Assembly (NCBI GenBank): GCA_900618795.1
Contig: UYJD01000004.1
Span: 1,376,283-1,440,282, forward strand
Direction of reading: 5' to 3'
DNA length: 64,000 bases
Source of the DNA: Cyanodermella asteris
Taxonomy: Eukaryota; Ascomycota; Lecanoromycetes; Ostropales; Stictidaceae
Shown here: positions 1-64,000 of the stretch, piece after piece
How positions within the stretch are numbered: the stretch's first letter is position 1
Layout of the letters: the number at the start of each line of letters is the position of its first letter
The notes under the pieces: model-generated
Database searches by the model: none
The model's input: only the letters and a program-made list of their open reading frames with translations
Told to the model about the DNA's origin: nothing
Position numbers and translations under genes: made by a program

Positions 1-194
1 AGATGAATTGTGTCAAGTAGTTGCACACCTGCGCCCGGCGGGCCCATCAAGATCATTCGAACAGAGCTGCTTGCGCCGCCTGAGAGGGCATCACCGCCAG
101 CTTTTGCGAGCTTCGACTCTAGGTCCTGAACGCGAGTCTCAAGCTTCTTGATGTAGTCCTTGATCTGCGTATAGCTGTCGTCGGCGGGCGCCAT
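1..194 (-). CDS. ADK1: Adenylate kinase, N-terminal part (cut by window edge)
   Basis: This is the 5' end of an adenylate kinase, which interconverts ATP + AMP and 2 ADP in the cytosol and intermembrane space. Exon 1 runs from the ATG at 194 down to 29 and encodes about 55 residues. They form a charged helical leader followed by a P-loop beginning RMILMGPPGAG. The coding run stops exactly inside the P-loop at a GTGTGC donor (28-27), so the expected Lys-Gly-Thr of the Walker A motif must lie on the next exon, outside the window. The leader plus P-loop order is typical of ascomycete Adk1. Identity is inferred from this short piece only. It is divergent from RPN8 across a 519-bp spacer. Confidence 0.85.
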   Translation of the reverse strand, partial: MAPADDSYTQIKDYIKKLETRVQDLESKLAKAGGDALSGGASSSVRMILMGPPGAGVQLLDTIH

Positions 195-713
195 TGTGAC
201 GGTTGGGAGGAGGGAGACAAGGAGAAAAGCTCAAGCGAAGCTGCAGACGAGGCAAGAAGACGCAGGCGCTGTGGTGCACAGAAGGAAAATACGACCGAAG
301 AAGGTGAGGCAATTCGTAAGTTCCCTTCAAGCGAAGAGTACGGCCGTTCTGTAGGCCGAAGCAGGGCCGAGCTTCTTCTGCGATCACGCTCTCCGACCTG
401 CTCCGGTCGGCACACGCTGACTAAGCGCATAGCTTTGGCCTCTTCGCTCATCGAAGCAGTGCTGCTGCGGGCTGTTGCTGGGAATACCGCTCCACACCTC
501 CGCCCTCTACAACGGCCTCAACGATCAGGCAGAACTTCTTTCAACATACCCCACCCTATCGGTCGGACTGTCCGTAGTATTCTTTCCCCGCAGACTCCTT
601 CCAGCCGCGCTCCGAAGCGTCGCGAGTCCCCCTACAGCGCTTCGAGCCCATCCCACTGACGGGCAATCTTCCCAGCAGCTGCAGCGCCACAACTGCCACG
701 CTTCAGCTTCGCC
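195..713. promoter_or_regulatory. Divergent promoter region ADK1/RPN8
   Basis: A 519-bp spacer lies between the two divergent start codons. Overlapping short frames across it have no recognisable domain. I see no distinct element that I can name. Confidence 0.5.
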
Positions 714-1793
714 ATGCCCGCCACCACGGCAGAGGCAAACTCGTTCGTCAGCAGGACCGTCTCGGTCGCACCGTTGGTCCTGCTATCAGCGGCTGATCAC
801 TTTGGTCGACAAGCAAAGGGCACACGCAAAAGGGTGGTCGGTGTCCTTCTCGGCCAGAACGATGGGAAGAACGTAAGGGTGTCTAACAGCTTCGCGGTAC
901 CCTTTGAGGAAGACGACAGAGATGCGTCCGTATGGTTTCTGGACCACAACTATGTGGAAAACATGAACGACATGTTCAAGAAGGTCAACGCAAGAGAGAA
1001 GCTGATCGGCTGGTACCACACCGGGCCGAAGCTACGGGCTTCTGATCTCGAGATCAACGATCTTTTCAAGCGATACACCCCCGATCCTCTCCTTGTCATT
1101 ATCGACGTGCAGCCGAAAGAGGTGGGCGTGCCCACTGACGCTTACTTTGCCGTGGAGGAAATCAAAGATGATGGGACAGCAACGTCAAAAACATTTGTCC
1201 ACACGCCGTCAGTGATTGAGGCAGAGGAGGCGGAAGAAATTGGCGTCGAGCACTTGTTAAGAGACATCAGAGACGTGGCAGTCGGCACACTGTCCACGAG
1301 AATAACATCACAGCTACAATCATTGCAAGGCCTTCACCTACGACTTCGAGACATTGGGCAGTATCTCCAGAAAGTCCTTGATGGAGAGCTACCTGTGAAT
1401 CATGCTATCATGGGCCACCTTCAAGACGTCTTCAACTTACTGCCGAACCTTTCAACGCCGAAGGGTAGTGGCACGCAGAATGGAGAGCGAGCTCCCACGG
1501 AGAACAATGAGCTGGCGCGCGCAATGAGCGTGAAGACCAACGATCAGTTGATGGCCATCTATCTGAGCAGCTTGATTCGTGCTATCACCGCTTTCCATGA
1601 CCTGATCGAAAACAAGATCCAGAATCGCCAGGCTCAAGAGGAGCGTGACGGGAAGAAGGACGAAGAGAAGGACAAGGATGAAACCAAAGAGAACGGAACT
1701 ACTGGACCAGAAGGTGAAAACGGTAAGGTGGACACAGTCGATAAGGAGAAGGGTGTGAAGGAGAATGGCAAGGCACCGGAAAAGAAGAAATGA
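714..1793 (+). CDS. RPN8: 26S proteasome regulatory subunit Rpn8 (MPN domain)
   Basis: This is a 359-aa non-ATPase lid subunit of the 26S proteasome that pairs with the deubiquitinase Rpn11. The Mov34/MPN domain starts near residue 13 ([15 protein letters not shown]). The segment GWYHTGPKL at about 99-107 sits where the catalytic JAMM motif would be, but the second His of HxH is Gly. This marks it as the inactive MPN- partner rather than Rpn11. A C-terminal helical part follows (about 180-310). The last 45 residues are a low-complexity Lys/Glu tail, common in fungal orthologues. It is a single exon starting at the first ATG in frame. Confidence 0.96.
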
Positions 1794-2111
1794 AAGGAAT
1801 GGCCACAATCACGATGCATCAGCGCAAAAGTCTACCTGCATTACGAAGCATACCCTCTCGGCCTATGTCCATGATCATCCCGACGCGATGAGGGCAGGAA
1901 GGCTCAACCATGAAGCCGCTTCGTCGATTTCGAGGCTCCTTGAGCTTTCCGGATATGGTAGACAGCATGGACGATGATTTTTCCATGTGGCTTGAATGAG
2001 AAACGAGGCATTCAGTCAACGCAATTGGCACCCCTTGCTGACTAGCCGTCTTCGAATGGCGTTTCCAACGGTGACTGAATGTGCCTACATGTTGTAACAC
2101 CCGCCCTGGTC
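1794..2111. other. Convergent intergenic spacer
   Basis: This 318-bp tail-to-tail spacer separates RPN8 and the SWIM-domain gene. No gene was seen; it presumably holds the two 3' UTRs. Confidence 0.5.
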
Positions 2112-2816
2112 TCACGGAATCCAGCCAGCAGTCCAAGCTGCCATCTCTTGTGTCGTCAGTTCATTCTGCTTGACGTAAGCGTACAGATACGGGCTGGAGA
2201 TTGCCAGTAGACATGCCAATAAATGCTTGCACACCGGGGCCGTCTTGTCCCCGCGAGCTAAACCTCCGTACCGGAAAGTTTCCTCCTCGAGAACATGCCC
2301 GGCCTCGCACAATGTGCCAGGCAAACCTCCCTCATGCCCGCTTTCAAGCTCGCCCTCCAGTGCAGCAAATGTGAAAGCCGGACAACTGCAGCTCCACGCC
2401 AGAACACGGACCTCGTAATAGTTCGGCGGTGCCTGTGGTTGCGAAAACCGATTACTTCGCAAGGATGATACCTCCACATAGTAGCATCCACGCTGCTTGC
2501 GCAGTATGCCGCTCAAGTCTTCTCGCTGGGGAATTCCCTCAGAAGTGAAATTCCGACTCTCTGGAATGGTTGCGGGAACATGGTAGGATATTCTACGCCT
2601 CTCGAGCAAGTCCAAAGCCGGCAGCAGATGGTCCGGGAATATGCAGTGAAGGGTCAACAGGAGCTTTTTGATCTGTGGGCCAGAGAGGAATTCCTCCAGG
2701 AGTTCTTTCGAAGGTTGCGAAGAGCGATTTTCTGACGCGTTTGGATCGGGCTTGCAGCTGGCTAGCGTTTTGAAAACGGAGTCCAGCAAGGCGCCGGCCG
2801 ATGGTGTTGATTCCAT
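2112..2816 (-). CDS. SWIM zinc-finger protein, Sws1/ZSWIM7-like (Shu complex)
   Basis: This is a 234-aa single-exon protein. The C-terminal half carries a SWIM zinc finger: Cys143-x-Cys145 in WSCSCPAF, then about 50 residues later Cys196-x-His198 in VCKHLLACLL. The fold and small size fit the Sws1/ZSWIM7 family. With Rad51 paralogues, that family forms the Shu complex promoting Rad51 filament assembly in homologous recombination. The CxC and CxH pairs are seen directly; membership of the Shu complex is inferred from length and motif. The insert between the two pairs (about 147-195) is longer than in a minimal SWIM domain. The ATG at 2816 is the first in frame. Confidence 0.72.
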   Translation of the reverse strand: MESTPSAGALLDSVFKTLASCKPDPNASENRSSQPSKELLEEFLSGPQIKKLLLTLHCIFPDHLLPALDLLERRRISYHVPATIPESRNFTSEGIPQREDLSGILRKQRGCYYVEVSSLRSNRFSQPQAPPNYYEVRVLAWSCSCPAFTFAALEGELESGHEGGLPGTLCEAGHVLEEETFRYGGLARGDKTAPVCKHLLACLLAISSPYLYAYVKQNELTTQEMAAWTAGWIP

Positions 2817-3558
2817 GGTTGAGAGAACGACCGGGTCGCAGGGCCTGTTGATTTGTCTTTTGCCAGGGAGATGTGGTCGACTGGCTCACGCCTTGCTGTT
2901 CCAGCTGATAATGGTGCCTTACACCAGACCTCGGATGCTATCTGTCGCGTTGACGTATGCGACCGATGGTGCAGTACGCAGCTCTACCTGATGCTGCGAT
3001 CGCGTCTATCCATCTTCGGTGTCATGTCTAGAGGCGTACTCAGCAACCTTGTCAGGATTAGGTCGTAGGTATCGGATGTGATGGTATGTACCGACGCCAA
3101 TCATCACTAATCTAAACGAGACTGCAAACGCCTTTGACTGCCGTTCTCTTTTGAATGGACTGTCGTACAGCTTGAAGTGCGATGTGCTAGCAGAGAGTCA
3201 GTCGATTCCCAAGGGTTCCCCTCGTGAGCGGCGTATCTGTACCACAAAACGTCATTGAGGCTTGGGATCAGCAAGCTTCTTTCTGCCTGGCCGACCGGGG
3301 GCAATTTGTAGGAAGTGACTCACTACTGGTCAAAGATAGTCAGAGTGACTCAGATCTGCTCGTAAATTTAAGTGTCCCGTGGCTAGGAAGGCCTCCAACG
3401 TTGATTTAGATATAATATGTCATAAACAACTCCTTTTAAAACAACGGACACAACTCCGCGTGTCCCTCCATACTCACAACACTGGTGCCATCTCTTCGCA
3501 CTCATCATCAAGAGGTCCTGTCCGGAAAGACAACCGAGAGAGTGAAGCTCCATCGAAA
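2817..3558. promoter_or_regulatory. Divergent promoter region SWIM gene/eIF2D
   Basis: This 742-bp head-to-head spacer contains only short, unconvincing frames. I see no domain or repeat. Confidence 0.45.
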
Positions 3559-5533
3559 ATGTTCAAGAAAAAACCCAATGTATGCTCTTCGCGGGCGATG
3601 TCTTGCCGGGAAGGGGTTCCGTTAAACTAATCACGTTTAGTTCAAATCACTCGCTCCTCTACGGTCGTCTGACCGAAGAAAGCTCGTTGATCAAGTCATC
3701 AAGGACTACGAGCTTGAGGTCCCGAAGGAAACTTCAGAGACCGGGGACGATGGACAGCCCAACGGAACACCTGGAATCAACGCATTTCGAAATTCACTGC
3801 TCCCAGATGGCGCCCAATCCGCGAATTTCACAACCACAGTCGGAGCAGATCTGAAGCTCGTCAGGGGGACCATCTACGTCGGAGCCCACCCCGGAGAGCA
3901 GCAACGAGTACTATGGATCAAGCTCGACGGCGGCAGTGTTGTGCCGACGGTCTACACGCTGTGGCGGCATCCTCGGATCCTGCCGCTGCTGCACACACCG
4001 GACATTGTCATTCAGAAGATGCGAGCGGGTGCCGACCTCAACACCCCTGGACTGGCTCGGGGACCGCCGTTTCCTGCCAAGGCAGTCAAGGGCGCCACTG
4101 TCGCCGTGGCTAGTTACGAGAACCCCAGCGTTCCGCTCGTTGTTGGAATTTGTGAGATCGATGTGGCCTCGTTAACGGAAGTTCGTGGCCAAAAGGGGCA
4201 CGCAGTTCGACCGGTGCATTGGGAGGGCGATGAAGCTTGGGCCTGGAGCCAGAATGGACAAGGCGGGTCACCCGGGCCAGAACAGATCCAGGGGTGGTAT
4301 TCAGATGAGGTGGCGGCGGTAGAGAATGGGGTGGAGACACTGGACATCGAAGGAGACGACGAAGAAGCCGGTGAGGACGGTGGCGTGTCCCTTGCAGCGG
4401 ATGACTCCAAGTCAACGGCAGAGCCACATGACGACGCAGAGCCTCCCCGACCAAGCAAAGCGTGGACAATCCCGGAGATCGACGATGCATTTCGAAAGGC
4501 CTTTCTCTACGCTGTACATTACGCAAAGACACACGACAAGAACGAACCACATCATGGAATAGATTTCCCGGTGACCCTGTCACAGTTTGTTGCCAACTTC
4601 ATTACGCCATATCTACCAGTCTTCAGTCCAGATGATGCTGCCGCATTACAAATCAAGAAGACAAGCTGGAAGAGTGCAAAGAAGTTCATTAAAGCTTTGG
4701 ACAAGCAACTTTTACTCAAGTCGAAGGACAGGAATGGTGGTGAAACCGTCATCATTGACATCGACTTCAATGACCAAGCAGTGCTAGGTTTCAGTCCATA
4801 CCGTCTACCCAAGAAGCAAACTACTAGTGTTGGTTCGAGCCCTGGAACGGCTGAAACGCCAGGCAATGGGACAGACAACTCGGTAGGCCAACGTCTCAAA
4901 CGGCTGATATTGCTTAAACCAAAGGCGTCGTTGGGGCCATTGTTTGGCGATGCGGACGCAAAAAATCTTTACCTCCCGCAAGAAGTCAAGCCAGTGGTCA
5001 CGAAGTACATTGAGGAAGAAGCACTGATCGATCCGAAGAACAAAAGACTCATCACGCTAAACCCGGTACTGGCGAATGCAGTCTTCGACTCTAGTTCTTC
5101 TGCCGATAATCAAGTCCTCGCGAAAGGCGTTGTTCCTCGCGATGTTCTAATTGATCGCGTCATCCAAGGTTGCTCTCCGTATTGGGTCATACTGAGGAAC
5201 GACGATTCTAAGGACGACGTGAAGCCAAAAGCTGGAAGTCCGCCCAGCGTCAAGATCCAACTCGAGACGCGAACAGGCAACAAAACCGCTACCAAAGTCT
5301 GGGGTCTTGAGGCCTTCCATATTCACACGCAAGCGCTTGCCGAGGAACTACAAAAATCCTGCGCAAGTTCAACCAGCATCGGCCCTCAAGTCGGGAGTAG
5401 CCCGAAAGCTCCTGTGATGGAGATCATGGTCCAGGGTCCTCAGAAGGACGCGATCTTGAAGGCACTCGACAAGCAAGGTGTTCGAAAAGATTGGGTCGAG
5501 GTCATCGATAAGACCAAAGGCAAAAAGAAGTAG
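3559..5533 (+). CDS. TMA64: Translation factor eIF2D/Tma64 (PUA, SUI1)
   Basis: eIF2D acts in non-canonical delivery of initiator tRNA and in recycling of 40S subunits. Exons are 3559-3579 and 3641-5533, giving 637 aa. Exon 1 encodes only seven residues (MFKKKPN). The 61-nt intron 3580-3640 has a GTATGC donor, a CTAAT branch site and a TTTAG acceptor. Splicing joins directly to FKSLAPLRSSDRRKL, the conserved N-terminal block of the family. A PUA domain follows (about 90-180, including the RGTIYV and PTVYTLW segments), then an acidic linker, a SWIB-like middle and a C-terminal SUI1 domain (about 540-630, including KTATKVWGLEAF). An unspliced reading would lose the N-terminus. It is convergent with TRS85. 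Confidence 0.92.
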
Positions 5534-5834
5534 ATTGAACGTCTGATGAATCTATGCTGCACCCTTCCGACCTCGCACGTGGATTCGTGCCAGGTCTGCC
5601 ATTCCAAGGTGCATTTGTGCCGAAATCGTTCCGGTGCTTCGTGATTGAATTCGAGTTCTAGTTCTAGTTCTTAGTCCGTAATCCCAATCAGTCGGGGGCC
5701 TCTCGTCCGCGTCAGTAAACCATACAGGGGTTTTGGTGCTAGGAACTTGTCCTACGACTCTGGGGACGTGCTTTGGATAGAGACTTCAGGGCAGTCTTGC
5801 TGACGTGTCATGTCCAGATCGATCGCGTCGTCAA
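5534..5834. other. Convergent intergenic spacer
   Basis: This 301-bp spacer lies between the 3' ends of the eIF2D and TRS85 genes. It contains a small TTCTAG-type microsatellite near 5650-5670 and nothing else recognisable. Confidence 0.5.
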
Positions 5835-8039
5835 TCAGCTGAAACCATCATCCTCGTTTTGGACAGACTGGTCGTTGCGAGGTATGGCGCTCATGGCTAC
5901 TTGCTGAGACAAGCCACGGCGATGGCTGACCGAATGGGAGTGAGAATGTCGGCTTGTCGTTGCTGTACCCGGAGCCATCAGCTGTGAGGGTGCTAGATCC
6001 TCGATGAAGGTATCATCAGGCTCTTGCCTGCCAGTTGGTGTTATCGACCGGCCCAGTTCAGCTACTCTGCCCCTCAAGTGCCGTAGGTAATCTTGGGTGC
6101 CTTCGAAAGCCGCAAACTCTGTATCAGTCTCGGGCTCTCCGTACACTGTTAGAGCGCTGGCAAGCCGTCTTTCCGCATGACTCGCTTGCTGCCGTGATAA
6201 CCAAGCTTCAGCTGAAAGCAGGTTCCACAGTGCTGCTTTGCGTAGTGGACTGACTCCCCATACATCGAGAAATGGGCTGCGAAATCGATTGCTTACAGCA
6301 ATACGTTCGGCTAGAAGCGCCTGAACAATCGGAGTAAGTATCGATAGTTCAAGCATCCGATTGCCCCATCTTTCAGCTTCCTTCGCACCTATGCCGGCGT
6401 TGGTGATGAACAGCTCAACAGCTAGAATCATGCATCGAATCGCTTCGCGCGGACTGCTACACTGGGTGATGAATGAATAAGAAGCGGTGTCTAAGAGCTG
6501 GTTGATCGTGTCAACTCTGCTCCTGGATGTACTGCTTTGTCCTGTTAGCAACATGCTTAATGCAGCCATCTCATGCGCAATTGCGTAATGGTGCCAGGCT
6601 TTGTCGTCGTTAAAATCAGACCGCAGCAGATCATAAATTCCGGCCGCAAGCTTCCAGTCTCTGAGCATGAATGCATAGTCGGCCAAACGGTGCATGGTTG
6701 CGGTGTTCGACTCTGGTTTGTATGCACCTTGAGTGGGATCAAAGTCCCGATCCGCCGCAGGTGTAGATATCCTCCCTCTCACAGAGCCGAATCCGGTCCA
6801 GCGCTTTGATATTGACATTATGCGTCCAGCTACTCCCCTTCGTCTTGATGCCACTTCGTTCCACGTAGTCACTCTGCTTTCCATATACGGGATAATGGAC
6901 TGTGTCACCAGCTCCCTGACGAATGTTCGCATGACTGAGGCATCCGAGTCAAAAATGTACTGCTGAAGCTCGTTGGCCGCCGCGCCTTCTCGCTGTCTCA
7001 TATCTGCAAGATCCTCTTCGGCTGGTAGCCAATGGCAGTCTGGTAGCGGGCCTCCATCCGGATCTTGAGCAGCGCATTCCACGCTCCTCAACCGCAGCAT
7101 GTGGCAGTGAAGACCGAAATTTCGCTTCATCTGCGCAAACAAGGCAGTTGAAACCGTAATGTCATCATGATCCTCGTCGTGTACGAGGACATAGTAACGC
7201 AGAAAACTGTTGCTGACCCAAGGGGGGAGATTACCACTTTCTACCCCAGTCTGGTGGTATAAATCTCCCAACGTTGCGATAGGGTCTGGCGTTTGAGAGC
7301 TGATGGCCACGACACAAGCCACGGGATGCGAGAACGTATCGTAGGAGACCAACGGCCGGTCGGCGAGCACTTTGCGCAGGAAGAGGTTGTAGTAGTCGGG
7401 TGTACGACCTGCCGTTTCGTCCACATCGCCAATGATGGTTTCGTCTTCGTCCAGACAATGTGTAATGACCTCGTCTAAAGCTGATTTGTCTCCGCTCTCG
7501 GCTGGGGTCGCTTTCAATATCCTACTCCAGTCGCCCTCCTGAATAGAATCTTCCGGGTTTGCAAATGCCGCCGATCCAGGTGCAACCTGAGCCTGCGTGC
7601 CCTGAAGCCTGACAAAATGCACTCCATAGTCATCCCAGCTCTTGCTCACACCAACGCTATCGCGAATGCCGACCTTTCCCTGCACCTCCTCGCCGAATGG
7701 GCGCAAGAGGCCGCACAGCCCACCATAGATACCCTTTAAGCGGACGAGTTCCTCGGTGTCTTGCGATGCGTAGACGGCGACCCTTGGAAGGAACGCTTTC
7801 AAGAGGATTCCCCGCGGATCAGTCGATCTCGGAGCTTCGGGGGGGAAAGATGTCCTTCTGTCGCTACTGACGCTCCGGGCCTGTTCGAAACTTGATCTTG
7901 TCGAGGCCGGTATGGAGCTGATTTCGGCCTCGGATTCCGAAAGAGGCAATGGTTTTGTCACCGATGGGAGGGCTTTCCCTTCTGGCGTTGGGCTCCTGTC
8001 CATTCCATCTCCTGCTTGCACGCGTGCATTCGGGTTCAT
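5835..8039 (-). CDS. TRS85: TRAPP complex subunit Trs85/TRAPPC8
   Basis: This is a 734-aa subunit of the TRAPP tethering complex, the GEF for Ypt1/Rab1. Trs85 defines TRAPPIII in autophagy and ER-Golgi traffic. The conserved entry block is FLPRVAVYASQDTEELVRLKG, followed by FLRYYVLVHDE and long TPR-like helical segments (SNTATMHRLADYAFMLRDWKLAAGIYDLLRSD and later). The frame stays open upstream to 8213 but contains no earlier ATG, so 8039 (MNPNARVQ) is chosen; ATG 7999 (MDRSPTPEG) is an alternative. The N-terminal 90 residues are Ser/Pro-rich and not conserved. The C-terminus is low-complexity. It is divergent from CHM7 with only 224 bp between starts. Confidence 0.88.
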   Translation of the reverse strand: MNPNARVQAGDGMDRSPTPEGKALPSVTKPLPLSESEAEISSIPASTRSSFEQARSVSSDRRTSFPPEAPRSTDPRGILLKAFLPRVAVYASQDTEELVRLKGIYGGLCGLLRPFGEEVQGKVGIRDSVGVSKSWDDYGVHFVRLQGTQAQVAPGSAAFANPEDSIQEGDWSRILKATPAESGDKSALDEVITHCLDEDETIIGDVDETAGRTPDYYNLFLRKVLADRPLVSYDTFSHPVACVVAISSQTPDPIATLGDLYHQTGVESGNLPPWVSNSFLRYYVLVHDEDHDDITVSTALFAQMKRNFGLHCHMLRLRSVECAAQDPDGGPLPDCHWLPAEEDLADMRQREGAAANELQQYIFDSDASVMRTFVRELVTQSIIPYMESRVTTWNEVASRRRGVAGRIMSISKRWTGFGSVRGRISTPAADRDFDPTQGAYKPESNTATMHRLADYAFMLRDWKLAAGIYDLLRSDFNDDKAWHHYAIAHEMAALSMLLTGQSSTSRSRVDTINQLLDTASYSFITQCSSPREAIRCMILAVELFITNAGIGAKEAERWGNRMLELSILTPIVQALLAERIAVSNRFRSPFLDVWGVSPLRKAALWNLLSAEAWLSRQQASHAERRLASALTVYGEPETDTEFAAFEGTQDYLRHLRGRVAELGRSITPTGRQEPDDTFIEDLAPSQLMAPGTATTSRHSHSHSVSHRRGLSQQVAMSAIPRNDQSVQNEDDGFS

Positions 8040-8263
8040 GAGCCAAGTGAGGTCTGCAACGCCCTTGTGTCGGGCAATCTCAGTCTGCGGCGGGAACCTC
8101 GGAGTGTGACGCACCGCTGCCCGCAAGCCGCTTGCTGGCGCTGCCGCCCAATACACTGGACGCGTTGCTGCCCACTCCGGCGTACGCGCAGAATCTACAA
8201 TACTGCCCCGGATTCACAGGTGGAGGGGGCGACTGCCTCTAGCTGCAAGGTCGGCACATAAGG

Positions 8264-9630
8264 ATGTCTTCACTGCTCGACTTCCTGACCACCCAGCGCG
8301 CTGAGTTCAGAAAGTCAGTCCCGCCATTTCATTTCAGTGACCTTCCGGCTAACAAGTCTACAGAGCCCGTCTACCCTCTTTGTACTCCGATTTCCGTGGA
8401 CAGCGGACAACTAATCCAGATGGCTACGCAGCCAATATCGCTGCATGGGAAAGTGGTCTCGTCGCAGCTGCGCGGGCTGGCGTTCTAGCTGCTAGCCGCC
8501 TGAGTGTGCAGTTTGGACCGCAATTGGAGCGCGATCTGCAAACGCGTCAATATGGATTACCACAAGCGTTGGGGGTGGTCGTTGAGGAGGCGACAATAAA
8601 CGGACGAATGGTGCCATTCTCGACGTTCCAGTCATCATCCAAGAGTATCTACGACCAGAGCTGGGATCTGAGGCTCAGCCAGGTTCCCCTAAAGCTTGCC
8701 TCCTGGGTGCTCCAGCAGGCGGGCTTGATCAGCAAGGCTGTCAAAGACCCTTCACAGCGATACGTTCTTCTGCCGAACCTTGAGGATCTCGGCATGTCTG
8801 TCACAAACTCACTTCTCTCGCGGAGCAGGAGGGTCGACAGAGCTATTCCGATAGAAGAGTTTCGCAAGGAAGTCGCCGAGGCCCTCAAGGTGGCCATGGT
8901 TGACGAGGCAGATATTGCAATCTTGCTGACGTACCTCCACCGGGACAAGAAATTGATCGCCTATAATGACAAGGCTGTCAAAGTCAAAGCTGCCACAGAA
9001 TCAACACCCGAGCTGACCGCCGAGGACGTCAATATATGCTCGTTGAAATCTCTTATTTCAGATCTTGATGGACAGATCAATACTATCAATGAGCGTATTG
9101 ATCAATGTCAAGCCAAGGCAAAGGATGCAATTTCCAAGAAGAACAAGGTGTCTGCGATGGCTGCGCTGCGCTCCAAAAAGCTGCAAGAAGACCTTCTTAC
9201 CAAGCGGACCGAGACGCTCAGCCTTCTCGAGGAGGTCTTCGCCAGGATAGAGGAAGCTGCTGACCAGGTCGAGGTCGTGAAAGCGATGGACAGCAGCGCG
9301 CAGGTGCTGCGTAGTCTTACACACGAGACTGGAGGAATCACCAGGGTCGAAGATCTGCTCGACAGTCTGCACGAGGAGATGTCCAAGGTTGATGAGGTCA
9401 GTACATTACTCGGTGAGCAAGGCTCGTCGGCAACCGTCATTGATGAGAGTGCCGTGGACGATGAGCTTGCGCAGATGGAAGCAGATGCTAGGGATGAGCA
9501 ACAGCGGCAGGAGGCCGACGCAGCGCAAAGGCGGCTGGATGAAGCCAGTCTCGGCAAGGTGCCAACGACGATTGACACATCTCGGCCTCAGGAATCTGAA
9601 CCCTCCCAACGGGTCGCAGAACCTGGTTAA
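8264..9630 (+). CDS. CHM7: ESCRT-III-like nuclear envelope protein Chm7/CHMP7
   Basis: Chm7 acts with the inner-membrane LEM proteins in nuclear envelope and pore surveillance. Exons are 8264-8313 and 8364-9630 (438 aa). The 50-nt intron has a GTCAGT donor, a GCTAACA branch site and a CAG acceptor; splicing gives the continuous N-terminus EFRKARLPSLYSDFRGQR. The N-terminal half carries the winged-helix-type region typical of CHMP7. The C-terminal half is a Snf7 domain (about 215-380) with long coiled coils (SLISDLDGQINTINERIDQ; KKLQEDLLTKRTETLSLLEEVF). The acidic Glu/Ala tail is also usual in ESCRT-III proteins. It is convergent with RAD18. Confidence 0.9.
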
Positions 9631-9851
9631 GATCATCATCGGGGGAAAGCCATACGATGTTCCCAAAGAAGATTTACGAGACCATGAATGATACATTGAC
9701 GCTCGATGAGATATCTGTGCTCAGTAAATTGGCGTTTCTGGTGATGACTTCATGTTGGAGTCCTTCCACTCGGTTTCGCTGTTCTTGAGAACAAAACTCT
9801 CGCCGGCTGTCACTGACGGTTCTCGGGGTTATGGAGATTCTGGATCTCGTC

Positions 9852-11048
9852 TCATGGCCCGCCATCAATTGTGTCGGAGAAGGATGGCATTGCCGGGGCC
9901 GTGGCGCTGCTGTGGCCATTTTGTGCGCTGTCGTGAGCTTTTTCAGATTGGACAACTGGCGTCGGATCCTCGAGGTCTTTGGCTGTCGGTGCCGAAGCCT
10001 TTTTCGTCCGAGCTTTGGCTATCAGATCTTTGAAGTCGTTGTTGTTGCTACTTGACCACGCGCCGCGGTCAAAGCCTTTTAACATGATCCCATTCGAGTC
10101 AGAGTTCCCTCGCGCCTGGCTGCCTTGTGTTCGTTCCCAAACGTCCAAATCTCTCAACAGATCTCGCTTCGGTCGAGGCCTAGTCGAATCGCAATTGGCA
10201 TTCCATATATTCAACCATTCCTTGTGCCTCGCTTCCATCGCTTGCTTTGAACCGTAGCTAGGTATCCCTAATGATCCGAGCTTCTTCCGTAATGCAGTGT
10301 CATTCATGAGATTATAGCTTAGGGCGCTGAGCTTTTGTGGTATCGATGCTGTTTCTAAGCCGTTAGCGGGCGATTGTGAATTTCGTTGAGAACCGAATAT
10401 CGAAGTTTGGTTTCGTGCCGGTGCCGTTGGGTTCTCAGAATGGTCCCGATCGATGTGTGGGAAGACCTCCTCCTCCTTCATCCGCTGCATGCATATTGGG
10501 CACTCGACCTTTCCATCGTTCCGGGGCTTGTTAGTCCGCGTTCTTGCATTTGAGCCCTCGTCTGAGCTGACTTCATACACTGACGGGCTTTGCGATTTGA
10601 CCCTCCGTTGGCTCTGTGATCTGGTTTTCCTCCGTGTCCGCGGCCCCTTGTCGTCGTCTTCGCTGTCCCCGTCTTCGATGCTTACATCGCCGAGCTTTCG
10701 TTTGAGCGATGATGCCGACCCGACTTGTCTTAAGGATAGAACTTCCCTCCCCATTCGCAATATTTCAGGCCTAGCCTGTTCAAAGACAGTCACAAGCTCT
10801 TCGACGATTGCATTCTTGCGCAACCGCAGGGGCTGATCTTCCGATCTGCAGGTCGGGCATTTGCCGTCGTGACTCAAGCATCGTCGGATACATATCGAGC
10901 AAAAGGTATGCGCGCACGAGGTGATGACGGGGTTGACGAAGAATTCCTTGCATATCTGACAGTGCAGCGCCGCCTCGACAGGCTGCAGGGAGGTTACAGC
11001 CGTATCTGCCCAGTCCGTCGGATCCGTAATAGTGTCGAGGCTGTCCAT
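9852..11048 (-). CDS. RAD18: E3 ubiquitin ligase Rad18 (post-replication repair)
   Basis: Rad18 with Rad6 mono-ubiquitinates PCNA at stalled forks and opens DNA damage tolerance. The 398-aa protein has a C3HC4 RING at 30-67 (Cys30, Cys33, Cys45, His47, Cys50, Cys53, Cys64, Cys67), a basic Ser-rich linker and a Rad18-type zinc finger (CPICMQRM...HIDRDH). A SAP-like helix pair follows (LSYNLMNDTALRKKLGSLGI), then a conserved EWLNIWNANCDS segment. Together these are diagnostic. The frame continues upstream with in-frame ATGs at 11129 and 11072, but homologues start close to the RING with a ...DPTDW motif, so 11048 (MDSLDTI) is preferred. It is head-to-head with POL32. Confidence 0.93.
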   Translation of the reverse strand: MDSLDTITDPTDWADTAVTSLQPVEAALHCQICKEFFVNPVITSCAHTFCSICIRRCLSHDGKCPTCRSEDQPLRLRKNAIVEELVTVFEQARPEILRMGREVLSLRQVGSASSLKRKLGDVSIEDGDSEDDDKGPRTRRKTRSQSQRRVKSQSPSVYEVSSDEGSNARTRTNKPRNDGKVECPICMQRMKEEEVFPHIDRDHSENPTAPARNQTSIFGSQRNSQSPANGLETASIPQKLSALSYNLMNDTALRKKLGSLGIPSYGSKQAMEARHKEWLNIWNANCDSTRPRPKRDLLRDLDVWERTQGSQARGNSDSNGIMLKGFDRGAWSSSNNNDFKDLIAKARTKKASAPTAKDLEDPTPVVQSEKAHDSAQNGHSSATAPAMPSFSDTIDGGP

Positions 11049-11246
11049 TGTTTGACGGTTGGAAACGTGCATGGGCAGGCACGCGAACGGCGGTTTTGGC
11101 GGTTCTGGTCGGCGCCGACGTAATGGCATCCCGCGAGCGCGACGCGTTCCCGTAAATTCATAGAGCTCTATCACCTACTTACAGCACTCAATCTCTCAAT
11201 TTGAACCTCTGGCCAGGTTCTCGCAAAATATTGGGAAGATCACAAG
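11049..11246. promoter_or_regulatory. Shared 198-bp bidirectional promoter RAD18/POL32
   Basis: The start codons of RAD18 (minus) and POL32 (plus) are only 198 bp apart. A perfect ACGCGT (MluI cell-cycle box, the known MBF site of fungal G1/S genes) lies at 11142-11147 in a GC-rich patch. That MBF uses it is inference. If RAD18 began at the upstream ATG 11129, part of this spacer would be coding. Confidence 0.6.
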
Positions 11247-12819
11247 ATGGCGAAAGATTATAATGCCTTCCTCGCCGGGGAGGTCCTCAGCGGTGAAAAT
11301 ATGGTAGTTATGATCACAAAGTCACTTCACAGCAGCTAAGAGGTCCAGGTCACCTATAGATTCGTCGCTCGAGCAATGAAAGTTCACGCAAGCGAAGCCA
11401 AAAGGTGAATTATCTGACATACGATTTTCAGATGTATGGAACTGACTTTCAAGGATGTTGTATGAATTTCACCGCCGCGAGAATGCGAAACGTGCCGGAT
11501 CCGTTCATGCCAATTATCTGCTGAGCGGCATGAAGAAAGTCAATCCCAGCCTTGACGGCAATACCCAAGGAGGTGATGTTGCAATGAGAAGCAGTCCAGT
11601 TCCCAACAGTTCTATGGTCCAGGACGTCGACGGACAGAATGAATTAAGAAGGGTCTTAACGCTTGTCCGAGAGGAGCAATTACCAAGTGCGTCTCATCAT
11701 TTCTGACGGTGGATCCGAGACCGACTAACATGAACAGCTGCGAAGCAGCAATACTTCAAGCTCACTGGGATTCACGTTTACAGCATCCAGCCCAGCAGCA
11801 TCAAGAACCTCGAGGCGATAACCAGCGTGAACGAGAAAATGTTCGAGGAGTACAGCCAAGAGGACCTCCTGGTCCAAGGCCGAACGTACGGACTCATTCA
11901 CAACCCCAACGCGAAGCGCCGGACTGGCGCTCGAGCACCCCCACCACCGTCGACCGACTCTACGACTACTACGCTGAAGCCCAAACTCGCAGCAAAACCA
12001 GGGACAGCATTCACCCGACACGCCTCCTCAGACACCAAGTCCGTGAAAGCGGAGCCTACATCGAGTACCACTTCTTCGGCGAAACCACCAACTCTAAAAA
12101 AGGAGCCTTCCAGCATCTTCAAAGCCTTCGGCAAATCCAAATCGAGACCAGCAGCGACCAACAGCCAGAATGATGACGAGGATATCAAGGTTGCACCCGG
12201 CGGCCCGGTCACGGACTCCTCAGCGCATGGCGCCCACTCCATGGCAGTTTCGAGCCTCGGCAACGGGACCGAAGTGAAGCAGGATGTGACGATGGCCGAA
12301 GATGATGATGATGACGACGAAGACGACGACGGCTTCGTCGCCCCGAAAGCGGGCTCGGCCAGAGGTCGCAAGAATAAAGCTGAGAGGGAAGAAGAGCTCC
12401 GGCGGAAAATGTTCGATGACGACGAGGACGAGCAGATGCCCGACGCGCCTGCCGACAAAGAGACTCCTGGTGAGAACGACGAAGACGAAGACAGCCCGGA
12501 GCCGGAACCCGAGCCTGAAGAGGATAGTGAGATGGTGGAAGCCGCTCCCGTAAAAGAGGAAGAACCGACTGAGCAAGTCACCGTTAGTAACGGTAGACGA
12601 CGAGGCAAGAGACGCATTGTGAGAAAGAAAATGATCAAAGATGCCGAAGGGTACCTGGTGTCACGCGAGGAAGCAGGCTGGGAGTCATTTTCAGAGGAGG
12701 ATGTCCCACCGCCAGCAGCAAAGAAAGCAGCAGCTCCTGCTTCGTCTGCACCTGCAAAGAAGGGTCAAGCTACAAGAAAGGGGCAAGGCAATATCATGTC
12801 CTTCTTCGGCAAGAAGTAA
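11247..12819 (+). CDS. POL32: DNA polymerase delta subunit Pol32/Cdc27
   Basis: This is the third, PCNA-binding subunit of DNA polymerase delta, also used by polymerase zeta in translesion synthesis. Four exons are inferred: 11247-11303, 11349-11404, 11454-11686 and 11738-12819 (475 aa), with introns of 45, 49 and 51 nt, all GT..AG and in phase. Joined, the N-terminus runs through MAKDYNAFLAGEVL, VTYRFVARAMKVH and MLYEFHRRENAKR, the family signature. The middle is Ser/Pro/Lys-rich with a run of Asp from GATGAT repeats (12301-12330). The extreme C-terminus QGNIMSFFGKK (465-475) is a canonical PIP box. It is convergent with MET5 across 160 bp. Confidence 0.92.
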
Positions 12820-12979
12820 GCTTATCTGGAGCTCAGATTGGGGGAAGGTTGTGGCAATAATTCAACATTGGAGTCCCGGTAGTCTATGCCTGTACCAAGA
12901 TGCGGCGCAAAATACCCACTATGAATCACATTTCTCCATTCACGCTTCGCGACGTCCATGATCACGCCCATTCACTTCG

Positions 12980-15900
12980 TTACTCTTCGTCGCTCTCCTC
13001 TTCGGCTACATCATCGTGGAAGTACTTGCCTTCCTTCGTCTCCTTGATGATGCCAGCCCGGATCGTCCAATCTCCAAAGTGCTCTCCTTCGTTGCGTTCC
13101 TTTGCGTATCGCGCAAACATCGGCTTGACAATTTCCAATATCTCCTCCTCCTGTATGCTGCTTCTGTACAGCTTGTTGATTCTCTGGCCGTGGTACCCGC
13201 CACCAAGATACATGTTATAAGCACCAAAGGCCTTGCCGACAAAGGCAATTTCTGCGAGCCAGGGTCGAGCGCAGCCATTCGGGCAACCAGTCATTCGCAT
13301 GACGATGCTATCATGCCGCATGCCGTTCTCCTCTAGACAGTCCTCGAGCTTGCTGATGAGGACTGGAAGGTACCGTTCAGACTCTGCCATTGCGAGTCCA
13401 CAGGTTGGGAAAGCAACGCAGGCGGATGAGCTTAGTCGAAGACCAGAAAACTGTAGGTTGTCCAACTTGTACTTCTTCAGAAGATCCTGTATCTGGGACT
13501 TGTCGTTGTCATGTACATTTGAGACGACCAGGTGCTGGTTCGGACTGAGGCGGAACTCGCCCTTGTGTACCTTGGCGATTTCCAGCAGGCCAGTCTTCAT
13601 AGGGAAATCGGGTGTGTCCTCAATGCGGCCATTTTCAATGAAGCAAGTGAAGTGATTGAGATTCTCCTCATCCTTCTGCCATCCGTAGGTGTCAACATTT
13701 GATACGAACGTGAACGGCCTCTGGTCCTCAAACTTGTAGCCCAATAATTCCTCAACCTTGCCGCGGAAAACGTCCACGCCCATGTCGTCGACAGTGTACT
13801 TGAGACGTGCGTGCTTGCGGTTGGTGCGATCTCCATTGTCTCTTTGAACAAGCATAATCTTTTCGCAGACAATGTGTGCCTGTTCGGCGGATGCGTACCC
13901 AAGCATGCTACCTGTCCGAGGATAGGTCTTCTTGTTGTTGTGGGTTACACCCATTCCACCTCCGACCAAAAAGTTGAATCCAGCAAGACGGCCATCATCA
14001 CCTTTGATGGCGATCAGGCCAATGTCATGAGCGTAAACATCCGTATCATTGTGAGGGGGAATGGCAAGGGTGATCTTGAACTTTCGAGGAAGATAAGTGG
14101 GCCCGTACAGGGGCTCTTCTTCAGCGCCAGGGTTCTGCTCAACAATAGCATTGCCAGCGACCTGAGTCTTCTTTCCATCGTCATCAGTGAGCCAAATCTC
14201 GTGGTATGCCTGGGTGCGGGGCAAAAGATGGTCTGAAATCTTGGCAGAAACGGCGTGAACGTCCTTGTGATACTTGGAGGTCGTTGTTGCAGTACTGACC
14301 ATTAAGTTGCGGTTCACATCACCACAGGCTGCCAAGGTTGTCATCATCGCTCTGTTGATGGCTTGCATTGCAGGCTTGAGCTTCTTCTTGACTACACCGT
14401 GGAACTGGAAGGTTTGTCTGGTCGTGAGCTTCATGGTGCCGTTGCCAAGCTCATCGGCGATCGCAGACATGCGGGACCACTGGTCTGGAGTGGCAACGCC
14501 ACCGTTCAATCGGCAACGTATCATGAAAGAATAGGCTGGCTCCAGGCCTTGTGCTTTGCGCTCATCTCTGACATCGCGATCGTCCTGCATATATGTGCCG
14601 TGGAACTTGGTCAATTGCTGATCCGAGGCTGCTATAGCACCAGTGCTTTCGTCCTTGAGACCTTCGAGAATTGTACCGCGGAGGTAGTTTGAGGCGATTT
14701 TGATGTCTTCGTTGGTGATTGGTGGCGGCTCCTCGGGAAGACCTTCGACCTTGTCCACGCCCAAGGCTTGCCAGAGTTTGGGCTCCCACTCTTTGTAGCC
14801 CGTCTGGTATCCGTCCGGATCTTGGTCGTCACCGAGGCCGACATCGGCCAAGCGTTGTCCGCCAAGGAAAGCAATGCGGTTGTCAAGGTCCTTTCCAGGC
14901 TTGTTGTAGTAGATCTTGTCTTCCTTTCGTGGCCAGTAGTGGCTATCACCGAGTGCGAAAACGGAGTATTTGACCTGTGATAAGTCCAAATCTGCTGCGT
15001 TCTTGACTTCTTCCCAGAAAGCACGACCGTTTTGAGGGAACTCGCCCTGTCCAGCTGTAGAAGTGATCAAGATGATGTTCTCTTCCTTGGGGAGGTCTTC
15101 GATGGGGTATTCGTCCATCTCCATAACAATCGTCTTTAGACCCCGAGCTTTTCCGCGGTTGCCCAACCGTTTCGCCAGATTTGCAGCATTGCTGTTATCT
15201 GAAGCGAAGAGAACGGTCATTGGCGCGCCAAATAGGCCTTCAAGCATTTGTTCGTATGCGTCCTTGGCATTGCGCTTCTGCAGAGCACGAACCTCGCTAC
15301 CGTAAGAGCCGGAGAGGTTGGCCGAGAAATTGGGGTGGCGTTTCATCAGTTGCGTCAAGTGATTGTCCCGACGGAGAAACTCCTCAAGCTCCCTGCGAAT
15401 GCGAACGGAGTCCAGGGTGAAGTTGGGGGCGTCCTTGTCCTCGTTCTGAGGGTTCCAGCGATACAGTGGCCAGTAGCCAAGATCAATGGCCTTTTTGGTC
15501 TCTTGTAGAACGGTCAGTGCCGAGTCATCTTCTTTGTTGTAGGGCAGATAAGCGACGACTACGGAGGGGCCATCAAATTGATCTGCCTCGATCATTGCCT
15601 CAAGAACTTGAGTATACTGGCCGTATACAGCGACTGAGGCAACATATGCATTGCCGAAGTTCATGGCGTATAAACCAATGTCTTTCTTGCGCCTCGTTGA
15701 GTCAGCTGCAGCGCGTTCAGAGTACGGTTGCGAGTCGATGATCAGCATATTGACATTGGCACCAGAGGCCAGAACGTGATGAACTCCGGAATTGCCGAGA
15801 TCGTATGCCCAGGCGTCGGATCCAACCAGCCAATTGGACTCCTTGAAGAAAAGGCCCTTGGAAGATAGCAGGTGTGATGAGAGTCTTGAGCCATCAGTCT

Positions 15901-17652
15901 GCAAACGAGCAATGACGTCCGGAGCTACTTGGCTTGCTTTCTGGTGGTCGTCAGCGACAAGCGACCATTTGGCAAGCCAGTCAGCTGGTGCGGCCGTGGT
16001 GAAGTCCTTTGAACGTGCCGCTTCCGCAACTTCCGTGATGAAACGCTTACGGTGTTCAATGCGGGCCAGCAATGAGCCGAAACCATACTCGGGAGCAGCA
16101 GCAGTGCCGGCATCGATTCCGGTAGTCTTTGACGAAAGCCTATTCGCGACATGCAGTCTCTCGCCAAAGACTTGGTCGAGGACTCTGGTGTACGCACTTT
16201 CGACCTTGGGCACTTCCGGCTTGCTCTCTGATTCTGCTGAAGGGGCTTTGGAGCTACCCACTTCAAGGTTTTGTATGGGTGTCTTGGAGTTAAGGTTGAG
16301 CCAGATCCCTTGCAGTGCTTGCCCCGCTGTTGCTGGTTCCAAGTATCCTAATTGATGTCCAATAATGGCGTGGCCCCGCGGTACACCGTTGGAATGATCT
16401 GGTCGAAGGCTGGTCAAAACATCGAGCAACACCGGTCCCCATTTGGTCGTCCGCCTACGTATCTGCTCCAATACAGCAATACGCTTGACAGATGGTGGAA
16501 TAACCTCGGCTAAGCTGTTTCCGACCCAGGGTCTGTAGAGACGAGCTGTTATTATGCCCAGCTTTGAGAAGATAGCATTGGGTCCAGCAGCCTCCAGCTC
16601 ATCAACGAAGATTCCCGTTGAACCAAACGTGAACAATGCATTTTCGGCATTGGTTGGTCCAGTGTACTCGAAAGGTGAGTATGCGCGTGTAGTTGCACTG
16701 TGAATTTGTGCCCAAATGTCCTCGACAAACTTGAGTATGTCAGCTGATTGCACTGGTCTTGATCGAAGAGATTCGATTGAGGTGGCGTCTGACGAGACTG
16801 AGGGCCTGCTGTCAGCGCTGCTGTCCCTGGCAGAGGAGCCCTGGGAGGACGCCGGTTGACTGGATGCTTTCGGTGGAGTCTTGGTCTTGTCGGAAGACGA
16901 AGGATCGTCTGACTGACCCGCCGCTGGGTCAGAGGACTGCGTGGCAGATTCGGTGATCAATGCTTCGCCTCCATCTGGCACGTAGATGGATGATGTATTC
17001 CCGCCCTGCCTCTCACCCAACACGCTTCCAGGCTCAAGCAGCGATTTGAGAAGCTCGGCGCTCTCTTGCTCGATAGCGTCGTCGTCCTTGGCATTCGTCG
17101 GATCAAAGAAGTGGATTACACCCCGACCAGAACGAAGAGCCAAGGCATGGGCGGTGAGAGCAATGTCCTGCGCCTCTTGCAGTGTCTCGGAATGGAGGAA
17201 TGCAAATCCACACTGTCGAACGGCCGTGATATCAGAGTAGTCCGGATTGTTTTGAGGGTGGATGGCGACATGAATGACGAGAGGGTAGTGGGCAAGCTTG
17301 TACAGGTGGGGGATGGCGGGGAGAAGGACGGCGGAAGTCGTGGTTACCGAAACCTGCTTGCCCTCTCTCAATGGCTTGTAGGCGGACAGAAGCGGATCTG
17401 CATTGTACCTCAACGATTCAACTTGAGGTTTGCCACCCGACGCTGTAAAGGTGGTTGCGCCAGTGGCGACCAGTTGACGGAGATGACCCGAGAACTCGGA
17501 ATCGCGCTGCAGAGAGGGTTGCACAGAAAGCACGACGTCGCTGCTCAGATATGCGACGCGCGCAACTGCACGGTGTTAGTCTGAGGTCGCAACTGAAGAT
17601 CGCTGTCGGGTGTCGTCTTACCTGCGTGTCCCACACTCTGGATGGCGGCCAT
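12980..17652 (-). CDS. MET5: Sulfite reductase [NADPH] beta subunit
   Basis: This enzyme reduces sulfite to sulfide in sulfate assimilation, using siroheme and a 4Fe-4S cluster with electrons from the flavoprotein alpha subunit. Exon 1 is 17652-17622 (MAAIQSVGHA), the 56-nt intron is 17621-17566 (GTAAGA donor, ACTAAC branch site), and exon 2 is 17565-12980; the product is 1538 aa. The N-terminal region is pyruvate-oxidoreductase-like. A flavodoxin domain follows with ITSTAGQGEFPQNGRAFWEEV (about 790-900), then two ferredoxin-like/hemoprotein repeats. The cluster and siroheme ligands are Cys1393-x5-Cys1399 (CVAFPTC) and Cys1438-x3-Cys1442 (CPNGC). Length and order match fungal Met5/Ecm17. Confidence 0.95.
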
Positions 17653-18750
17653 GATTTCTGAGGCGAGTGCGTGAAGCCCGAGGAGAATCGGGTGCGGAGG
17701 GCTGTGATTGTTACTGCCTCATAATGAAACGTCGGAGACAGAGCACAGGGGCGGGGAGGACAGCGGGCGAAGGTGAGTAAAAGAAATTCTTGTCGAAGAT
17801 GAATTCCACTAGCGGCTCCGGAGCTCGAGCTTCCCCATGCAGCGGATCAAAGCAAACATTTGAAGCGCCAGTCGTGAAGGTCTTTCTAGATGCGTATCGG
17901 AGTCGTTGCGATTGGCCGGAAATGTCGCCATTGCCCGTCCCAGAGAGTCGGCGCTCCGACTGCGGCTGCTTCTTAAGCATCTATCGCGACCAGACCCTCT
18001 TTTCACATTGCATAGTACTGCAGCACGGTAGGTAGGCCGCGAGTCTTGTCATCATGGAATACTCCATTGTTTTGTGGGACCGCAGCACCATGTCAAGTTT
18101 CAACTGTTCAACGTGTCGCCACAACCATGTCCCCCGAAAGCTTTAACCCGAGGTATTCCGAGGCTGGCTGGCACGGACGTCTATCAAACCCCCCGCACTC
18201 ACCGGCCTCCGAGATTTCTACCAGGCTCTCTTCGTCGACATGGAAATCTGCTTCGAAGGGCTCGGTCCGCTGCGTGATCCGCGCCCTACTGCGCTACCGC
18301 TGTCTTTCACGTGGAAAATGAGCACCACTAGTTGCATCTGAACCAGCGACACGGACCAACATGTTTATTGAATCTCATCGAGTACACACTTGCTCTTTCA
18401 TATCAGGCACTTCGCACAGGACATCGATGGCTCTTACGTCGACTGGGCAGCGAGCACATGCGCGATGGCGCTTCTCATCAGCGTTGGGAGTGGTCGCTTC
18501 ATGTCACGAGCGGCGGCGAAAGTGAAGACTTCGATTCAAGTTGCAAGTAGCCTCAGCCCCTTGGGCTTGTAGAATTTTGCCGTTGTACAGCTATCACGGT
18601 GTAGACGTAGCTGCCGCATGCTGTTATCTGGCCATTCAGACGTCCAAAAGGGTATAATAATCTTAAACAGTCAAACGCACTGCTCTTCCCTGCTCCAGAA
18701 CGCCTCGCTAAAGATGTTGTCAAAGCTGCCGTAAATCCGCCACGATACGT
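17653..18750. other. Intergenic region upstream of MET5
   Basis: This is 1.1 kb between the start of MET5 and the stop of EFG1. Frames of up to 91 codons have no domain and overlap each other, so none is called. It should contain the MET5 promoter and the EFG1 3' UTR; I could not identify a sulfur-control element by eye. Confidence 0.45.
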
Positions 18751-19636
18751 TCATGTCTCGAAAAATCCACCGGCACGACTCAAAATATTACTGTCGTCCT
18801 CTTCGGCATCGCCCCCACCGACAGTGTCTCCGTTCTTCTCGTTTCGTATGCTTCCGCTGTCGTTGTTGCGACCCTTCTTAGCTCCGGCCACGAGGGCATG
18901 AAACTTGTGTACACCAGAAGCCCGGTCGAACTGGCTTCGTACATCATCTTGTATACGGTCTCTCAATTTCTGGAGTTTGTTCTCTGTCATGGCCTTTTCC
19001 ACGGCATACCACATATCAGATTTGAAGCCTGCACCGACGCCTTCCTTGTTCCACAAACTGACGTATTTCTCGACCAGGGGGCAATACATCGCGTAGTTGA
19101 GATTGACCTCCGCCTCATGCACGGCTGTCTGGAGATCGGGACGCTGAGGAGAATCCGCAGGAGCCGCCGCGGCAGCTCTCTGGGCCTTTTTGAGCGATCG
19201 GGTGGCTTTCTGTCGTTCTGTATCGACTCATAAGAATTTGTCATTGCAAAAAGAGACGCAGCAACTTACCGAAGAAGCGTACCATGTGATATTTGGTGAT
19301 ACGCTTGTTCTTCTCCTTCTTCCGCAGTGCAGAGGTTAGGTCGAGTATCAGTGCGTCTAGTTCACGCTCCTTGTTCAGTCGCAATGTCATGGGCATGTCA
19401 TCCTTGTGTGATAGTTCACGAGACAGATCGCGAACACGTTTCTTGAGGTTGCTGAGGCGCTTCTCAGCGTCGACATCTGGCACCGCCAAAGATTCTCCGC
19501 TCCGTGCCTTGTTTGCTCTCTTCCTGGCCTGCAACGCGCGTTTGCGATCATCAGCTTGAGATTTTGGTTGGCTGATGTTACGCAGACGATCGGGATGAGT
19601 TTGTGGCGCGGCGCGGTCCTGATGCGATTTCTTCAT
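18751..19636 (-). CDS. EFG1: rRNA-processing protein Efg1
   Basis: Efg1 is a nucleolar protein needed for early 18S rRNA processing. Exons are 19636-19270 and 19217-18751 (277 aa), with a 52-nt GTAAGT..CAG intron. Splicing restores MVRFFGERQKATRSLKKAQR, the conserved core, followed by VNLNYAMYCPLVEKYVSLW. The protein is rich in Lys/Arg/Glu helices (long coiled-coil stretch about 30-120) as in the family. The C-terminus is variable and acidic. It is divergent from the Mio/Sea4 gene. Confidence 0.87.
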
Positions 19637-20157
19637 TTTCGCAATTCAGGAGCTGCTGTAGGAGGTGGGTGCTTCTTGAGGAGACGAGACTTCTGTGGAA
19701 CAGTCACGAACAGTTTGGAGAGCACCGGAGCTCGAGTCCGAGGTTGGAGGAAATTGTTCCCGGACGCTCGGCTCAGCCTTCCGCACGTCAAGGACCCTCG
19801 CGTCGACTCTGACCTCAGTATTCTGAAGCTGTCGTAGTACTGCATCAGACGAAACCAACGGCCTATTTGTCCGAGAAAGGGACGCTCGGAGTAAGACGTG
19901 GCTCTGGTCTGAGTAAATCTGGATTCACCACCAACAACTGCCACTCTGACGAGGCGGTCCCTCTGGCCTTCTTAATCGCGCTGAGTCTCTTCACCATTAC
20001 ACAGGTCGAGTATGGGCTGCTGGCGGTCCTTCCATGGACCAAGTCACTCGCCTGATCCCCAATGATCAAGCCACGCACTATTACTTGCGATAATAGACGC
20101 GGCTCTAAAGCCTGAAACAAGTGCCACGAAGCTGTGTACCTGTCGCTCGTGCCCGCA
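19637..20157. promoter_or_regulatory. Divergent promoter region EFG1/Sea4
   Basis: This 521-bp head-to-head spacer holds only shadow frames. No element was recognised. Confidence 0.45.
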
Positions 20158-23073
20158 ATGAACGTTGCCATTCGTTGGTCCCCCCTGGCGACCACTGCCG
20201 ACGCCCGGTTTTTGATCGTCGATGTGGGTGCCCAGACGGTGAAGCTTTGCGAAGCTTTGGGTGTTGAACACAACAAGGTCAAGTGGAATGAGATCTCTCG
20301 GAACGCCAATATTCCTGCCTTGAGGGCCTTTGACTGGTCTGCAGCACACGACATCATTGCAGTCGGAACTTACTCTGGAGCCTTCATACTTGGGTTGACC
20401 AATAACTCGCCGAGCTTGTCACTCCCCTTCAAATTGCCCAGATTTTGCAATTCTGTGGCCTTCAATACTGATCGACTTCTTGCATACGGCGCCGATAGAG
20501 TCCGCAACGATTACTGCCTCAACATCTGTGATGTGTCACACTGGCCCAACGCAGCATCCAACCCGGCGGAAGCCCGGGCGGTCGAGCCAACCCACAAACT
20601 TGCCATGTCTGAGACCATAACTAGTATCAAGTTCTTTCCCAGTAACCCATCACTGCTAGTTGCAGGTGTCAAGGGCACGTGTGTCCGACTTTATGATCTC
20701 CGCGAGCGGATGGGTAACCCGGCCCAGCAATGGCAAACGACGCGGGTCCATAATATTGCTATCGACCTTTCCAATGACTGGAGTTTTGCAACCGCGGGCC
20801 CTCCTGAGGACTCTACAATTCATATCTGGGATAGAAGGTCGGTGACCCGAACATCGGGAAATGGCATGTCGCTGTCTCCGGAAGGGCCTCTCTTGGAACT
20901 GAGGGACGTTCTCAAAGACCGAAGTACACCGAGTACGCCCAGTATCTGGAGCCTTCGCTTCTCCTCTGAGAGAAGGGGTTGTCTTGGAGTCATGGGCAGC
21001 AATGGAACTTTGAAGATCTGCCACCTCCAACAAGATTACATCGAAGGACACATGCAGTCAGAAACCGCCGATGAGAAGTTCTCGGTCCCGCTGAGCCTCC
21101 AAAGAACGCAAATATTGAAACAGCACAAGCAGGTCCAGGCCAGACATCGCGGAGAAACTGTGGATGATAGGAATGCCATCGTAGCCTTTGACTACATGAA
21201 TTTCTTCGGTTCAACAAACAAGTTTCGGGTTGTCACAATTGGCGCCCAGCAAGAAGTGCATGTCCGCGAGATCTACAAGTCGAAACCTCAAGTCTCGGTG
21301 GGCGGTGCCGAATCCGTGTCAATGTCCGATTGGAGAACAAGAAGACGCAGTATGAGACGCGACCAAATTGTGAAAGGCTTGCGAATTGGTCGTGCAAAAA
21401 CCGTGGGCGAAATTATCGTCAGGCAATCGGACCGACGCAGGGGAAGCCTGCATTATGCTAAGGCTGCCGTGCGTAAAGAAGCTGCAGATACGTGGCAAGA
21501 CTGGGAAGATCAATTGGACAAGATGGAAAATGAGCTTACTCCCGCTGTACCGGACAAGTTTCTCCATCCTCCCCTGACGCACACATTTGAAGCTGACATG
21601 AGGCGACGTTGCAAAGATGAATACTTATTGGATGCCAAGAAAAACGCTCAAATAACCGCCAGTGACCAACTGCTCAGTATTTTCTGGCGCTGGGTACACT
21701 CTGCCCAGGAGAACGCCGAGGACGGCGGTATGATTGGTGAGGGCGTCGACTTCAGTTATCTTGGAGTTCGCAACATCATCGATGCCAATCTTGGCACGGA
21801 ACCGAACAACAGAATCTCGTCTCGTAACGCTGATGTTGCGTATGCTATTAACTGGCTAGCTGCCGACCTTGGCCTGACTGGTATCGAAGTCAAGGAAGGA
21901 TTCCTCACGGCACGTCGGCGGTTGGCTCTTCACGCTATCGGTCTCAGGACAGACAACCTTAAGCAAAAGGTGCAGCAGCTGTCGATGGCTGGCAAAAATA
22001 CCGAGGCTGCCTTGCGTGCATTGATTCTTTGCGATAACAGTTTGGTGCTCGGAGCACTCACGAACGGCCCTAGGCGGGCTGACATGACGTTTTTGTTTGA
22101 CGATGCTCACAAATGGCTTACAACCGATCAGGGAGTCGATGAAGAACGTCAAAAGATGATTCGTATCAAACTTTACCAAGAGGAGGACCCCTTTGTGCAT
22201 GCGATATACTACATCATGCTTGCAAACAGCAGGCACAGCACGGAACCGTTCGAGAAGCCCAGTCTCCCTTTTCACTACCGCCTTGGAATGGCGCTGCGTT
22301 ATGTCGAGGACGATCCGCTGCGAGATTACATCGATACCTCCACACGTGCAGCTATACGTGGTGGTGAAATCGACAAGATCATGCTCACAGGACTTTCAGA
22401 AGAAGGGTTGCAGTTGCTAACCCGATATCTGAACGTGACTGCAGATCTCCAAACAGCGATCTTGGCAGCCTCGTTTGTTGCCCCAAAATACATCCGGCAC
22501 AACAGAAAAATTGACGGATGGCGGGCGGCTTACCGCAACCGACTCAATTCTTGGGGAATGTATATCCAGAGATGTGCGTTTGATGTGGAGGCCAGCAAGC
22601 TAGCAACGAGTGAGGACGGGCCGCTCCTGAATCTGAACGCGGCTCAGGTCGGGCTTCGCTGTGGAAATTGCGATGGCCCATTCATGCAAGATCAATACAA
22701 ACCCCCGTCCATGAACGGATCCGCTGTGGCATCAAGCATGCGTTCGTTTGACGGTGGTGTATTGGGTGGTCCCGGAGAGATCACACAATGTCCTCGCTGT
22801 GGCGTCAAGCTGCCGCACTGCTCAGTCTGTGACATGCCCACAGGGGTGCTGGATCCTCTAACGCGAGGAGGGGAAGAACATGAGCAGCAAAGCCTCGCAG
22901 ATGGCCGCGATCCTCGTGATGATCTCCTTGAACTTTGCATGACCTGCGATCATGTTTACCACCGAGGCTGTGCGGAACAGTGGTTTCTGAAGCATGGTGT
23001 TTGTCCCGCCGTCGGTTGTGACTGCCACTGTGATGAACTCGACGACGAAGAAAGCGGAGATGGCGATGATTGA
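20158..23073 (+). CDS. SEA4: SEA/GATOR2 complex subunit Sea4/Mio (WD40, RING-like)
   Basis: This is a 971-aa subunit of the vacuolar SEA complex (SEACAT/GATOR2), which relays amino acid status to TORC1. The start ATG 20158 gives MNVAIRWSPL; the frame extends a few codons further only through a non-ATG start. WD40-type blades occupy about residues 1-330 (FDWSAAHDIIAVGTYSGA; VRLYDLRE; IHIWDRRSVT). A long alpha-solenoid follows. The C-terminus is a Cys/His-rich zinc module (about 820-965: CGNCDGPFM, CPRCGVKLPHCSVCDMP, CMTCDHVYHRGCAEQWF, CPAVGCDCHC), the hallmark of Mio/Sea4. It is single-exon and convergent with the DCAF4-like gene, 93 bp apart. Confidence 0.9.
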   Translation: MNVAIRWSPLATTADARFLIVDVGAQTVKLCEALGVEHNKVKWNEISRNANIPALRAFDWSAAHDIIAVGTYSGAFILGLTNNSPSLSLPFKLPRFCNSVAFNTDRLLAYGADRVRNDYCLNICDVSHWPNAASNPAEARAVEPTHKLAMSETITSIKFFPSNPSLLVAGVKGTCVRLYDLRERMGNPAQQWQTTRVHNIAIDLSNDWSFATAGPPEDSTIHIWDRRSVTRTSGNGMSLSPEGPLLELRDVLKDRSTPSTPSIWSLRFSSERRGCLGVMGSNGTLKICHLQQDYIEGHMQSETADEKFSVPLSLQRTQILKQHKQVQARHRGETVDDRNAIVAFDYMNFFGSTNKFRVVTIGAQQEVHVREIYKSKPQVSVGGAESVSMSDWRTRRRSMRRDQIVKGLRIGRAKTVGEIIVRQSDRRRGSLHYAKAAVRKEAADTWQDWEDQLDKMENELTPAVPDKFLHPPLTHTFEADMRRRCKDEYLLDAKKNAQITASDQLLSIFWRWVHSAQENAEDGGMIGEGVDFSYLGVRNIIDANLGTEPNNRISSRNADVAYAINWLAADLGLTGIEVKEGFLTARRRLALHAIGLRTDNLKQKVQQLSMAGKNTEAALRALILCDNSLVLGALTNGPRRADMTFLFDDAHKWLTTDQGVDEERQKMIRIKLYQEEDPFVHAIYYIMLANSRHSTEPFEKPSLPFHYRLGMALRYVEDDPLRDYIDTSTRAAIRGGEIDKIMLTGLSEEGLQLLTRYLNVTADLQTAILAASFVAPKYIRHNRKIDGWRAAYRNRLNSWGMYIQRCAFDVEASKLATSEDGPLLNLNAAQVGLRCGNCDGPFMQDQYKPPSMNGSAVASSMRSFDGGVLGGPGEITQCPRCGVKLPHCSVCDMPTGVLDPLTRGGEEHEQQSLADGRDPRDDLLELCMTCDHVYHRGCAEQWFLKHGVCPAVGCDCHCDELDDEESGDGDD

Positions 23074-23166
23074 AAGTGCAAGCTTGGAAGGGATCGGGCT
23101 TCCCGTAATGATACCAACAGCGAGACCAGATATGCGAAGTCAGGGAATCTGTCTTCTGTCAGGTGC

Positions 23167-24717
23167 TCATTGCCGTGCCCAAACCTCCAACAGACCCGGT
23201 TTGCCTGCAAACAAGGTCGGGGTAGTGCTGCCATCAAGATTCGCGAAGCACAATGCAGTTGCTCGGTTACCAAGAGACCTTGCATCTTGCGAGCACAGGC
23301 TCGGCTCTATCGCGCCTCCCGTCCAGAGGTCGAACATCTGGATCGTTCCGTCCGCACTCGAGGCAGCAAGTAAATTCCATTCCTTGCCGACAACAACTGG
23401 TATATCGGCGTATCCTTTGTTTTTGTATCCGCTATACTCAATGAATGGCCGCGACAGATCGGCTTTGTGCTGGGGTAAGGTCCGGCTGAAGCGGAGATCG
23501 AACATTTGTAGAGAATCTAAGACTCCAGCAGCCACCACATGGTTATCGGTAACTCCGTGAATGGAATGCACACTGCTTTTCGTTTGCAGGCGCAGGATTG
23601 ACCCCTCGTTCTTGCTGGCCACGTTCTTCACTCGCGGGTCGCTAAGGACAATTCTCCCGTCGCGATGGCCAGACAGAGCGATGTTGTCACTGAGCCAGGC
23701 CACGTCCAGGATCTCGCTGCCGCTCAATAAGGGATCCTGGTATATTTGCTTGGGAGTTTGCTCAGGGCCGACGAGGCCGCGATTAAGGTCGAGAAACGCC
23801 AGGTGTCCGGCACCGCCCAAAAGCACTCGACTGGGATCTCGTGGATGTGATCGAGACGAATCGTAAACGTTGGGGGTTCGAAATCCTACATTGCAGATCA
23901 GTCATAAAACCATGCATGGAGACATCAAAACAGCCCCCGCGTTTACATGCGCCGTGTGTGGAAGAGTGGTTGCATCGAGCTCTGTAAGTGAGAGATGATG
24001 TAAACAGTCCCGCCATCGGACAATGACAGGTAGATTTGTGACGCCTCTGGCAGTTGAAAGACCAGTACGGTTGAGCCGGAAATTTAAAGCACACATTCAT
24101 GGCGAGCGAGCATCAAACGTACCTTGATAGACTGTCATGTCATTAAGCCCGTCCAGGATCCAAACGGCATTGTACTCGCCAATGACCACTTTTGAGCCAG
24201 TGGTCACACACATCGTCGACATGGTGCCAATGCCAAGATCGTAATCCACCTCGGGGGCACCTGAAGAACTATGCCGCACGATTCTTGGTCCCACCATTTG
24301 GCCTGCAACAAACGACCCCGTCATGAGGCTCGTCAGCTTTTGAGTCGCGGGATCCCAGGCCAGACCCAGAGACGGACCAAGAGTTTCTCCGCCAGGACCA
24401 TTGATCTTACAATGTGTAACGTTCAAACACCCCGTCAAGAGCTTGGCTCTGGGAATTTTCTGGTGCAACATCAGATCTCTCGTCAATAACAAGCCATTGG
24501 TGTGAGATTTCAAGGCAGGGTTTCTCTTCAATGGCGCCCAAGATCTCATCCAGTCTTCCTCATTCTCGGCCCGTTTCCGCCTCTCAATCTCCTCTTGCCG
24601 TGATTTGATTGCATCTCGAGTGTACTTGGAGCCCGCCGGGACCGCGTGCCCAGGTTGGACGCGGAAATATTTACCTTTCTCCTCATCGAAGTAAAAACCG
24701 GGAATGTTTTTCGGCAT
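23167..24717 (-). CDS. DCAF4/WDR21-like WD40 protein
   Basis: This is probably a substrate receptor or adaptor related to DCAF4 of CUL4-DDB1 ligases. The N-terminus PKNIPGFYFDEEKGKYFRVQ matches the family's entry motif. WD-like blades follow (LLGGAGHLAFLDL; GHRDGRIVLSDPR; LLAASSADGTIQMFDLW). The start is ATG 24717; the GTG two codons upstream is not a start. Splicing is ambiguous. Model A has exons 24717-24123 and 23885-23167 (437 aa, one 237-nt intron). Model B has exons 24717-24123, 24046-23947 and 23830-23167 (452 aa). Both keep phase. Model B adds ASQIYLSLSDGGTVYIISHL, which looks like a real beta-propeller strand pair. Confidence 0.75.
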
Positions 24718-24925
24718 GGTCACGATCGAGGCGAGTCTCCACGCTGCAGTGGACGCACTTCAGCACACACGCTGCAGCGTGCCAGGTGCCTTTGCAAGTC
24801 GTCTCACCTTGTCCAATCGTGGAAAGGTTTCAGGTGGTAGCCCATGGGACCATGGTGCGACGATGGGAGTTTGGCGCAAGCCGTGGCGCAGGGTGTGGCG
24901 CAAGGGCAACTAGTGACATGTAGCC

Positions 24926-25081
24926 ATGGCGGCAAGCGGGATGAAAGAAGTCGCTGCCGATGCTCCGTCCATACCAACCAAAGACCTGTTCAAACACCTG
25001 GCCGAACACCTAGTCGAACACCTGGCCGAACAGCCAGTCAAATACCTAGCCAAGTACATACCTGGTGATCTAGCTAAGTAG
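24926..25081 (+). CDS. Possible small ORF encoding a 51-aa helical repeat peptide
   Basis: The ATG sits in a good initiation context (tagccATGgc) and opens 51 codons ending in TAG. After about 18 residues the peptide has four-residue periodicity (KHLAEHLVEHLAEQ, then PVKYLAKY). It would form a strongly amphipathic helix with Leu on one face. There is no signal peptide and no Cys. The periodicity is that of the underlying 12-nt tandem DNA, so it may be a minisatellite that happens to be open. It lies beside the RiPP-like genes but has no obvious link to them. Function unknown. Confidence 0.25.
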   Translation: MAASGMKEVAADAPSIPTKDLFKHLAEHLVEHLAEQPVKYLAKYIPGDLAK

Positions 25082-25108
25082 CTAATTACGTACCTAGCTA
25101 AGTACCCA
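24984..25108. repeat. Degenerate 12-nt tandem repeat tract
   Basis: Copies resemble AACACCTGGCCG at the left end and drift to TACCTAGCTAAG-like units at the right end, with a mostly constant 12-nt step. It is in phase with the small ORF at 24926-25081 up to that ORF's stop. Confidence 0.6.
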
Positions 25109-25212
25109 CTTAAAGGAGGACGCCGACAGACTTTTTTCCATCCGCCTTGGGCGGGGATTATTCATCACATCTGATGAAATGTGGTACTACCGATGTCACG
25201 ACATCAATTGCT

Positions 25213-26247
25213 TCAATCAATCTGCTTCTGCTTCGCGTTGTACTTGAGCAGATTCGCAAGCGTCGCGTTCAGCGGACTATGCACCTTGTCAAGCCACTCC
25301 CTCACCGCCGCCGGGTCCTTGCACTGATGGTGCGGCATACCCATACCATCCGTGTCCAGTCTCCCGCCATCCTCTTCCACTTTCGCCCATTCAATGCTGA
25401 GGTCTGCGTTGCACTCGATGGCTTGCACCAGGTATGTGAAGCAGTGAAGCATGTGCCCGCTCTTGACTTGCATCTCGATCAAAGCGTGGAGCTCGGCGGT
25501 GGTGTCTGACTCAGCGGCGTTCACAAGTTTCCAGTACCATCTTCGGATCTCGATCTATGAGGCTGTTAGCTGAACTCGGTTTCCATTACACGTTTGTTCT
25601 TCTTTCCTGCCGGAAGCACGTACCATACAGTGCATTTGGTGGTACATCGACACGCCGAAGCGCCCGATGCCCAGCTCGGGGACGGGGACGCCTGGCTCAA
25701 GATTGTACTCCTCCGGGTCTGCTATTAGGACCCAGCCGTTGTGGTCTGACATTGTCAGCAAAGTGGCTCTTTGAACTGGCCACAGTGCCCTTTTTCTTAC
25801 AGGGAGCAAGTGACTGCCATATCGCATCTGACTCTGGGGAGGCTCTTTCCCATAACTCGGGCCGTTTGCTGAAGCTGACGGTGGTCAGCGGCACTGTTGA
25901 GTACAGTCAGCAGCGATTTCCTTTTCGTCTTGCATCCATTACCGCTGCATACTTGTTGGGGCGAACTCCTTCACACGCAGCTGTTTCGACCCTGCGATTA
26001 TATCGAAGCCCTGAAGGCCGATGACGATGAATGCGCCGCAGAAAGCGCCGATCAAGAGCTGTAATGTTGCCCACGACTTCGACTTGCTAGCATGGCGATA
26101 CGTGTGTGGACTGTCGCTTGTTTCTGATCCACTTTCCTCGTCCTTGATGCATTCCGATGCGCCCAGGGTCCGAGGACTTTCGAGTGCTTGGTATCTTGTG
26201 TCGTGGAAATGAGACGAGGAAAGCAGCCTCCAGCTTCCCCAAGCCAT
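25213..26247 (-). CDS. UstY-family (DUF3328) oxidase-like membrane protein A
   Basis: UstYa-type proteins carry out oxidative cyclisation in fungal RiPP pathways (ustiloxin, asperipin). Four exons are inferred: 26247-25953, 25893-25801, 25745-25624 and 25554-25213 (283 aa), with introns of 59, 55 and 69 nt, all in phase. There is one transmembrane helix at about 59-81 (TLQLLIGAFCGAFIVIGLQGF) after a charged cytosolic tail, giving type II topology. The ectodomain has the family pattern SPESDAIWQSL, WVLIADPEEY and two HxxHC motifs: His165-Cys169 (HQMHC) and His204-Cys208 (HMLHC). The latter is followed by VQAIECNADLSIE. Same orientation as the second UstY gene; likely part of one biosynthetic locus with the precursor at 29100. 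Confidence 0.85.
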
Positions 26248-27419
26248 TCTGACAATGATGTTATTCAGAGAATGAACGAAACGCTGTGACTATGCCTAGC
26301 AAAGACTGTAGCGAAGACGATTGAGACAATGCGGCGGGGACGCTCTTTACTCCCGTTCTCAGAACAGGCTGAGTCCTTTCGAATGACCTGCAACGTCGCG
26401 GAAGACTCCACCGCTCGGACTCGGGCTGTTCTATTATTCCACAGATCCACTTTCAGCCACTTGGAGGATATTTCAGCACGCCAAATTCCAGCTCGGCTGA
26501 ATATCGACAGCTTCAGCTGGCACCGAGTTGCGGCCGAGGTTGCAAAAAGCGGTGTATTGATCGCAAGGTCGTGGTGCAGGAGACTTGCATGAAGGACTAC
26601 ATTTCCCTCAGCTTCGTATACTAGCCAAGCTGAGCGATTGAGCCACCAAGAATCCGCTTATGCGAGTGGCTATTGCACCAGCACGGGTCCAAGACCAATT
26701 CGCGACGCTAGTCAATAGTATAGGCACTTAAGTCGGCGTTTCGCTGATTGCGTGACATGTACAAACATAGCCGAGTGGCAGAACGGGGAGGGGTTCTGCG
26801 GATTTCTGCAGGAGCTCCGCCGAGATCTCGTTGAGGCGGAGGATTTAGCTCTTACATGGCGTGCATCTCGTGGTCTTAGTGAATTACAGCGACATCCATG
26901 ACTAAGAGAGATAGCACAGGGTCCCCCTTAGGGCGGGGCATTGCTTATCAGGCCTGATTAGCGAGCTGAAAGCATTGCGGTGGTAGTCACCTCACTCGCC
27001 ACTCGGGCATTTGTGTTTGGTGGGGCGACGTTGTATGATTGCCGCTTTGGGTTGGAGTCCGCACCTTAGTTAGATATGGGCATTGTTAGTGCGTTTTCGC
27101 CGTTGTATTCCACCCTTGTGAGGGTAAGCACTTGCAGAAAGACCGAGCAGAGGCTCAGAACTCTATCCGCATCGTGGCGCTCAAAGTCATCCTTCAGAAC
27201 TCAAAGACCACCAGATTCAGCCAATCAGAGACCATGCACAGTGACCCACCGATGCGTTCTCCAAGATTCGAGCCGCAAGATCAACATTCAGCCCTGGCTC
27301 GGACCGCTTGCACTATCGCCAGCTGTCAGTGGGGCCCAGGTTGCTGTACGCGACACGGAAAGCGTTTCTTTGAGGATTTCTTAGACTGATTGGTAATGCA
27401 TGTACATTCAAACGATTCC
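26248..27419. other. Spacer between the two UstY genes
   Basis: 1.17 kb without a supportable gene. Frames of up to about 100 codons on both strands lack domains and mutually overlap. The part next to 26248 should be the promoter of UstY gene A. Confidence 0.45.
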
Positions 27420-28485
27420 CTACGGCCCCGGGCCGTAGTTTCCCTTTGGATTTGTGCCCAATGCAATGCTCTCAATGTCCTGCGGCCGCGGATGGATCCT
27501 CGAATCCATGACCAGCTTCCCATTCTCGTCGTAGGGATACGAGATTCCGAGCTCCGGGTGGACGAGAGAGACCTGATCGAACAGCGAAAATGCCCGCTCG
27601 CCCGCCCACGCGTCCAGCTTCTCCCAGTCCACGCATTCGCCGTCGACGCGGAAGTTGCCCCACGGGCGAGCCCAGTTCGAGATCCAGTCGTAAGTGATGA
27701 TTGAAGTGTCCGAGTTGCACATGACGGCAAGGCGGAGGTCTTCGAGACAATGGTCTGTTTTTCGTTTCCGTCAGAACTGCGCCGCGAATCCTCTCCATAT
27801 ACGAGTATGTGCTTACCGAGATGGGTCCACATTGTTTGATCTTCCTCGAGCTCGTAGTAGTCGCGCCAGATCACACGACGGACGCTTTTCTGTTACGCGT
27901 CTTTGTTAGTTTTGCAACTTGGCGCGGGAGGACCCTGGAAGGATACTGACGATGCAATGCAAATGGTGGTGGGCGCTGAGACCGCCAAAGTAGTCGCCGG
28001 AACCGTCTTGGAGCTTGATGGAGGATCGATTGAGCTGTCGGAGAGTGTACTCGTCGATGCGAATATTGGAGTTCTTGAGCAGCTCGCGCCACGCAGCGTC
28101 CCCTTCAGGGGTAGGATAGCCGCTGTAAGGGCTGTTGGTTCCGATATTGTTTGCGGCCTCTTTCCTCTGCCATTCCACAGCTTTCCGTGCTGGCGCTGGT
28201 CAATTGGTCAGCTTTTGTTTTGACAGACGTTCGACGAGTTGTGAAATTGGACCTACTGTAGATCATATCTCTGTGGCAGTTCTGGCCACGCGTGCTGAAG
28301 TAGACTGCGGCAAACGCAACTGTATATGTGGCAAATATGAAGATGTGAATGAGAATTGGCCGCAATCGCTGGAATCGAGACTTCTGCTTGACTTGATCCT
28401 TGAAGTCATCGTAATCGTTGTCCTTTGAAAGTAGAGATTGGGCGCTTCCGTCCTCGCTGATGAGATCCTCTTTGCTCGAGTCCAT
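27420..28485 (-). CDS. UstY-family (DUF3328) oxidase-like membrane protein B
   Basis: This is a second UstY protein. Exons are 28485-28257, 28195-27951, 27889-27817 and 27754-27420 (293 aa); the three introns are 61, 61 and 62 nt with AACTAAC or GCTGACC branch sites and consistent phases. The start MDSSKEDL is chosen because it precedes an acidic tail and the single membrane helix (about 42-62, PILIHIFIFATYTVAFAAVYF). The ectodomain has YTPARKAVEW, a first HxxHC at His153-Cys157 (HHLHC) and a second at His181-Cys185 (HLDHC) that is assembled across the last intron. The following LRLAVMCNSDTSI is the usual continuation. It diverges from the precursor gene, sharing a 614-bp promoter. Confidence 0.88.
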
Positions 28486-29099
28486 GTTGCTTAAGTGAGG
28501 CTGAGAGCATAGAATGGTAAGGAGAGAAGGCGGAATCACGAGAAAGAGGAGGCGAGGACTAAAAGCTGGCCTGGATTTCGAGTAACGGGTGCTGTCCGAG
28601 CTCCGAGTCTGTCACGAAGTTTATCCCATAGTGTGCAAGGGTCATGTGCAGCTGGAGAACTTATGACTTAGCGCTGACCATATTGCCAACATGCATAAAC
28701 CGAACCCCACAAGGACTTGCTAATAGATCCTTCAGCTAAAGCTAGCTGCAAGCTAGTAGTGTAACTCTCCTAGACGTGATGAAGAATACTCACTCAACGA
28801 ATTGTTGACTCACCGCAACGATTCACACGCTCGTGACCCTGGGTATGTTCCATGACCACTGCAATAATGTCGGGTCGTCATTCAGCAAAGTTACGGGCTC
28901 CGCGACAAGCGAGCTCGAGAGGCTCGGACGAGAGCCCGGTCCTGCCGGATCGTGGACTAAGCATTGGAAACGCTTTGAAGCACTCAAGGCGGAGCCAACG
29001 AATATTTAACACTCCTTGAAAGCCACCTTTTTCGTCTCTGTCCATCACTTGCCTTTATCTCGTCAATCTTCAGCCTTTCTTCCAATTTCCTCCTCCAAG
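28486..29099. promoter_or_regulatory. Bidirectional promoter, UstY-B/RiPP precursor
   Basis: This 614-bp region separates the start codons of UstY-B (minus) and the repeat precursor (plus), which suggests coordinated expression. A TATA-like AATATTTAAC lies at about 29001-29010, 90-100 bp before the precursor ATG. The operator is unknown. Confidence 0.5.
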
Positions 29100-29423
29100 A
29101 TGCAGATCCGAGCTCTTCTCCTTCTACTGCCAGTTCTGGCTGCTGCGGCTCCGTTGGTGTCGAGAGGCACTGACGAGGATCTCGCCAAGTTCGGTCGCCG
29201 CGAGACTGATGAGGATCTTGCTAAATTCGGCCGTCGCGAGACTGACGAGGACCTTGCTAAGTTTGGCCGCCGTGAGACTGACGAGGACCTTGCCAAGTTC
29301 GGACGTCGTGAAACCGATGAGGACCTGGCTAAGTTTGGTCGCCGCGAGACTGACGAGGACCTGGCAAAGTTCGGACGTCGTGAAACCGATGAGGATCTCG
29401 CCAAGTTCGGTCGCCGTGTCTAA
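29100..29423 (+). CDS. Secreted Kex2-processed repeat peptide precursor, probable dikaritin-type RiPP precursor
   Basis: This 107-aa protein has a 17-18-residue signal peptide (MQIRALLLLLPVLAAAA), a five- to six-residue linker and seven exactly repeated dodecapeptides TDEDLAKFGRRE, the last ending in Val. Each repeat holds an Arg-Arg Kex2 site. Processing would therefore release copies of a ten-residue peptide ETDEDLAKFG (first copy GTDEDLAKFG) after trimming of the basic pair. This layout is that of fungal KEP proteins and of dikaritin precursors, and two UstY genes adjoin it, so a modified cyclic peptide is the preferred reading. The ATG at 29100 is the first in frame. There is no Cys or Tyr. 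An alternative is a secreted unmodified signalling peptide; it does not resemble an alpha-type mating pheromone. The product and any activity are unknown. Confidence 0.85.
   Translation: MQIRALLLLLPVLAAAAPLVSRGTDEDLAKFGRRETDEDLAKFGRRETDEDLAKFGRRETDEDLAKFGRRETDEDLAKFGRRETDEDLAKFGRRETDEDLAKFGRRV
29169..29420 (+). repeat. Seven tandem 36-bp coding repeats
   Basis: There are seven consecutive 36-bp units inside the precursor gene. All encode the same 11 residues TDEDLAKFGRR, with Glu as the twelfth in six copies. The units differ from each other at many third codon positions (for example Leu as CTC, CTT or CTG; Gly as GGT, GGC or GGA). Confidence 0.95.
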
Positions 29424-31935
29424 GTCGAAGGCAATGGTATGTCTACGCGTCAATTGAAAGGAAAACAGCTGAACAATAACAAGCAAAGACACTTCATCGG
29501 ACAACGACGCCTTGCACAAACAGTGGCTCGAGTGGCGTGCGCGCACATCAGTACGGTCATAATGCTAACAAGATTTGCGGAGCAATATGAGGAGCATGAC
29601 CTTGGCGTCTTAACGAGGGCATTACTATTAAACAGAGAGATATTGGACGACACCGTAGCACAAGTTGACAAATGAAACTTTGCTTTTGTGGTTATACATG
29701 CACGAATGAATGAGTACATTTTGCGCACCAAGTGCCTGTAAGCCGGTGACATCAAACATGTGATTACAGAGTGGTAGACGCCATACTCTCACATTATTAG
29801 ATGCATCTCGTGGTTGATGGAGGACTGCATTCTTCCGAGGCTCAAGTCACCGTAGTAGCGCTCGACTTTCGCTCTGACTTTGAAGATGGCACATAGCGGG
29901 GAGCCGCTGCTCGAGACTCGTCACTCGGTAAGCTTAGCTGGTTTCATCGGTACCAGCATCGCAGGGGACAACATGGTGCTACAACGTGAATCTTTGTCGA
30001 GATGTGACTGATGAGCATACCTTTAACGTAGGGAGTGCAATGGGAGAAGGCTCCATCGAATCTTACGGTACTTGGCCTGCCCCACTGGCGCGAGATCATG
30101 GACCTCTGATGAGAGCTTCCATTGCGAATGACCGAGAGCGATGATATATCATGGCGTCTGCTGCAAGCGCGTTTTTCTGAGAGCAAACGCCCACAAGAGG
30201 AGACGCTGGGAGCGGAAGGGAGGTAGCACTTTGCAGCCCTGTTGAGACGAGGGATGGGGCTGCTGCTGTAGGTTGAGAGGAAGTTGGACGCGGGTTTGGA
30301 ACGAATTGGCAACATGGCCTGTTTGCTTACGTAATCATGCCACAGAAGGCGCCTGGGCTCGGAAAATTGCTCCGAACTCTGCTCAAGCTCCACGTCGAGC
30401 GCAAGGAGCGTGTCACACTGAGATCCCAGGCCAGCATATCAGATGGACGGTTTCTCCGCTCATGTGCCAAGTTCGCACGCTTAATCGCGGAATCGACGTC
30501 GATGGTGTTCGCATAGGCGTTTGGGCAATTGAAACCTGGTTTAGGCCTCAATGTTTCGCTCGCTCTTTACCTCGAGCGCAAATGGAGCCTGCCTGACCGC
30601 GGCCTATTTTACCATGGCCACCACAGCACCTACGCAAGATCACCATATCTTGACCATGAGCGACGTGCTCATGTGCTGCCAAAGGCTCTCCGAAGCGCGG
30701 CTCTTGCAACTGGCGAGTACATGCTTTTCTAGTGCTCTTACAGCAGTGCATCAAATTACATTTCTGAGCAGATCCTACGATCACTGTCGAACAACTCCCC
30801 ATGCTATTCCTAACCGATTGCTCCATTTGATCATTTCCACCTGCCTTATGTGTTGTTTACCGTGCCCAAAGGAAACGTCATTGACGCCCGTGATGTCTTC
30901 ACGACTTTTAAAACCGAATGGCCGGCCGTAAACTTCGTTCGAGCTCGCAACGAGACTTCAATCCTTACAATTGATCGCACAGCTGCTTGCCTGACAGCAA
31001 ATCCTCTGTAAATCTGCTCATACTGCTGAAGTCGTTCTTGTGAGGTGGCTACAATGAGCGAGATTGTGCACCAGAGCCTGGTCGCCAAGCAGACAGACGA
31101 CACGGTTCACTCGAGCAGGACAAGGACGGGCACGGCATGAAAAGAGTCGCAACAAGACCTTCATCTCGAAAGCTCCAAACCTGCAACTATCGCGAAGCCT
31201 TCAATGGAAGCCCGCACGCTGCCAATCGCGATTGTCCAGCGTTCAATGATGTCGCTGAATCCCTTTGTCGTTTACTGGTACCTGTACAAGAAAAGCTCGC
31301 TCCTGCGGATCTGCTGATAAGATTGCGGCTCAATAAAGTGGCGAGATAGCCAAGCTTACTGAGCCTGGAAGCAGGATTTCGAATGTTTCTGCAGTCTGTC
31401 AATATCACTTGTCAGCTCTGCTTCTGGAAATTGGGAGAATGACAATCAAGCTTTCGTGGCAGTCATTGTCATGCTTCTGAGTCCTAGCAGCTGCATTGTG
31501 GTCACGAAGGTGAGAGGCGCAGCTGCTGCCCTCTTTCCTACCCTCGACTTCACCTGGACTCACAGAAGCAGCTCAGCCGAGAAAGGGGCTCATTGTCCTG
31601 CCTGGCTTGAGACGCCGTTGTGGGTCGAAAGCTGTGAATGACTGGTAAATATGAGGGAATTGGCGAGTTGATTGGCTTGTCGCTCGTCAATGACAATTTT
31701 CAGTGAATTGGCCATCCGCCCTGAGACGATTATCTTGAAAAGAGGTCAGGGCGGTGTCGCGTGATCAGATGGTCGATTATGCATGTAGGTAGAAGCTGCC
31801 TTTGTGAGTCTTCCTCTTTCCCTGCACTCTCAGTCTTGTCGTCAACCCTCCAACGCCTTCAACCGAATTCCAGGACCACGCATCGCCTTCAACACGTCCA
31901 TCCTCCTCAGTATCGACAACGCATCATCTCGCAAG
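29424..31935. other. Gene-poor 2.5-kb region
   Basis: No frame here shows a domain, codon pattern or signal peptide that I can support. Immediately after the precursor stop a GTATGT (29438) could start a 3' UTR intron. The right end carries the bZIP promoter and leader, including a 7-codon upstream ORF at 31769-31792 (ATG to TAG) and another ATG at 31779 whose frame overlaps the bZIP start codon. Confidence 0.45.
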
Positions 31936-32649
31936 ATGCAATCGTTCAACGACTTCCCGTATGCCCCCACTGGCGTCCCATACAATCGACAGCGCGCGCG
32001 CCTCGGCAGCCCTCTGAGTCTGCCCGGCGTCCAGCAGGGTTACCACAATGACAACGCGTCGGCGTACGGCTTTCCGACCCCAGCAACTTTCCAGGCCATC
32101 AACCAGCCCGCCAACATGTGTGGCTTTGGCGGTGACGATGAACTGTCGGTGAACTACCGGCAAGAAGACCTTTCCCCCGCCGACGAGGCCTCGCCCACCT
32201 GGTCTGAGAGCGACAGCATGGAAGATGACGACCCCGACACGCTGGACCTGAGACCGCACAAGGATCAGACACACCAAGGCGTAAGTTTCCGGACCATCCT
32301 GCACGCGAAATCCAAGCAGCTGACCGCGACACAGGTTTCCAAGCCGGCCGATAAACGCCGCAGCCGCGCGCCCGACGGCGTCCTGTACTATGAGCCACGC
32401 TCACGATTCCGGCGCAACACCAAGCCGCTGCAGACGATCAACCTCTCCGATGCGACGTCGGCCGCCGAGAGAAAGAGGATGCAGAACACCCTGGCCGCCC
32501 GCAAGACGCGCGCCCGCCGCGAGGCCCGCCAGCTGGCCATGGAGGCCAAGAACGTGGAGCTGCGTGCCGAGAACTTCTTGCTGAAAGAGTTCATCGTGCA
32601 GGCCGGCTTGCTGCTGCCGGAGCATGTCAAACCGGAGCCGGCGGCATGA
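31936..32649 (+). CDS. bZIP transcription factor with GCN4-like basic region
   Basis: The C-terminal bZIP has the basic region AAERKRMQNTLAARKTRARR (Asn-x2-Ala-Ala-x3-Arg core, as in the Gcn4/CPC-1 class) and a short zipper AMEAKNVELRAENFLLKEFI. The N-terminus is acidic and Ser/Pro-rich (SPADEASPTWSESDSMEDDD), plausible as an activation domain. A likely intron at 32281-32334 (GTAAGT donor, GCTGACC branch site, CACAG acceptor) is exactly 54 nt and stop-free. Splicing gives 219 aa and retention gives 237 aa, both in frame. The start ATG 31936 is the first in this frame after the leader. It is the nearest intact regulator to the RiPP-like genes, but a regulatory link is only a guess. Target genes unknown. 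Confidence 0.85.
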   Translation: MQSFNDFPYAPTGVPYNRQRARLGSPLSLPGVQQGYHNDNASAYGFPTPATFQAINQPANMCGFGGDDELSVNYRQEDLSPADEASPTWSESDSMEDDDPDTLDLRPHKDQTHQGVSFRTILHAKSKQLTATQVSKPADKRRSRAPDGVLYYEPRSRFRRNTKPLQTINLSDATSAAERKRMQNTLAARKTRARREARQLAMEAKNVELRAENFLLKEFIVQAGLLLPEHVKPEPAA

Positions 32650-33643
32650 ACAGGCTTCGTGTGCGCATTTTGGTGGTCGGTCCTGGAGACGAACTTCGGA
32701 GTTGTTGTTTGTAGCATAGATTTTCTCCTTCTCTTCTTTTTTCCTTTTTTCTTCTTCTGGGGCTCGAGAGGAGCATAATTTCGACGATGACGATGAAGCT
32801 GACGCATGAACGCTTTTATTATATGGAGGCGATAGAAATACAAGACCTTTGCACGCTGCAGAACTCGAAAATACCGTGCGTGGAATCGTGGTTACCATTC
32901 ATGAGGAGTGTAGATTCCGCAACTCGATCATAACAAGTTCAAGATGCCCGACGAACGATGTGAAGTAGGAGCAAAAAGCGAAGAGAAGCGGCCTGAGAGA
33001 TCCTTTCAAGCTCCCAAGCTCCCTTGTAGTCATGACGGACTCATGGCGATCCTGCCAGCGGTGCCGGCATCGTGCGTGTGTGCCTCACGCATGCGACTGT
33101 CCGACGAGCTCTCGAGTCCGCCAGCGCAACTACCGTCATATCCCTACGGAATTTGCTTGGTTCACGCCCGAGGAATCATCCTCTCTGATGACACGGGCTG
33201 AATCATTATCGGCATGCAGGTAGCCGGATGGTCTGCGCGTCAGAGGTAGAACATGTAGATGTTTCCCATTCTGAGTCTGTTGATTGTTCTGCGCATTTCA
33301 GTTGGTGATACTGAGAAGGCCAATCGGGGCGCGCTAGCGAAACTCATTGCTTGAGATTCGATGCCATTGTTTTGAGCTTTGAGCATGTTTCTTAGATGCT
33401 ATTGGCTAAGGTAGCTGCAGAAGCGTGGGTGAACGCTTTTCGCTTCGTAGCGTGGACTTATACCTTCAAAAATTCTCCAGACGGCACCGTTGCAGCCTCA
33501 TCGAGCATCTCACATCATAAATGCACTTGAGAGTCTGCTCGACATGTCCAAGTTTCATACTCTAGCTCGAGCGTGTGCGAGCACAAAGCCAACGTCCAGC
33601 AAGGCCAGCGTGGCTGAAGATTTTCCACTCGCAAGCATGTCGA
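32650..33643. other. Intergenic spacer
   Basis: About 1 kb with a T/C-rich stretch at 32720-32760, just after the bZIP stop. No gene supported. Confidence 0.45.
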
Positions 33644-34348
33644 TTATGCTGATACAGTCAAGGTCGACCCGACAACACATCCAATCGTGTCCGGATTGGC
33701 CTCGCAGCACGGACCCGGCAGCGAATGCCCATACTCACGAGATACCTCCTCAACCCTCGTCACAATCTCTTTACACAAACCCGTTACATGCGTACCCCAG
33801 ACCACCGTGTCCTTGCCCCAACCGGCGTCCGAATACTCCACATCCTCTCCATAATACCCAAACTGCAACGGCACCCCATCGAGACTGCACCGTAGCACAT
33901 TGACGGAGGGCAGGATCTCACATGTCGGAATCGTGTCGTGGGGCTTGTTGCCACGAAAGGCAGCCGTATTGACACCCCAGTAGTCGGACCAGCTGTCAAA
34001 GAAGAAGTAGGTGATGTTCTCGGAGCTGTCAGGCCGAAGCTTGAGGCTCATGAAGCCAACTCGCCCGTCGTTTCTGGTGAGGATGTGACCGGCGGGTCCG
34101 ATGCTGTAGGCCTAGCTGTCGTAGGTATTGGTAGCGGCGGTGCTGATTCCGGCTGTTATGTTGTGAAGCTTGCCATTTGTGAAGCAGGGCTGATTGATGA
34201 TAGTGCCATCGTAGGAGAAGCCGAAGAGCGCGAAGTGGGTGGGGACTGTGCAGTTGGACTTTGGCTGGATACTGATCGAAGGGAAAGTAGATGGGCGCTC
34301 TATATCATCTGGAAGTAGACAATCGCTGTTCGTGGGAGCTTGATGCAA
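33644..34348 (-). pseudogene. Nonsense-interrupted gene of unknown family
   Basis: One reading frame on the minus strand is open from about 34348 to 33644 except for a single TAG at 34114-34112. Upstream of the stop it reads ...CTVPTHFALFGFSYDGTII...; downstream it continues in the same frame as AYSIGPAGHIL... and FFFDSWSDYWGVNTAAFRG. The composition (Asn/Ser/Thr, paired Cys, N-glycosylation-like sites) suggests a secreted or ectodomain protein. A hydrophobic stretch FVACLVGMIISVSFLAAWLWH lies further upstream (about 34455-34390) and could be its membrane anchor. No GT donor lies close upstream of the TAG, so an intron does not explain it. I do not recognise the family. Confidence 0.45.
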
Positions 34349-36199
34349 TGTAAGTAAACGTGCGATATCATTGGGATGAGCTTATCTGCAATGGATACAT
34401 GCCAAAGCCAGGCTGCGAGAAAAGAGACGGAGATAATCATGCCGACAAGACAAGCCACGAAGTTCCTAGACGATGATATGAGAGACGAATACAGAGCAGG
34501 AAGCGAGTAAGACGCTGTCAGTATTCACATTCGCAAAGAATGAGTTGCAAGCAGAAGTAGCACTATACTCTCGGCGGCTGTCTTGAGCATCAAGGACAAG
34601 TTGAGAGGATTGCATGATTCTGATCTGTACCGGGACTCACAGTGGAGCTCATCGTCAACGATTGGCAGTTTCGGCAATATGGCAAGGGTGCGGAAGGGAT
34701 GTCGCCAGCATAGATCTGCAGGTACTAGCTGAAGAATGCCATTCGTGATGAAGACGAACAAATCTAGAGAAAGGTGCTGTCGGACAGACATCTCATCTAT
34801 GACAAGCTCTCCCGCACTAGTGCCATTGGAACCTCAAAGTGATGGTAATGTGGTACGCGACAAGCTCTGGGGCCTTCGTGCCTCAATTGAGCTCAACACT
34901 CCATTCTTGTCGAAGGAGAGATTGCGTACGATCAACCCTGCTTGACGATAAGCTTCTTGGAAGAACCGTCAGTTGAAGTGACAAGATTGACTTGAGTATG
35001 TGTGTAGAGCCGGAAAGTTGAATTATGGCACCCGAAGTGGTCATCTTGAACTCTACATTTAGGGTTCGATGACATTACAGGGAGTGCGCTCCAGGTTGAG
35101 AGCAGAGAATGTTATCGGAAGACCTGGGTCCAGCAATAGATTGAGCAGCACGGATCCAGACAGAGGACTCCAGAGCTTAATTATTGCATAGGCCAGGCGA
35201 AATGGCCAATGAGCCCCGGCTGATGAGAAAGATTCGTTCAATGTGGCATCTGCATGTTGACCCCACTCGTTGTTCGCCGATCCGTATTCTGTACCACACG
35301 ACATTGTCACCTCGTGTGAGTTGGCTCATCTTGCATACCTGGTTTGGGGTATCTGCATATGCGCCGGCCATCGATCAGATATCAGACACATCGGATTATC
35401 TTTTAATGTAACCCTTGCCGAGTCGAGCGAGACCCGATTGGTAGACAGCTGCCTTAGCTACTGCCACTGACACGAATTTTTTCGTGGAAGTGTCACGATG
35501 CTCTTGAGGACAGTGCAGTGATGCAAAGGAGCAATTGCAAGATCCGCGACGAGCTGCTGGCTCGACGTGACGCTGTGTCTTTGCTCCACCAGCCCATCTG
35601 CTCGTCCCAATTATCATGGCAGAACATGCAGAAAAAAACGTCACAAAGTCCGCACTACAATGCGTCGAGCCAGCGAGATCGCAAGAAGCGACCCACCGCC
35701 CCACAGCGTCTATCGGGTGTCTTATCGTCGCGACAAGACTCCGGTTTGAGGTATCAGGCTATCCTGACGTGAATGGCTCAGTGTTTTCACTCTTATCTAT
35801 CGCTACCACCAGCTCTTCCACGTCTTGAGTTCTCGACTTCCATCCGACTTCAGTGACCTTGATGGTGGTTGCCAAAATGCGGACGCATCCGCAGCTGGGA
35901 TTTGCGCCAAGAGCTCACAAGGGCTGCCGCGAATGGCTCATTCACTGGATCGCTATTTTGCCCACAGTGTCAAGGTGCCGTGACGATGCCATGACTTCTG
36001 ATCCATGTCAAGTGTGCTTCGCGTCGCCTGGTAATTGTTGGAATCCGGCGACATCGGATATCCGAGCGGTACAAAAATTCCCATCAACGACATTTCGCAA
36101 TTTTCCTTGATTTAAAACTCGACCATCAAACCTCGTCCAACCATCACGTCCAGAGGCCTGACATGGCCACGCGTTACAGCTGCATCAAGAATACACAAA
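34349..36199. other. Spacer with possible decayed coding sequence
   Basis: On the minus strand, 35300-34830 shows protein-like stretches broken by stops and a frame change (FRLAYAIIKLWSPLSGSVLL; HNSTFRLYTHTQVNLV; GLIVRNLSFDKNG). This could be relics of an older gene. The right part is the promoter of the permease gene. No intact gene. Confidence 0.35.
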
Positions 36200-37938
36200 A
36201 TGTCCGAATACACTGTCAAGACTCCAATGGCGGCTGAAAAGTCCGGGCCACCTTGTGCTTCTAAGACCAGTGACTCCAGTGATCTTGAAGCTGTGAATAC
36301 TCGAGTGATAAATCGCGACTCGGACTTTGGCCAGACCAGTGGAAGTGGCCCCGATTATCGTAATGTATGTGCGCTTACGGAAGGCCATGAGTGAGATTGA
36401 GGTCGGAATGTTCAAAAAGCTGACTACTTTGTGACCAGGTTGGTTGGGTACGGACTGGCGTCTTGATGATGAAGACACAAATCGGCATCGGAGTCCTGTC
36501 GATTCCAAGCGCCTTCAACAAAGTCGGCCTCGTTCCTGGCATCATCATTCTCTTGGTCGTTTCTGCAATGACCACCTGGTCAGACTGCATGATCGGAAGC
36601 TTCAAGCTTCGCCACCCGAATGTCTATGGCCTGGACGATGCCGGAGGCTTGATGTTTGGACCAGTCGGCCGTGAAGTCTTCATGATCGCCTTCATCCTAT
36701 GTGGGTTCTCTCTAAGAGCGATGATCGCGACCACTTGCCATTGACTGATCCGTTCCAGACTGGATGTTCGTCGCAGGGTCGGCGTTTGTTTCGGTATCGA
36801 CCGCATTGAACGCCCTCTCAGATCATGGAGCATGCACCGCAGTTTTCATCGCGGTAGCTGCCGTGGCCGGCTTCTTGCTCTCTTCCGTTCGAACGTTATC
36901 CAAAATCAGCTGGGCTGCCTGGGTAGGAACCGGGGTCATTCTCACTGCTGGTAAGTGCTGCCACAAACCCTATGCTAGCTGCATTGCTCATTCATACCAT
37001 AGTCTTCTCAGTCACAATCGCAACCGCCGTGCAGGATCGTCCAGCTGCTGCTCCTCAAGACAGCCCCTGGGTCTCGGACTACAAGATAATAGGCAGTCCC
37101 ACATTTGCAGAAGCCATGTCTGCCACTGCGTCCATCATCTTCGCTTTTGCTGGCACTCCCGCCTTTTTTGCCATCATCAGTGAGCCGACATATTCCTCCG
37201 GCAGGAGACAACAAAAGACAGCCCGCTAACTGTGTCAGGTGAGATGAGGAACACGAAGCATTGCTATCGGAGCGTGGCTCTGTGCCAGGGAGTAGTCACC
37301 ATTGTTTACCTGATTATCGGTATCGTGGTGTATCTATACTGCGGCTCGTACGTCTCATCACCCGCTCTGGGGTCCGCCGGTTATGTGATGAAGAAGATCA
37401 GCTACGGGATGGCTCTTCCCGGCCTGCTGGTGACTACCATGCTCGTCTGCCATGTAAGCTTCTGTCCCACGGCAGGGTCTCACCGTTCGTTGCTAATATT
37501 GTTCGCCGACAGATCCCCGCAAAGTCCCTGCATGTGCGACTTCTCAGAGGCACGAGGCATCTGAGGACCAAGAGCTTCGTCGACTGGAGCACATGGCTTG
37601 GATGTGTGTTAAGTATTGTCGTATCGGGATATATCATCGCAAGTGCAGTGCCGGCTTTCGGCGCACTAGTGTCCCTGATTGGCGCCTTCTTCGGCACATT
37701 TATTTCGCTGCAGCCATACGGGGCAATGTGGCTTTACGATAACTGGAAGCCTCGCCCATCTTCTCCTGGGGGATGGGCGCGGATGGTGGGCGTGTGGTGG
37801 GCGAGCTTCATCATCGTCGGTGGCTTCTTTTGCATGGTCGGCGGGTCGTACGGCTCCATCGTAGACATTGTCGGCATCTACAAGCAGTCTGGCAAGTCAG
37901 TCGCCTGGTCGTGCGCAGACAACTCGGGGTCAGCGTGA
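36200..37938 (+). CDS. Neutral amino acid permease, AAAP family (mtr-like)
   Basis: This is a plasma-membrane amino acid/proton symporter of the fungal N-system/mtr type. Six exons are inferred: 36200-36364, 36439-36700, 36759-36950, 37003-37179, 37239-37453 and 37513-37938 (478 aa). The five introns are 52-74 nt with consistent phases. The N-terminal tail is polar, then GWVRTGVLMMKTQIGIGVLSIPSAF opens the first helix, as in mtr. About 10-11 hydrophobic helices follow, with the conserved cytosolic FFAIISEMRNTKHCYRS loop assembled across intron 4. A Zn2Cys6 regulator follows on the same strand 400 bp downstream and may be functionally linked. Confidence 0.9.
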
Positions 37939-38338
37939 GCCAAGCTGCTTTGACAATGGCCCGAAGCGGGTGCAATGAATGGGTGGCGTCGGGTGTAGAA
38001 AGGTCAGCCTCCGGTAGCCGACGAACATTTCCAGCCGTCATACCTTCCCTTGGCAGCTAGCAGGGCGCGCGTACGACGAGTCAGAAACGTGCATGATCCA
38101 GACGCTCATCAGGGATTTGATAAGTAGGTAGTCGATTGGGTCCACCGTGCGGAGGTGTTCGAGAGTGCGCCCACTATCTTTAATCGCATTTGCTGGCATG
38201 GACCACCCCGCAGGGACCCATGGCCGATAACGAAACTCTGATAGACATGGACGAGCTCAAATATCAATCCCGATCTGTCGTCCTCATCCAAATTCACTGT
38301 CCTGCATACTCGCTCGACTACATACTTCGTTGCCTCAC
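37939..38338. promoter_or_regulatory. Spacer between permease and Zn2Cys6 gene
   Basis: This 400-bp spacer includes the permease 3' UTR and the regulator's promoter. Nothing specific was recognised. Confidence 0.4.
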
Positions 38339-40447
38339 ATGAAGCGAGGGCGCGGCTCGGCCAAGTCTCGGTCGGGATGTCAGACTTGCAAGGATCGCAG
38401 GGTGCGTTCTCCACGCGAAACGGCGGGGAATACAGTATTCCTCTCACCAACAGACTGACTCTCATAGGTCAAATGCGACGAGGCCGATGGCGCCTGTGGC
38501 AATTGTACCCGCAGTGGCTTCTCATGCCCTGGATATGTCCGACCTCTCAAGTGGTCTCGAAAACATGAAGTCCATCCCAACCGAGCCGCGACGCCAAAGA
38601 CTTCTCGTGGTCGCAACAATGCATCCTCGAATGAATCTGCATTTCCATTTTCTCGTGAAGCGCGTTATGACGTTATGGCCGTTGACACGTCCGACGCCGA
38701 GTCCAGGCTCCCAGACTGGCTCGATATGGACTTCAGCGAAGCGGATGCTGGACTCGCATTTCAGGATGCCACTGCACTGATGGCGCAAGATCTTACGGCT
38801 TCTACGCCCCATTTTGCATATCCCAACTTTCTCGAAACCAGCCCCTCGATGCCTAATACAGACCTTCTCTTTGATCCACAGGGAGTGAACTCCAATGCAG
38901 GCTCAGTTGGGAGTTGGGATCGTGTATCTGGCGACATTCCACCCCTCGATGACCTAGGTCTCACGTCAGACCCCTCTCTCGACCTGTCTGGCGATTCAAC
39001 CAACGGGACAACTCCTGCCGGCACCGAAAACAAGGTCTCAACGTCGACCGCAAGCCGTCAGCAGGAGAGTGGCAACGGTCCTTGCGCTCTACTACACACG
39101 CTATACCGACTTTCATGCCCGCGGAGTTTGCGTCGACTCTCCGATGACGACTTTGTACATTATTATTTCAAGCACGTTTGCGGGCTACAGTCCTGCTTCG
39201 ACTCTAATCAGAACCAGTTTCGTAATCTCGCCGCACGGTGGTGGTCCACTTGCCCCACAATCTCTCTGACGATTCAGAGCGCGGCGATTGCACACATATC
39301 CAACTGGTACCCTTACATTCTTCCTCTCGGCATCCACAAACGCTGTCAAGCGTGGCAGTCTTTGCAAAAGGACCTGCAGCTGCAGCGACATGGACGATTT
39401 GATTCCGACAAGGCCCTCCTTTGTTTGTTTTTGCTCGGCATTTCGGCTTGCTGGCAGCAAGGAACTCACCTCGGCTTGCAATATTTGCACATCACACGCA
39501 ACTTGATCCAAAGTAGGCTGCGCACGGCGACATTGAAGAACGACTCGGAAGGACTGGGCGATCTTTGGGCTGGATCTCTGGTGTATTGGGAAATGTTGGG
39601 CGCATTCGTCGATCCGGTGGAACTAACTCCCTTCAACGGTCATGGTCTGCCTGTCCTCAAAGCTCAACCTCTGAAAAGTCCGGTGATGCCACATCCGTGG
39701 AACGGCGTCGCGACGGAGCTTCACTTTGTCCTTGCAGAAGTCGGCCGCGTGTCGAGACGCCGGCACAAGTATACCACGCCTTGCAACGTTACCTCTGGTC
39801 AGGATCCGACGCTAGACATGGACAACAAATGGCTTCAAAACCTGGAGCAACTCCTTCTCAGCATCGAGATACCAACCGAGGATCTTATCCAAGACTATGA
39901 TGACACGGAAACTTCCAAGATGGATTTGATCCGAATGGCACAAGCGTGCAGAGGGGTCGGTGTGCTGGAACTTTACCGCCTTGCTCCCGATCTCCTCCAG
40001 GAGCGTATCAACGGGTCCCGGGATGGCTGGAACCTACCTTTCAACGTCCCTGACGAACATTCAGGGTACACACGTGATATCGACTCTTTCCAAGCCAGTA
40101 TCGCTGTCCAAACCCTGAATCTTCTGGCACACATACCAATGTCGTCAGGTGCGTGCCGGTGCAAGCCCTTTTTGCTTGTTGCATGCGCGAGCCAATTACG
40201 CTTCCCGGATAAGGTCGACTCCGAAGCGCTGGTTGATAACGACTCTGCCGCAAGGCATGATAACGTCGTTCAAAACCGGTACTTTATCGAGGCACGCATG
40301 CTGGCCTTATCAAGGAAGCTACCTCAGAGCCCAATCCTGCGAGCTCTAGATATCGTCAAGGAGGTGTGGGATCGTCTCGACAGCGGTCAGGACGGCCACT
40401 GGGTCGATGTGATGCACGAAAAAGGATGGCAGACAATCCTAGGATGA
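38339..40447 (+). CDS. Zn2Cys6 transcription factor (Fungal_trans_2 type)
   Basis: Exons are 38339-38401 and 38468-40447 (680 aa); the 66-nt intron (GTGCGT..CATAG) splits the zinc cluster. After splicing, Cys14-x2-Cys17-x6-Cys24-x6-Cys31-x2-Cys34-x6-Cys41 (CQTCKDRR/VKCDEADGACGNC...) is complete. Without the first exon the DNA-binding domain would be missed. The long C-terminal region (about 220-670) is helical, with CSCPRSLRRLSDDDFVHYYF-like and LHITRNLIQ segments typical of the DUF3468/Fungal_trans_2 regulatory domain. It stands directly behind an amino acid permease gene in the same orientation. Target unknown. Confidence 0.87.
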
Positions 40448-41865
40448 GACTGATGAGCCGAATGTTTTGATGATGACCTTTTTCTGAGATACCCGATGAT
40501 CCCGCTCGTGAGAGTAGAGGGCATCCCACAATTTCGCCTCGCGTAGCGATTCTAACGGACGCGCGCCCTCAACACGACTCTATAATGTAAGGATCTTGAA
40601 TACAGTCTGGCCCCCAAGAACGCGCCTTTGCTAGCTCGCTCGTGACTATCCGGACCGGCCCGGACTCTAAGTACTGCATCGCCTGGCCTGCGAACGACGG
40701 ACGCCATGTGAAGCATTGCCGAATATGAATGTGCGCAAATGTGATGAGAGTGGCGGTTCGACTGTCTGATCTTGATCGCGGTGTCGGTCGAGACCGAGAC
40801 AAGTCGTGGCAGCTTGCCTATTTGGGCAACAAAGTGCGACTGACGCGGCCCGCTGGACCTTACCCGAACGTTGTTGCCGGATCTCAAGTTCGAATAGAAG
40901 GATGCATGCGGTATCACGTACGCCATAATGTGAAATCACAATTGGCATGTTTGCTCAGAGACTGCTGAATGTGTATGCATATCCGCCGAAATGCCGAGGG
41001 CGACTGGTGAATGAACTTATCACCAGCCACGACGATCTCCTCACTTGGACAGATCCTCGCTTTGATCCAGCTGTCAAAGCTCTGAACCACAGGTACGCTT
41101 GTCGATAATTCTGATAGACACGAACGGAGGCCGTCAGCATGTTTCATATCGAATCATGCCCAGCTGACTATCGTCGAGAGCTGATAGCTTACCACTCCAC
41201 TTTTCCCCGCGACTCATTCCCCGAGAGAGCAAATTTTGGGACGGACTGGAGTGCAGATGGTGCCTTATCAACGTGGACGTCCCTCTAAAAATATTGCTAC
41301 GAATGGCTAGCACCGATGCCTGATAATGGGTTGTGCCAACGGGTCTTCACCGCACGTTACCATGCTATCTGAATGTGACGTCCCTATCCCGGCTGACTTT
41401 CCCCATGAGTGGTTGTTTCTCAGGCAGTGGACTCGTATCTGCAATCAACCCATGGACCTTGTGACGCAACTGAAGTGTTGTTTTGGGACGCATGCTCGTG
41501 GCTGACCGGCAGTCGCCTTTGGTGCGGGCTACCCTCGATATCGCGATTTGTTTGACCAGGGTCCTACTCTTGCCGGACTACACATTCAGATCAGGTATAC
41601 AAGCACGATATCGCACAAAGGCCGCTCAGCAGCCAGATACCATATCGATAAGTAATCAAGTTGCATTTGTGGTTGAACAATGAGTATATCTTTTGAATGC
41701 TGCTGCCGGGGCCAGCATTGTTCTGAGATTCTCATTCCATATCCCAAACCGACCCATTTCATACCTGTCCATCAATCTGGAGGTGTCCCTGAACTGTACC
41801 TATCCCTACCCAATCTGAGCTACTCCCACTGTACTGGTGTTGGTTTTTTTTCATACACATCCATC
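40448..41865. other. 1.4-kb intergenic region
   Basis: Frames of up to 124 codons on the minus strand (40552-40926) lack any domain and overlap others. The right end (about 41650-41865) is the leader of the Rieske gene and contains a run of T at 41840-41850. No gene called. Confidence 0.45.
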
Positions 41866-43237
41866 ATGGCCGCAGTTCTAGGCTACCTGGGCCTGAGCAG
41901 CACGCCCCAACCCTCCAAACCCAAACCGAACCCCGAGAAATCCCCCATTCGAGCGCTGCCCGCACAATGGTACACATCGCCCGAAATGTACCAATTTGAA
42001 CGCCGCGCAATCTTTTCCCGCCGCTGGCTCTTCGTGACTTCAAAGTCCCGCCTCCAGGAGCCCGGCGACTACCTCCGCTACACCATGGCCGACTACGACT
42101 TCATCATCACGCTCGACCGCCAATACCAAGTCCGCGCCTTCCACAACGTCTGCCGCCACCGCGCATATCCCGTCGTCGAGGACAGACAAGGCCGCGCGAA
42201 GATCTTCATGTGCCGCTACCACGGCTGGACCTACGGCCTGAGCGGAAACCTCGCCAAAGCGCCCCAATACCAAGACATGGACGGCTTCGACAAGTCCCAA
42301 AACGGCCTCTTCCCCATCCACGTGCACGTCGACTCCAAAAACTTCATCTGGGTCAACATGGACGCCGCCGAAGAACCCGAAATCCCCTGGGAGCAGGAGT
42401 TTCAAAACGTCGACAACCAGGAACGCTTCGACCAGTTCGACTTTTCGAATTACGTGCTGGATCATACCTACGAGATGCAGGGCAACTACAACTGGAAGAT
42501 CCTGGCGGATAACTTCAACGAGTGCTATCACTGCAAGACGACGCATCCGGACGTGCCGACTTTCTTGACCATCGATGCGGCGAGCGTGGAGGGCAAGGAC
42601 GGGCATTTGCAGCACGATCACGCGAGTACGCCGGAGCAGCGGGCGAAGGGGTTCAACGTGAACAGCACCTATTACTTTCCGAACACCAGCATGTCGGTCA
42701 CGTAAGTCTGAACTCCAACTCCCCATCTCATCAATACTCATCAGAGATGCCTCCCCCCCTCCCCCTTCGTTCTCACAGTTTTGCTAACTCTGTTGTGTTT
42801 CCAGCCCTCACTTCATAATGATCCAAAAATTCCTCCCCAGCTCCGCAACGTTCTCGACCATGCACTACGAAATCTACCGCAACAAGAACTCATCCGACGA
42901 AGACTTCCACCTGATCGCCGATACGTACGCCCGCGTCATGGCCGAGGACAAGGTCCTCTGCGACGGCGCCCAGGCGAACCTGAACCGCGGCGTCTTCGGC
43001 AACGGCCAGCTGCACCCGCGCTGGGAGCAGGGCCCGCTCTGGTTCCAGCAGGAGGTGCGCGAGGTGGTCACGGAGTGGTACGAGCGGGAGAAGCGGGAGG
43101 GGCAGGAGATTTGGCCGGCGCGGCCGAAGATCAGCCTGGGCATCGGCGAGGGCGACGGGGCCGAGGTTTCGGAGAAGGATATGGAGATTTGTGCGGGGCT
43201 CGCGTGTGGGGAGATGAAGGAGCAGTTGGCGTGGTAG
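41866..43237 (+). CDS. Rieske non-heme iron oxygenase, choline monooxygenase-like
   Basis: This ring-hydroxylating-type oxygenase alpha subunit probably oxidises choline or a related quaternary amine. Exons are 41866-42701 and 42805-43237 (422 aa); the 103-nt intron has GTAAGT, GCTAAC and TTCCAG. Rieske ligands are Cys96-x-His98 (CRHRAY) and Cys116-x2-His119 (CRYHGW). The mononuclear iron site is the DNFNECYHCKTTH segment (His-x4-His), with the third ligand expected near the C-terminus. The frame is open 62 codons upstream, but ATG 41866 fits the family length. An ATG in that frame at 41680 would add an unconserved tail. It is convergent with the next gene. Confidence 0.88.
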
Positions 43238-43859
43238 GACCGGATCGGTTCTCGTTAATGATGACAAGGAAGGTGGTGGTGGTGCTCCTGGGTTAATTGT
43301 CCTGACGGTCTAGAAAGTGTTGCTTGATGACTTTGACGATTTTTTGTTGTGTGGTCATATGAGACTGAATCATGAGATAGAGACGTTCCTTGGGCCATGA
43401 GATTGGTTTGAGGCTACAAAGAACGAAGCATTGGGCGGATCATGACCTTTGGGTCACTAGTATTATAGGCGCTGGAATAGCAATTCACGTTGAGATTAGG
43501 CCCAGTCCGAAAATGTGACAGACAAGTCAGAGTCAGAACAAAGTCCACTCAATGAGACAAACCGCCACGGCGTCACTCTTCCGTTGGACGACGATGACAA
43601 ACTACATGGCAAGCTGCAGTTGGAATGATGAACATTATCATTCGGAGGAGAGCGTGTAGCTTCATATTACATTCACCAAGTCAACACCCCAAGTCGATTC
43701 ATAGTCCGTGCGCCCAACTCCAGGCGGACGCGCCCATGTGTACAATATCTGATATACAGGTAGATTTCTCCCATCGTAGTTTCATTATGCAGGCATCAAG
43801 TCGTTTCCATCACGTCCCACCAGATCGAAGAGGTCCAAGTCGGGCAAGTCATCCTATTG
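43238..43859. other. Convergent spacer
   Basis: This 622-bp tail-to-tail spacer lies between the Rieske gene and the Zn2Cys6 gene. No gene or repeat was recognised. Confidence 0.45.
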
Positions 43860-46698
43860 CTACCTCATCTCACCATTCGTCCCACAGATCCCATCCTCCG
43901 GCATTGCCTGGGACCCATCCAAGTTTGGAGCGAAATTGCCCCATGCCCCGGGATCACCACCTCCAGGTTGCCAGTCGTAGTTCATATTGGGCATCGTCCA
44001 CATATCTCCGGGCATTCCAGAGGTGTCAGCCTGGGGATTGAAACCCATTTCTTGGCCACCCATTTGCGTGTCTACGCCTGCGAGGTTGACGCCGATGTTT
44101 GTAAAGTCTCCTCCAAATACGTCTGGAAAGGCGCTTGTCTGCTCGAAAAGTGCGTTGCCCGGAGGTCCGAACCTATTGCCGGCAACGGCAGTGACGTCTC
44201 CATTCATTGCAGACGTAGTGAATTCCAACGGACTGTTGAACGCGGGCATGGGGGAATTGAACATCTGTTGACTGTTGATGTCCGCGGGAGTATTCACCTT
44301 GCTGTCCACACCGGATCCGCTTGTGGGCGTTCCAGAACTTTTCTGGCTAGGCTGTGGACTGCTCTGTCGCGCGCGCTTCTCGGGTTTGCGCTGCACCTCG
44401 GCCTTGACGGAAGCTGATGCGCCCGGCGTACTGGATTTCCTACTCTCTGCTGGTGGACCAGTCGCCTTCTTCTTGCGCTTGCTTGATGACTCCTTTTCTT
44501 GCTTCTCGAGAACAAGACGCGCGAGTCGCTCAAACTCGGCGCAAACTCCTAGAATTCGTTTGACGTGGCCCGTCTCCTCATCTATCGACAATGCCGAGAG
44601 AAAGTTGACCACGTTGTGAATAAGGCGCAAATCGCTTCGGGCTTTGATGTCTTCGGGTGATTGGAGGATGTTGCTGAAAAGTGTTACAGCTGCGGAGACT
44701 GGGTAGTACAAGACCATCCAGACACAAGCGTGATCGGACTGTGGGATGTACTTGACAAGGTGTACCGACGAACGAGCAGCGGCCATGCATATTGATGCGG
44801 AGCTGAACACTCGCGGGTTGAGAGGCCGGGCATTGAGACCTTGGATAGCATAATCCGAAAGCCTCGAGCTCCAGTATCCGTTGTGAACTGACATTCGGTG
44901 AATCGTGGTCAAACAGTTGTAGTATGCAAAGTGCAACATTACGATATGGAGGATTAGAGGTCCATGACTGACTGTAATATCATGGTCCGCGCGGAACTCG
45001 GCTGGAATGCTTTCCCTCCAATCTTCAAGTTCCTTGTCGAGTTCGCCAATGGTGTTCAGGAGCTCGCCGTCCGTCTTCTTGGCTGCGCGCGCGCTGTACA
45101 GTCGTTTGTAGACCTTGCTTTGAATGATGCTAAAGGTACACATCAAACGAAACATGTTGGTCTTGCCTTTGCCGTCACTGTGCGGAACATTGCCGACATT
45201 ATCCGTGGGATCCTCACTCGGCAGATCGATATTCATATCGTCATCGTCTTGTGCGGGTGGTCGACCAGATCGCAGAGAGATATCCTTGTCCAGAATGTAC
45301 GCGATCCAAAAGACACGTTTCCGCTGCTCGGCCTCAACAGGGTTGAGACCAAATGCAGCGCCGTTCTTGTGAAGACCAATGCTGTGCGCCAACCTAATAG
45401 CAGCGCCAACAAGGAAGAAGGGAGGCTGAGGATTTGGCGTGCCTTGCAGAAAGAGAGCCATGCCGAGTAGAGCTTGTACGCTGAGAAGATCAGTGTTCTT
45501 GATTGTCAAATCAGCCCAGACTCCCAGCGCATTCTTCATGAAACCCCAAGCTTTGGACTCTTCATCCATGGTCGCGACATTGCTCATCTCGCGCAGCCGG
45601 TGCGCGATTGCCAGTGCGACATTCAGGCAAGCCCACCAACCAGTTCCCTCATACGGTTGCTGTGAGTACTGCCGACGGACCAAGTGCATGAACGTAGGCT
45701 CATGGAATAACGGGAACATGCAATTGAAATTGTCGAAAAAGTCTCGTAACAGTGAGAGAGTCTCTGCCAGCGCAGGAAGAGGTCTGAACTGGCGGCGTCC
45801 GAAGATGTCGCCAAACACTTCGGGCTTCCATTTGTCGAGAACGATTTGTGACTGATCGCCCTCAGCGGCCTGTTCGATGAAACGCACAAAGGAATCATCG
45901 CCGGTCTTTTCGTTCACCCACTGAATGCCCTTTGGTGAGAATATGGAGAAACTGGATGATGAACCTGCGAGCGTTAGAATAGCTGAATCCATAACCACGA
46001 CTGTGATGGCACAAACCAATATATCGTGACTCTCCCAGATTATTTGTAACCAGCGAGCACATTAGATCTGACAGAGCCTCCACGTCCTCAGTATTCTTGT
46101 TCCTGGGTGACCGGGAGCCGGAACGGGACCTGTCTTTGCGATTCGGAGTGTCCTGTCTTCCGTCCCCGCGCTCCGTACGACTTGCCACATCCGCAGACTC
46201 GGGCGATTCGGTCGGCGTTCCATTGCGGTGCCCTTGTTGGCCAGAAGTCGCAGCCTTGTCCGCCAAGCGCTTTTCCAACGTTGCTAGGTCGGTCTGCTCA
46301 TCATCCGATCCGAGCAAGCCGGACAGCTTGAGCAGGGACTCCATGCGACCAAGTCTGTTCTCGAGTCCCTCGATGTATTTGGCACCCTTGGGTGGATTCC
46401 TCTTCTTCTCAACCTGTGTGAAGACACATTCTGTCTTGTAGTTGATGCAGTTCTTGCATGCGGGCATTCCTCCATCGCATTTGATCTTCTTCTTACGACA
46501 CATGTCACAAGCTCTTGCTATTCTCCGTCTCTTGGGGTCCTCGCTTGCATCCTGTCCGCCCATGGATCCGTCTCCCTGGAAATAAGTGAAGCCGCCCTGG
46601 TCGTCCACCTCGGGATCGTAATCACCGACAAACATGTCGGCGGACTGTCCCATCATGTCCATGCCTTGGTAGGCGCTAGTATCGTGAAAATTGTCCAT
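43860..46698 (-). CDS. Large Zn2Cys6 transcription factor (Fungal_trans domain)
   Basis: Exons are 46698-46017 and 45964-43860 (928 aa); the 52-nt intron has a GTTTGT donor, a TTCTAAC branch site and a GCAG acceptor. The zinc cluster is Cys64, Cys67, Cys74, Cys81, Cys84, Cys91 ([22 protein letters not shown]). It is followed by a coiled dimerisation segment ([22 protein letters not shown]). The Fungal_trans domain spans about 270-600 and includes [25 protein letters not shown] and [24 protein letters not shown]. The C-terminal 250 residues are low-complexity and Gly/Pro/Met-rich. The frame extends upstream only to a non-ATG codon, so [10 protein letters not shown] is the start. The target pathway is not identifiable from sequence. 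Confidence 0.9.
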
Positions 46699-48052
46699 GG
46701 TGACGTCTAAATAGGCGTGGATGATTGAAGGGGGCGCTTGTAAATCGGTTTCCAAGCCTCGTTTCACGCTCAAGGATTCGAGGTGCTTAGAAGGCGGCCT
46801 GGCGGGAGCGATGACGGTGTGTTACGGGCATTATATGGCGGGGACAGGCTGGTACGGACGCATCAGGGTAGGCCAGTCGGTAGCTATATGGAGAAGGGGA
46901 GGATTGTGTTTGGTGGATAATAGTATGGTCTGAGAGCGGAAGAGCATGCGGCGAGGGCGGCAAAGGCGGGAGAGGGTGTGTCGAAGGTGGAAGAACGGCG
47001 GCGCCGGTGTCAGCAGAGGAGGCGACAGCTGTGCAAAGGAGGACTAAGGCGAAAAGGAGGCCGAGGGCTGTGCAGCACAAGAAACAATATTCGGGCGAGT
47101 AGGAAACTCGCAGCGGAGGAGGTCAGGGAGCGAATTGGCGCGGATGGCATGATGTCTTCTCAGGAGGAGTTTTAGACTCCGGCGGAAGCTGTTCGGCCCC
47201 GCAGAAGTGCAGATGTGCGCTGCGCCCAGAGCGAATGAACTGTCAGCGCCAGCATCCCATCCCTCTCGATACGGCAAGTGACAGCCCTGTCACCCGTCAA
47301 ATCCAAGCGCATATTCCTTCCAGGCGCCCGCTTTCGGTGAAGATGGCGCTGTTCTTGACGATGTTTGATTGTTTCATGCGAAGCAGGGTCGATCCAAAAG
47401 GCCTGGCAGCCTTGACATTAGCGGCTCAATGGTGTCTAGGCATCTTCTGCGCAGATCGGCCATGTTTTATGCACGAGCATTTCTGAGGGCATCCCGGTCC
47501 GCCAGGGACAGGCTGCCAACATGACAGCAACGTGTACTGCTCTTGGACAATGACTTGCCGGGCTCTATAGCTTCACATCAATGTTGGATATGTTCACGTT
47601 CACAAAGATGGTCAAGTATGCTGGGCAGTGACGCGATGGCGGTTTCAAGTTCGCCGATGTCGCGTATCCGCTCCCAAGTGCGCTAGGAACAAAGCATTGC
47701 GGCTGCACAAGTATCCTGTTTTCCAATCCGCCTTGCATAACTGAACTTCGCACTCGTTCCACGCCTTCAAAGGACATCGCAGCGTCGGAATCCCTGTCGA
47801 GAGAAGACCTACGACCGCTAGGCTTGGCTTGCTCATCATTCCTAGATAATTTTCCTTCAGTTCGGGACAGCCTGTGACGTCGCCTGATAAGGCTTTTCCG
47901 CATTTCAGATCGCCTATCTTCCGTTGTACCACCAATTCCTGCTTCTAAGATCCGGATCTCATTCAGGAGCACCGAAAAACAAGTGGAGCGTTGTTTGAGG
48001 AAGCTCGAGCGACCATCGCATGCGTCTTCGTGAAAGCACGTGAACAGCAAAA
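46699..48052. promoter_or_regulatory. Divergent 1.35-kb promoter region
   Basis: This lies between two divergent genes. The part at 46860-46990 is pyrimidine-rich when read on the minus strand, as expected for a 5' leader. Frames such as 47565-48050 (minus) have no support. Confidence 0.45.
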
Positions 48053-49189
48053 ATGTTGGTCTCGACTCATTCTACACTTCGAGCTTTTAAGCGGTGGACT
48101 GATGCACGACCCAGGTCAAAACCCGACGAGATACTTAGCGTTGCGCAAATCGAGGCCCATTCAGCATACAAAACCATCGCCTTTCCGCTCAAGCCCGCCC
48201 AATCTGGATATGTCCCAGTCGCCAAGGATAGAGGAGGTCCGATCAACATCTATTATGAAGTGCATGGTACCGGCCCCACACATATATTGGTAACGAAGAT
48301 CACCGTGACTCCTCTTCATGACTTCAATTGACATGTATCACAGTGGATAATGGGTCTTGGAGCCAACCACCGCAATTGGCAACGCCAAAGCAAAGACTTC
48401 GGCCACATCGCAGGCGACAAATACACCAACATCGTCCTCGACAACCGCGGCATGGGCCGTTCCGATAAGCCGCTCATGCGCTACACCACGTCCGAGATGG
48501 CCCGCGACCTAATCGAACTTCTCGATCACCTAGGCTGGAACTCACCGCGAAGCGTGCACGCCGTCGGCGTCAGCATGGGCGGCATGATCGCCCAAGAACT
48601 CGGTCTGTTGATCCCGGATCGGATCGCCTCGCTGAGTCTAGTCAGTACTGCCGCGCGCCTCGTCAACACAGTCGGCTTCTGGGAGAACCTGCGCAGTCGA
48701 ATCAACATGTTCATTCCGAAAAGCTTGGATGAGCAGGTCGAGTATTCGTCCCGTTTACTGTTCTCTGAGAAGTGGCTGTGGCAGCCGGACTGCCTCGAGG
48801 ACGATGACATCCCGGGCCGCTTCCCTTATAACAGAGACCGCTTTGCTGCGGGCGAGGTCGACAAGCGCAAGGACAGGGTGGAGTTTACGAGGAAGGGCTT
48901 CATTTTGCAGGCTATCGCGGCGGGGTGGCATCACAAGAGTGCGGCGCAGTTGAAGCAGTTGGGAGATTCGGTGGGGAGGGAGAGGATACAGGTCTTGCAT
49001 GGGACGATGGACCGCATGATCTCGCCGCCGCATGCGGATGTGCTGATTGCTGAGCTTGGAGGGACGGGATCGGGTGGAATCCACGCGGAGATTGTGGAGG
49101 GTGTTGGGCATGTTTTGTCGATTGAGACGAGACCACAGTTCAGACGGCAGATCGAGGACATCGTGCAGAGGACAGCGGCACTGAAATAG
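48053..49189 (+). CDS. Alpha/beta hydrolase
   Basis: This is a 360-aa alpha/beta-hydrolase-fold enzyme. Exons are 48053-48289 and 48344-49189, with a 54-nt intron (GTAACG..CACAG) joining THIL to WIMGLGANHRNWQ, which carries the oxyanion region. The nucleophile elbow is Gly154-x-Ser156-x-Gly158 (GVSMGG). An Asp in HGTMDRMISPPHAD and the His in EGVGHVLSIETRPQF complete the triad. The conserved strand NIVLDNRGMGRSDKP precedes it. There is no signal peptide. Substrate unknown; epoxide hydrolase, esterase or C-C hydrolase activity are all possible. Neighbours give no clear pathway. Confidence 0.85.
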
Positions 49190-50290
49190 ATGGCATGGAG
49201 TGACTGATGCGAAGTCGATCATTCTTGTCATCACCGTCAAAGCAACTTGGTCAGATTTGAGGATTCAGCCGATGGTTTCCACCGACACCGGTGATCTTCA
49301 TCAGCAATGTGAACAGTCACAGGGTGCGCGATAGCAATTGCAGGACGCACTCTATGTGCCTATCAAGTCAATGCCTACTCCAGCGCTCACATCAGCACTC
49401 TGTTACGGAGGACAAACAATGGTAAGCCAGAGGTTTGTGAAAATGCTGTGCCATACAGCGAATTCGAAACGAGGTAGATTGGTAAGTTTGTTTCTTGACT
49501 AAGGCGCTGGCTTGCCTCAAGCTCTTGAGCCTCGCTGATGTAAACCATCATCGCGCCCGTCAAATCATGATTGGTAAACATCGAGCACTGTAGTCCTCCA
49601 CAATCAGATTTTCAAGTTGCCAGGATGAAAGTGGGGTGGTGATGCTGAATGTGCTAGCATCACCGGTGCCAGGGGGCGCGAACAGGGGACGGAGGACCTG
49701 TTCGCCCGCCCTGCCCGCTAGAGCTGTCTCTGAAAGCAGGTGGACATTCAGCTAAAGTCCGCTGTTCCCGGTGACCTCAACGCGGTCGGCCGCATATCGA
49801 GGCCGTGCATGGCCGTGTCCTCACGCAAAATGAGGCTCAAGCTCCGCAAGCGGAGCATCTTCCGAAGACCTGCCGGGATTGAGTTTTGTATGACATCGCA
49901 GGCTCGCCTATGCTTGGATGACGCCACTTAACCTGCCGTCCGTCAAACAAATCGAACGTTGCAAATGATGAAGCTTCCCAAGCAACCAATTGTTGCCAAC
50001 GAACGTGCTTAATCATGCTCGAGCTCAGCAATTTTCACAATGACAAAATGCGACCTCTTGGAAAAGACGTCAATCGTGCTCGTCAATCGTGCTCGTCAAT
50101 CGTGCTTCCGAACGGTTTGGCTTGCCACCCTGGTCAAAGGTCGGGATCCCACTGATAAATAGGTAGCTTAGTCCGCCTGACGTGGGACTATGGAAATTCT
50201 CCAAGTTCCCGTTCAGTGTCTGCTCTGTTCTTAAGCCTCCTCGATACCTTTACCATCACTCAATTGAAGGCCCAGTGTGACTATACAACC
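49190..50290. other. Intergenic region with a 13-bp triple repeat
   Basis: 1.1 kb upstream of the MDR oxidoreductase gene. No gene was found. The region contains three perfect copies of CGTCAATCGTGCT about 185 bp before that gene's ATG. Confidence 0.5.
50068..50106. repeat. Three tandem copies of CGTCAATCGTGCT
   Basis: Perfect 13-bp direct repeats at 50068-50080, 50081-50093 and 50094-50106 in the promoter region of the MDR gene. They could be binding sites or a simple expansion. Confidence 0.85.
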
Positions 50291-51428
50291 ATGGCACCTA
50301 CAATGAAGGAAGCAGTCATCAAGACCGGCACCAAAGTCGAGATCGTCGACTCTCCCATCCCCCAAGCCGGCGAGCACCAAGTCGTCATCAAAGTCGCCGT
50401 CTCAGGTAGCAACCCCAAAGACTGGAAATACCCCGACTGGCAACCCGACAAGGGACAGATCAACCAGGGAGATGACATTGCCGGCACCATCGCCGAGGTG
50501 GGCGCCAAGGTCACTGAGTTCAAGCCCGGTGACCGCGTCGGTGCCTTTCACGAGATGCTGACGCCCCACGGCTCGTACGCAGAGTACGCTCTGGCGTGGG
50601 ACTACACGACGTTCCACATCCCCGATAGCTTGTCTTTCGAAGAAGCGGCGGCTATTCCGTTGGCGGCTATGACTGCTGTGGTGGGCTTGTTCCACCATGG
50701 GACGTTGGATCTGCCGGCTCCGTGGAGGAGTCAGCAGACGAGTCAGACGAAGACGCCATTGATTGTCTATGGCGGTGCGTCGGCGGTGGGATCATATGTA
50801 ATCCAGTTTGCGAGGAAAGCGGGTATTCACCCCATCATCGCTGTCGCTGGTCGAGGTATGTTCAATAAGTTGATTGTTCGCGTGAGGTTCATGTTGCTAA
50901 CGGTTTCTAGGCCAGGAGCACACTTGGTCCCTCCTCGATAAGTCCAAGGGAGACGCCGTGATCGATTACCGCAACGGCGACGGCGCCGTCGTGAAGGGCA
51001 TCGCTGACGCCGCCAAAGCCGCCGGTCTCGACAAGATCCTGCACGCTTACGACGCCGTTTCCGGCAAGGAGACTCAAACCAACGTCCATAACTCTCTCGC
51101 CGATGGCGCCCGCATGACCACCGTCTTGCCTGGTCAGGACATCGCTCCTCCCGCTGGAAGGAAGATTCACAGCGTTTTGACGTATGTCGGTGCCGTCCAC
51201 GCCATGAAGCCCGCCACGGAAGAGGACAGGGACTTTGGATATGTGTACTTCAAGTACCTGGCAAGAGGCCTGGAACAGGGATGGCTGAAGGGTCATAACC
51301 CGGAGGTCGTTCCTGGTGGACTTGATGGTGTTGAGACTGGCTTGAAGAACCTCAGGGACGGCAAGGCGAGTGCTGTGAAGTATGTCTTCAGGATCACCGA
51401 TACCAAGGGTGCGGGCCAGCAATCTTAG
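50291..51428 (+). CDS. MDR-superfamily quinone oxidoreductase/enoyl reductase-like
   Basis: This is a 360-aa NADPH-dependent medium-chain dehydrogenase/reductase. Exons are 50291-50855 and 50911-51428 with a 55-nt intron (GTATGT..TCTAG) just after the nucleotide-binding fold. The GroES-like part spans about 1-150 (DDIAGTIAEVGAKVTEFKPGDRVGAF). The Rossmann strand and loop read LIVYGGASAVGSYVIQFARKAG. The catalytic and structural zinc ligands of alcohol dehydrogenases are absent, placing it in the zinc-free quinone-reductase/ToxD-like group. Such proteins act alone or as trans-acting enoyl reductases, but no polyketide synthase is nearby. The in-frame codons upstream of ATG 50291 are not family-like. 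Confidence 0.85.
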
Positions 51429-53251
51429 ATGGATGCTGACCTGCATGGCGGGTATGTGCAAAGTGCTCGTCGAATGCTTGAATATGAAGCAGTCGCAAAC
51501 TATCTGTCAGGATCAAAAGTTACAAATCCCAGCAATGAGTAGCCCGCTGTTATGATGAGAGCTCACGATGCGGTTCTTGCGTAGTGTTTGTGCCAGTTCT
51601 CATAGCGGAAGTAATGGTCATGTTGACTCCACTATTCCTAGAGGCACAAAGTGGTAAAGTATGGCTGCGACTGTAGCCCTGGTAATTCTTCGAGGACTGA
51701 TAAACGTATTTGCCCATGTTACTCCGGATTGTGGGCCTGCGCCAAACCTCACTCCCACATCTCTCGAGCTGCATCCTGAAATCTGAGCAATGAGTCGTGG
51801 CAGCGAGCGCTTACATAATCAATGCTCCACGCAATAGAGGTTCTGACGTTCGAGCTTCAGCATGTCGGAGCAGAGCATTTCCAGCTACTACACAAGTCCA
51901 TGCCTAGCAGCATTTCTTACTATTTCGCACACATGCATACTCTTGCTACTATGAGTCGAGGTTCTCACGTCTACTAGGTGCTTCCAATCGCCCCTCCAAG
52001 CCGGATCACGTTTTCGAAGGTTTTGCCCTCTCGATCAGCTTGGAAGTCACAGAACGAGCCTCTCCAGTGTCTTCGGCAAGACGGTGCTATTGAAGCTAGG
52101 CTCTATCAATGCAAAGTTGGTCGTTGAAGATGAGCGAGGGCCGACACAAGGCAGGACAGGCAAAGGTCGAGTATGGATGCACTCGCTATCAGTATTCGAA
52201 CGTGTCTCGAGCAAGGCAGCTAGCCAGAAGCTGTGGCACAAGTCCTGTTTCACTTACGCCTACTGCTACCTATAGATCAACCCTGAACTTGCCAATACAC
52301 CTTGCTCAAGGAACTGACGTTACTGTTTTGAAGTGTCGACCAGCTTGAGTAGTCAAGCTGTTCATGGAAGGTTAGCGGAGGCACTGGATATCACACCTAC
52401 ACAACGACTTTTGATCAACGGCCTCGAAGTCACAATGCGGAAGCTCTACTATCGTGTCCAGAATATGTACTGGTCATCTTGTCGCTGATGCTGGTCCCAA
52501 TTTGCGCTCAGGAGGCAGCTCCCAATTGTAGCAACCGTCTTCAGCATGTCGCTGACGTTCACCACTTGACTTTCTGCCACCACTGCCGAGGGCCACCGCC
52601 ATTTCACTTATGGTGCGATGTCCCACATAGACATCATGACAAGTCTCCATTGACAATCCTCACCGAAACACCCTGAACCGACGAGAGGTCTACTTTGCTG
52701 ATGGATATGCGATATCCCTGTGCTTGATCGCAAATGAAATGGACCTTGCCTCAGCCAGCCGTCGAAACAGCTTCATCTTGTAGATTTTGTTCCCGGCTGA
52801 GAACATCCGCGACACACCACCCTCTCTTTGGTCCATGGTTTCCTGGTCTTCACTTGTACTTCAGCAGGCCACTTGATATTCCTTATGCTTTACCATAACC
52901 CCTCGTTCTTTCTATATCATTTCTACACTTTCATCACATATGTTCATGCTACGCGCTTCCTGCATTCTCACAGAGACCTTAATCCGTTAATATAAACCTA
53001 CAACTCATCCCTCCGCTCCCTTCACAGAAGTGCTTTACCACATTGAGGACCTGACACCAAGCTACCCGCACCATCAACATACAATCCAGCACACCTCTCT
53101 AGCCTCGCCTTCTACAACTCTCCTCCGGTCTGAAGGTCGCACATTCGCGAAACTACGAGCTTCACGCCTCCGTCTTCTATCTCTCACGGCCATCTCGATC
53201 TCTACAAGCTCAGATGCTCGCATTTTGAGGTATCACTTGCACAGAATCACG
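51429..53251. other. 1.8-kb intergenic region
   Basis: No frame above 80 codons shows a domain. The stretch 53030-53251 is an open frame continuous with the SNF2 gene but lacks an ATG before 53252 and is Ser/Thr/His-rich, so it is read as 5' leader. Confidence 0.45.
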
Positions 53252-56200
53252 ATGTCGAATGCGGCTCACGATTCAAGTTCGGATGGCGAACCCGGCCCCG
53301 ATGCCGATGCGCTGAGATACTGGCAGGGTGCCTCTGATGATGAGTCCGATACTATGTCGGACCAGCATGAGAACGGCCGACATGACGGGTATGCAGAAGA
53401 GGCGAGCACACTTGCAGAACAACGAATACGCGGATCTCATGCTGCGAGTAATTTTCACACTCACAATCAAAGTGCCCACACTGGAGCAAGAGCCATACCT
53501 CCAATGACTGGACACGAACGAAGCGCTCGAGATTCAGTTCCGACCGAGACCCCGAAGGTTGTTTTGGAAGTTATTGACTTGACAGTAGACGACGATGAGC
53601 CAAGGTCCAACATACAGCCAGAAATGGAAGTTCCGCACGTGAAAGAAGAAGCAGATGAGGGGTCTGAGCCTGTTGAGGAGGCCGTATCTGGGAGTATACC
53701 GCCCCCTGAAATCAAGCCAGAATGCCATGAGGTAGATGGATGGAAGCACGTCACGCACTCCAGAGCCAAGCCGGCGGCAATCGATCTTACAGGCACCGCA
53801 GATGACTCAGACTGGGAAGCTCCGCAGCAATGGCCAGCGCAAGTCTCCGCGTTCGCGAACGAAGCACAGATCCACTGTCCGGAGCCGATCGACCTGACCG
53901 ACGGGGATGCAGTAGACGAGACTGTTGACCAATATGAGGAAGCGGGTCCGAGTCACAGCAAAACGATCATATCCAGCATTGAAGTGGATCCTGCGCTTGC
54001 TTCTGGTACGGATAGAGCTATGTCAAAGAACCAGATCACACAAGACATCCAGAAAGGAGCTCGAAGCATTCAATCCAAAGACAGTTTGATGATGCAAATG
54101 CATAAACGTATGCTGGCTGGAATGGGCAAAGAGCTACGGAAGGTCGTAAGCTCACAAAACAAAGATTTCAGGACACCGAGGTCCACAAACAGGGTTCCTG
54201 GGCAGATTGGTGCATCCTCTGATGAGGACGAATCAGATGAGACTATCAATTCGAGGCTGGAGGCATTGGACAATAAGCGGAAACGAACCGATGACGAAGA
54301 GATTGAACGGAAACGGGCTCGCAATGTGATGGAGCAGAGAAATCGAGCTCGGAGGGAAGTTCTGACACCCAGTGAGCGTGTGGATCAAGAAGCCTCTGAG
54401 TCCATGTACGAAGGGTCGACAAACGCCAGTACTGTCGGCGACGATGACACCTTTGAAGGCCAGACACCCGGATTCGTGGATCAGGCAAGCAAACACATTG
54501 AACGGGCGACCCATCTCAGACGAAAGAAGCCCGCTGCTGATGAGAGGATAGCAACTGAGGCTATCGTGCTCAGGAACATCGAGAAGAGCAAAATCGAGAA
54601 AATAAGTAAAGCAGCCAAGAAGAAGTCCAAAGCCAAAAAGGTCGCGAGTGACGCCAACGCTGCAAATACTGATCCGAACAGAAAGAAGGGGAAGAAGAAG
54701 GACGATACGCATCTGTACCCTACAGAGCAGGAGAAGCAAGCAGAAACCATATTTCAACGACTACTTCCTCGCGCGTACGGTGATCGAGGTGATCCTGATG
54801 ATGAGAGTGACGACCAGGAGAGTGATACAAGTGATGGCAACAGACGCGCAAATCGTGTGGAAGAAGACGCTTTGATGGACCTCATCGCCGATATGCCCCA
54901 GGTCGATCGTCAGGCGGCCGAAAACCACGCAGATCAGTTGCGCAAAGCTCATAGAGCTTTTCCACGACGCTTTGTCGAGCCAGATAGTGAAGTTGGCCAT
55001 TGGAAAGTCCAAGGCCTGAAGACAACCCTCAGACATCATCAGCTGATCGGATCCGGATGGATGCTCAATAGAGAGAATGGAACCAACAGGCCAAATGGGG
55101 TAAGTTTACTCCGTTGGGGGGTTTTTGTGATAGCATGCTTATCGGATGTAGGGGCTTCTTTGTGATGACATGGGTTTTGGAAAGACTTTGCAATCCATCG
55201 CCGTGATGCTCGCTGCCCCTGCGGACGTGAGCAAGACACAAGCCACGCTGATCGTAGCACCACTTCCCGTCGTCGATGAGTGGTTTGACCAAATTCAAAA
55301 GCACATTCTCCCGGAATTCCGACCTCGTGTTATGGTCTACACGAAAGGAAACCGAATGCGCGACCTGGGTATTGAAGAAATGCTCGAGAGTTGCTTCTGC
55401 GTGGTGACTTCCTATGCTGATGTGGTCTCCTCCCTGAATGGGGCAGAGGCCCCCAACGAACTTGTCACGCCTGATCAGGTCAGGAAATTCTACGCCGAAG
55501 GAAAAGCAAGCGTTGGCTCTCTTCACAAGGTAAAATGGCACAGGGTGATCCTAGATGAAGCCCACACGATCAAGAACTACAAGACGATAGCTGCACGCGC
55601 CTGTCAACTGCTTGAAGCCGACCGTCGGTGGTGTTTGACGGGATCACCACTGGTGAATGACATCTTGGAAACCTACAGCTACCTGCTGTTCTTGCGTGTG
55701 CCACTTGCCGGCAGCCGTGAACAATTTGTGGCAAATTTCTCTGGCACCAAGAAACACATGAAACGGATACAACAGGTCTTGAGTGCAATCATGCTTCGCC
55801 GCAGTTACAAGGAGACTTTCATGAACAAGCGAATCCTGGATCTGCCCAAGCACACTCGCGAGGTAACCTACATCGACTTCTCCCGGACCGAACGTGCCAT
55901 CTACGACATCTTCAAGAAGCGAATGGCGTCCGATATCAACTTGCAGCTGAAGAAGAAGCATCGAGTCGTCATTTACAAGCATGTGTTCAAGTGCATGACG
56001 CATCTTCGTCAAATGACGGCTCATTTCTTGCTAGGTGGGGAGACGTTGAGAAACCTCCTTACACTTTCAGATCGCAGAAAAATCGTGAGCATTATCAATG
56101 ACGACCAGACCGTCAACAACCATCAGGCGCTCACAAGGCTTCGCGACATTCTCTCTCAAGCCAATGCTGATCACTTTGGGGGACAGCACACGACTCTGAT

Positions 56201-57626
56201 GAACATGGACGTCGGTGGGGACTTCGATCAACACGCACCCCGAGGGCGGGAGGTGCTCGATGCGATTGACAGACTCAACGATGTCGAAGCAAAACGCAAG
56301 CTATGTAAAATTTGCGTCAGCTTGCTCGAAGACCCTGTCGTGCAGACTTCTTGTGGGCACTACTTCTGTCTGGATTGTTTAGAGCAGTATGCAGATGAGC
56401 ACGTCCTTGACGCCGAGAATGAGGGAGCTGGGATGCCGTGCCCTGACTGTGATGAGATTTTCGAACGATCCGAACTGAAAAAGGTGAAATGGAAGAGTCC
56501 CCGCCAGAAGGAAAAGGAAAAGGTCGTATATCGCGAGAACAAGGACAAGTCATGGGTCAAGGATGGGCGATGCTTGCTTGCCAGTTCGAAGCTCATTGCG
56601 GTGAAGGCACAGATTCAGGAGTGGATTCGTCAAGGAGACTTGGATCGTGGACAAGCTATCTTACTTGCTAATGCTTCTATCAGCAATCAGCCCGGTGCTC
56701 GAACTATTGCTGAAGCAAACGCACGGCGACTTGGCAATGCGACCGACAGAACACTTGCCCAGGAGAGCCGTGCATACATCAATCCGGCGGCTTCAGCTGC
56801 AAGCGATCGTGCTCGCGCCCGCGCGCTTCGAAATGGTCCTACCGCCGAGGATCAGGCGAGAGAACAGGGTGATACGGCGGCTAGCAAAGAGGTCATCATC
56901 CCACCACCCGTCAAGATCATCATCTATTCCCAATGGATCGCAATCTGCGACTGCCTGAAGCGCATTTGTGAAGAAGAATCATGGGACTACGAGATGTACA
57001 CGGGTAAGCAGAAATCCGACGAGCGCGACGAGACCAAGCGCCGCTTCATCAACCAGCCCGAAAAGAGAGTCTTGATCGCCTCTCTGAAGTCCGGTGGCAC
57101 GGGTCTGAACCTCACGGCAGCAAACCGCATCATCAATATTGACCTTTGGTACAATTTTGCCATCGAATCACAAGCTTACGCGCGCATCTTCCGCATCGGC
57201 CAGGAATGGGAGACCAAGGTTCAGCGCATGGTGGTGCGTGATACGATCGACGAGACGCTTTTGCAGATGCAGGCGCGCAAGATGAAAGATATCGAGAGGG
57301 CCTTGGGTGATGATGGAGAGAGCTCGCAGGGGAAGATGAGCTTGACGGAGCTGCTTTCGCTTTTTGGAACAGTCGAGGAGGACGAGAATGGAGAGCCGGT
57401 GGGAATTCGGGAGGAGGGTGAGGAGTCGCCAGGGCTCGTTATGGATCCGTTCACGTTGCCGGATCATCGGGACTGCGCGAGACAGGACCTGGAGGGAGTG
57501 TATCAAGGTGGCGACCGTGGGATTCAAGTGCACATGTTGAAGGAGCCGACGAAGTTATACCGTCCTTTCGATACAAACAGCGACGAGGAGGCTGGAAGGA
57601 CGAGTGATGATTATGATAGCAACTGA
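53252..57626 (+). CDS. SNF2-family translocase with RING finger and SUMO-interacting motifs (Uls1/Rad16-like)
   Basis: This is a 1440-aa SWI2/SNF2 ATPase. Exons are 53252-55099 and 55152-57626, with a 52-nt intron (GTAAGT..TGTAG) immediately before the Walker A motif DDMGFGKT. The disordered acidic N-terminal 600 residues hold three SUMO-interacting motifs (VIDLTVDDDE at about 107-116, then AIDLTGTADD and PIDLTDGD). The helicase follows: GLLCDDMGFGKTLQS, DEAHTIKN and RRWCLTGSPLVND, then a C3HC4 RING (CKICVSLLEDPVVQTSCGHYF...CPDC) inserted before the C-terminal lobe (SGGTGLNLTAANRI; ARIFRIGQ). SIMs, RING and SNF2 together fit Uls1/Rrp1-type SUMO-targeted translocases acting in genome stability. 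Rad16/Rad5 is the alternative but lacks this N-terminus. Confidence 0.9.
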
Positions 57627-58138
57627 TAATCGGAAGAAATGACGCTGGGAATCTGACTGCGGATTTGGCTGTTTGGTGAGGGAAATAGCTTCATGGATGC
57701 AACGAGCGGCATGTTGTCATGAATTGAGAATAATGTCTAGCGTGATGAGCTCTCGAAATGAAAAGGCTTAGTTCAAATGTCTATTGCCGTGCAGATCGAA
57801 ACTGAATTAGTCCGAAATTAGAAGATCCAAGTGGAAGTCCTGCAAATACGTGGCAGATTGCTTGTGTCATTGCAAACCTTGCAAACGGGCATCGATTTAG
57901 CACGTGATGTCCTGAATCACTTCTTGAAATTTGCCCTGCTTGCCTCTGCGGCATCTAGGCCCTTCAACGCATCATTATGGCCAAGATACACCCGGGACGT
58001 TGATCTGAGGTAGAATTCAAACGGCCTGTAATGTGCTCGCCTCTATCTGGCGGCTTCCGTTAACGTATCTCAGACTCATCAACTCTCGACTTCAGGCGTA
58101 GAGTCCAGATATTGTGGAAACAGACCCACAAACCCAAT
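57627..58138. other. Intergenic spacer
   Basis: This 512-bp spacer holds the SNF2 gene 3' UTR and the promoter of the NTF2-like gene. No gene seen. Confidence 0.45.
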
Positions 58139-58792
58139 ATGTCGCTGGTCAGCTCCGAGGACTCCTTCACATACGATCGCCGCATGGGCCTGGAATACTG
58201 GGCTCAACAATACACCATTGACATGGTCAAGAGTACCGGTAAATGGAACCGTCCACAGTGCATGACCGACCGCACGCGCATCGTGGAGCACGGCCCCGAC
58301 TTTGTCCGGAACGATCTACCATACCTCGGAGTCTGGGGAGGAGGAGGCGATCAAGGAAACAGGACCGTCAAAGACTATTTCCAGACTTTCAGTCAGACCG
58401 TAAAATTCCTCGAGGGCACTTTTGACGAGGCGAGCATGGTGGCAAAGCACCATAGGGAGAAGGACTTTGAGCCGTTGAACGACCATGCGACGCAGTCGGA
58501 AGCGAGGCAAGCTAGGAGAGAGGAGCTTCGCGAGATTAACCGCCAAAGTGACTGGAACATCATTGGCCCATATGACATGGAGGGGAGACTGTTCAGTAGC
58601 GTGGACGGACGGACGAAGTGGCAGAGTGTCAGGACTGGTGAGATGTGGTGGGAGGAATGGCATTGGAAGCTTGAGTGGGTCGAAGCTGGATTCGCGATTG
58701 AGCTGGCGGACTGGCAGATGTGGGGTGATCCTCTCAGCGCTTGGTTGGCCGTCAGAGGAGAGCTGTATGGCACGGGTGGTTGTTCATGTTAG
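58139..58792 (+). CDS. Hypothetical protein, possible NTF2/SnoaL-like fold
   Basis: This is a 217-aa intronless protein starting at ATG 58139 (MSLVSSEDSF). There is no signal peptide. It is Trp-rich toward the C-terminus (WWEEWHWKLEWVEAG..ADWQMWGDPLSAWLAV). The alternating strands ending in WGDPLSAWLAV recall the last strands of SnoaL/NTF2-like small cone proteins, so that fold is a tentative call. A decayed tandem copy follows at 59419-59964. A charged helical insert (about 97-145) is absent from that copy. Function unknown; the gene looks accessory. Confidence 0.7.
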   Translation: MSLVSSEDSFTYDRRMGLEYWAQQYTIDMVKSTGKWNRPQCMTDRTRIVEHGPDFVRNDLPYLGVWGGGGDQGNRTVKDYFQTFSQTVKFLEGTFDEASMVAKHHREKDFEPLNDHATQSEARQARREELREINRQSDWNIIGPYDMEGRLFSSVDGRTKWQSVRTGEMWWEEWHWKLEWVEAGFAIELADWQMWGDPLSAWLAVRGELYGTGGCSC

Positions 58793-59418
58793 CAGGGTTG
58801 GTGGTAAAACGCAGTCTCTGCATACGAATGATGTGGAAAGAGGTACCATCGTCGACCTTTGGTAGATAGTGGTTGGCGAGTCATCTGAATGTTGTACAAA
58901 AGCAACATCAACCATACTGCGCTCTCTGGTAAAAGCAGACAGATGTCCAGCATGAGTTCTCGCGCGTACGTGGCTGACTGGACTTTGTGCCTATAAGCAG
59001 ACGCCATGGCATTAATGCTGGATCGGTCGCCGAAAGTGCTACTAACTTTTTTGCCTTGCCAAGTATCACCAGGAGTGCTCATAGAGTTTCAAGCTGATGT
59101 ACATCATGGGATACCGTGGAGGAATGATGGGTGAAGAGCTGGCAGTAGACTTCCAATGGTCCTCTTATCCGTACACGCCTCATGGTCCTTGATCGTCCAT
59201 CCTGCGGCTTGCTCCTATTGATGTTGAAGTGGTCGCTGTATCGTCGATCTGCTTGCACATGATCTCTGTCCATAGATCCTCATCAAGCGAACTGTGCTTT
59301 ACGCAAGCTTGTCCAGTGCAATGCTGGCGATGACGGTGACGCACTCATAAGAGAAGAAATGTGCTCAATACCCTCTTTGCCAATTGCTTCACACTCCCAT
59401 TGTCAGCAAAAAATAAGG
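58793..59418. other. Intergenic spacer between tandem paralogues
   Basis: 626 bp. An in-frame ATG at 59359 lies 20 codons upstream of the preferred pseudogene start. Nothing else supported. Confidence 0.4.
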
Positions 59419-59964
59419 ATGTCGAGCTCCATCTTCCAGCCACTTGAAGCTATCGGGCTGCAATGTCTAGCATTGCCGTCTGTCGAGGCAACCATAGACC
59501 TTGCCAATAAGTGGCCGTTGAACACATTCGTCCACAAGAATGAGAACAGCCGCATCACCGATCACGGGTCTGGATTTGCTGAGACCTTACTTCCGTATAT
59601 TGGAAGCTAGGGCGGCAGGAATGGTCTAAACAGCAAAGCTGTAACGGATACGAAAGGAACTGTTGGGGCCTATTTTCTTGCACTTGGAAGGACCTGGACG
59701 GCGGTCGCGACGTATGCTGATGAAGACACTGCAGGTGTAGCGCACAACGCCGACGGAACATTGTTCAGTACCATAACTGGACGTACGCACTGGCTGGATG
59801 TTAATACTGGAGAGACCTGGTCCGACTCCTGGCATTGGAATATCGAGTGGACCAATGATTCCGTGGGGGAGAAAAAGATTGTGCATTGGCGTATTTGGGG
59901 TGATAGACTCAGGGCTTGGGTTATGATGAACAGAAGACTGGGATACCCTACCGCAATAGCATGA
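59419..59964 (+). pseudogene. Decayed tandem paralogue of the 58139 gene
   Basis: A 182-codon frame aligns with the upstream gene: ITDHGSGFAETLLPYIG against IVEHGPDFVRNDLPYLG, and DGTLFSTITGRTHWLDVNTGETW against EGRLFSSVDGRTKWQSVRTGEMW, then WHWNIEW and WRIWGDRLRAW. A TAG at 59608-59610 stands two residues after LPYIG, where the paralogue has Trp, so a TGG to TAG change is likely. About 40 codons of the charged insert are missing. A 39-nt intron (GTATAT 59596 to ACAG 59634) would remove the stop in frame, but it would be shorter than every other intron here and would delete aligned residues. The broken-gene reading is preferred. Confidence 0.6.
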
Positions 59965-59990
59965 CATCCAAGCTCATGGTAGGCAAGTGG

Positions 59991-61907
59991 TCAGACAATG
60001 GCGAAGTCTCCATAGATACAACTCACGCCTGAGTTCCAACGTTCCGCTGGAGTCCAGTATTCAAAATTTGTCCGTTGAATGTCCTGGACCACCTCGCGTA
60101 TGGTCGAGCCTGATAACATTCCTAGAAAGATGAACCTGCCCATTGACGAAGTATCTCTTCCACTACGAGCGTGGCCGTCTGGCCCATCATAGGATACTGG
60201 CCGGAGCACGACGACAGACGGACTGCCAAACAGCCAGACAGCCCAGTCGCCGACACGTGCGCGAAGGTAGACTCCGAACACAGGGGTCTCTGGAACATTA
60301 GTAGATGGGATGCTCAAATCAAACTGGTTCTGAACATCTGGAGCATCCAGATCATTGAGCAGAGCGTTAATATCAGACTTCAAAGGCCTAGATAAATCTT
60401 CCATGGAATATTGTACTCCATCATGTCTATCGGGGAGAGCACTCTCGAAAAACGCTTGGACTCGAAAAAACTCGCCTCCGCCACGTAAACGACCAAGGGC
60501 AACACCAGATGCGATGAGTGTATCGCCTTGAAATGAGACGGGCAGCTCGAGACTCAACGCACTGGTGGGCATGGCTGTCGCGTTCCGCTCTCGAAGGATG
60601 TTAGCAGAAAGATTATCAACGATAGCTGTCCAGTCCGGAACCCAGGATGGTAGCGATATTTCAGCTGTATCCGACCGTGGTGTGACAACGACCTTTCGAA
60701 TTCGGTCGCTGTCAGTTCCAAATCTTCCAGCTTGAAGACGATCCACACCACAATACCGGAAGATTTCCAAGCTCCGGTCCTGGCGGATACATGCTTGCGC
60801 GGCTTGCACAAGTACGGCCTTCGTCGACAGCGTGTAATCGGGCTTGATGAGTTCACCCGCGTTTGTGAGTCCAAGTACGGCGAAAACTTTGTCCCGAGCG
60901 TCCGTGGAGTTTCGGCCCCAGATTGACAGAAGTGCATCGAGAAGACGCTGGCTCTCTTGCTGGGGCCTGGTTATGTTTCGCAGTTTTGAACGCATTGAAT
61001 CTATTCTGCTGATTTCTGAGGCCAGCAGCTCCAGTCCACCAAAGAGCTTGTACCAAAGCCTGCGCTTCTCCACCGAGTCGCCAATCCCGAGCGGCCCGAG
61101 CAGCAATGCGAAATGGTCAAAATCGATCTGATGGCGGCCATACATGAGCACAACCTTACGAGCGAGGACAACCTCCTGGTAAGTCCATGCTCTGGTGAAG
61201 TATCCCGAAGCCTGCATTTTCAGGAAGCAATCCGACCATGAGCTCTTAAGCCGTGCTGCCAACGGGCGTGTTTGGGCAAAACGCAGAGAGGCCAAGTATC
61301 CGAGTTCCCGCCAGACTTCTCCCATGCGCGGAACGTCCTTATAATCGCCTGCACCAAGCCAGGAAATGACGAGCTTTGCCTCTGAGTAAATCTCCGTCAC
61401 GAGACCCACCTGAGCCGCTTTCTCGGTTTCGTTCGACTGGTCAATACAGAGCGAATCTACCCAAAGGTACCTTGGGAGCTGATTTCGGATACTCAATAGC
61501 TGGCGAAGGGCGTCGTGTAAATTTGGTGTAATTGACTTGTCCATCCTCGCCCGATACTCACCTGTCAAAGGGTCGACCGTAGTAAGAAACATGCGATTGT
61601 CTATCCCAGCAGTTCTACCTGCACTGGAGCCCCAAACGTAGGACAATGCCACGAAGTCGTACCCTTTCCTGACATGACTTAGTGGGATTAGTTTGATAGT
61701 AGCGTCCAAAATTCCCTTCTCTATGATGCCATCGACCCCATGCACAGGAGCATAGCCGTTGAGTCGAAGAAGCCTTATATGGCGCTTTGGAAGTCGTGGA
61801 TATACCAGCTTGGGGTCTGTCGAGGCGCCCCAGAAACCCTTCCTCTCATTTTGACCCGATTGCTGCCATGGCTTGAGGTTCAAGAACTCGTGAACGGACG
61901 CATCCAT
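59991..61907 (-). CDS. HET-domain (heterokaryon incompatibility) protein
   Basis: This is a 638-aa single-exon HET protein, a class tied to allorecognition and programmed cell death in filamentous ascomycetes. The HET core spans about 80-250: YDFVALSYVWGSS, RYLWVDSLCIDQSNETEKAAQVGLVTEIY split over conserved blocks, AKLVISWLGAGD and FTRAWTYQEVVLARK. The C-terminal half (ARDKVFAVLGLTNAGE; LPSWVPDWTA) is the usual extension. The frame is open to 61985 without an earlier ATG, so 61907 (MDASVHEF) is used; a short upstream exon is possible. No STAND ATPase or repeat domain follows. It overlaps nothing and ends 26 bp from the paralogue remnant. Confidence 0.9.
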   Translation of the reverse strand: MDASVHEFLNLKPWQQSGQNERKGFWGASTDPKLVYPRLPKRHIRLLRLNGYAPVHGVDGIIEKGILDATIKLIPLSHVRKGYDFVALSYVWGSSAGRTAGIDNRMFLTTVDPLTGEYRARMDKSITPNLHDALRQLLSIRNQLPRYLWVDSLCIDQSNETEKAAQVGLVTEIYSEAKLVISWLGAGDYKDVPRMGEVWRELGYLASLRFAQTRPLAARLKSSWSDCFLKMQASGYFTRAWTYQEVVLARKVVLMYGRHQIDFDHFALLLGPLGIGDSVEKRRLWYKLFGGLELLASEISRIDSMRSKLRNITRPQQESQRLLDALLSIWGRNSTDARDKVFAVLGLTNAGELIKPDYTLSTKAVLVQAAQACIRQDRSLEIFRYCGVDRLQAGRFGTDSDRIRKVVVTPRSDTAEISLPSWVPDWTAIVDNLSANILRERNATAMPTSALSLELPVSFQGDTLIASGVALGRLRGGGEFFRVQAFFESALPDRHDGVQYSMEDLSRPLKSDINALLNDLDAPDVQNQFDLSIPSTNVPETPVFGVYLRARVGDWAVWLFGSPSVVVLRPVSYDGPDGHARSGRDTSSMGRFIFLGMLSGSTIREVVQDIQRTNFEYWTPAERWNSGVSCIYGDFAIV

Positions 61908-62527
61908 GTCATGTAGCGCTCTGCACACAAGTGGATCGCGTGGAATGGAAGTGGCAGCACCTTCGTGTTCCACAGGACACGTCAAAGAGAGACTGTTTCG
62001 CCGCCGTTCAAGGTATTTCGCGAGACAGATTGTTCGTTACTGAAAGTGAAGCACCCAAAACGACGCTGAAGCGACGGATTGATAAGCTTTCGGGCTGTAG
62101 GGAAATGCAGGCTCTACTTCGACGTTAATCGAGCCACGCCGCACTTGTGTGGTGCACTGCTCAGCAGTACGTAGACCTGGACAACACCATATTGAACGGC
62201 GAACGCGTGCCGTTGTGTATCCCAGACTGCGACAGTCCTTTGCGCTGACTCTGGCAGTCTAGCAGGGTTTCCAAGCTTGGTCAATGATCGCAACGGCAAG
62301 TCATCTGATTGGTGAGATCTCGAGACGATCCCGCTCTCGACCATGACGCACGAACGGAGCTTGACGAACTCATCGGCCCAGAACATCGTTGTGAGGAGAT
62401 GTCATATCTCCATGCACGTTTGTATTTATCTCTTTGATCATGCTCCTGTCAATACACGCCGCAAGAACTATCTCTATCGATCCTTCTGCTGTAATCTCAT
62501 CTTCGCCGCAGTAGATACTTCTCCGCC
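61908..62527. promoter_or_regulatory. Divergent promoter region HET gene/AhpC-like gene
   Basis: This 620-bp head-to-head spacer holds no gene. I recognised no element. Confidence 0.4.
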
Positions 62528-63206
62528 ATGTCTTTCATGCAAGAGCTCACTTCCTGGACGTATGGCGGCTACAAGCCTGACCTCAAATCTGTGCCTCAGT
62601 CCGGCCAGCAAGCTCCATCCGGCAGTATCCTCAAGTTCCCGCGTACTGATGGGAAACCAGCAATTGTGAACTTTATGCGACACTGCGGATGTCCATGTAA
62701 GTGCATTTCTACACTGTTGACTTGGCAGCCCACCAGTTATCTGCCTACCTGAGGATACCCTGTACTGCATGTTGCATTCCCACTGACCCATCCCAGTCGC
62801 CGAACGTGACTTCATATCCCTCCGCGACTTCGCCTCTGCCAACCCCCATATTCGCTGCATTGCAATCTCGCACTCCAGCCCCTCCCACACCCAAACCTGG
62901 CTCAACGAGGTGGGCGGTGCTGGCGACGTCGAGCTCCTCATCGACGATTCGCGCCAGACACACGCTGACTGGGGTTTGGGTCCATCGGGTTGGACGCACG
63001 TGCTCAGCTACAGCAGTTTCGCGTCGCTGTATGCATTGGGTAAGGAGAAGGGGATTTGGAACCGGCCGACGGAGACGGGCAGTCGGTGGCAGGCGGGTGG
63101 CTATTTTGGGGTTGACGGGAAGGGCGTCGTGAGGTGGGTGCAGAAGCCGGACGGCGCGGAGGAAGAGCCGAGGTGGGAGGAGGCGAAGAAGGAGGTGGAG
63201 GGATGA
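62528..63206 (+). CDS. AhpC/TSA-like thioredoxin-fold protein (PRXL2 type)
   Basis: This is a 192-aa protein with a thioredoxin-like fold. Exons are 62528-62696 and 62797-63206; the 100-nt intron (GTAAGT..CCCAG) joins VNFMRHCGCP to FAERDFISLRDF. The RHCGCPF block aligns with the active-site RHFGCPFC-like motif of AhpC/TSA_2 (PRXL2/FAM213) antioxidant proteins, but the second Cys of the usual CxxC-type pair is replaced by Ala. The peroxidatic Cys therefore has no vicinal partner. Later segments (NEVGGAGDVELLIDDSR; YALGKEKGIW; GGYFGVDGKGVVRWVQ) fit the family. Function is probably redox-related; substrate unknown. Confidence 0.8.
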
Positions 63207-64000
63207 GCGGTGATTTGATGGAGTGGTTGGAAGAGGAGGGTGCACATAGCAGTATATTCATTATAATTTGGCCTGGGAAGTATACCCGAGTCTGCAATCG
63301 ATCAACTCATGAAGTATCCTTGTTATCCTTACAACAGTGTCAAGAAGTATGTAACATCGGGACAGAGCCTTCGTTCATCAATGGTTGCCCTGTTCGAAAA
63401 GTGTCGAGGTTCTGTGAGCTGGACCGGCTTTCCGGGTTCTGCTCCTCGGAAACTCGGCCATGAGCTACATCCGCGCCGCTGACCAGGGCTCGCTCTGGAT
63501 TGACTAATCGGTCATACTGCTTTCCCGAACATCGTGGGGTCGGCAGTGGCTCGAAGATGACTGTGGGTCCCAAGTTGAGGAAGCTTTGGGATAAACCTTT
63601 GCTGATTACCACGTCACGTGGTGAACGGAGCGTCGGATGCTTACTTGTTCCACCAAGTCAGCAATTCTTCTGCGCAGTGCAATTCGTTCACATGTGCATG
63701 TGATTCATGAGTTCCAACTACGCCTCCCTTGCCACCGGTCAGATCGCTATGCTGATCTTACTATTTCAGCTCTTCAAGACTTTGACACGCGGTAATATGC
63801 TTTCAACAAGGACATTCCTGGTAACGCTGTGGGTGATACCATTCGTGCCTACCGTCCCATCTAGAGCTATACAGGCTCCAGCCATGCTGACAGAGTGCTC
63901 GCACATCCGGCCAAAAGCAGTATGGGTGTAAGCTCAGTAATACGCGCATCTCAAAGCTTCGCAGATGTTTGCCTGTGTCACGGACAAAGGAAGGACCGAT
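63207..64000. other. Terminal non-coding stretch
   Basis: The last 794 bp contain only short frames (up to 109 codons) without domains. A palindromic ACGTCACGTGGT-like sequence (CACGTG core) occurs near 63611-63622. No gene supported. Confidence 0.4.

Follow-up and report, generated by a model that had tools for sequence, protein, structure and literature searches.

Dikaritins were originally defined by five genes, for a precursor, multiple DUF3328 proteins, a tyrosinase, a methyltransferase and a transporter or peptidase (Ding et al., quoted in PMC12048977), and later by a KEP precursor together with a UstYa homologue (PMC10512285, PMC12048977); only five had been reported by 2022 (PMC10512285). 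Ustiloxin B (UstA, UstYa, UstYb) has a precursor with a signal-like leader and many repeats, two UstY genes, and cores that end in Gly and are flanked by ED and the dibasic KR (PMC6514808). Its core, YAIG, contains Tyr, as cores do in the ustiloxin/phomopsin subgroup (EDYxI; PMC6339444), and its cluster includes the tyrosinase UstQ and further tailoring genes. Asperipin-2a (AprA, AprY) is made by a four-gene cluster without a tyrosinase, in which the UstY forms a Tyr-O to Phe C-beta ether (PMC6514808, PMC12186524); this cluster has one UstY gene plus a reductase and a transporter, and its core, FYYTGY, is Tyr-rich. UstY crosslinking with Phe C-beta is described as dicopper and O2-dependent (PMC12186524), and desaturation by DUF3328 proteins is described for phomopsin (PMC10880069). 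In victorin the ring joins a C-terminal Phe and an internal Leu with no Tyr involved, and the product is chlorinated and needs further processing (PMC9233826). Nine clusters combining UstY genes with repeat precursors are described as putative dikaritins in the single genome of Venturia inaequalis (PMC9632046).

Our analysis concerns a window of 64,000 nucleotides from the 28.5-Mb genome of Cyanodermella asteris, in which two enzyme genes and a precursor gene occupy about 4.2 kb (25213–29423). We propose, from sequence, that they form a putative dikaritin-type RiPP locus with a tyrosine-free core. Both enzyme genes lie on the minus strand: UstYa-A at 25213..26247 (exons 26247–25953, 25893–25801, 25745–25624 and 25554–25213; 283 aa) and UstYa-B at 27420..28485 (exons 28485–28257, 28195–27951, 27889–27817 and 27754–27420; 293 aa). 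Each model has three introns, placed by sequence rather than by transcripts. The original prediction of two DUF3328/UstY genes with two HxxHC motifs each was borne out, with PF11807 matches for UstYa-A (E 1.1e-21, positions 68–218 of 220 only) and UstYa-B (E 3.7e-47) and two motifs in each protein, the coordinates given being exact (HQMHC and HMLHC in UstYa-A, whose frame is intact; HHLHC and HLDHC in UstYa-B, the latter split by an intron). The single membrane helix expected of each protein agrees with one hydrophobic region of that strength by Kyte-Doolittle hydropathy only (residues 58–87 in UstYa-A and 41–64 in UstYa-B). Solved structures gave no match to either protein at E 1, and one match at E 0.7 to the profile of alignment A1, a UstYa-B relative, was taken as chance.

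A region of 614 bases (28486..29099) separates UstYa-B from the divergently transcribed precursor gene (29100..29423, plus strand), which encodes a Kex2-type repeat protein of 107 aa. Its residues 1–24 form one hydrophobic region of membrane-helix strength, signal-like by Kyte-Doolittle hydropathy alone, which would serve as the N-terminal ER signal of the later dikaritin definition; secretion, as claimed beforehand, is predicted. The seven predicted Arg-Arg-separated repeats are present as seven TDEDLAKFGRR units (29169..29417, plus strand, period 36 bases), the first preceded by G and the other six by E, with V as the last residue of the chain. Within TDEDLAKFGRR the copies differ by synonymous changes only. 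A minimum count gives at least 13 synonymous and no amino-acid changes where a fraction of 0.235 of random changes would be expected to be synonymous, so the repeat is very unlikely to be a chance product and the encoded peptide is under selection.

With repeated cores separated by Kex2-type sites and two adjoining UstYa/DUF3328 genes, each with two HxxHC motifs, the locus corresponds in its gene content to the later definition. The units contain ED and Phe and no Tyr, which places the peptide outside the ustiloxin/phomopsin subgroup, and two UstY genes with a Tyr-free core also set it apart from the asperipin type. The absence of Tyr counts against a dikaritin reading, since Tyr occurs in 65.6% of DUF3328-linked repeats according to PMC7329392. 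Unlike the ustiloxin B cluster, the locus has no tyrosinase or S41 peptidase near it: we found no tyrosinase on its contig, and the sole S41 match there lies about 390 kb away. The five genes of the original definition are therefore not assembled here. To this extent the claim that tailoring genes are missing nearby stands; for methyltransferases and amine oxidases it holds for the open frames scanned around the locus, in which none was found. Among transporters in these frames an amino-acid permease (36424 onwards) lies closest, and a single dehydrogenase-type match, starting at 50159, was found.

The strongest evidence linking enzyme and peptide comes from a second locus, on contig C5. The closest paralog of UstYa-B in the genome (56% identity, E 6.7e-114, where the next-best other gene reaches 30%, E 1.5e-15) is its sister in a tree of the genome's UstYa genes (support 100/98). 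Outside the locus the precursor has a single strong relative in the genome (51%, E 8.5e-15; next E 0.0022), 1008 bases from that paralog. Judged by this co-duplication, read from sequence, UstYa-B and the precursor have evolved as a pair. No counterpart of UstYa-A was found beside the C5 precursor, and the contig has no further PF11807 match; UstYa-B is therefore the firm partner and UstYa-A a possible add-on. The dikaritin-type reading put forward originally keeps its repeat precursor and UstYa genes and gains the co-duplication, with a firm partner role for UstYa-B alone; action of both UstY proteins on the peptide, its cyclisation and the sufficiency of two enzymes, also put forward originally, are predictions. 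The C5 precursor retains repeats, but their junctions are single-Arg (FAGR-S/G) and none is dibasic, so that it would fall outside the later definition by its Kex2 sites. Exact words common to the intergenic region between UstYa-B and the precursor and to its C5 counterpart are at most 10 bases long. Weak Pfam matches of both precursors (CagA mimic, Egg_lysin, CENP-S, PCF11 repeat) fell below the cut-off and were taken as chance.

Across the genome we counted 34 UstYa loci, leaving aside the 12 weakest of 68 PF11807 matches, all of which fall by coordinates inside loci already counted. A repeat precursor was found within 2.5 kb in 10 of the 22 loci read (repeat ORFs at 0.8–2.5 kb) and was not detected in the other 12; KR/RR-spaced repeats occur near UstYa genes at eight loci besides the one described here. 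The count used a dibasic-site filter from which the C5 locus (L018) was exempted by name, and a second count without the filter, at a higher score cut-off, returned the same ten loci plus L021, whose repeat was left out as a low-complexity frame. In a reversed-sequence control a reversed repeat still scores as a repeat, and the background consisted thinly of the rest of the window, L019 and L020. No repeat ORF was found in the rest of the window or in L019, and L020, picked by a weak precursor match, holds one alanine/arginine-rich dibasic repeat ORF and no UstYa match. Together with the 1758 KEPs published as having DUF3328 no more than 15 genes away (PMC7329392), these numbers indicate that a UstYa gene beside a repeat precursor is not rare.

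We consider it likely, with a probability of roughly 80%, that the locus is of dikaritin type and that the released peptide is oxidised by at least UstYa-B. The precursor would enter the secretory pathway, Kex2, represented in the genome by one P_proprotein match, would cut after each Arg-Arg, and trimming of the basic residues would give decapeptides [E/G]TDEDLAKFG. Membrane-anchored UstYa-B would act as a copper oxidase, the metal probably held by its two HxxHC motifs, and would oxidise a peptide with TDED as the recognition part and LAKFG as the core; UstYa-A, from another clade, would make a second oxidation. The product could carry a crosslink between side chains, joining Leu or Lys with Phe, or a desaturation, each costing 2 H. 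Victorin's Leu to Phe ring offers a parallel at the level of the peptide, which here also holds Leu and Phe. Because the core lacks tyrosine, the likeliest changes would be at Phe or its neighbours. The core was first given as ETDEDLAKFG; this unit is present in the precursor, but its ED...G-RR frame resembles that of ustiloxin, and by this analogy the core may be LAKFG, with ED before and RR after. The trio is probably a new, uncharacterised example of a known fungal route to small bioactive peptides, in which oxidases modify the released peptide. Its small size, its perfectly repeated peptide and a paralogous pair differing in core and junction would make it a convenient test of UstY action on a Tyr-free core and of the division of work within a UstY pair.

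A bolder version of this reading, which we think less likely than not, is that the locus belongs to a family of dikaritins without tyrosine. Here two UstY oxidases from separate clades would act one after the other and need no tyrosinase or tailoring genes; Leu/Lys and Phe in LAKFG would be joined or desaturated. Since the sister locus keeps enzyme and peptide while single-Arg junctions replace dibasic ones, cutting would have diverged there and oxidation been kept.

Whether both enzymes act is a question within the preferred reading. It is possible, though we doubt it, that UstYa-B alone acts on the peptide, as in the one-UstY system of AprY, and that UstYa-A serves another pathway: the C5 copy pairs a precursor with a single PF11807 gene, and UstYa-A has an incomplete domain match and a best other match in the genome of 37% identity. 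Its frame and both motifs are intact, however. In a tree built from 34 of 36 chained gene pieces (the two left out had fewer than 90 columns) the two proteins fall into different UstYa clades; the test of a clade uniting A and B was chosen after a first quick tree had been viewed. Of the 7 A-clade genes treed, 6 share a locus with a UstYa from outside the clade, which looks like a working pair.

We regard it as improbable that the precursor, in the manner of alpha-pheromones, yields a secreted signalling peptide that stays unmodified, beside UstYa genes with another substrate. For 78% of the KEPs in PMC7329392 the nearest 15 genes include no DUF3328, Tyr is missing from the core here, and L020 shows that a dibasic repeat ORF can stand apart from any UstYa match. 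Yet the paralogs of precursor and UstYa-B are also side by side, DUF3328 almost never accompanies pheromone-type KEPs (PMC7329392), and no pheromone family appears among the Pfam matches of the locus proteins at E 0.01, with two UstYa genes adjacent. That the repeat protein is an uncut structural or effector-like secreted protein with incidental RR, as the absence of dibasic sites in the C5 repeats might suggest, is very improbable given RR in 7/7 units here, KR in 3/4 units of a foreign relative (P0002, below) and the KR/RR-spaced repeats at eight other loci.

Relatives of the oxidised-peptide precursor proposed here also exist outside this genome. A search that scored the 8000 candidates sharing most words with it returned one foreign protein (P0001) with the same signal type and core, and a second (P0002) with the same signal type and DLAKYG units, a Tyr variant, joined by KR in 3/4 units and by GRS in one. 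This GRS junction and the single-Arg junctions on C5 imply that Kex2 cutting is not conserved across the whole family. Among the literature texts searched, supplementary tables aside, no paper contains DLAKFG or DLAKYG, and EDLAKF/EDLAKY occur in three papers, unrelated by title. A single DLAKYG-coding match lies at C13:1145042.

The positions given for the two UstYa genes and the repeat precursor in the original prediction hold for all three. In our own spliced models, UstYa-A (25213–26247, minus strand) encodes 283 residues and UstYa-B (27420–28485, minus strand) 293, each with three introns of 55–69 bases with GT...AG borders. Both products match PF11807 (UstYa) in Pfam, with E values of 1.1e-21 and 3.7e-47, respectively, and each has a single hydrophobic region of membrane strength toward the N-terminus. 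Both HxxHC motifs are present in UstYa-A (HQMHC and HMLHC) and in UstYa-B (HHLHC and HLDHC, the latter split by the third intron). The precursor (107 aa, 29100–29423, plus strand) has a hydrophobic N-terminus followed by seven copies of TDEDLAKFGRR. A count of the distinct codons in each column shows that the seven units have accumulated at least 13 synonymous and no amino-acid changes; random changes are expected to be synonymous in 23.5% of cases (28.9% with transitions favoured), giving a chance of about 7e-9 to 1e-7 for this outcome if changes are treated as independent. The silent sites of the array have drifted and the peptide has been kept constant.

We regard a second, side-by-side pair of paralogs on another contig, C5, as the strongest evidence that the precursor and UstYa-B act together. 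Besides itself, the precursor found one strong match in the genome (28.5 Mb, 25 contigs), at C5:76423–76764 (51% identity, E 8.5e-15), and all remaining matches had E values no better than 0.0022. The full paralog (C5:76423–76848, positions 424–849 of the locus L018) encodes 141 aa, beginning with a signal-like stretch and continuing with nine TLNEDAVKFAGR units, which are joined by a single Arg and not by a dibasic site; these units show at least 20 synonymous and four amino-acid changes, two of the four at the junction residue. The best match of UstYa-B in the same genome, its own exons aside, lies at C5:74551–75402 (56% identity, E 6.7e-114), and the gene ranking after it reaches only 30% (E 1.5e-15). 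On C5, 1008 bases separate the two coding regions. A tree built from 34 UstYa rows, which represent 22 loci, places UstYa-B and the C5 UstYa as sisters with 100/98 support. Because the paralogs of both genes also adjoin on C5, their sequences are most simply read as products of a joint duplication. UstYa-A has no paralog comparable to that of UstYa-B, its best other match in the genome being 37% identical, and the PF11807 search found no second gene of the family on C5.

UstYa-A falls into a clade of seven rows in the same tree (support 95/90.9), and an AU test, with groups chosen after a first tree had been viewed, rejects a grouping of UstYa-A with UstYa-B and the latter's sister on C5 (p 0.0036). 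The tree has long branches and 175 columns, so the separation of UstYa-A and UstYa-B into two classes is suggested as a lead and not as a settled classification. Of the clade's seven members, six share their locus with a UstYa from outside the clade (this locus, L021, L023, L026, L029, and L034), L035 being the exception, and we read UstYa-A and UstYa-B as one case of a recurring two-class pair. The UstYa pairs at L029 (C19:261k) and L034 (C3:849k) are oppositely oriented with members that are pairwise sisters (99/75 and 99/98), perhaps reflecting another co-duplicated pair.

In ustiloxin, ED and KR are reported to flank each YAIG core (PMC6514808), and EDYxI is described as common to ustiloxin and phomopsin repeats (PMC6339444). 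In the present repeats, LAKFG stands between ED and RR; by analogy with ustiloxin, LAKFG would be the core and TDED would serve for recognition. UstY enzymes are reported to use O2 at a dicopper site, for example to join Tyr-O to the Phe C-beta in asperipin-2a (PMC12186524); ring closure between Phe and Leu is described for victorin (PMC9233826), and dehydroamino acids made by three DUF3328 proteins for phomopsin (PMC10880069). By analogy with these chemistries, a UstY protein acting on LAKFG could crosslink Phe with either Leu or Lys, or introduce a desaturation at one residue. The copper would presumably be bound by the HxxHC motifs.

The left flank holds a frame whose DCAF4-propeller match falls short of the Pfam cut-off, and a MIOS-type protein. 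The ten open frames scanned between 29.4 and 34.9 kb gave no Pfam match; a bZIP gene (31.9–32.6 kb) and an amino-acid permease (36.4–37.9 kb) lie to the right, followed by a Zn-cluster regulator, a Rieske oxygenase, and others. A protein with a HET (heterokaryon incompatibility) domain is encoded at 59994–62036 (minus strand). No methyltransferase, P450, or amine oxidase was found among the window frames scanned. None of the eight tyrosinase matches in the genome is on this contig, and the only one of five S41 peptidase matches to be found there is about 390 kb away. The single proprotein-convertase P-domain match in the genome is expected to be Kex2.

Scoring of 8000 candidates from a collection of 5.8 billion proteins identified two relatives of the precursor: P0001, whose signal (MQIRTLLLLLPAIAAAAPLV) resembles that of the precursor and whose unit is GTDEDLAKFGRR, and P0002, with four copies of DLAKYG followed by KR in three cases and RS in one. 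All four precursors share the pattern D-x-x-K-[F/Y] followed by G, either directly or one residue later, with Phe and Tyr interchanging at the [F/Y] position. UstYa-B found ten proteins, including those of Penicillium expansum, Ophiocordyceps, Amylocarpus, and Botrytis/Botryotinia species, and UstYa-A one partial protein. Loci of this kind are widespread: DUF3328 neighbours are reported for 1758 of 7878 repeat precursors with Kex2 sites (KEPs), with Tyr in 65.6% of the repeats of DUF3328-linked KEPs (PMC7329392), and nine such clusters are described in Venturia inaequalis (PMC9632046). This particular core is new to the literature text searched (supplementary tables lay outside it), in which DLAKFG and DLAKYG are absent and EDLAKF or EDLAKY occur only in three papers, unrelated by title.

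Genome-wide, PF11807 has 68 exon matches, of which 56 were grouped into 34 loci and the 12 weakest excluded. Among the 22 of these 34 loci covered by the repeat count, ten have a tandem-repeat open frame 0.8–2.5 kb from a UstYa match: this locus; C5, which was counted by name because it lacks dibasic sites; and eight whose units are spaced by KR or RR (L022, L023, L024, L027, L033, L034, L036, and L038). The cores of these eight differ, e.g. DAEAVAYPDAYKR, DVDAIRDVFVADTKR, and SQSVDETNNQAGWGKR. By reading, units lack Tyr in five of the ten (this locus, C5, L027, L033, and L036). A scan without the dibasic filter returned the same ten and L021, whose frame was judged low-complexity and left uncounted. 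The thin background held no repeat frame in the remainder of the window or in region L019, and one in L020, a region picked by a weak precursor match (4567–4908, Ala/Arg-rich, 12-residue period, RR), with no UstYa match nearby in the PF11807 search. No repeat frame was detected in the other 12 loci; the detector works on one open frame at a time, and arrays split by introns may therefore have escaped it. The same detector found no repeat precursor at L032 or L035, where, like in ustiloxin/phomopsin-like clusters, UstYa lies near an S41 peptidase match (C15:361891 and C15:364177, about 2 kb apart; C12:849528 and C12:856141, about 6 kb apart). At L034:6637–7059, an in-frame stop interrupts the DAEAVAYPDAYKR array, perhaps marking an intron within the repeats.
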